Source of the DNA: a virus
Virus record (IMG/VR): IMGVR_UViG_3300035662_000142
Span: 1-26,856 of that record
Strand: one strand, 5' to 3'
Length of the DNA: 26,856 nucleotides
Shown here: positions 1 to 26,856 of the stretch, piece after piece
How the letters are laid out: every line of letters begins with the position of its first letter
Position numbering within the stretch: the stretch's first letter is position 1
Position numbers and translations under genes: made by a program
The notes under the pieces: generated by a model
What the model saw: only the letters and a program-made list of their open reading frames with translations
Database searches by the model: none
What the model was told of the DNA's origin: nothing

Positions 1-770
1 TGGCCGCAGGCACCAGGCTGCGGGGTGTGCTGGATGGATTCTTCGGCCAGGAGCTGGGCTTACAGGTGACCGTCGAAGGTGCGCCGGTGACCCGCAACCG
101 GTTCCGCAAGGATCTGCAGAAGCAGGCATGGAAGCACGTCTTCGATGAGTTCCTGCCGCAGCAGATGGCCACCAGCCAGCTAGCGAAGGACATCAACCGG
201 TTTGTGGAGGAGCAGTCGAAGATCCCATTCACGGAGCGGAACATCTACCGGATGCTCCAGATCGTCGCCGGCACCCAGGAGCAGCGGATTGACCGGGCGG
301 TGGAAGAAGCCGTTGATTCGATCACTCGCCACACGGTGGAGAATCGCTACGGCGTGGAGGGCTGGGTGACGAACTCGGGCTACATGCTGAACAAGCGATT
401 CATCCGGCCGTACATGGCCGAACTGGCGTACAGCAACCCGGGCAAGGTGCGGCTCAAGACCTACGGCGGCCAGTGGAATGAGATCCAGGATCTGATCAAG
501 GCGCTGTGCTTCATCACCGGTCGGTCGATTGAAGAGGTGCGCGCGCCGAAGGAAAGCGACTGGAACACGTACGAGCCCGGCCTGTGGCACGACTGGGGAT
601 TCTTCCAGTTCCGCCCCTACAAGAAAGGCACCGTGCATTTCGAGTTCAAGGATCAGGAAGTCTGGGCGGCGCTCAATGCCCGCTATGCCCGCATCAAGGG
701 CCAGGTGCTGCCGGAGAAACTCCGGCGCAAGCCACCCCGCACGCGCCAGCAGCAGCCGGTAGCGGCCTGA
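1..770 (+). CDS. DUF4942-family protein (5' end outside window)
   Basis: The frame is open from the first bases of the window; the first in-window start-like codon is a GTG at 27, so the true start probably lies upstream and this is a C-terminal portion. The last 60 residues carry the pattern I associate with DUF4942: an aromatic stretch WHDWGFFQFRPYKKGTVHFE followed by a VWAALNARYARIKG helix. DUF4942 proteins are frequent in phages and integrative elements. Their biochemical role is not established, and some longer members carry a methyltransferase domain that is not seen here. The C-terminus is basic and proline-rich. A gap of 21 bases separates it from the next gene on the same strand, suggesting one operon. 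The family assignment is from memory of the motif and is moderately secure. Confidence 0.75.
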   Translation, partial: AAGTRLRGVLDGFFGQELGLQVTVEGAPVTRNRFRKDLQKQAWKHVFDEFLPQQMATSQLAKDINRFVEEQSKIPFTERNIYRMLQIVAGTQEQRIDRAVEEAVDSITRHTVENRYGVEGWVTNSGYMLNKRFIRPYMAELAYSNPGKVRLKTYGGQWNEIQDLIKALCFITGRSIEEVRAPKESDWNTYEPGLWHDWGFFQFRPYKKGTVHFEFKDQEVWAALNARYARIKGQVLPEKLRRKPPRTRQQQPVAA

Positions 771-791
771 TCACCACTGCACAACCACCTC

Positions 792-1190
792 ATGTTCAGC
801 GATCTCGTTAATCCTTCCGTCTACGACGAACCCACCGGCGAGTGCCGCAAGTCTGCCGAATCGGCCACCAAGCCCCGCCTGGAGCTCCTGCCCAGCGCAG
901 CACTGGAGCAGATCGCCGAGGTGCTCACCTACGGCGCCAACAAATACGAGGCCAACAACTGGTGCCGCGGCGCCCGCTGGGGCCGGTACTTCGCGGCCCT
1001 GCTGCGACATGTCTTCGCCTGGTGGCGCGGCCAGGACCTGGACCCGGAAACCGGCATGAGCCACCTGGCGCACGCCGGCTGCTGCCTGCTGTTCCTGATG
1101 GAGTACCAGCGCAACGACTGGGGCACGGATGACCGCTTCCGTGGGCCGGATCAGGAGCGGTTCAGGAAGGATGACGGGGTGGAGGGATGA
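792..1190 (+). CDS. dATP/dGTP diphosphohydrolase-family protein (DUF5664, MazG-like)
   Basis: A 132-residue all-helical protein with the hallmarks of the dATP/dGTP diphosphohydrolase N-terminal family (formerly DUF5664). It has KPRLELLP near residue 27, EVLTYGANKYEANNW at 43-57, LLRHVFAWWRGQDLDPETG at 70-88 and HLAHAGCCLLFLMEY at 91-105. The acidic and His residues (E43, D82/D84, E86, H91, H94) are the expected metal-binding set of this MazG-like fold. Relatives hydrolyse purine dNTPs to monophosphates. In Z-genome phages the related MazZ supplies dGMP for 2-aminoadenine synthesis, but no PurZ is visible here. The ATG at 792 is preceded by a C-rich CCACCT stretch rather than a Shine-Dalgarno sequence. 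Its stop overlaps the next start (ATGA). Confidence 0.85.
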   Translation: MFSDLVNPSVYDEPTGECRKSAESATKPRLELLPSAALEQIAEVLTYGANKYEANNWCRGARWGRYFAALLRHVFAWWRGQDLDPETGMSHLAHAGCCLLFLMEYQRNDWGTDDRFRGPDQERFRKDDGVEG

Positions 1191-1348
1191 CTCAGCACCC
1201 CATGACCGAAACCCGCCGCCTAACCATCTGCCTCACCCTCCCCGAGGTCGAGTCCCTCCGCCGCCAGCTCCGGCCTGGCGAGGGGATGAACGATCTGCTG
1301 CGCCGGATCGTGAACGACCGGATCCATTCCACTGCATCATCACGATGA
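1187..1348 (+). CDS. Small ribbon-helix-helix-like protein
   Basis: A 53-residue ORF whose ATG overlaps the preceding stop (ATGA) and whose stop overlaps the next start (ATGA), a linkage that strongly supports it. After a short tail it has a strand-like segment RRLTICLTLPEVESLRRQL followed by GEGMNDLLRRIVNDRI. This is the strand-helix-helix pattern of Arc/CopG-type DNA-binding proteins. If correct it would be a dimeric DNA-binding regulator. The family call rests on the pattern only, and the length is at the short end for an RHH protein. Confidence 0.6.
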   Translation: MTQHPMTETRRLTICLTLPEVESLRRQLRPGEGMNDLLRRIVNDRIHSTASSR

Positions 1349-1566
1349 GCTACGCAACCCGAACTACTGAAGTTGTCATCTACGACGCCGACGCCCCTGA
1401 TGGTCCGTTTTCTGACGTGGCGCTCAGGCTGGTACTGGTGCCCGACAGTGGCGACGAATGCCTAAATCTTCGCTATGGGGGAACCGAAATCCCCGTCAGT
1501 GTCGAAGAGCTGGAAGTGCTCGCCGCCGCTGCTAAGCAACTGCTGCATGGTGAGGGCGGCCGATGA
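1345..1566 (+). CDS. Hypothetical protein
   Basis: A 73-residue protein starting MSYATRTTEV. The ATG at 1345 overlaps the preceding stop in an ATGA tetranucleotide. The open frame extends further upstream, but that extension lies over the preceding genes and is low-complexity and proline-rich, so the short form is chosen. The sequence alternates beta-like segments (VALRLVLVPD, CLNLRYGGTEIPVS) with a C-terminal helix rich in Ala and Leu. No family is recognised. It is the fourth member of a translationally coupled plus-strand string. Confidence 0.65.
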   Translation: MSYATRTTEVVIYDADAPDGPFSDVALRLVLVPDSGDECLNLRYGGTEIPVSVEELEVLAAAAKQLLHGEGGR

Positions 1567-1826
1567 TTCTGTATCACGCAACCACTCCGAAGAAAGCCAA
1601 GCTGTATCGCGAGACCGGACACATTATCGCCCCGGTTTGTGGCTTCACCAGCCTTCAAGCTGCCATGGCATGGGCCATGAAAGTTGGTCGAACTGTGATC
1701 TATCAGTTCGACGCAGATCGCCCGCATAAGCTACCGGACCACCACAACGCCTATGGCGAAGCGTGGTGGAATGATGGCCACGTCTACGACTTCAAGTGCG
1801 TGTTCTCTGCTGATTCCGACGCTTAA
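1563..1826 (+). CDS. Hypothetical protein, ADP-ribosyltransferase-like N-terminus
   Basis: An 87-residue protein whose ATG overlaps the previous stop (ATGA). It opens MILYHATTPKKAKLYRETG, which resembles the first strand and helix of small ART or RNA-phosphotransferase-like proteins that begin with a Y-H-x-T motif. A central GFTSLQAAMAWAMKVG and an aromatic C-terminus with two Trp and several His follow. The catalytic elements of a full ADP-ribosyltransferase cannot be identified in so short a protein, so the similarity is only a hint. It is spaced 4 bases from the next gene. Confidence 0.65.
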   Translation: MILYHATTPKKAKLYRETGHIIAPVCGFTSLQAAMAWAMKVGRTVIYQFDADRPHKLPDHHNAYGEAWWNDGHVYDFKCVFSADSDA

Positions 1827-1830
1827 TCCG

Positions 1831-2118
1831 ATGACTATTCAGTACCGCTACAAACTGCCAACTCAATTCGCTCGTGCCGAGACTCGCTCATTCGGCATTG
1901 AACCCTACAAAGTCCAAACTGGCCGCAAGGCGGGCAAAGCCGTTGTTCGACTGGTGATGCACAACCATGTGCCGGGATCGGACACCGAGGCCATGGCTGT
2001 GGCTGACAGGATCACCGAGCTGCTCAATGCCGGCGGCACCTACGCCGGGCCTAAGACGCTGCGCTTGGGCTGGCAGCACCGGCACACCCCTGAGTCGGTG
2101 GAGGGGTGCTTCCTGTGA
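1831..2118 (+). CDS. Hypothetical protein
   Basis: A 95-residue protein starting MTIQYRYKLP at the ATG just after the previous stop. The open frame continues upstream over the preceding gene, but that part has no protein-like character. The protein is basic in its N-terminal half (ARAETRSFG, TGRKAGKAVVRLVM) and contains a helix DTEAMAVADRITELLNAGG. No family is recognised. The end overlaps a GTG start (GTGA) of the next gene. Confidence 0.65.
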   Translation: MTIQYRYKLPTQFARAETRSFGIEPYKVQTGRKAGKAVVRLVMHNHVPGSDTEAMAVADRITELLNAGGTYAGPKTLRLGWQHRHTPESVEGCFL

Positions 2119-2393
2119 TCACCTACACCACCCCCACCCAGCAGGCCATGGCCCGCATCGCCACTGCGCCTGTCAGCAGCGATCAGGCCCGGCCCACGCC
2201 AACACCATCCACCCGGTTATCCCTGGCCGCCTGCCCCATGCCGGGCCGGTGCCCTGAGCCGTGCCAGACCTGCACCGCCGTCGCCCGCAGTGTGGCTGCT
2301 GAGCTGGGGCAGGTGCTCAGGGAGCGCCACGGCGGGTCCAGTTCAGTGGCGGACTGGTTGGATGGATTCACACACACTGGAGATGAACGATGA
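2115..2393 (+). CDS. Hypothetical protein with a Cys cluster
   Basis: About 92 residues if translation begins at the GTG that overlaps the preceding stop in GTGA; another GTG nine bases upstream (2106) is also possible. The middle holds four cysteines in CPMPGRCPEPCQTC (C-x5-C-x3-C-x2-C), which could bind a metal or an iron-sulphur cluster. A helix VARSVAAELGQVLRER follows. The N-terminal third is rich in Thr and Pro. The function is unknown. Its stop overlaps the next ATG (ATGA), and a GGAG lies a few bases upstream of that ATG. Confidence 0.6.
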   Translation: MITYTTPTQQAMARIATAPVSSDQARPTPTPSTRLSLAACPMPGRCPEPCQTCTAVARSVAAELGQVLRERHGGSSSVADWLDGFTHTGDER

Positions 2394-2842
2394 GCACTGA
2401 TTACCGCGCCGAACTGCAACGATTGCTAGGGGCAGTTGAAAACGATGTAATCGACACCAATGATGGCCTAAGGTTTCAGGCCGCTGTAAACCGCGCCCGC
2501 ACCGCCCTAGCCCAGCCCGAGCCGCAGGGGCCGACGGATGAGGAGATTGAACGGGAAGCCCTTAAAAATGCAGACTCCGATGATGAATACAGAGCCTTTA
2601 AGAGTGGTGCTTTTTTCGTGCAAGAACGCATAAGCCGCCCCGCCATCAAGCCCGTGCCCGTGGCTGAGCGGCTGCCGGAGCCGGAGGATTGTGATGGAGA
2701 CGGATTCTGCTGGTTCTGGAATCTGCAATGGGAGCGATGGATGGCTGGATGGCAAGACGATGAATGCACCTACTGGCTCCCCCACCACGCCCTGCCGGTG
2801 CCTGGTGCGGAGGGATGCCAAGCCGGAACCCATCCGGTATGA
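2390..2842 (+). CDS. DUF551-like protein
   Basis: A 150-residue protein coupled to the previous gene by an ATGA overlap. The N-terminal half is helical and acidic. The C-terminal half has the DUF551-type arrangement: PVPVAERLPEPEDCDGDG, then an aromatic core WFWNLQWERWMAGW, then TYWLPHHALPVP. DUF551 proteins are common small phage proteins of unknown function. A second protein with the same type of domain is encoded at 7426-7091 on the other strand. Confidence 0.65.
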   Translation: MSTDYRAELQRLLGAVENDVIDTNDGLRFQAAVNRARTALAQPEPQGPTDEEIEREALKNADSDDEYRAFKSGAFFVQERISRPAIKPVPVAERLPEPEDCDGDGFCWFWNLQWERWMAGWQDDECTYWLPHHALPVPGAEGCQAGTHPV

Positions 2843-2859
2843 TTTGACCACGGGCACAC
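2815..2859 (+). promoter_or_regulatory. Candidate promoter and GGCACAC site before the 2884 gene
   Basis: TATGAT at 2838-2843 lies 17 bases downstream of ATGCCA at 2815-2820, a weak -35 match. It sits at the end of the 2390 gene and 40 bases before the ATG at 2884. A GGCACAC motif at 2853-2859, inside the small dyad CGGGC-ACAC-GCCCG, falls about where transcription would start. The same heptamer is clustered at 12142-12220 and lies inside both promoter copies at 10279 and 11091. This is an inference from sequence only. Confidence 0.3.
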
Positions 2860-2883
2860 GCCCGCCACTCGCCATTCCACGCC

Positions 2884-3069
2884 ATGACGACCATCTGCAC
2901 CATCCTGGCCCTGCTGCTGTTTCCTGTCCTGTTCCTGCTGTGGCTGACGGAATCCCGCCAGCAACGCGCCCGCCGCTGGCGCCGCGATGGGCTCACCTAT
3001 CGGGTGATCGCTGAGCGGCTGGGCTGCTCACAGACCACCGCTCGCCGGCTGGTGGGGGTGGCGGCATGA
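2884..3069 (+). CDS. Small membrane-anchored helix-turn-helix protein
   Basis: A 61-residue protein with two clear parts. Residues 4-21 form a strongly hydrophobic segment (CTILALLLFPVLFLLWL), long enough to span the membrane once. A basic linker RQQRARRWRRDG comes next, then residues 37-57 match a helix-turn-helix (LTYRVIAERLGCSQTTARRL) of the resolvase/Hin-like type. A DNA-binding motif tethered directly to a membrane helix in so short a protein is unusual. Basic residues after the helix predict a cytoplasmic C-terminus. It has its own 41-base upstream gap, with a possible promoter, in an otherwise overlapping operon. Its stop overlaps the next start. Confidence 0.7.
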   Translation: MTTICTILALLLFPVLFLLWLTESRQQRARRWRRDGLTYRVIAERLGCSQTTARRLVGVAA

Positions 3070-3296
3070 GCACCGAAAGCCAAACCGGCGCGTTGACGTT
3101 TTCAGTTGGGCACCAAATCGTCGCCGCCCGTGTTGAGAAGGGAGCGCCCGACGCTTACCGGCTGGCGCGATACAGAGCCGACGACGGCGCCATTGAGTTG
3201 AAGCTACAGGGCTGTTACCTGTGGTGGCAAGGCTCAGAATATGGCCACGAATGGCGCGACATCCCGACTGTCGACCTTACGGAAACCAAGCCATGA
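3066..3296 (+). CDS. Hypothetical protein
   Basis: A 76-residue protein linked to its neighbours by ATGA overlaps at both ends. It looks like a small beta-rich domain: ALTFSVGHQIVAARVEKG, then YRLARYRADDGAIELKLQ, then an aromatic CYLWWQGSEYGHEW. No family is recognised. The position suggests the same early accessory operon as its neighbours. Confidence 0.65.
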   Translation: MSTESQTGALTFSVGHQIVAARVEKGAPDAYRLARYRADDGAIELKLQGCYLWWQGSEYGHEWRDIPTVDLTETKP

Positions 3297-3832
3297 CCGA
3301 CCAGCACCGCGCCACGCCTGAGCAGTGGGCCAAATGCGAGGAAGACGCCCGTCTTTGGTCTGGCGCGTTCAACTGCATCCTCGAACTCCGCGCCCGCATC
3401 GAAGCCCTAGAGGCAGCCCAGCTGGAGCAAGCCGAGAGCCATCGATTCTGCACTGACGGCATCACTCTGGCCAAGCTGGCCACCGGCACCCTCACCTCTG
3501 CCGAGCGGGCTGAGCTGGGCGTTGTCACCCGCGTCCAGCTTGAGGCTGCCATGCTTCGCTCGACATCAGATGCACGCCAGGCCGCCATGGACGAACTCCG
3601 CGCCTGGCGCCCGCTCGACATTGAGACCACCTACGGCAGCGAGGCCGCTGCCGACGCTGTGCAGCTGTTGCGCTCCCCCATGGTGGTGCAGGGCACGTTT
3701 GAGCACGGCGGCGAGACCTACCGATTCAAGGCCAAGCCTGAGCGGGAGAGTGCCATGACCGAACTCCGCGCCGCCAGCCCTGAGGCTCAGCCTGTTGGGG
3801 GGGTTGGTAGAGAGGGTGACGGCCCGGATTGA
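3293..3832 (+). CDS. Hypothetical coiled-coil protein, probably frameshifted near its end
   Basis: A 179-residue protein starting MTDQHRATPEQWAK at the ATG that overlaps the preceding stop. Residues 20-50 form a likely coiled coil (LELRARIEALEAAQLEQAE). The middle has LDIETTYGSEAAADAVQLL. The frame ends in a short glycine-rich tail just after seven G at 3797-3803. Removing one G joins it to the frame that ends at 3962, giving a natural-looking continuation (VERVTARIEF onward). The 3' end is therefore probably displaced by a one-base insertion, a sequencing error or ribosomal slippage. No family is recognised. Confidence 0.6.
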   Translation: MTDQHRATPEQWAKCEEDARLWSGAFNCILELRARIEALEAAQLEQAESHRFCTDGITLAKLATGTLTSAERAELGVVTRVQLEAAMLRSTSDARQAAMDELRAWRPLDIETTYGSEAAADAVQLLRSPMVVQGTFEHGGETYRFKAKPERESAMTELRAASPEAQPVGGVGREGDGPD

Positions 3833-3962
3833 GTTCGGCATTGATGCCAACCAGGACCCGGAAGGCATCGCCCGCGCCGTGATCCGCGAGCAGGCGGCGT
3901 GGTTGCGATCGGTAGGCAACAACGGCTCAGCCGGTGAACTCGAACAGCAGGCCAACCAATGA
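3816..3962 (+). CDS. 3' portion of the frameshifted gene, or a separate small ORF
   Basis: This frame is open from before the G-run at 3797 to a stop at 3960-3962 that overlaps the next ATG in ATGA, like every other junction of the operon. From the GTG at 3816 it encodes 48 residues (MTARIEFGIDANQDPEG at the start, then a helix around IREQAAWLRSV). The ATGA junction shows that this frame, not the one ending at 3832, is the ancestral end of the upstream gene. It could also be an independently started ORF. Confidence 0.5.
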   Translation: MTARIEFGIDANQDPEGIARAVIREQAAWLRSVGNNGSAGELEQQANQ

Positions 3963-4153
3963 CCACACCACCCTCCCCAGCGGCCCAAGCCATCGTGACC
4001 GCGTTCGACGATCGCTACGAGCTGCTGGGTCCCCTGGAGGACAACTGGCAGGAAGTCTGCATCGCCGCCGCTCTTCATGCCGCTGCGCATCATCTGACAC
4101 ACGATCGCCGCCAACTCGCTGCCCTCGCCACCGAACTGGACCCCACCCCCTAA
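3959..4153 (+). CDS. Hypothetical small protein
   Basis: A 64-residue, mostly helical protein starting MTTPPSPAAQAIVTAF, followed by LEDNWQEVCIAAALHAAAHHL. The ATG overlaps the stop at 3960-3962. The His/Ala-rich helix has no recognised family. It is the penultimate gene of the plus-strand operon. Confidence 0.6.
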   Translation: MTTPPSPAAQAIVTAFDDRYELLGPLEDNWQEVCIAAALHAAAHHLTHDRRQLAALATELDPTP

Positions 4154-4160
4154 ACCCGCC

Positions 4161-4262
4161 ATGACTAATTTCAGCAAGGCCGACGCATTGTTCCTGATTG
4201 AGGCATCGCTATTCATCATCGGACTGCCTGTTCTGATTGTTTTTCTGCTAACAACGTTCTAA
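4161..4262 (+). CDS. Tiny single-pass membrane protein
   Basis: A 33-residue ORF (MTNFSKADALFLIEASLF at the start) whose residues 10-32 are almost entirely hydrophobic and predict one transmembrane helix. The ATG follows the previous stop by seven bases, in a CCCGCC-ATG-AC context shared with other starts here. Its TAA stop at 4260-4262 touches, without a gap, the stop of the opposing minus-strand ORF. Its function is unknown; small membrane peptides of this kind occur in phage early regions. Confidence 0.5.
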   Translation: MTNFSKADALFLIEASLFIIGLPVLIVFLLTTF

Positions 4263-4472
4263 TTAAACCCCCGGCTCATCACACTCCGAAGGCCCGCGCC
4301 GCGGCTGCTCACTCCCTGCTGGGAGATGCAGTCCGCGGCGTTGGCATTTCCAGCGAAACGACCGCAGCGCCGCGTGACGGCTGGCACTGACGGCCTCGAC
4401 TCCCCACCCCTGGATCAGCCAAACGGGGATCCCGTCGCGGATCACCAGTTCGGTGGTGGGGAGGTGGTGCAT
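4263..4472 (-). CDS. Hypothetical protein following the zinc-ribbon regulator
   Basis: A 69-residue ORF on the minus strand starting MHHLPTTELVIRDGIPVWLI and becoming Arg/Cys-rich (RSFRWKCQRRG). It lies in the same frame as the upstream regulator gene, separated by only a TGA and one sense codon, so readthrough would fuse the two. The predicted N-terminal half has a reasonable hydrophobic pattern and the C-terminal third is low complexity. It may be a real coupled gene or a chance open frame in GC-rich DNA. Confidence 0.45.
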   Translation of the reverse strand: MHHLPTTELVIRDGIPVWLIQGWGVEAVSASRHAALRSFRWKCQRRGLHLPAGSEQPRRGPSECDEPGV

Positions 4473-4475
4473 GGT

Positions 4476-4841
4476 TCAGGCTACGTGCCGCCAGGCCCGC
4501 CGCCGCACGATCCGAGTGACGTGGTTGGGCGTCACCCCATACCGCTTAGCCAGCACGGCTCTGGGCGTCCCTGCCGCGGCCTGCTCTCTGAGCCGGCGAA
4601 TGTCGGCATCGGTGAGCACCGATCGCCCGTTGCTGGCCCCTTGTCGGGCTGATCGCCGACGCTTGACACCAGGAAGCGGCCCCGGCATCCGGCGACCGCT
4701 TTCGTAGGTTTCGATTGATCGGGTGAGCTGACCGCAGCTCTGGCACTGCAGCCTGCGCCGGTGACCTTGGGGGCCCAGCCTAGTGTCCAGCACACGGGTG
4801 GGCCCGTTACACCATTGGCAGGGGAGCATCAGCTCAAGCAA
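4476..4841 (-). CDS. Zinc-ribbon/helix-turn-helix transcriptional regulator
   Basis: A 121-residue protein with two domains. Residues 8-45 form an NrdR-like zinc ribbon: CQWC, then VLDTRLGPQGHRRRLQC, then QSCGQ and IETYE, with C8, C11, C33 and C36 as ligands. Residues 78-118 form a helix-turn-helix (DADIRRLREQAAAG, then AVLAKRYGVTPNHVTRIVRR) ending RAWRHV, typical of small phage DNA-binding proteins. The ATP-cone of true NrdR is absent, so this is not NrdR itself. A second Met at residue 5 could be the start. It is probably a regulator of phage genes. It overlaps the upstream gene by 13 bases. Confidence 0.7.
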   Translation of the reverse strand: MLELMLPCQWCNGPTRVLDTRLGPQGHRRRLQCQSCGQLTRSIETYESGRRMPGPLPGVKRRRSARQGASNGRSVLTDADIRRLREQAAAGTPRAVLAKRYGVTPNHVTRIVRRRAWRHVA

Positions 4842-5059
4842 ACTGAACTCATTTTGTTCTCCAGCACCTCCATGGTGCGCCCGCTTTCGTCTCGCACAAC
4901 GTAGGCCGGAGCATTGATGTATCCAGCCGTTCTAGTCGCTTTCACCTGAAAACGCCTTGGAGCAAATCCAACAACCGTGAATGATTCGCCAGGCAGCCCG
5001 GCAATGTAGATCGTCTGCCCCGTTTGATAGCGAGGCGTTGAGCTGTTGCGTGATTTCAT
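4829..5059 (-). CDS. Hypothetical small basic beta protein
   Basis: A 76-residue protein starting MKSRNSSTPRYQTGQTIYIA, with several beta-like segments (GESFTVVGFAPRRFQVKA, APAYVVRDESGRTMEVLE). The ATG overlaps the upstream stop in an ATGA. A small SH3-like or OB-like barrel is possible, but no family is recognised. Its end runs 13 bases into the regulator gene. Confidence 0.6.
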   Translation of the reverse strand: MKSRNSSTPRYQTGQTIYIAGLPGESFTVVGFAPRRFQVKATRTAGYINAPAYVVRDESGRTMEVLENKMSSVCLS

Positions 5060-5283
5060 AATGCAGTCTTGCGAGAGAGAATTTCAATCGAGCTGGCATC
5101 AGGATGCCGGCGCTCAGCGAACTGGTAGGCCTGCTGTTTGCAGGTGGCGCGGATGGTGCAGCGCATCGGCCGGCAGCCGGGCCAGTGGATCTGCACCGGC
5201 CAGAACCTGGCGCCGGACTCGCTGGTCCGGGTGATGCCCTCGCCAGCGGACTGGCAGGCGTCGTCGTCGGGGAGGAAAATCAT
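5056..5283 (-). CDS. Hypothetical Cys-containing protein
   Basis: A 75-residue protein starting MIFLPDDDACQSAGEG and containing HWPGCRPMRCTIRATC, giving four cysteines in all, three of them within about a dozen residues, possibly metal-binding. The ATG overlaps the preceding stop and the stop overlaps the next ATG, both as ATGA. No family is recognised. The tight coupling on both sides is the main support. Confidence 0.6.
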   Translation of the reverse strand: MIFLPDDDACQSAGEGITRTSESGARFWPVQIHWPGCRPMRCTIRATCKQQAYQFAERRHPDASSIEILSRKTAL

Positions 5284-5621
5284 TGCTGGGCCTCCAGTTC
5301 GGCGAGACGGGTGAGGGCTGTGCGGATGCAGCCAGCGGGGATGACGTCGTGATTGAGCAAAATGTCCTCAACTTGTTCGTACTGCTCCAGCGCCTGCTCT
5401 GCCAGCGACGGCGGCTTCGGGCGGCGGGCGGTGCGGAGCTGGCGAACCCCCGTGGAATAGCCAACCCACTCACAGCACGCCTCCAGCTCCTGATCCGCGC
5501 CCCACTGGGCGGCGCGGTTGGCCACGTTATGGACTAAGAGCCTTTCGGTGTGCTCCTCAATGTTGCTATCAATCCACTGCCGCACCAACTCCGGCGGCAC
5601 CTTCACAGGATGATCAGCCAC
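5280..5621 (-). CDS. Hypothetical helical protein
   Basis: A 113-residue mostly helical protein with a GTG start (MADHPVKVPPELVRQWIDSN). It contains AEQALEQYEQVEDILLNHD and ends CIRTALTRLAELEAQQ. The GTG overlaps the upstream stop region. The family is not recognised, though similar short acidic helical proteins are common in cyanobacterial prophages. It is coupled to the 5283 gene by ATGA. Confidence 0.65.
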   Translation of the reverse strand: MADHPVKVPPELVRQWIDSNIEEHTERLLVHNVANRAAQWGADQELEACCEWVGYSTGVRQLRTARRPKPPSLAEQALEQYEQVEDILLNHDVIPAGCIRTALTRLAELEAQQ

Positions 5622-5712
5622 GGCGCACCTCCACCTGCTGAATCCCTACCTCCTGAACCAGCACCACGGCGCCGGCCACCATGCCGAGCAGGGCCAGTGC
5701 GGCGGCAATCAC
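5614..5712 (-). CDS. Candidate tiny membrane protein
   Basis: A 32-residue ORF from a GTG that overlaps the stop of the 5807 ORF (GTGA). Residues 2-20 (IAAALALLGMVAGAVVLVQ) form a single hydrophobic helix and the rest is a short charged tail. The frame is open much further upstream, with a basic Ala-rich stretch, but that extension lacks a convincing start and overlaps two other genes. Small membrane peptides are plausible in this operon. The start is uncertain. Confidence 0.4.
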   Translation of the reverse strand: MIAAALALLGMVAGAVVLVQEVGIQQVEVRRG

Positions 5713-5807
5713 GGCTCGGCGACCGGCAGCGGCCTGGGCAGCAGCTGCAGCGCGGCGGTGTTGGTTGTGGCGCAGCTGCGCAGCCAGTTGGCGATCAGAG
5801 CGAGCAT
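5709..5807 (-). CDS. Candidate tiny ORF between coupled genes
   Basis: A 32-residue ORF (MLALIANWLRSCATTNT at the start) that begins inside the end of the 5977 gene and ends in a GTGA junction with the next ORF. It fills what would otherwise be a gap in a fully overlapping operon. There is no recognisable domain. Support comes only from its coupling pattern, and an alternative is a longer version of the following ORF. Confidence 0.3.
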   Translation of the reverse strand: MLALIANWLRSCATTNTAALQLLPRPLPVAEP

Positions 5808-5977
5808 GGGGCCTCCGTGATTTCGATGATTTCGGCAGCAGGGAATTGAGCGTAGAAGGCCTCTCGAACGGCAGTACGACCCCACCCCTTGGGGCAGGTC
5901 CATTCGAGCTTGTGGATCGTGTCATCAGTGAGTCTCCGGTAAGTGATTTTGTGGGTGATTCCGGTGAGTGTGGACAT
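5795..5977 (-). CDS. Hypothetical protein
   Basis: A 60-residue protein starting MSTLTGITHKITYRRLTDDT, followed by HKLEWTCPKGWG and AVREAFYAQFPAAEIIEI. The alternating beta/alpha pattern looks like a small folded domain rather than a chance ORF. The ATG begins 3 bases after the upstream stop. No family is recognised. Confidence 0.6.
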   Translation of the reverse strand: MSTLTGITHKITYRRLTDDTIHKLEWTCPKGWGRTAVREAFYAQFPAAEIIEITEAPCSL

Positions 5978-5980
5978 AAG

Positions 5981-6286
5981 TCAAAACGCTTCCTCAGCAG
6001 ATTGGATGAGCTGGCGAACAATCTCCAGCTCTGTGAGCAAGGCATCGGTCATGTCTTTCGGCAGCGCCGGGCCAGCGTCCCAGGCGTTGTCGTTGATCGC
6101 GCTGGCCGTGACCTTCGCCGCATCGATCAGCCCCACCAGCAGGGGCATGAGGGGGCGGTTGCGCTCGCCGCAGTTGGGGAGGCGGATCAGCTGCTGCGGG
6201 TTAGCCGGCAGCGCCTGGCGGGCGGCCTGAAGGATCAGGTCGGAGAGTGCGCCGGGGCAGGAGAGGGGTTGGGCGGGGGTTGGCAT
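5981..6286 (-). CDS. Hypothetical helical protein
   Basis: A 101-residue protein starting MPTPAQPLSCPGALSDLILQ. A middle segment NCGERNRPLMPLLVGLIDAA and a C-terminal helix MTDALLTELEIVRQLIQSAE follow. It is preceded by a CCTAGTACCCACC-ATG leader with no Shine-Dalgarno sequence. The function is unknown. It ends 3 bases before the next ATG. Confidence 0.65.
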   Translation of the reverse strand: MPTPAQPLSCPGALSDLILQAARQALPANPQQLIRLPNCGERNRPLMPLLVGLIDAAKVTASAINDNAWDAGPALPKDMTDALLTELEIVRQLIQSAEEAF

Positions 6287-6294
6287 GGTGGGTA

Positions 6295-6489
6295 CTAGGG
6301 GCGGTCACTAAAAGAGACAGGAGTTATTACAAGATCAGGCAGCCAAAGCCAGTTTTTCATTCCCATAATGTCAATTTCGACATTTCGGCCTCGCACACCC
6401 AAGACAATTCCTGTCTCGGTGATTCCTGAGTAGCGCCTTCTAACGCTCACTTTCTTTCCGACTAGCTTTTTCGCTTCACTCGCTTTCAT
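6295..6489 (-). CDS. Small basic SH3-like hypothetical protein
   Basis: A 64-residue Lys/Arg-rich protein starting MKASEAKKLVGKKVSVRRRY. It continues TGIVLGVRGRNVEIDIMG and ends with LVITPVSFSDRP. The pattern of short strands separated by turns resembles small SH3-like or KOW-type barrels that bind nucleic acid, but this is only a resemblance. The ATG overlaps the stop of the Gp157-family gene (ATGA). Local base composition is more AT-rich than the neighbours. Confidence 0.6.
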   Translation of the reverse strand: MKASEAKKLVGKKVSVRRRYSGITETGIVLGVRGRNVEIDIMGMKNWLWLPDLVITPVSFSDRP

Positions 6490-7094
6490 TTGATACTCCA
6501 GCTCCGCCGCTCCACCAGGGAGCAGCCGGGCACGGTTTTGGCCGTGGCAACAGCAGCGGCCTTGGCAGCAGCATCTTCATCTTGCGCGGCTTTCACCGCT
6601 GCAGCGACAGCGGCATTGATCGATTCCTTGATCGCGGTCTTGTTGGCTTCGATCTTGGTGCGCTGATACAGCTTCGGTAGATCCTCCGGCTCGCAGTCCA
6701 CCACCACAACCGTAGATTTCCGGCTGCTGATCTTGTGCTCAGGCAGGTCGTATTTCGTGGCCTCGGGGTCAACCTTCTGCAGCGCCTGAATCAGTCGATC
6801 CTGCAGCGCATCGGCCTGCTGCTCATCAGCAGCGGCCAGCTCCCGTAGCGCATCGGCCCTGGCTTTGCGGGCATCACGCCGGGCCCTGAGCGAGTCGATC
6901 ACCCAGCACCAGGCGTCGGCCTTGGCGAGGATCGACTGCTTGTTGTCGGCCTCGGCGGAGATCAGGCCCTCCAGCGTGGCAGTGGCCGCGGCCACCACGG
7001 CTGGGTCGTCGCTGAACAGGTCGGCGGCGGCCTCGTCGATCTGCTGCTGCAGGCGGAGGGCGTCGCCGGTTAGGGCGTAGAGGGTGGTGGTCAT
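6486..7094 (-). CDS. Gp157-family phage protein
   Basis: A 202-residue protein matching the Siphovirus Gp157 family. It starts MTTTLYALTGDALRLQQQID. A long helical or coiled-coil segment follows (residues about 30-100, including KADAWCWVIDSLRARRDARK). The conserved C-terminal part then has KISSRKSTVVVVD, PKLYQRTKIEANKTAIKES and the terminal VPGCSLVERRSWSIK. In lactococcal and streptococcal phages Gp157 is an early gene linked to recombination/replication modules or phage resistance; its biochemistry is unclear. An extra Ala-rich insertion lies before the conserved end. The ATG overlaps the upstream stop. Confidence 0.85.
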   Translation of the reverse strand: MTTTLYALTGDALRLQQQIDEAAADLFSDDPAVVAAATATLEGLISAEADNKQSILAKADAWCWVIDSLRARRDARKARADALRELAAADEQQADALQDRLIQALQKVDPEATKYDLPEHKISSRKSTVVVVDCEPEDLPKLYQRTKIEANKTAIKESINAAVAAAVKAAQDEDAAAKAAAVATAKTVPGCSLVERRSWSIK

Positions 7095-7426
7095 TGGCGG
7101 GCTGTCAGCGATTGAAATGCCTCTGCGGTTGCATGGGACAAGCGTGCTATCAGCCCCAATTGCTCAAAGACGCGAGCCTCCAACTCCGCCACCCGCTGCT
7201 CCAGCGCGGCGATGCGGTCGGGCTCGGTGGGGGTGGGCTCGGTGGGGGCGGGCTCAGCAGGTGGCTGCCAATAGCTGGTGTGCCGCCATGGGGCGGCAGA
7301 GCCGACGTAGCTCCAATGGACGGAAAAGCCCATGATTGTTAGAGGGCTAAGCCGCATCCATACATTCCCATCCATATCCCCGTCCGCCTCTGTCGGCAGA
7401 CGGTCTGTGATCCATTCCTGTGTCAT
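7091..7426 (-). CDS. DUF551-like protein with proline linker and coiled coil
   Basis: 111 residues from the ATG at 7426 (MTQEWITDRLPTEADGDMDG). The N-terminal 55 residues follow the DUF551 pattern (W-I-x-x-R-L-P, an aromatic core, then HTSYWQPP). A repetitive linker of AEPAPTEPTPTEP type, encoded by a tandem DNA repeat, connects to a C-terminal coiled coil (IAALEQRVAELEARVFEQLG). The open frame continues upstream into the sigma gene's antisense, but that part is not protein-like. This is the first gene of the leftward operon, divergent from the sigma factor. Confidence 0.7.
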   Translation of the reverse strand: MTQEWITDRLPTEADGDMDGNVWMRLSPLTIMGFSVHWSYVGSAAPWRHTSYWQPPAEPAPTEPTPTEPDRIAALEQRVAELEARVFEQLGLIARLSHATAEAFQSLTARQ

Positions 7427-7517
7427 GGCGTAGCGAGTGGTGAAACGCCCCACCACCATACCGGATCGGAACCCCTTTCGCACCCTATGATGGGGGCAAA
7501 TCGTCACACTCGACCCG
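7427..7517. promoter_or_regulatory. Divergent control region between the DUF551-like and sigma genes
   Basis: These 91 bases separate two divergent operons. On the plus strand TATGAT at 7486-7491 is a good -10 element, 26 bases before the sigma GTG, without an obvious -35. On the minus strand the leader before the ATG at 7426 is C-rich (CACCACTCGCTACGCC) with no Shine-Dalgarno sequence. A minus-strand -10 could be TATGGT in the middle of the region. The assignments are tentative. Confidence 0.4.
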
Positions 7518-8576
7518 GTGCCAGCCAGCTCCAACCAGTCCTGGTGGCTTGACAGCATCGGGCGCATACCGTTGCTCACACCAGCCGAGGAGATCGAACT
7601 CGGCACGGCAATCCAGCGATGGCAGTCCCATCCCGACCCGTGCCCGCCAGGGATCCGGCGCCGGGGCATACGGGCGAGGGATCGCTTCGTCTCAGCGAAT
7701 CTGCGGCTGGTGGTGGCGTTCATCAGTCGCCGCTCTCGCCTGTTTGCCGGGCAGGATCGCGAGGATCTGATCCAGGCCGGGAACATGGCCTTGCTGACGG
7801 CAGCAGAGCGGTTCGATCCGGCCAAGGGCTATCGGTTCTCCACCTACGCCTGGTGGTGGATTCGCCAGGGGGTGAACCGTCATATTGATCAGTACAGCAG
7901 GGCGATCGCCATCCCCGGCAGCCACTGCCAGCATCTAGCGAAGCTGCAGGCGATCACCCGGCGGCTTGAGCTGGAGCTGAACCGCACGCCAACGCAGGCG
8001 GAGATCGCCGCAGAGTTGGGCGTCAGCGAGAAGGTGCTGGAGCAGGTGGTTGAGAACGGCCGATCGGTTGCCAGCCTTGACCAGGTGGTGACGGATGACG
8101 GGCTAGAGCTGGGCAGCCTGTGCGCCACCTACGACCGCCCGCCAGAGGATGAGGAGGAGCAGCGCGAACGCTGGCGCCAGGCGGAGCAGCTGCGTGGCCT
8201 GATCGCCCGGCTGGCGCCGCAGGATCAGCGACTGCTGTCCCTGGCCTGGGGGCTCGACGGGGTAGAGGTGCCGCGGCCTGAGCTGGCCCAGCAGGAAGGC
8301 CTGAGCACACGGGCCTTGGAGGTGCGGCTGGAGCGGCTGCAGGCGGCGCTGGCGTCGCAGTCGGTGCAGCTGGTGCTGGTGGCGGTGGCGCGGGGGAAGG
8401 TGGAGCCGAAGGATCGGAGCAGGCGGCGCCGCGAGCGGCCTGATCAGCTGGTGCTGGTGCCGGTTGAAAGGGTGAAGCCCACGTCCCCGGCGCTGCGCAG
8501 GGTTGGGGGGTTCCCTCGGAACTGGGTCTGCCTGAGCCAGCGGCTGCGGGTCGCTGCTGCTGGGGGGAGTTGGTGA
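7518..8576 (+). CDS. Sigma-70 family RNA polymerase sigma factor
   Basis: A 352-residue sigma-70 protein. Region 1.2 lies at about 8-35 (WWLDSIGRIPLLTPAEEIEL). Region 2 lies at about 54-125, with NLRLVVAFISRR, EDLIQAGNMALLTAAERFD and the -10-binding FSTYAWWWIRQGVNRHI. Region 3 lies at about 130-190 (RTPTQAEIAAELGVSE). Region 4 at about 222-278 is divergent, with HTH-like LSTRALEVRLERLQ. About 75 extra, partly basic residues follow region 4. It resembles cyanobacterial group 2 sigma factors. As a phage gene it would direct host RNA polymerase to phage promoters. The GTG start has no Shine-Dalgarno sequence. The stop overlaps the methyltransferase ATG by one base. Confidence 0.9.
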   Translation: MPASSNQSWWLDSIGRIPLLTPAEEIELGTAIQRWQSHPDPCPPGIRRRGIRARDRFVSANLRLVVAFISRRSRLFAGQDREDLIQAGNMALLTAAERFDPAKGYRFSTYAWWWIRQGVNRHIDQYSRAIAIPGSHCQHLAKLQAITRRLELELNRTPTQAEIAAELGVSEKVLEQVVENGRSVASLDQVVTDDGLELGSLCATYDRPPEDEEEQRERWRQAEQLRGLIARLAPQDQRLLSLAWGLDGVEVPRPELAQQEGLSTRALEVRLERLQAALASQSVQLVLVAVARGKVEPKDRSRRRRERPDQLVLVPVERVKPTSPALRRVGGFPRNWVCLSQRLRVAAAGGSW

Positions 8577-9640
8577 TGCTCAGAATGATCGACACCTTCA
8601 GCGGCATCGGCGGGTTTTCGCTGGCCGCCCGCTGGCTCGGCGGAATTGAGACGGTGCAGTTCGTTGAACGCGAGCCGTACTGCCAGCGCATCCTCGCCAA
8701 ACACTGGCCCACCGTTCCTATTCACGATGACATCTGCACATTCAACCCAGCACCAGGATCAGCTGACATTGTTTGCGGGGGATTCCCTTGCCAAGACATC
8801 AGCACGGCAGGCAAGCAAGCCGGCATCAAAGAAGGCACCCGCTCTGGCCTGTTCTACGAACTCATGCGAATCGTTCGCTTGGTGGGACCGCAATACGTCG
8901 TCTTGGAGAACGTCGCAGCGATCACTTCTAACGGACTGGACGCTGTACTCGGAACGCTGGCCGACGCAGGGTTTGATGCTGAGTGGGCGTGCATTCCGGC
9001 GGCAGATGTGGGCGCCTGCCATCGGCGTGATCGGTGGTGGTGTGTTGCGTACTCCAACGACGCACGACACCAGACGCCGTGGGGTGAACAGCGAGCAACG
9101 GGGGCTGAGCAACACCGAAGACTGGCTGACGCCGCTCCCCACCCCCAAAGCCTGCGACGGCGAACGAGGCCGGGACAAGGCACGGGCCAGGCCGGACACC
9201 AAGGGCCGGGAGCTGGCGACGGTGGTGAGGGATCAGATGCTGCCTACGCCAACAGCATCACTGGGGGTCTCAGGCGGCAGCAACTGCGCAGGAGTCAGGC
9301 GCCCGGAGAACTTGGCCAGTGCGGTAAAAACAACCTTAGCGGTGCCACAGGTGTATCAAGGGCAGGCACGCAAGCGGATGCTCCCCACCCCCACCACCAA
9401 CGACAGCAAGAACGCCAGCCTGCCGCCATCACAAGCGGAACGGGATGGACTGGCTGGGGCGATGCTCCGAGACGACTCAATCCCGACTGGCGCAGCTACC
9501 TATCTGAACCCGTCCTTTGTCGAGGAGATGATGGGCTTTCCGGTCGGGTGGACCGCTTGAAGGCACTGGGCAATGCCGTGGTGCCTCAGGTGGCGATGGT
9601 GCCGCTGGCGAGGGTGCTGCAGCTAAGCCGGAGCACATGA
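8576..9640 (+). CDS. dcm: C5-cytosine DNA methyltransferase
   Basis: A 354-residue Dcm-type enzyme that transfers a methyl group from SAM to cytosine C5. Motif I is DTFSGIGGFS (residues 6-15) and motif IV is GGFPCQDIS with catalytic Cys72. Motif VI is ENV (111-113) and motif VIII is ACHRRDRWW (around 147-155). A long variable target-recognition region contains repeated Ala/Tyr-Ala-Asn and His-Pro segments. Motif X is VDRLKALGNAVVPQ near the end. The ATG at 8576 has a GGGGGGAG Shine-Dalgarno; a TTG two codons upstream is less likely. No partner endonuclease is adjacent, so it probably protects phage DNA or regulates genes. A second long frame lies inside it. Confidence 0.9.
   Translation: MLRMIDTFSGIGGFSLAARWLGGIETVQFVEREPYCQRILAKHWPTVPIHDDICTFNPAPGSADIVCGGFPCQDISTAGKQAGIKEGTRSGLFYELMRIVRLVGPQYVVLENVAAITSNGLDAVLGTLADAGFDAEWACIPAADVGACHRRDRWWCVAYSNDARHQTPWGEQRATGAEQHRRLADAAPHPQSLRRRTRPGQGTGQAGHQGPGAGDGGEGSDAAYANSITGGLRRQQLRRSQAPGELGQCGKNNLSGATGVSRAGTQADAPHPHHQRQQERQPAAITSGTGWTGWGDAPRRLNPDWRSYLSEPVLCRGDDGLSGRVDRLKALGNAVVPQVAMVPLARVLQLSRST
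8727..9560 (+). CDS. Overlapping +1-frame ORF inside the methyltransferase gene
   Basis: A 277-residue ORF from the ATG at 8727, entirely within the methyltransferase gene in the +1 frame; the open frame extends upstream to a TTG at 8646. It is not a featureless shadow. It has DQLTLFAGDSLAKTS (11-25), SSWRTSQRSLL (58-68), four LxTP repeats (about 107, 137, 172, 219) and ends LNPSFVEEMMGFPVGWT (260-276). From memory, proteins with this same order of motifs occur in phage genomes, often near or within cytosine methyltransferase genes, usually as unnamed hypotheticals. Whether it is translated is unknown. The overlap may be real dual coding or a long-lived frame relic. Confidence 0.5.
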   Translation: MTSAHSTQHQDQLTLFAGDSLAKTSARQASKPASKKAPALACSTNSCESFAWWDRNTSSWRTSQRSLLTDWTLYSERWPTQGLMLSGRAFRRQMWAPAIGVIGGGVLRTPTTHDTRRRGVNSEQRGLSNTEDWLTPLPTPKACDGERGRDKARARPDTKGRELATVVRDQMLPTPTASLGVSGGSNCAGVRRPENLASAVKTTLAVPQVYQGQARKRMLPTPTTNDSKNASLPPSQAERDGLAGAMLRDDSIPTGAATYLNPSFVEEMMGFPVGWTA

Positions 9641-9705
9641 AGAGTGACCCGCCTGTTTGGGCATCGCTGAGAGGCCTGGCGGGTGTTGCTGGGGTCAGCC
9701 TACAG

Positions 9706-9728
9706 AAAAACCCGGCGCTGGGGCCGGG
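9706..9728 (-). terminator. Intrinsic terminator of the leftward small-gene operon
   Basis: Read on the minus strand, this is a perfect 6-bp stem CCCGGC / GCCGGG with a six-base loop, followed directly by five T (the AAAAA at 9706-9710 on the plus strand). It lies 17 bases beyond the stop of the last minus-strand gene (9745). On the plus strand no T-run follows the hairpin, so it would not be a strong terminator for the methyltransferase transcript. Confidence 0.8.
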
Positions 9729-9744
9729 CGGGTGGTGGTGGGGG

Positions 9745-9960
9745 TCAGGCGCGAAAAGCGCCGTCTTTGATCAGCCCGGTCCAGAATTTGCGGGCTTCCT
9801 CGCGGGTCATCTGAAACTGGCCGGTCACCTTGAGCTGGCCAGCGCCCCATCCCTTGCGGGTGCGGACCGGTTGAGGTGCGCGGCGGGTGATGGCAACACC
9901 TTGAGCGTGGGGGCGGAACTCGAAGGTCTGGCAGTTGTCGAGGCAGAGAGTGTGGGCCAT
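9745..9960 (-). CDS. Hypothetical protein
   Basis: A 71-residue basic protein starting MAHTLCLDNCQTFEFRPHAQ and ending FQMTREEARKFWTGLIKDG. The central part has VRTRKGWGAGQLKVTG. The pattern of a beta-rich N-terminal half and a single C-terminal helix looks like a small folded phage protein. The ATG is preceded by a CCACTCACCACCAGCC leader without purines. It is the last gene before the terminator at 9706-9728. Confidence 0.65.
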   Translation of the reverse strand: MAHTLCLDNCQTFEFRPHAQGVAITRRAPQPVRTRKGWGAGQLKVTGQFQMTREEARKFWTGLIKDGAFRA

Positions 9961-9997
9961 GGCTGGTGGTGAGTGGAGGGTTGGCGGGCGGGATGGC

Positions 9998-10222
9998 TCA
10001 GCTGAGGGCGTAAACCTGGCGAAACAGGCTCAGTGTTTGATCGTCACGGCCGCAACGGCGCCATAGCTCATGAACCAGATCAGCGTCGGCATTGTTTCCC
10101 AGGCCACGCAATGCGTTGATTGCGTGTTGAATGCACAGATTTGCTTTTTGGATTTTGTCGTAGTAGCGATCGTTTGTGATTTGGCTTGGAACAACGAGAA
10201 AAGAGAAGCTGGGAGCGGTCAT
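9998..10222 (-). CDS. Hypothetical helical protein
   Basis: 74 residues from the ATG at 10222 (MTAPSFSFLVVPSQITNDRY). The frame is open further upstream, but this ATG follows the duplicated leader and promoter and matches the start context of the paralogous arrangement at 10969. Helical segments include KANLCIQHAINALRGLG and DLVHELWRRCGRDDQTLSLF. No family is recognised. Confidence 0.65.
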   Translation of the reverse strand: MTAPSFSFLVVPSQITNDRYYDKIQKANLCIQHAINALRGLGNNADADLVHELWRRCGRDDQTLSLFRQVYALS

Positions 10223-10243
10223 GGCTGGCGAGTGGCGGTGGAG
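10220..10243. repeat. 24-bp leader repeat, copy 1 (second copy at 10967-10990)
   Basis: Twenty-four bases covering the start codon and the C-rich, Shine-Dalgarno-free leader of the 10222 gene are identical to those of the 10969 gene. They form part of the larger duplicated gene-promoter-leader arrangement described at 10265 and 11077. Confidence 0.85.
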
Positions 10244-10264
10244 GTGTTCCCCTCCGATGCCCAT

Positions 10265-10295
10265 ACTGTAACCCGTGGGGCACACCCTGGCAACC
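10265..10295 (-). promoter_or_regulatory. Sigma-70 promoter, copy 1 of an exact 31-bp repeat
   Basis: On the minus strand TTGCCA (10293-10288, -35) and TACAGT (10270-10265, -10) are separated by exactly 17 bases. The predicted start of transcription is about 36 bases before the ATG at 10222. The spacer contains GGCACAC (10279-10285). These 31 bases are identical to 11077-11107, and the identity ends at the edge of the -10 and just beyond the -35. In this copy the -35 also lies in a perfect hairpin, CCCTGGC-AACC-GCCAGGG. Confidence 0.6.
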
Positions 10296-10310
10296 GCCAG
10301 GGCGGACGGT

Positions 10311-10550
10311 TTACAGATCGTCACGTTTCCGCTGCCTCGCCACCCTTTCCCGGTTCCACTCCCTGGCGGCTGGCGATCGTTTCCAGCACCGGGAGCACAG
10401 GGGCGCGGTGCGGGTGCTGATCACGGTGCGGCCGCACTGGGGGCAGGTGGGGAGGGCCGTCACGCCCGCCCACTCGGCCGCAGGGGAAAACTCCTGCAGG
10501 GCTTGGCGGAGGCGATGGCGGGCGGTCTTCTCGGCGGGGGTTAGGGGCAT
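10311..10550 (-). CDS. Zinc-ribbon protein, paralogue A
   Basis: A 79-residue protein from the ATG at 10550, which overlaps the upstream stop by one base (TGATG). It has an N-terminal helix LTPAEKTARHRLRQALQEF. A zinc ribbon follows, with CPQC at 36-39 and CSRC at 52-55. The end is basic (WKRSPAAREWNRERVARQ). The second half closely parallels the 11344 protein (LCSRCWKRS, then REWNRERVAR versus REVNRQRMAR). It is probably a nucleic-acid-binding protein. The gene is followed at once by a promoter for the next gene. Confidence 0.7.
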   Translation of the reverse strand: MPLTPAEKTARHRLRQALQEFSPAAEWAGVTALPTCPQCGRTVISTRTAPLCSRCWKRSPAAREWNRERVARQRKRDDL

Positions 10551-10969
10551 CAATCGCGGCCTTCGATCGCATCGGCCAGCGCCAGGAACTGGGCGCGGTG
10601 GCGGGCTGTGGTGGGGCGGGTGGCGTCACGGGCCGGATCACCCAGCATCACCTCTACGGCGGCGCGGATGGCGAGGGCATGCGATGGCAGGATCAGGCCA
10701 TAGCCGGCACGCTCCATCGCATCAGCAAACGCTGCGCGGAGCTCGGCAGAGCGCAGCCGCATGGCCGCTGCACGTGCCGCTGCTTGGAGCTTTACGCTTT
10801 GAGGATGAGAGTCGTAGGCAGGGTCGGGCAGGTTGGCTTTGAACTCAGCGATGATCGCAACACGCTCGGCCTGGGTTGTAGCGCTGGCGAGCCGTTGGCC
10901 GAAGGCGTTGATCTGCTCTTGGTTCCAATCGTTGGCGAAATGGGCGGTTTGTTCGTAGGTGAGAGTCAT
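10550..10969 (-). CDS. Hypothetical helical protein
   Basis: A 139-residue, almost entirely alpha-helical protein starting MTLTYEQTAHFANDWNQEQI. It contains ATTQAERVAIIAEFKANL, AAARAAAMRLRSAELRAAF and ends FLALADAIEGRD. No catalytic motif and no recognised family. The ATG lies in the 24-bp leader repeat shared with the 10222 gene, downstream of promoter copy 2. Confidence 0.65.
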   Translation of the reverse strand: MTLTYEQTAHFANDWNQEQINAFGQRLASATTQAERVAIIAEFKANLPDPAYDSHPQSVKLQAAARAAAMRLRSAELRAAFADAMERAGYGLILPSHALAIRAAVEVMLGDPARDATRPTTARHRAQFLALADAIEGRD

Positions 10970-10990
10970 GGCTGGCGAGTGGCGGTGGAG
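10967..10990. repeat. 24-bp leader repeat, copy 2
   Basis: Identical to 10220-10243. It includes the start codon of the 10969 gene and its CACCGCCACTCGCCAGCC leader. In this copy the distance between leader and promoter is about 70 bases longer than in copy 1. Confidence 0.85.
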
Positions 10991-11076
10991 TGGGTGCGGG
11001 GAATGCCGACGATCTGGCAGGCTCCCCGTGGGCCAGGGGCCGGAGCCCCGGAAGAGGTTTCCCTCCCGATGCCATC

Positions 11077-11107
11077 ACTGTAACCCGTGGGGCACACCCT
11101 GGCAACC
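11077..11107 (-). promoter_or_regulatory. Sigma-70 promoter, copy 2 of an exact 31-bp repeat
   Basis: The same TTGCCA (11105-11100), 17-base spacer and TACAGT (11082-11077) as the first copy, with GGCACAC at 11091-11097 in the spacer. The predicted transcript would have a leader of about 100 bases before the ATG at 10969. The block lies just after the end of the zinc-ribbon gene at 11123, as copy 1 does after the gene ending at 10311. Confidence 0.6.
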
Positions 11108-11122
11108 CATCACCGGGTCAGT

Positions 11123-11344
11123 TCACAATCCGTCACGCCTCGCGGCCCTCAGCCTCGCCATCCGCTGCCGGTTCACTTCCCGCCCAGCAGTCGATCGTTT
11201 CCAGCACCGGGAACACAGCACCCCCGTCCGCCGCGACCTCACCAGCCGGGAGCACACAGTGCACGGCTGAGGGGCGTCGGGATCGGGCAGGCCCCGTAGG
11301 CGGCGACGCCACCGTACCGTCCGGGCGGTGCTGGAGTCAGCCAC
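11123..11344 (-). CDS. Zinc-ribbon protein, paralogue B
   Basis: 73 residues from a GTG that overlaps the end of the upstream gene by 8 bases; an in-frame ATG 27 bases further upstream (11371) is the alternative. It has an Arg-rich N-terminus (RWRRRLRG) and a zinc ribbon with CTVC at 28-31 and CSRC at 44-47. The basic end has REVNRQRMARLRAARR. It is clearly related to the 10550 protein over the ribbon and tail, but its N-terminal part is different. It probably binds nucleic acid. Confidence 0.65.
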   Translation of the reverse strand: MADSSTARTVRWRRRLRGLPDPDAPQPCTVCSRLVRSRRTGVLCSRCWKRSTAGREVNRQRMARLRAARRDGL

Positions 11345-11501
11345 GGCACTCCTGCAGCAGGGCGCGGGCACCGCGCAGCAGCTGGAGCGCCTGCGTCAGC
11401 CGCTGGTCGTACTGCTCTGGTATCAGGCCCAGGGTGGCGAGATCGACGTAGATCCCGGTCAGTTGATCCCGGATCAGATCGTGCATGTCGTAGTCGGTCA
11501 T
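11337..11501 (-). CDS. Hypothetical small helical protein
   Basis: A 54-residue ORF starting MTDYDMHDLIRDQLTGIYVD, followed by LATLGLIPEQYDQRLTQALQ. Two or three amphipathic helices are likely. The ATG has a purine-free leader of repeated CCACC units ending CACGCC-ATG. Its stop overlaps the GTG of the next gene. No family is recognised. Confidence 0.6.
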   Translation of the reverse strand: MTDYDMHDLIRDQLTGIYVDLATLGLIPEQYDQRLTQALQLLRGARALLQECRG

Positions 11502-11530
11502 GGCGTGGTGGGTGGTGGTGTGGGTGTGTG

Positions 11531-11785
11531 TCAGTCCGCCTCGATGGCGTCCAGCTGGGCGGCCAGGGCGGCCTGCTGGCGCTCCACCAAGGCCGTCAGC
11601 CGGGCGGCGTGCCGGGCCGTGCGCTGGAGCCGGCGCAGGGCCGCTCCCGTGTCAGCCGTGGACCGTGGCGCCCACCCATCCAGCAGGGCGTCCACCCGGG
11701 CGTCGGTGGCGTCGGCCTGCTGGAGCAGGGCGTCCACCTCAGCCATCAGGGCGTCGGTGTCAGTGGCGGGGGTGGTGTGTTCCAT
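11531..11785 (-). CDS. Hypothetical coiled-coil protein
   Basis: 84 residues from the ATG at 11785 (MEHTTPATDTDALMAEVDAL). The rest is a nearly continuous helix with heptad-like Leu/Ala spacing (LLQQADATDARVDALLDGW, then RLTALVERQQAALAAQLD). The longer open frame upstream is low-complexity Pro/Arg-rich sequence and is rejected. The ATG follows a GCGCCACGCC leader with no Shine-Dalgarno sequence. Confidence 0.6.
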   Translation of the reverse strand: MEHTTPATDTDALMAEVDALLQQADATDARVDALLDGWAPRSTADTGAALRRLQRTARHAARLTALVERQQAALAAQLDAIEAD

Positions 11786-11822
11786 GGCGTGGCGCGTGGC
11801 CGGTGGTGGGGGTCGGTGGGGG

Positions 11823-12017
11823 TCACCCCAGTGGCGGGGTGACCGTGTAGCCCGCTGCCTCCAGCAGGGCGATGGCGGCGGCGATGTCGTCCGCCGGCAG
11901 TGCCGGCCTGATGGCCGGTGTGTCGGCCAGCTCGGTGGCCAGCCCCCGGTAGAGCCGGGCATCGCTCTCGGCCAGATCCCGGAGGGTGGCGCGGAGCGTG
12001 TCGGTGATGACGCCCAT
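11823..12017 (-). CDS. Hypothetical helical protein, first gene of the leftward small-gene operon
   Basis: 64 residues from the ATG at 12017 (MGVITDTLRATLRDLAESD), with a C-terminal segment DDIAAAIALLEAAGYTVTPP. Upstream in-frame codons belong to the CACCACC-rich leader. It is the first gene after the large non-coding control region and is probably transcribed from it. No family is recognised. Confidence 0.6.
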   Translation of the reverse strand: MGVITDTLRATLRDLAESDARLYRGLATELADTPAIRPALPADDIAAAIALLEAAGYTVTPPLG

Positions 12018-12044
12018 GAGTGGTGGTGCGGTGGTGCCCCTCAA

Positions 12045-12220
12045 GTGTGCGCCACATCGTCACCGCGTAGCACACGTGGTCAGGTGGTGCAGCCGTATCA
12101 AATTCAGCCAAACCCGTTGCGCTGCAGTCGATCTAGCCAGCGTGTGCCGGTGACGTAGTGGCACACATAAGAGCGAACTGGCACACGCCACGCACACAGA
12201 TCTGAGGCGAACTGGCACAC
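12045..12220. repeat. Clustered GGCACAC/GTGTGCC operator-like array
   Basis: Seven copies of the hexamer GCACAC or its complement lie at 12045, 12070, 12143, 12161, 12181, 12192 and 12215. Two of them sit in an exact 14-bp direct repeat GCGAACTGGCACAC (12173-12186 and 12207-12220), with starts 34 bases apart. Two others form an inverted pair GTGTGCC-N11-GGCACAC (12142-12166). Such spacing is typical of repressor or activator binding sites. The same GGCACAC occurs inside both promoter copies at 10279 and 11091. Confidence 0.55.
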
Positions 12221-12241
12221 GGTCGGGCTGATTTGGTATCA

Positions 12242-12323
12242 GCTCAGCACAAAACTGAGCCGCAGTGAACAGCCGTACTACCGCTGAAATACATTGCAGC
12301 AGCAGCGATTGGGAGAAATGTAT
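12242..12323. repeat. Two inverted repeats in the control region
   Basis: GCTCAG (12242-12247) pairs with CTGAGC (12255-12260) across seven bases. ATACATT (12289-12295) pairs with AATGTAT (12317-12323) across 21 bases. Either could be a protein-binding dyad or an RNA hairpin. Neither is followed by a T-run. Confidence 0.45.
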
Positions 12324-12331
12324 CGGCGTGT

Positions 12332-12359
12332 ACCTGCGGAAAACTCAGTTTCCGCAGGT
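12332..12359. repeat. Perfect 11-bp inverted repeat, likely operator or structured RNA
   Basis: ACCTGCGGAAA (12332-12342) and TTTCCGCAGGT (12349-12359) are perfectly complementary across the six bases ACTCAG. The inner AAACT/AGTTT also pairs about a shifted centre. There is no T-run on either side, so it is not a standard terminator. A dimeric repressor site, a recombination core or a stable RNA hairpin are all possible. Confidence 0.6.
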
Positions 12360-12472
12360 GTCACACTGCTGCACGTTACATCCCGTCACAAACAAGAGTG
12401 AGCGGATGCACTACCAGATCAGATCCCCTGCAGCGCAGGCGGTTTCATTGATAAGCAGTGCAGGCGTACTGC

Positions 12473-12742
12473 TCACCGCCCCAGCCCCATGTCCCGCGCC
12501 CACCGGTGATGCTCACCCGTCGGCTCGCCCAGTGGCGGCGCCCCCTTCAGTGCCAGCTCCACCTGCAGGTTGGCCGCCTTGCGCTGCAGCTCAATGATCA
12601 GGTGCTGCTGCTGGTACCAGGCCTGGATCAGCTCATCGCAGCGCTCCGCCAGCTGGTCCCGGCTCATGTGCGCGGCGGCGCGGCGGTCGCGCTCCATCTC
12701 GAAGGAGCTCGACAGGCTGAGGGTGAGATTCAGGCCGAGCAT
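12473..12742 (-). CDS. Hypothetical coiled-coil protein
   Basis: An 89-residue protein starting MLGLNLTLSLSSSFEMERDR. A helical middle follows (DQLAERCDELIQAWYQQQ, then IIELQRKAANLQVELALKG), with a Pro/Gly-rich end. It may be a small structural or regulatory phage protein. Its ATG overlaps, on the opposite strand, the ATG of the 12741 gene (shared CATG). It is the last minus-strand gene before the non-coding region. Confidence 0.6.
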   Translation of the reverse strand: MLGLNLTLSLSSSFEMERDRRAAAHMSRDQLAERCDELIQAWYQQQHLIIELQRKAANLQVELALKGAPPLGEPTGEHHRWARDMGLGR

Positions 12743-12938
12743 GTCCGCAACGCAGTTGGTTCAGTCTGTGCAGTCACCTGTGCAGCCCCCGCCCTACATC
12801 ACCGTGGAGCGTGACACCCGTGGCGGCGCCTGCTGGGTGGTGGTTGGCTTAGGCACGGAGGTCCGCTGTTACTGCGGCCAGCGAGCGGTGGCGATGCTGG
12901 AGATGATGTGCGCCAGCCGCGGGATCCCGACGCCCTAG
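12741..12938 (+). CDS. Small hypothetical protein on the plus strand within the late region
   Basis: 65 residues from the ATG at 12741 (MSATQLVQSVQSPVQPPPYI). It contains a beta-like core GGACWVVVGLGTEVRCYCGQ and a helix AVAMLEMMCASRG. It has a compact, balanced composition unlike the shadow frames nearby, and it fills the gap between two minus-strand genes almost exactly. If real it is transcribed against the late operon. Its start codon is nested with that of the opposite gene. Confidence 0.5.
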   Translation: MSATQLVQSVQSPVQPPPYITVERDTRGGACWVVVGLGTEVRCYCGQRAVAMLEMMCASRGIPTP

Positions 12939-12942
12939 GCGC

Positions 12943-14094
12943 TCACTCAGTGAAGATTGGGAACGATCCGGCAAAGCCCTTGTGGCTGTGCAAGAATCGC
13001 ATCCCCTGCTGAGGCCGCTCGATTCGGTAGCCGCTTTGCAGGCCGTAGGGTGCGCATCCTGGCAGGCTGCCGTTGCTGGTGGCCCTGGACCCGAATCCCA
13101 GCGTGTGGAAATGGCCGTGGAAGGTGTGATCAGCCGGCACCGACTGGTCCAGGTTCTTGGCGTGCTTATCAACGTTCCACAATGGCCCCGCCGCCCCGCC
13201 GTTGTAGCGAACCGAATCGCCATGGAAGAATCGCAACCGCTTGCCGTACACGTCCAGATAGAGGCAGTCAGCATCAGCGATGAACCATTCCAGCCGCGGC
13301 TCATCCCGGTAGTGCCGGCGCATTGAGCAGTACGCCAGATGCTCGTAGCTGTTCTCGGTGGCGTTGCTCTGCTGCTTCTTGGTGTTCCGGCCGTGGTTGC
13401 CCACGTTGCAGGGGATCAGGATCCTCTCCAGGTCGGAATGCTGCAACAGGTAGTCCAGCCCCCGCACGATCGCCCGTTCACACCTGACGATCTGCTGCGT
13501 TGTGGTCAGCGTCTGATTCTGCACCGCGTCGCCGTGCAGCTCTCCTTCAATCAGATCACCACCCAACCACACCACCGCCTCGCGCACCACTGCTGTGCTC
13601 CGCTGCCCGGCGATCACCTTCAGCGCATTGCGGAACACAGCATCTAGCCGGTCGTCGAAAATCTCTGGGTTGAACTCATTCAGCCCGTTGACGGATGACG
13701 GTTTGACGATCTGCCCGCAGTGCAGATCAGACAGCAGCAGGATTGGCACCGCCTCATCTTTCTGCGGATCCTCTGGCGGGGTGATGACGCCCTGATCAAA
13801 AATGTCCTTGATCTCAAGCGCCAAGGTCAGCGCATCCTGCACCGCCTCCAATTTGGCCAGGGCGCGCTCTGCGCTGGCCTTGGCATCCCGCGTCTCTGCC
13901 CGCAGCCGGCGGGCCTCCAGCTGCAGCTCCAGCAGCTCCTCTGCCGTGTCGCTGCGCTTGCCGTTTGGGCAGCACCCCGGCTTGCATAAAGGGCGCCGCT
14001 GGCCTGACTGTTCAACCCACTCAACGGACGATTCAGGAATCCAAGCCCTGCAAACCTTTGACCGGCGACACTGATATGGGCGTTCGGTCGTCAT
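12943..14094 (-). CDS. Calcineurin-like metallophosphoesterase with N-terminal Cys motif
   Basis: 383 residues. The N-terminal 50 hold a Cys-rich, possibly zinc-binding segment (C9, C15, C37, C41, C42). Residues 50-100 form a coiled coil (LELQLEARRLRAETRDAKA). The phosphoesterase domain has the five standard motifs: SDLHCG (D123, H125), GGDLIEG (178-184), GNHGR (232-236), FFHGD (289-293) and GHFH (327-330). These ligate two metal ions for phosphodiester or phosphomonoester cleavage. Phage relatives are often viewed as nucleases of the SbcD/Mre11 superfamily, but no substrate can be assigned. It lies 15 bases after the HNH gene. Confidence 0.9.
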   Translation of the reverse strand: MTTERPYQCRRSKVCRAWIPESSVEWVEQSGQRRPLCKPGCCPNGKRSDTAEELLELQLEARRLRAETRDAKASAERALAKLEAVQDALTLALEIKDIFDQGVITPPEDPQKDEAVPILLLSDLHCGQIVKPSSVNGLNEFNPEIFDDRLDAVFRNALKVIAGQRSTAVVREAVVWLGGDLIEGELHGDAVQNQTLTTTQQIVRCERAIVRGLDYLLQHSDLERILIPCNVGNHGRNTKKQQSNATENSYEHLAYCSMRRHYRDEPRLEWFIADADCLYLDVYGKRLRFFHGDSVRYNGGAAGPLWNVDKHAKNLDQSVPADHTFHGHFHTLGFGSRATSNGSLPGCAPYGLQSGYRIERPQQGMRFLHSHKGFAGSFPIFTE

Positions 14095-14109
14095 CGCTTC
14101 AGATAGCTA

Positions 14110-14454
14110 TCACGACGGGGGAGCCTGGGCTATGCCTTCAGTGTGCAGACCACCCCCTAGCCAGCCATCAATTCTGCCTTCCCGTTCAATGCAGTGCCAG
14201 GCCTGGGCCCTGAACCACTCCCGCCAGTCCGTCGAGGATTTCGCCCCGTTGCAGCGGCGGCAGGCTGGCACCAGGTTCTCAGCCACCGTCAGGCCGCCAC
14301 GGGAGCGGGGCAGCACGTGGTCAAGGGTGTCGGCCTGCTCAGAGCAGTAGGCGCAGGCGTGGCCCCACTCGGCGAAGATGCGCCTGCGGAATCGGGCCTT
14401 GGTGGCTTTCTTGGGCTGGAGCTCGGTCTGGTCGATCTGGTGATCGAAGGGCAT
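14110..14454 (-). CDS. HNH endonuclease
   Basis: 114 residues from the ATG at 14454 (MPFDHQIDQTELQPKKATKA), which overlaps the endolysin stop by one base (TGATG). The HNH fold is clear: CAYCSEQADTLDHVLPRSRG, then LTVAENLVPACRRCNGAKSS. Two CxxC pairs hold a structural zinc and the D-H and N residues form the catalytic site. The upstream extension of the frame is antisense-like and rejected. HNH nucleases near phage terminase or tail genes may act in packaging or as homing-type nucleases. The role here is unknown. Confidence 0.85.
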   Translation of the reverse strand: MPFDHQIDQTELQPKKATKARFRRRIFAEWGHACAYCSEQADTLDHVLPRSRGGLTVAENLVPACRRCNGAKSSTDWREWFRAQAWHCIEREGRIDGWLGGGLHTEGIAQAPPS

Positions 14455-15767
14455 CAGCTCGTGAGGAACCGATGCACCCACATCCCGCCGCGATTCACAT
14501 CCACCCGGCCCTGGCGATAGAACGACTGCGCAGTGCCCACGCTGGCGCCGGCCACGCAGGTGGCATAGATCAGCAGGTCGCTGTAGAACCCGTCGAAGAA
14601 TTTGGAGCCCAAGTCGTAGCGCCAGGTCTGCACGTTGAACTCCGACCACGGATCCTTCACGTCAAAGACGTAGGACCCCGGCTCAGGCGTCGCCTTGAGT
14701 CCATCCAGGCAGATCACGTGGCCGGAACCCGTGAACCAGCCATGAGTGATCAGGAACTCTCCGGCCTTCAGCCACTCGTAGCACTTCGCCAGACTGGCGT
14801 TCTTGTCGAGCATGTACGGCCGGCCGTAGGCGCGAATCACGGCAGCCATCACGTCCGGGTCGCCCGCAGCGCCTCTTGCCACCAGCTTGCGGCGGATCCC
14901 GGCCACGTCGCGGTCACCCACGCCCATGCCGATGGCCGCGGCTTGGCAGGTTGAGGCGTCAGGCTGGCTGAGATTAAGCGCCTTGATCTCCGTCACCCAC
15001 TGCCGGCGCTCTGCTGGGGTCGGGGCTGGGGCGCTCTGCTGCAGCTCCACCGCCGCCGCCCCCGCCTGCGGAATCGCCGTTACCGCCCGAGCGAAGTACG
15101 CCTCTCGATCGGACAGGCCGTTGGCGGGGTCGCGACCGTTCACCTTCGCCGAGACCTGCCGGCAGCTGGCGCCCTGATCCACGAACGCATTGATCGCGTT
15201 CAGGTGCCACCAGAACCCGGCGGAGGTGAACGGATACCGGACCGACACGTAGGGCGCCCCGTCCATCACGTCGGAGTCTTTGATGTAGTCGGCGAAGCGC
15301 TGGTAGTTGTAGCGGCCCGTGAGCTGAATCGCCCCGGCGCCCTTAAAACGGCGACCGTCACCGGTGCGGGTGTTGCCCAGGTCCTGCCGGCCTTCGTAGG
15401 CGTCGCCGTTGGCGAGCTCCAGCATCCGCCGCAGGCCGCCAGATTCGTGCCCCACCTGGGCCAGGAAGTGCCGGATCCTCGCCGGGGTGTTGATCGCGAA
15501 CCGCCGCAGGCAGTCGTTCAGGTCCGCCAGCTGGCTGGTACTGGGGGACCGGGTGAACACCGCTGCGGCCTGGGCCATCGTGACCAGCTCAGGCGGGCCC
15601 GCCGACGCTGCGGGGCTCCCCTGCGCCCGCCACAACTCGGTGAACTCCCGGCGCTGCTCATCGCTGGCGGCCTCCCATGCGGCCTCCCATGCGGCCAGCT
15701 GGTGAGGGGTGATGGTGCCGGCGCGGGCGACGTGCTCAGCAGCGGCGCGGAAGGTGGCGAAAGTCAT
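14454..15767 (-). CDS. Endolysin: GH19 muramidase/chitinase-like domain plus C39-like peptidase domain
   Basis: 437 residues. An N-terminal helical part (to about 90) is followed by a GH19 domain at about 95-235. That domain has IRHFLAQVGHESGG (catalytic Glu108), FKGAGAIQLTGRYNYQRF (141-158), SAGFWWHLN and CRQVSAKVNG. After a linker, residues 268-405 resemble a C39-type cysteine peptidase: STCQAAAIGM (Cys274), SGHVICLDG (His350) and DVKDPWS (Asp369/372). The enzyme would cut peptidoglycan glycan strands and perhaps peptide stems. It follows small membrane proteins, as in a lysis cassette. No signal peptide is seen, so release would need a holin. The ATG overlaps the preceding stop (ATGA). Confidence 0.85.
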   Translation of the reverse strand: MTFATFRAAAEHVARAGTITPHQLAAWEAAWEAASDEQRREFTELWRAQGSPAASAGPPELVTMAQAAAVFTRSPSTSQLADLNDCLRRFAINTPARIRHFLAQVGHESGGLRRMLELANGDAYEGRQDLGNTRTGDGRRFKGAGAIQLTGRYNYQRFADYIKDSDVMDGAPYVSVRYPFTSAGFWWHLNAINAFVDQGASCRQVSAKVNGRDPANGLSDREAYFARAVTAIPQAGAAAVELQQSAPAPTPAERRQWVTEIKALNLSQPDASTCQAAAIGMGVGDRDVAGIRRKLVARGAAGDPDVMAAVIRAYGRPYMLDKNASLAKCYEWLKAGEFLITHGWFTGSGHVICLDGLKATPEPGSYVFDVKDPWSEFNVQTWRYDLGSKFFDGFYSDLLIYATCVAGASVGTAQSFYRQGRVDVNRGGMWVHRFLTS

Positions 15768-16642
15768 AGCAGGGAGGAAATGAAAGCGCGGTCAGGTGCG
15801 AGGCTGTCGATATTGGCCAGCATCGTGCCCCGGAACCCGTCCATCAGCCAGATGGGGCGGCCGGCCCTAGCTGCAGTCTGCAGGCCTGGCACGTTCGACC
15901 TGAGCGCCCATGAGTGGTCCGTGTCGAGCACCTGCGGCCCCTTGAACCCGGCGACCGGGGCAGGGCCGCCAGGGGCGATCCAATCGGCACCGGCGCGGCG
16001 CATCCACTGCTGGCCGCCGGAAGGGTGCACGCCACGGGCATAGGAGACGCCCACGGGTGCATCGGTGAGGCGCTGGACCTGCTTGACCACCCAGCCCTGG
16101 AACCAGACGGTGGAAGGCTTGGTCAGCTCGTTGCCGACCTCGTAGATCACGTTGTTGTAGGGCTCCAGCGTCTTCACCATCCGCTTGATGTGCGCCTTCT
16201 GGTACTGGTTCCAGGGGCCCTTCGTGTGCACGTCGTGGTGGGTCTTGGGGCCCCCGCCGTTGAACGGGTGGAACTCCCAGGCGCGGGGGAACAGATCGGG
16301 CAGCGAGCCCTCGAAGAGCACCACGCCCGTCACCATGTCGCGGCGATCGGCGGCGGCCACGGCCTGCTCCATGCGTCGGTAGAAGCGGCCATTGAGGCTC
16401 AGATCCTTGCGCCACGGCCCACCCTTGACGCGGATCAGGCCCGGGTCGGCGCCAACGAACGGCGGGCTTGAGTTGACGAACGCCTTAGTTTCGACCGTCC
16501 ACAACCGGGTGAAGTTTCCGGTCAGCTTGTCGATCGGCGTGCGGTTCCCGTTGATCTCCTGCACCACGTCCCAGGTGTGGTTGCCGGCCAGGGTGCGGGC
16601 CTTGCCGTTGATCAGGAACCGGTCGCCTTTGATAGTGATCAT
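15764..16642 (-). CDS. GH5-like (TIM-barrel) glycoside hydrolase
   Basis: A 292-residue protein that begins with a strand pattern typical of secreted or phage cellulase-like enzymes (DRFLINGKARTLAGNHTW). It carries NNVIYEVGNEL at 163-173, the conserved Asn-Glu acid/base site of clan GH-A (E172). VLDTDHSWAL follows at 238-247. The last strand, where the nucleophile Glu is expected, reads RPIWLMDGF (262-270), with an Asp but no Glu. It could degrade host capsule or wall polysaccharide, or be a non-catalytic sugar binder. It has no signal peptide. It is coupled by ATGA overlaps to genes on both sides. Confidence 0.7.
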   Translation of the reverse strand: MITIKGDRFLINGKARTLAGNHTWDVVQEINGNRTPIDKLTGNFTRLWTVETKAFVNSSPPFVGADPGLIRVKGGPWRKDLSLNGRFYRRMEQAVAAADRRDMVTGVVLFEGSLPDLFPRAWEFHPFNGGGPKTHHDVHTKGPWNQYQKAHIKRMVKTLEPYNNVIYEVGNELTKPSTVWFQGWVVKQVQRLTDAPVGVSYARGVHPSGGQQWMRRAGADWIAPGGPAPVAGFKGPQVLDTDHSWALRSNVPGLQTAARAGRPIWLMDGFRGTMLANIDSLAPDRAFISSLL

Positions 16643-16791
16643 TTCAGATCGGGCAGGCGGTCGCCAGTGGCCTTGTCGGCGCGGTGGTAGAGGCGGCGCC
16701 AGGCGGGCTTGGCCACCAGCTCGGCGAATCCGGTTGTTAGCAGCCAGACCAGCAGGCCCAGCAGCAGATCAGCGGTCGGGTGGAGCGTCAT
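16639..16791 (-). CDS. Small single-pass membrane protein (lysis-region candidate)
   Basis: 50 residues from the ATG at 16791 (MTLHPTADLLLGLLVWLLTT). One hydrophobic helix at about 7-24 is followed by a basic tail (KPAWRRLYHRADK). The ATG and stop overlap both neighbours as ATGA. The position between a two-helix membrane protein and the glycanases suggests a lysis function (holin accessory or spanin-like), but no family is recognised. Confidence 0.6.
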   Translation of the reverse strand: MTLHPTADLLLGLLVWLLTTGFAELVAKPAWRRLYHRADKATGDRLPDLK

Positions 16792-17108
16792 GCGTCGGGG
16801 TTGTCGGGGTGCAGGTCTGGGTTCAGGGTCCAATAGCCCTCGGCGTAGCCTTCCTCGCGGCCTTCCTTGCGCCCCTTGCTGGCGCCCAGCACGTAGCCGC
16901 CGATGCCGAATGCAGCCGCCAGCGGGCCGCCGGAGCCAAGCCCTGAGATCGACAGGCCACGGTCCCAGCAGCCGCCGATCTCCCCGCCAGCCTTGAGGCA
17001 ATCGTTGCGGTAGATCCACCCGGCCAGCACGTTCAGTCCCAGCACTGTCGCTGCAGCGGCCATGCCCAGGATCGCGCTGGCCTTGGCCAGGTCGGGGTGA
17101 GTGGTCAT
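16788..17108 (-). CDS. Two-helix membrane protein (lysis-region candidate)
   Basis: 106 residues (MTTHPDLAKASAILGMAAAA at the start). There are two hydrophobic stretches, at about 9-31 and 54-76, the second Gly-rich (PLAAAFGIGGYVLGASKG). A charged C-terminal tail KGRKEGREEGYAEGYW follows. Two transmembrane helices and a charged tail fit a class II holin, and a Cys-bracketed loop between the helices (CLKAGGEIGGC) would lie in the periplasm. Assignment as holin is by position and topology only. Confidence 0.6.
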   Translation of the reverse strand: MTTHPDLAKASAILGMAAAATVLGLNVLAGWIYRNDCLKAGGEIGGCWDRGLSISGLGSGGPLAAAFGIGGYVLGASKGRKEGREEGYAEGYWTLNPDLHPDNPDA

Positions 17109-17296
17109 CGGTTCAGCTCCGCTCGCCGCTCCACGTCCCTCAGTCGTTCCTCGTGGTCCCTGAGCATTTCCTGAATCCCCCCAAGGATGGTGGTGGTGCG
17201 GGCCTCAAATCTGCCTAGCCCATTGGCGATCTTCCAGAGGGCTGTGACACCTGCGCCGCACAAGCCAAGGGCGGCAACGACGAATTCTGGACCCAC
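17105..17296 (-). CDS. Holin-like protein with N-terminal membrane helix and coiled coil
   Basis: 63 residues from a GTG (MGPEFVVAALGLCGAGVTAL). Residues 3-22 form one membrane segment, and the rest is a charged helix ending MLRDHEERLRDVERRAEL. This is the kind of small membrane protein often found beside phage endolysins (compare XhlA-type accessory lysis proteins, which have the reverse order). It is the first gene of the lysis set after the tail spike and overlaps the next gene by 4 bases. Confidence 0.65.
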   Translation of the reverse strand: MGPEFVVAALGLCGAGVTALWKIANGLGRFEARTTTILGGIQEMLRDHEERLRDVERRAELNR

Positions 17297-17334
17297 GGAT
17301 GCTGCGGTTGCTGCTTCAGTCTGCAGAGCTGGAG

Positions 17335-19437
17335 CTAGAACCAGCGCCCGATGGCGTGGGCGCGGATCCAGAGCGTGTCGCCGGTCACGAAGGTGGTACT
17401 GGCGGCCGAATTGATTTCAATGTCGAAGTTGCAGAGGCTGGTGCTATGTGCTGTGGGGATTACTTGACAATCCCTGAGCTTGTTTTGCGTGCTAGCTATC
17501 GTTTCATTTGCCGAATTACGTTTGGACAGTGCTGCGGTCACTGTCACCGTATTCGCCCCGATCGCAAACGCAGCAGGGAAACTCCATTGGCGGGTCATGA
17601 GTTTGGACGTAACGATTTGGGTAACCTCCAGCCAGGCCCAGCACTCTTGCGTACCGTTTGCGTGACGCACGAACTCGCCATTGGCATTGATGCCACGCTG
17701 CAGAGCGTTTGTGCTGCCGTTGTGGCTGGTGCCAGCCGTGTAAACCTGGGCGCCATCCTCCACAAGGGCAACGCTATCTTCGATGAAGTTGGTTGACGTG
17801 GTTCTATCGAACGAGCCCTCAGCGTCAGCAACGAGTCGGCCCAGCCTCTTCACGACAGCCGCACCGTTGTAGCTGCCGCCAAACACATGCACCCGGCCAC
17901 CAGCCGACCCGGTGAAGAACTCAAGCTCTGTGGGGTCCCAGTTGGCGAAGCTCGCCGAGAAAGTGCAGTTGTTGCAGAACACATCGCCTGCGATAGCGAT
18001 TGCGATCCGGTGCGTCAGATCGGCTCCAGTGCAGTCGCTCAGCGATAGCGTGGCATCGGGGCCCTGCAGGTTGGCGATCACCCCAGCGGCCCGATCAAAG
18101 TTGCAGGTGTTGGCAACAACGGTGGAACCGGAAATCGCCATGAGCCAGTTGGGCGAGGCAGCGCCACAGTCCTTGAACGATCCAGCAGAAACCGTCACCT
18201 GATTGCCGTCGAAGGCATTGATCACCAACCCGTCGATGTTGTCCCACTTCGCACCACGGGCGGACACAAGCGAACGTGCGGTCCTGAGTCCTCTGGTGGA
18301 CCCGCTGCAGTCGCAGCTGTCGAACTGAACGTGAGAGCCGCGAGAGACAAAGATGGCAACGTGATTGCTGTCGTTCGTGTCGGTGCCGTTGTTGCGGAGG
18401 TCTGCATTGGGGCACGCGGCGGACGAGGCGTAGGTGATCCAGACGCCACGCTGCAGCCCGTCCGTGCACACCATGCCCTGGATGGTGTTGGACACATTGG
18501 CCCGGCCGCCGGTCAGATTGCTGCCTTCGATCGCCTGGATGTTGGCCACCCGCGCTCGCCTGAATCCCTTGAGCGCATTGATGTGGGCCCTGGAATGGAA
18601 CAGCACCAGCCCGTGATCCGCCCTGGCGTCACAGTCGAGGATGATGTCCCACGCCGGGGCCGTTGCGTTGTAGCACTCCACCACCCCGCGCCGTTGCTCT
18701 GGCAGCTCGGGTGGCGCGAAGGCTGGTGCCGACCAGTTGGGGCCCACCAGCACTTCAGCATCTTCACTGGCCAGCCTGAATCTTGAGTAGTCGCCATTGC
18801 GCAACTGGTTGGTGTTATCAATCGTCTCGCCCGATTCAATCAACACCGTTACATCCACAGTCGACATTACCAGCGTGCAGGCGGCCTGAATCGTTGGCGC
18901 CACGCTGGGGATCCTGACCGTTGTGTTTTCGGCAAATACAATCCTTTTGCCGTTTGCCGCTGCATCGGTGAACGCTGCAGCCAGTGCTGTGTCATTCGCA
19001 CCGGCTGGTACGAAGATCAGGTTGGCGTGCGTGTGACCGGCTGCTGCAGCGCCCACGCTGGTGTAGGAGATCGTTCGGGGAGATCCACCGTTGAACGTCC
19101 CGCCAGGTGATGCACCGCCTTCATCGTCAAACGTGAGCGCGTTGCCCAGAGAGACGCCAGATGGCAGGGTGCCTGGAGCCAGCTTGTTAAGCGGGATCTC
19201 CTCAAACGCTGTCCCGCTGGGCCCCTGGACGCCAGGGACGGCCAGTGCCAGTGCGGGCTGCGCGGATCCATTCACCGCGACGCCATCGCCGCGTGATTGA
19301 ACCAGCGCAATGGATTGTTCGCCGCCGCCAACCAGGGAAACCTTGACTTGCGCGACATCATCCGGCGCAGCCATCAGGCCCCGGCCATCGTCGATCAGGG
19401 AAATCTTGATCTGCGATGCGTTATCCAGCGCAGCCAT
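17335..19437 (-). CDS. Tail spike/fibre protein with predicted beta-helix
   Basis: A 700-residue protein. The N-terminus holds two copies of a roughly 21-residue unit (MAALDNASQIKISLIDDG and MAAPDDVAQVKVSLVGGG). A linker with PGVQGPSG and the fibre-type SVGAAAAGHTHAN follow. Residues about 155-570 contain many short strands with Asn/Gly/Cys/Thr turns (VQFDSCDCSGSTRG, VTVSAGSFKDCG, VFCNNCTFSASF), as expected for a right-handed parallel beta-helix. The last 110 residues form a separate beta domain (CWAWLEVTQIV), probably for receptor binding. There is no catalytic signature for a depolymerase that I can name. Its ATG overlaps the upstream stop. Confidence 0.75.
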   Translation of the reverse strand: MAALDNASQIKISLIDDGRGLMAAPDDVAQVKVSLVGGGEQSIALVQSRGDGVAVNGSAQPALALAVPGVQGPSGTAFEEIPLNKLAPGTLPSGVSLGNALTFDDEGGASPGGTFNGGSPRTISYTSVGAAAAGHTHANLIFVPAGANDTALAAAFTDAAANGKRIVFAENTTVRIPSVAPTIQAACTLVMSTVDVTVLIESGETIDNTNQLRNGDYSRFRLASEDAEVLVGPNWSAPAFAPPELPEQRRGVVECYNATAPAWDIILDCDARADHGLVLFHSRAHINALKGFRRARVANIQAIEGSNLTGGRANVSNTIQGMVCTDGLQRGVWITYASSAACPNADLRNNGTDTNDSNHVAIFVSRGSHVQFDSCDCSGSTRGLRTARSLVSARGAKWDNIDGLVINAFDGNQVTVSAGSFKDCGAASPNWLMAISGSTVVANTCNFDRAAGVIANLQGPDATLSLSDCTGADLTHRIAIAIAGDVFCNNCTFSASFANWDPTELEFFTGSAGGRVHVFGGSYNGAAVVKRLGRLVADAEGSFDRTTSTNFIEDSVALVEDGAQVYTAGTSHNGSTNALQRGINANGEFVRHANGTQECWAWLEVTQIVTSKLMTRQWSFPAAFAIGANTVTVTAALSKRNSANETIASTQNKLRDCQVIPTAHSTSLCNFDIEINSAASTTFVTGDTLWIRAHAIGRWF

Positions 19438-20069
19438 CAGGAGTTCCGGGAATAGGTTTTCGCCACCGTCGCCACACCCTGCAGCCAGTAGTAACGCTCA
19501 CCAGCGCCGCTGGTCAGCGAGGCATCCCACCCGTAGCGGCCCACCTCCAACCCGGCGGCGGTTGAAGGTGTCATGGCGATGCTCACCAGGCCGTCAGCAG
19601 CGGTTTCCAGCGCACAGGTGAAAGTGGCCTTCTGTAGATCGTCCACCAGCCCCTTCACATCGGCGTCGGCGGTGTAGCCGGTCAGGTCAACCGGCCGGGC
19701 AACCACCATCGGGTCAAGCGCGGTGTTCGCCACCGTGATGGGGCTGCCGCCGCTGGTGGCCGAGACGGTGAATGCGCTGCTGGTCAGACCAGTGGCAGAG
19801 ACGAAATACACCTGATTGAGCGTTAGCCCGACAGGTACGTCTGGCGCCTCAGGCGTACCTGTCGCCGGCAGCGTGGCCTCTGCATCGCCCGGCGGCACAA
19901 TCACCACCTTGTCGCCAGCGCTCAGGCCGTGGCCCGGCACGGTAAAGATCGGATTGCCGGTGGTCACGGTGAACGCCGTGATGGCCTGCTGTTTCTGCAG
20001 CGCCCGGAACACTGCCCGGAATGTTGAGTTCTGCAGGATCGTGATATTTAGCTTGGCGGGGTAGATCAC
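19437..20069 (-). CDS. Phage tail/baseplate accessory protein
   Basis: 210 residues from a GTG with a GGAGG Shine-Dalgarno (MIYPAKLNITILQNSTFRAV). The N-terminal 30 residues resemble the start of BppU-like or baseplate upper proteins. Residues 33-125 form a beta-sandwich-like repeat (GHGLSAGDKVVIVPPGD). The C-terminal half (ADADVKGLVDDLQKATFTCA, GRYGWDASLTSG) resembles phage domains that describe polymer-like tail ligands. It lies between the tail fibre and the spike. The family is uncertain. Confidence 0.6.
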   Translation of the reverse strand: MIYPAKLNITILQNSTFRAVFRALQKQQAITAFTVTTGNPIFTVPGHGLSAGDKVVIVPPGDAEATLPATGTPEAPDVPVGLTLNQVYFVSATGLTSSAFTVSATSGGSPITVANTALDPMVVARPVDLTGYTADADVKGLVDDLQKATFTCALETAADGLVSIAMTPSTAAGLEVGRYGWDASLTSGAGERYYWLQGVATVAKTYSRNS

Positions 20070-20242
20070 TGAGCCTCCACCTCCGCGGCCACCACCTCAG
20101 GCGCAGCCGGCTCAGGCCTGACCACCTCAACCGCTGCTAGGAACGCATCGATCTGCCCAGCGGCGAGCTGCTTAAGGATCGCGTTGCCGCTGGCGTGGGC
20201 CACGCCGTAGGCGGTGATCAGCTGGATCAACTGCTCTTTCAT
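20066..20242 (-). CDS. Small hypothetical helical protein
   Basis: 58 residues if started at the ATG at 20242 (MKEQLIQLITAYGVAHASGN), which has a GGAG five bases upstream. An in-frame ATG at 20263, overlapping the fibre stop, is the alternative. The N-terminal helical half is followed by an acidic Glu/Val/Pro-rich tail (EPAAPEVVAAEVEAQ). Possibly a small chaperone or structural peptide for the fibre. The family is unknown. Confidence 0.6.
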   Translation of the reverse strand: MKEQLIQLITAYGVAHASGNAILKQLAAGQIDAFLAAVEVVRPEPAAPEVVAAEVEAQ

Positions 20243-20262
20243 CGGGGCTCCTGTCCTGTCCA

Positions 20263-22710
20263 TCAGGCTAGAGACTGCAGCGCTGCTTCCAGCGCGGCGA
20301 TCCTGGCCTCATGGTCGTTGGCCACGTTGATCAGGTGCACGCAGAAGCGGTCGTAGCTCACGCCCTCTGCCTGCCCGCCGAGGCCCCACATCACCATCTC
20401 CGGCGCATACTCCGCCACCTCTTCAGCGATCAGGCCCCACACCCTGATGGTCGGATCGTCGCTGGTGTTCTCCGGGTTGGGCAGGTAGCTCACCGGCCTG
20501 GTGGCCGACAGGATCCGGCGGCTTTCGGCCAGCGGTGCCGTCTCGATCTCGATCTTGTATTTCCGCGATGACGTGACCCGCTGCACCTGATCGTTGGCGG
20601 TGTTCAGAAATACGTTGGCGCTCACCCCTGTAGTGGTATTGGTGCGGATGCCTGAGCTGAACACCGTGCCGTTAGCGGTGAACGTGCCATCGCTCACCAG
20701 TGCGTTGGAGAACGTCTTGGCCCCGCCGATGGTTTGCGCGCCGCTGGAGTAGACGCCGTTGGTCACAGTGGCGGCGTTGCCGGTGATGTCGGTGGACCAC
20801 CGCAGGCCCGTGGCCGTGCTGCTATCCGCTACCAGCACCTGGCCGTTGGTGCCCACCGTCAACTTGGTGAGGGTCGTGGCGGCGCTGGCCGCCAGCAGAT
20901 CGCCCTTGGCGTAGCTGGCCAGATTGGTGCCACCCCTGGCGACCGCCAGCGTGCCGCTGGTCAGGTTGCTGGCGTTGCGGCACTCGTTGCTCACCTCCTC
21001 GATCGCCAGCTGCACGTTGGTGGCAGCGACTTGCCCCGTAGGGACAAAATCCACACCGCTGGCAGTCTGGGTGGTGTATCCGGCGCTGGTGTCCACCTCG
21101 ACCCATGCCGTGCCGGTGGAAAGCAGCAGATCAGGCGGCGCCAGCGCAACAGCAGGCGCGGGGCTGGTGCCGGTGCCGCTCTCGCTCACCACCAGGTAAT
21201 AGCCCGAGTTGGCCGCCGCAGCGGCAGGCAATGCGTTGCCGACCACTAGGCCCAATGCTGCGCCCTCGGCGGTGGTGCTGGCCACCTCGTTCTGGTCAGC
21301 GTCATAGGTGCCGGCGAACTTGACCGCGCCGGTGCTGATCCCGATCGGCTGCCAGACGTTGCCATCCCACATGAAGAAGGCTTTATCGATCGGGTTGAAG
21401 TGCAACTGGCTGATGTACTCAGCGACGGGGATTGCCTCGCCGATCTTCCCCACGCTGTAATCCGCCAGCTTGGCCCCGGTCACGGCGTCGTTCGCCAGTC
21501 GATCGGTCGGGAACTCGCCGGCTGTGATCTTGTTGGCGTTCAGGTCGGGGATGTTCGCCTCTGGGATGGTCGGCGCTAGATGCTGCTGCCACTCGCTGCC
21601 GGTCCATGTCCACTCCACGCCCGTGGCAGCGTTGAACCACTGCTGCCCCACAAACGCCCCGCTGCCGGACGGCGATCCGTTGCTCACCACGGCAGCCGAC
21701 TGATCCGCCAGCTTGGCGGCGGTGATCGCATCATCCTTCACCGCGCCGGTGGGGATGCTGAGCGCGGCGTACTTGAGCTCGGTGATCGCCCCATCGGCGA
21801 TCGTTGCGGCGAATGTGCCGGTTCCGGTGCCGGTCACATCACCGGTGAGGGTGATGGTCTGATCGCCGGTATTCGTGCCGGAGCTGGTGCCTGCGAACGT
21901 CGATCCGTCCGTCCAGGTGCCGGATGCTGTCGCCAGCGTTCCCAGGCCTAGTGTGCTGCGTTGCGCTGCAGCATCCACGCCAGCGATCAGGGCGCGGCCA
22001 GCAGCAGTCAGCGGCACTTCCTCAACCGGCCCCGCACCAGCGGAGCTGCGGCCCAGCAGGCGATCGGTGGCAGAGACGTTCTGAATGCGGTCGTAGGTGA
22101 CGGCACCGGCGGCAATCTTGGCCGTGGCCACTGCCCCGGCGCCTAGCTTGGCCTCCAGCACCGCCCCATCGGCCAGCTTGCCGCTGGTCACGTTCAGATC
22201 CGCCAGCGCGGCGGTATTCACCGATCCGGCGGCATAGGCAGCCGAACCAAGCGGCGTCACCTTCGCAGTGGTCACAGCCCCGTCAGCCAGCTTTCCGGTG
22301 GTCACCTGCAGATCGCCGATGCCGGCGGTGGGCATCACCACCTGCTGAAATGCTGCGCCGTCCCACACCTGCAGATTGCCGGTGCCGCTGTGCAGCCACC
22401 CACGGCCGCGATGGTTCCCCGTGCTGGGGGCTGTGACCGCAACGGCTGTTGCCGCATCGGCGGCCATCTTGGCGGCGGTGAGCACGCCATCGCCGATCGC
22501 CGCAGCACCCAGCTTGGTAGTGCTGGTCTGATCCAGCTTGGCTAGGTCGATCTCCCCAGCGTCCACCAGATCGATGCCGGCGGCGATCAGATCCTTCAGC
22601 GTGATCCGCTTCGTCTCGCTGGCGGAGATGTCGGCGATGGGCACCACATCATTAGCCGCCGCACCCGCCTTTGACAGGGCCGTGAGCTGGGTTATCCGCT
22701 GATCAGCCAA
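20263..22710 (-). CDS. Tail fibre protein with C-terminal S74-type chaperone domain
   Basis: 815 residues from a TTG start (MADQRITQLTALSKAG), a typical fibre N-terminus. The shaft is made of repeats around KLADGAV / GAVTTAK and GGT/GTG-rich beta segments (GDVTGTGTGTFAATI). Two WDG-type modules (NLQVWDGAAFQQVV, AFFMWDGNVWQPIG) are probable carbohydrate or attachment domains. Residues 714-815 form an intramolecular chaperone of the S74/endosialidase type: SSRKYKIEIETAPL with the Ser-Lys pair, WGLIAEEVAEYAPEMVMW, then a C-terminal coiled coil ARIAALEAALQSL. Relatives trimerise the fibre and then cleave themselves off. Confidence 0.85.
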   Translation of the reverse strand: MADQRITQLTALSKAGAAANDVVPIADISASETKRITLKDLIAAGIDLVDAGEIDLAKLDQTSTTKLGAAAIGDGVLTAAKMAADAATAVAVTAPSTGNHRGRGWLHSGTGNLQVWDGAAFQQVVMPTAGIGDLQVTTGKLADGAVTTAKVTPLGSAAYAAGSVNTAALADLNVTSGKLADGAVLEAKLGAGAVATAKIAAGAVTYDRIQNVSATDRLLGRSSAGAGPVEEVPLTAAGRALIAGVDAAAQRSTLGLGTLATASGTWTDGSTFAGTSSGTNTGDQTITLTGDVTGTGTGTFAATIADGAITELKYAALSIPTGAVKDDAITAAKLADQSAAVVSNGSPSGSGAFVGQQWFNAATGVEWTWTGSEWQQHLAPTIPEANIPDLNANKITAGEFPTDRLANDAVTGAKLADYSVGKIGEAIPVAEYISQLHFNPIDKAFFMWDGNVWQPIGISTGAVKFAGTYDADQNEVASTTAEGAALGLVVGNALPAAAAANSGYYLVVSESGTGTSPAPAVALAPPDLLLSTGTAWVEVDTSAGYTTQTASGVDFVPTGQVAATNVQLAIEEVSNECRNASNLTSGTLAVARGGTNLASYAKGDLLAASAATTLTKLTVGTNGQVLVADSSTATGLRWSTDITGNAATVTNGVYSSGAQTIGGAKTFSNALVSDGTFTANGTVFSSGIRTNTTTGVSANVFLNTANDQVQRVTSSRKYKIEIETAPLAESRRILSATRPVSYLPNPENTSDDPTIRVWGLIAEEVAEYAPEMVMWGLGGQAEGVSYDRFCVHLINVANDHEARIAALEAALQSLA

Positions 22711-22757
22711 GGGTGCGCCTCACCGCGACCGTCCACAGGATCAGGCTATGGAGGGCC

Positions 22758-23642
22758 TCAGTCGTCCACTTCCTGCAGCAGATAGTCCAGTGACTGCTCC
22801 AGCTCAATGCGGTCGTCATCCTCCTTCAGGATATAGTTAGCCGGCTTGCCATACACCAGCTGGATTTCATCGGTGGTGACAAAATCAATGGCGCAGCGCA
22901 CGATGTCGTCAGCGCGCACCTGCACACCGGAGCGATTTACCACTGCGGTCAGGTTGTAGAAGATCGTATCAACCGTGGGGTCAATGTCCTTGTCGGTCAG
23001 ATACAGGGCTAGATCAAACTCGCTGCCGATCTCCACCCGCTGGATCAGCTGCAGCAGCAGCAGAGACGGCTCAGTAAGCCCGATCGTGCGGTAGTTGAAC
23101 TCACACTCGATCCGCCCAGCGCCGCTGATCAGGCCGGCGGATAGCTGCTGGCGAAACCGATCATTGAGGCTTGTGGCGTCAATTGTCTGCCGGTCGGTGT
23201 TGAACTCGTAGCCCTCCACCGATCCCAATAGGTTGAACTGCACATCACGCACGCGCACGCTGATCTGCAGCGGGTCGCCGGTGAATGCTGCCAGCGGAAT
23301 CTCATTGGCGCGGACGTTGTTGACCGCATCGGTGAAGGTCGGGAAGAACCGCAGGCCGCCCACGGCGTTGACATGCACGTAGGCCGTAAAACTCGCTTCT
23401 GCCGGATCGCCGCTGGCCAGGCCCCAGGTGGACGGCGGGAAGCACGCCAGCCCGCGGGCATCTGTGGTGCTGATGTCCAGCCGGTCGCCGATCAGGATGT
23501 TGTTGATCGCCCGATCGAACGACAGCCGATTCAGCGACGTGTTCACGTCGTCAGGAATCACCTGATCGCTGAGCTGGCCGATGAATGACTTGGTGCCACG
23601 CCTCAGCTTGACGTTGCCTTTTGTGCCGAGGTAGTAAGTCAT
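22758..23642 (-). CDS. Phage tail protein, probable tube-type structural protein
   Basis: A 294-residue beta-rich protein starting MTYYLGTKGNVKLRRGTKSF. It contains IPDDVNTSLNRLSFDRAINN, RVRDVQFNLLGSVEGYEFNT and TEPSLLLLQLIQRVEIGS. The pattern and its position between the small tail gene and the fibre suggest a tail tube or tail-completion protein, and the early part resembles the start of the 24082 product's likely family. No motif allows a firm assignment. Its ATG overlaps the upstream stop (TGATG). Confidence 0.65.
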   Translation of the reverse strand: MTYYLGTKGNVKLRRGTKSFIGQLSDQVIPDDVNTSLNRLSFDRAINNILIGDRLDISTTDARGLACFPPSTWGLASGDPAEASFTAYVHVNAVGGLRFFPTFTDAVNNVRANEIPLAAFTGDPLQISVRVRDVQFNLLGSVEGYEFNTDRQTIDATSLNDRFRQQLSAGLISGAGRIECEFNYRTIGLTEPSLLLLQLIQRVEIGSEFDLALYLTDKDIDPTVDTIFYNLTAVVNRSGVQVRADDIVRCAIDFVTTDEIQLVYGKPANYILKEDDDRIELEQSLDYLLQEVDD

Positions 23643-24082
23643 CAGTTGGCCTGATTGATGGCCTCGTCAAAGTCTCCGTCCATCGTGAACTGAATTGGCA
23701 CCACCACCAGCTCACCCACCGCCGAGCCGATCACAGCGTTGGTGATGTAGGCATACATCTTGATGTCGTCAAGGCCGCCGGTGTCTACGTCCAGCTCCAG
23801 GAAGACCCGGTCCTGTTCGGTGATGGCGCCCCGCTTGTGGATCTTGGCCAGTAGCGCGGTAAACTGCGTTTTCTGCGCCGACTCGCCCGGCTCCAGCCGG
23901 TAATACATCAGCGTCGCGCTGCCGGTCGCTCCCTTCAGCGATGGGATGAATGACCGCGCATCAGCGCCTAGGTCAGCGGTGGGCAGCAGATCAACGCTGG
24001 TTTCCACAGACCAGTTCTGCACCTTCGCGACAGGCTTGCCGCTGAAGATCAGCCCCCCGGTTCGACCTGTGTAGAAACCCAT
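23642..24082 (-). CDS. Phage tail tube-like protein
   Basis: A 146-residue protein starting MGFYTGRTGGLIFSGKPVAK. It continues with VQNWSVETSVDLLPTADLG, GATGSATLMYYRLEPGES and a C-terminal VVVPIQFTMDGDFDEAI. Small size, a beta-rich pattern and V-x-N-W-S-V-E-T near residue 20 are typical of major tail tube subunits of siphoviruses. It lies directly after the large tail-tip protein in the direction of transcription, which is unusual if it were the main tube protein. Confidence 0.6.
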   Translation of the reverse strand: MGFYTGRTGGLIFSGKPVAKVQNWSVETSVDLLPTADLGADARSFIPSLKGATGSATLMYYRLEPGESAQKTQFTALLAKIHKRGAITEQDRVFLELDVDTGGLDDIKMYAYITNAVIGSAVGELVVVPIQFTMDGDFDEAINQAN

Positions 24083-24112
24083 CAGCTGGCGCCCTCCTGC
24101 ATCTCAGGCTAC

Positions 24113-26856
24113 CTACCGCACACTGAACAGCGCATCGCTGAAGTCCGCCACCCGACTCAGCAGGTTGCCGTCCACCGTCTCGCAAGGGTGCTCTAGCGCT
24201 TTCACCGTCACCTCGCCCTCTTCGCTCATCGTCACCTCCGTCACCCGGAACACCCGTTTGCGATCGGTTGCCGCACCCAGCACGAACATGGAGCCCGCGT
24301 CGCCGCTCAGGGCGTTGGCCTTGCCGTCCGCCACCGTCACGCTGGCCAGCGAGCGGACGTTGCCGCCGCTGCGATACACCAGCGCCGCGTAGGTGCCATC
24401 GCGCAGCCGATCGCGCAGCGGGGCATTGAGCACACCGCCAGGCATCACCACGCCGGCTGTCATCCGGTCCCAGGTGTTCAGGCCCACGTCCACGTAGATG
24501 TAGGCGCCAGGGCTCACCGGCGTGTCGGTGGGGACGGTCTGGAACTCAATGCCGCGCCGCACCCATCGCCGCTGATTGCACAGCAGCTTGCCGTAGAGGA
24601 TCGCCTGCTTGCGCTGGGTAACGAACTGCGAGAGGTCAAATGTCTGGCGGATTGCTGCATCTTCGACAGCATCCACCAGCTGCACATCCACGCTGGCGTT
24701 GCGCGGAAACACGTCATCCTCCTCTGTCTCCCGGTAGATCACCGTGGCGATCAGATCCTGAACGCTGGCGCCGTGGTCAAGGAACTCTTCGCGGTAGGTG
24801 CCCTCCAGGATGTTGCCGGTAGTGAACAGCGCCGAGATGTTCACGCGGCGATTGGCAGTGCCGCTGCTGTTCACCGGCACCGCCGGCACTAGCGTCTCCT
24901 TCCCGCCGATCTTGCCGAACTCCAGCAGCGAGTAGGGTGCCGCCTCGGCCCAGAACTGCCGCCAGGATCCGACCTCAGCGATCAGCGGATCCATGAACAG
25001 TTGGCACCCGAGGCCGCTGTTCTGGCAGAACCGCTTGCTTAGGGCCAGGCCTTGCCAGTCCACGCCGGAGGGCTTGGCATACCGGCCGATGCCGTTTTCC
25101 TTGTCCAGCACCGTGTCAGCGAAGATGTCCGGCGCCCAGCTGGTGCTGCCAGCGCTCTTGCTGTAGGTGCCATCGTCGTTCACCACCCAGGAATCCTTGC
25201 CCTCGGTGACGAACGCCGAGATGCTGCGCAGATCCTGCACGCCCCGGCCGCTGAACACCCCGAATGCCATGGTGCTCATCCGGGCATACTTGCCCTCGGT
25301 TGATCCCAGCTGCTGCTCTGTAACGGCCGTGATCTGGAACTCTGGGCCCGCCTCGAAACTGAACTGAATGTCGGTGTCGCTGCGGACGCTGAACAGGTCC
25401 CATTCGTTGGTGAGCACCGGCCCGCGATCTTTCAGCGCTGAACTGATGTCCTTCAGGTTGCCCACCCACCGGAACTGGTTGCCGCCGTGCGCGAAGCTCT
25501 GCCCCCTGCCGCTGTTCTCGATCAGGGCCACTTGCTGCTGACCGTTCTGTGCCCGCTCTGCCGCCAGGTCGCTGATCGGCTGAAACTCAAACTCCCACTT
25601 TTGGCCGCTGCTACCGGCGCGGAAGTCCAGGCTGATGAAATGGTCGAGGTCGGCGGATCTGCGGCAGGCGATGATCAGCGGCAGCAGGTCCTGAGTTGCC
25701 CTGCTGAGCGGCCGATACAGCACCCGGAAGAACGCCATCCGGGCCTTGATGCCGTTGTCGCTGGCCTTGTAGCCCTCGGGCTCGCTGTCGCCGTACTTTT
25801 TCTGCCGGCCCTGGATGCGGCGGAACAGCTTAACCCGCATCGAGAACGACACTATCTCGCAGGCTGTCACCGTCTGATACGCGGCGCTGTCGGCCTTCAC
25901 CAGCGCCTTGGTGTAAAAACTGTCATCCTTTGCGCCGTTTTCCGGCGCCTTGCTGTCGCCGTAGGGCGTTGACGGGGTGCGGCCGGCGGCGATACAGCGG
26001 AACGTGGCCCGCACCTCGTTGTCATCGAGGTTGGTGTTGTCGGTGATGCTGAGCAGGGCGAATCGGGCCGTGCCCAGCTGGTAGGTGCTGCCCCGGTCCA
26101 AGCTGCTCACCAGCTGGTAGCGCTGCTCCTGGGCGGCCTCTTCAGCGATGTTGGTTTTCTTGTCCTGGGTCTTAGCGAGCACCAGCGTGATCTGTGTGCC
26201 GACCGTGTAGCGACCACTGCCGCCAGCGCCCCATCCGTTGGTGGTCAGGGTGATGCCGTTGTTGGCGGTCACGATGTCGCCTTTGCTGTTGCGCTCCTGT
26301 AGCTGGACGTTGATCGGGATCGGATTGAACACCCCGCAGCTAGTCAAGCTGCTGGGGCTGAATGCCTGGCTGTAGCCGCTGCGGCGAGTTGCGCCATCGA
26401 TGATCCGGCACACGTCATCACCCGGCGCGGCGCCCTCGCGGGAGGGGTCGCTGTCATCGCCGATCTGCCGCTGATTGAATCTGGCGTTGCCGCTCTGGTT
26501 GAAATAGAGCCAGGTCTTGGATGCGGCGAACTCCCGCAGCAGCAGCTGGCCGAACGCCACCCGGTCCCAATCAATCCTGCGGATACTGGCAGCACCGGCC
26601 ACCAGCAGCAGCTGCATAAATTGCGAACTGCCATAGCTGCGGACGCTGGACCACACCAGCGACGTGGCCACGCGCACGCCGCCGCGTGGATTCTGCGCGG
26701 TGTTGGTGTAGATTAGATTCAGCGGCTCACCGTACTGGGCCAGCTCTTGGGAGCTGTTGAACCCGAACCGTGGGGCGAAGCGCTGCTCACGGGTCTGCCG
26801 CGGAGTGCGCGACGATGGCACCGATGGCCGCAGCAGCAGGGCGCTGGCCACCTGGA
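24113..26856 (-). CDS. Large tail-tip/host-specificity protein, J-like (5' end outside window)
   Basis: At least 914 residues, with the frame open at the window edge; a GTG at 26851 is probably internal. The first part (QELAQYGEPLNLIYTN, then GGVRVATSLVWSSVRSYG) resembles the tip attachment proteins of siphoviruses, which begin with a similar small domain. Later segments (GIGRYAKPSGVDWQGLALSK, AEAAPYSLLEFGKIGGKETL, RRWVRRGIEFQTVPTDTPVS) fit the baseplate-hub and FNIII-free J-like core. The end (VTEVTMSEEGEVTVKALEHP) is typical of tail hub C-termini. It would close the tail tube and contact the host. No lytic motif is seen. Confidence 0.7.
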   Translation of the reverse strand, partial: QVASALLLRPSVPSSRTPRQTREQRFAPRFGFNSSQELAQYGEPLNLIYTNTAQNPRGGVRVATSLVWSSVRSYGSSQFMQLLLVAGAASIRRIDWDRVAFGQLLLREFAASKTWLYFNQSGNARFNQRQIGDDSDPSREGAAPGDDVCRIIDGATRRSGYSQAFSPSSLTSCGVFNPIPINVQLQERNSKGDIVTANNGITLTTNGWGAGGSGRYTVGTQITLVLAKTQDKKTNIAEEAAQEQRYQLVSSLDRGSTYQLGTARFALLSITDNTNLDDNEVRATFRCIAAGRTPSTPYGDSKAPENGAKDDSFYTKALVKADSAAYQTVTACEIVSFSMRVKLFRRIQGRQKKYGDSEPEGYKASDNGIKARMAFFRVLYRPLSRATQDLLPLIIACRRSADLDHFISLDFRAGSSGQKWEFEFQPISDLAAERAQNGQQQVALIENSGRGQSFAHGGNQFRWVGNLKDISSALKDRGPVLTNEWDLFSVRSDTDIQFSFEAGPEFQITAVTEQQLGSTEGKYARMSTMAFGVFSGRGVQDLRSISAFVTEGKDSWVVNDDGTYSKSAGSTSWAPDIFADTVLDKENGIGRYAKPSGVDWQGLALSKRFCQNSGLGCQLFMDPLIAEVGSWRQFWAEAAPYSLLEFGKIGGKETLVPAVPVNSSGTANRRVNISALFTTGNILEGTYREEFLDHGASVQDLIATVIYRETEEDDVFPRNASVDVQLVDAVEDAAIRQTFDLSQFVTQRKQAILYGKLLCNQRRWVRRGIEFQTVPTDTPVSPGAYIYVDVGLNTWDRMTAGVVMPGGVLNAPLRDRLRDGTYAALVYRSGGNVRSLASVTVADGKANALSGDAGSMFVLGAATDRKRVFRVTEVTMSEEGEVTVKALEHPCETVDGNLLSRVADFSDALFSVR

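Follow-up and report, generated by a model that had tools for sequence, protein, structure and literature searches.

Does the cluster of GCACAC/GTGTGC hexamers 5' of a leftward operon in this phage mark the sites of one regulator that also acts at distant promoters, as the original prediction held, or does it belong to an element confined to its own locus? The window analyzed here is the whole of a viral record of 26,856 bases, which may be a fragment, and it represents a cyanosiphovirus-like phage. Among annotated relatives, Synechococcus phage S-LBS1 is the nearest: a 7.2-kb query matches it at 73.6% identity over 14% of its length, sigma factor included. To our knowledge, almost nothing has been established about the control of transcription or lysogeny in cyanosiphoviruses. 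The S-LBS1 paper reports that no inducible prophage was found and discusses no repressor (PMC6157547).

The hexamer cluster and the heptamer at distant promoters

Seven hexamers lie within 176 bases, at 12045 (-), 12070 (+), 12142 (-), 12161, 12181, 12192 and 12215 (+), all where they had been placed before. Across the window neither the hexamer (27 occurrences against 29.5 expected) nor the heptamer GGCACAC (11 against 9.0) is over-represented, but the largest number of hexamers in a comparable stretch of 1200 Markov-simulated genomes is four, and no hexamer is clustered more densely anywhere in the window. The local cluster is therefore real and is kept in relatives, whereas the long-range claim that the array is shared with distant promoters has no statistical support. 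The inverted pair with 11-base spacing is confirmed as GTGTGCC-N11-GGCACAC at 12142-12166; the exact direct repeat, earlier given as 14 bp, is found in its reported place with a length of 15 bp (GCGAACTGGCACACG, copies at 12173-12187 and 12207-12221). The seven hexamers are not all one thing, as that at 12045-12050 lies inside the -10-like core promoter element described below and that at 12070-12075 lies inside a poorly conserved spacer.

The heptamers at 10279 and 11091 do fall in the spacer between -35 and -10, within the two copies of a promoter designated P (TTGCCA-17-TACAGT; minus strand, 11077..11105 and 10265..10293), which is separate from the array. These copies belong to 49-bp duplicates that are 90% identical (10247-10295 and 11059-11107), and because the promoters are duplicated the two heptamers count as one event. 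The match near 2853 also exists (2853-2859), as a single isolated heptamer. Among 15 P copies from relatives, which were selected by exact GGGTTACAGT, the flanking CAC and GGGTTACAGT are kept throughout, while GTGTGCC is present in nine and replaced in six (GTGGTGCC, GGCGTGCC or GGTGTCC). P is unrelated to the array, and the heptamer is not a conserved part of it.

The asymmetric repeat in the array has the extended consensus TGTGCCASTT, and both matches to it in the window fall within the array. The array is one part of a larger module, described below, and in 12 module-bearing genomes (including one closed genome, which has a 127-bp terminal repeat) all 23 matches lie inside that module; 14 records lacking the module contain nine matches, four of them clustered in a single genome, G022. 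None of the three regulators proposed for the array tracks it: the zinc-ribbon/HTH protein (4841-4476) is encoded in two of seven genomes with the module and one of four without, the membrane-HTH protein (2884-3069) in two of seven and two of four, and the RHH-like protein (1187-1348) in one of seven and two of four. Operators of one phage regulator scattered over at least three transcription units, a model that draws on the heptamer in two further promoters and at 2853, are thus very improbable; the model was rejected by the genome-wide motif search, which confines the extended motif to one locus in module genomes, and by the comparison of promoter copies, six of 15 of which have replaced the spacer heptamer, and the proposed regulators fail to follow the array.

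An identical 26-bp sequence lies at two start codons in the window (10218-10243 and 10965-10990), with P located 5' of each. In relatives P recurs before different small genes, which recalls the start-associated sequences of cluster K mycobacteriophages, and in relatives of the window that lack the module an upstream 89-aa gene is joined, close after its end, to P.

Architecture and conservation of the module

The array forms part of a noncoding module of about 430 bp (about 12044-12470, minus strand) that constitutes the upstream region of a leftward small-gene cassette. An 18-nt core pattern matches 15 viral contigs, 14 of which carry the module; the remaining match, in L019, is an unrelated coding sequence and was discarded. 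A wider core pattern matches 28 viral contigs, the first cassette protein used as a query identifies 35 loci, and a wide scan for pairs of the repeat, in which many of the listed matches lie outside any module, served only to find variant modules. In all, 38 distinct copies with conserved spacing were obtained, each 5' of a small-gene cassette in metagenomic cyanophage contigs, all from the IMG/VR virus collection. Alignments of 29 and of 22 sequences each reveal one noncoding block of this length with a conserved start codon at its end; the nearest array-bearing relative, L014, aligns with 78.7% identity over 12004-12522. The operator-like character originally assigned to the array is borne out in that relatives keep it as a conserved DNA element resembling protein sites. 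A blastn search of 50,697 phage records and 72,556 plasmids gave no match to the module, which is therefore unseen in isolates. In the genome contigs scanned, one 20-nt match occurs in a Rhodobacterales contig from which the rest of the module is absent; it was taken as chance, and a host origin was set aside.

Several kinds of element can be distinguished. Nearest the cassette is a core promoter element (GTGACGATGTGGCGCACACT, 12044..12063, minus strand) with a -10-like CACACT, for which relatives have CACAAT, CACAGT or CACTAT in an element of the form GTGACG...CACAnT; no clear -35 element is seen at this promoter. The D repeats, all read on the minus strand, comprise D1 (GTGTGCCAGTT, 12210..12220), the degenerate D2 (GTGTGCG, 12191..12197) at 11 bp, in some copies 13, from D3, D3 itself (GTGTGCCAGTT, 12176..12186), which serves as the anchor for the spacings below, and the D4 block (TCTTATGTGTGCCACTACGTCACCGGCACAC, 12142..12172), which contains the inverted hexamer pair and part of which is the 18-nt search pattern. 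A 25-bp palindrome of the family AGAYC-N3-TGC-N3-GCA-N3-GRTCT is present three times, as A1 (12421..12445), A2 (12285..12311; degenerate in the window and placed by alignment) and A3 (12110..12134). Two dyads resembling LexA boxes, B1 (AGTACGCCTGCACT, 12457..12470) and B2 (AGTACGGCTGTTCA, 12266..12279), lie on the minus strand, and an inverted repeat C (ACCTGCGGAAA-N6-TTTCCGCAGGT) occupies 12332..12359, its arm reading TTTTCCGCA in the window and a DnaA-box-like TTWTCCACA in many relatives. The D4 block (88.6% mean pairwise identity) and the core promoter (88.1%) are the best conserved parts, compared with 68% overall and 54.6% for the spacer that holds the hexamer at 12070. Local GC content dips at the module to about 0.53.

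The order of the elements is fixed and their spacing nearly so, and the distance from the module to the -10-like element and the start codon is likewise fixed. Among the 38 distinct copies, D3 and A3 are separated by 59-61 bp without exception, and the other spacings take one of two values: 34 bp (30 copies) or 24-25 bp (6) between D1 and D3, 117 bp (15) or 107 bp (3) between A2 and D3, and 108-110 bp (30) or 96-98 bp (6) between A3 and the ATG. The alternative spacings differ by about one helical turn, as expected if proteins bind cooperatively along a single face of the DNA. The alternatives possibly reflect few ancestral events passed on by descent, and this agreement is therefore strong support and not statistical proof.

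Inverted repeats conserved in this way, some with compensatory changes, could also indicate that the module encodes a structured RNA, either a leader or a noncoding RNA. The C arms of the window and L014 differ by a compensated change of C/G for T/A, and the consensus fold pairs the D4 block with the core promoter over a long range. However, the opposite strand folds with z-scores of equal strength (-1.55 vs -1.72; -2.72 vs -3.02), the total covariation term is just -0.79 kcal/mol, and no Rfam match occurs at the module. On these grounds the RNA reading was rejected as highly unlikely, and the strand-symmetric folding indicates that the sites probably function in double-stranded form.

The B dyads were scored with a position weight matrix built from 48 published cyanobacterial LexA sites (PMC3091678). 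Over 12 phage records, the density of LexA-like sites within the module exceeds that of the remaining DNA by 70-130-fold, and the only two sites in the window that score at least 10 both lie in the module. Cyanobacterial LexA (SOS) boxes have the form RGTACNNNDGTWCB or AGTACWNWTGTACT (PMC3091678). In relatives the B dyads take the form GTAC-N4-GTAC and include GTACGCCTGTAC, the core of the recA box of Synechococcus WH8102, whereas the window copies are degenerate, scoring 12.4 (B2) and 11.6 (B1) where the 10th percentile of published sites is 14.2; LexA control is putative here.

Cassette genes and the placement of the module

The cassette consists of four small genes on the minus strand. The first encodes 64 aa from the ATG at 12017 (11823..12017; listed as a 73-aa open reading frame from a TTG), the second a predicted coiled-coil-like protein of 84 aa (11531..11785), the third a protein of 54 aa (11337..11501), and the fourth Zn82 (11123..11371), a zinc ribbon with basic flanking helices that is a candidate array-binding protein. 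Zn82 follows the module in every copy with enough downstream DNA and is found in seven of seven module genomes; among four genomes without the module, only one shows a 55% paralogue. Zn82 is also encoded in G021 (L046), a genome from which the module and D matches are both absent. The structure model of Zn82 (pLDDT 75) gave no significant match in a fold search (best E 1.5). First-gene homologues without the array are preceded either by the same core promoter, as in L046, or by other simple promoter-like sequences (L061, and also L057 and L060, read by eye).

The zinc-ribbon proteins encoded at 10311-10553 and 11123-11371 are paralogous and have arginine-rich helices, and small-gene cassettes of these phages commonly end with small proteins of this kind. 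AESDARLYRGL, the N-terminal motif of the first cassette protein, is likewise embedded in far larger phage proteins (L063-L067).

The genes adjoining the module vary from phage to phage and include gp157, VRR-NUC, lysozyme, HNH or integrase genes, and related phages either carry the entire module or lack it. Together with a small set of genes it appears to move between viruses of freshwater cyanobacteria. In L027 and L058 a P4-type integrase gene ends directly before it, and integrase-bearing module genomes mostly have the tyrosine type, as might be expected of an attP or recombination region in which the D repeats are arm-type sites. Yet at least two unrelated tyrosine integrases and one serine recombinase accompany the module, the gene of the 358-aa integrase class lies about 5-7 kb away from it, L031 has the same integrase followed by other DNA, and no tRNA gene lies near the module. 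An integrase is thus adjacent in some contigs only and the integrases are unrelated, for which reasons attP was rejected as a general explanation; we consider it scarcely probable.

Regarding integration genes more broadly, small numbers suggest that close relatives without the module tend to encode serine recombinases and carriers tyrosine integrases (G010, G016, G017 and G020 versus G001, G002, G004, G031 and others). The tyrosine integrases of carriers include a divergent class of 358-363 aa.

A more serious contender, although still an unlikely one, is that the module is an iteron-type origin or replication control site, with D as iterons, C as a pair of DnaA boxes, A as initiator or accessory sites, and the cassette promoter no more than a neighbour. 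Like iteron origins, the module has tandem, helically phased direct repeats (D1-D4); the DnaA-box-like arms in many relatives and the local drop in GC content may be further points of resemblance. In at least 20 other phage contigs, moreover, an A palindrome lies just 3' of the primase-polymerase gene or in the interval separating that gene from terS, and in G022 and L141 the D repeats and A palindromes share an AT-rich, iteron-rich, noncoding region that resembles an origin. Unlike iteron origins, the module is accessory: it is absent from many similar phages, including contigs of 43-62 kb that share replication genes. It also has no initiator gene beside it, none being found among the cassette genes, no GC-skew switch occurs consistently at the module between genomes, and the module invariably precedes a gene start by a set distance, tied to promoter and start codon. 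A role in replication nonetheless keeps some probability because the A palindromes adjoin primase-polymerase and terS genes and because D and A occur together in the AT-rich regions of G022 and L141. The latter regions have no start codon just downstream, which counts against a role in promoter control.

In these primase-polymerase and terS contexts the palindrome, of the form AGATC-N3-TGC-N3-GCA-N3-GATCT, often follows directly after a stop codon (e.g., L252:9683, L240:2973 and L229:2287). Two AT-rich noncoding regions, L054:967-1860 and L141 at ~13400-13870, contain two A palindromes and 2-4 D repeats and have the look of a replication origin; the former holds 12 ACTGATC/GATCAGT repeats, one further repeat being found elsewhere in that locus.

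A putative portable control region and its relation to known systems

The module is conserved, spatially rigid, portable and, in carrier genomes, confined to one locus. Its portability as a block, the presence of Zn82 downstream, and the core promoter or other promoter-like sequences before array-less homologues of the first gene point to an add-on region that controls the cassette promoter. The explanation we prefer, to which we would give about an even chance, is a putative one, namely that the module is a mobile control region of about 430 bp at which several proteins act on the cassette promoter. A sequence-specific protein would bind cooperatively to the D repeats from approximately the same side of the helix, and other proteins would bind beside this complex, possibly host LexA on B and an unknown dimer on A. 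The assembled complex would set the activity of the cassette promoter, which would probably be repressed or conditionally active, for example until DNA damage occurs. The most likely D-binding protein would be the cassette's own Zn82, in which case the unit would regulate itself. A more elaborate and quite doubtful possibility is a self-contained replicator-promoter that moves horizontally between freshwater cyanophages, in which the host SOS and replication factors LexA and DnaA together with a phage zinc-ribbon protein would be recruited to couple expression of the cassette, and perhaps local initiation of replication, to the state of the host.

As a mobile control region, the module resembles the cooperative operators of the lambda OR/OL type in that a portable unit bears multiple dyads and direct repeats, set at fixed intervals 5' of a promoter; it differs in that no CI/Cro-like gene is adjacent, at least two unrelated types of site are present, and the D repeats are asymmetric and direct. 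The start-associated sequences (SAS/ESAS) of cluster K mycobacteriophages (PMC3203893) likewise concern small-gene cassettes with recurring DNA at gene starts, here represented by promoter P together with the 26-bp repeat of 10218/10965, but SAS are short sequences dispersed among many genes, whereas the module is about 430 bp long and occupies a single locus; the 26-bp repeat would fit SAS better than the module does. The stoperators of L5-like mycobacteriophages (mentioned in PMC3203893) are, like the D repeats, short asymmetric phage sites in several copies, but they are scattered over the genome, while the D repeats belong to a single locus and do not place the same site at several transcription units in the manner of a stoperator-type regulon. 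The module shows that these phages exchange control regions, and not genes alone, as whole blocks, and it offers a delimited sequence with four or more types of conserved site, SOS-like boxes and a candidate binding protein.

Elsewhere in the window, an abiF RNA (RF03085, 50.9 bits) is located at 9647-9683 on the minus strand, and relatives carry it at L005:8787-8823, L006:8744-8780, L007:2903-2939, L015:10884-10920 and L017:8931-8967. No AbiF/Abi_2 protein (PF07751) was found in the window or in eight relatives, although the records may be incomplete. A lone antitoxin RNA of this type in a phage could be a decoy or antidote against an AbiF defence of the host.
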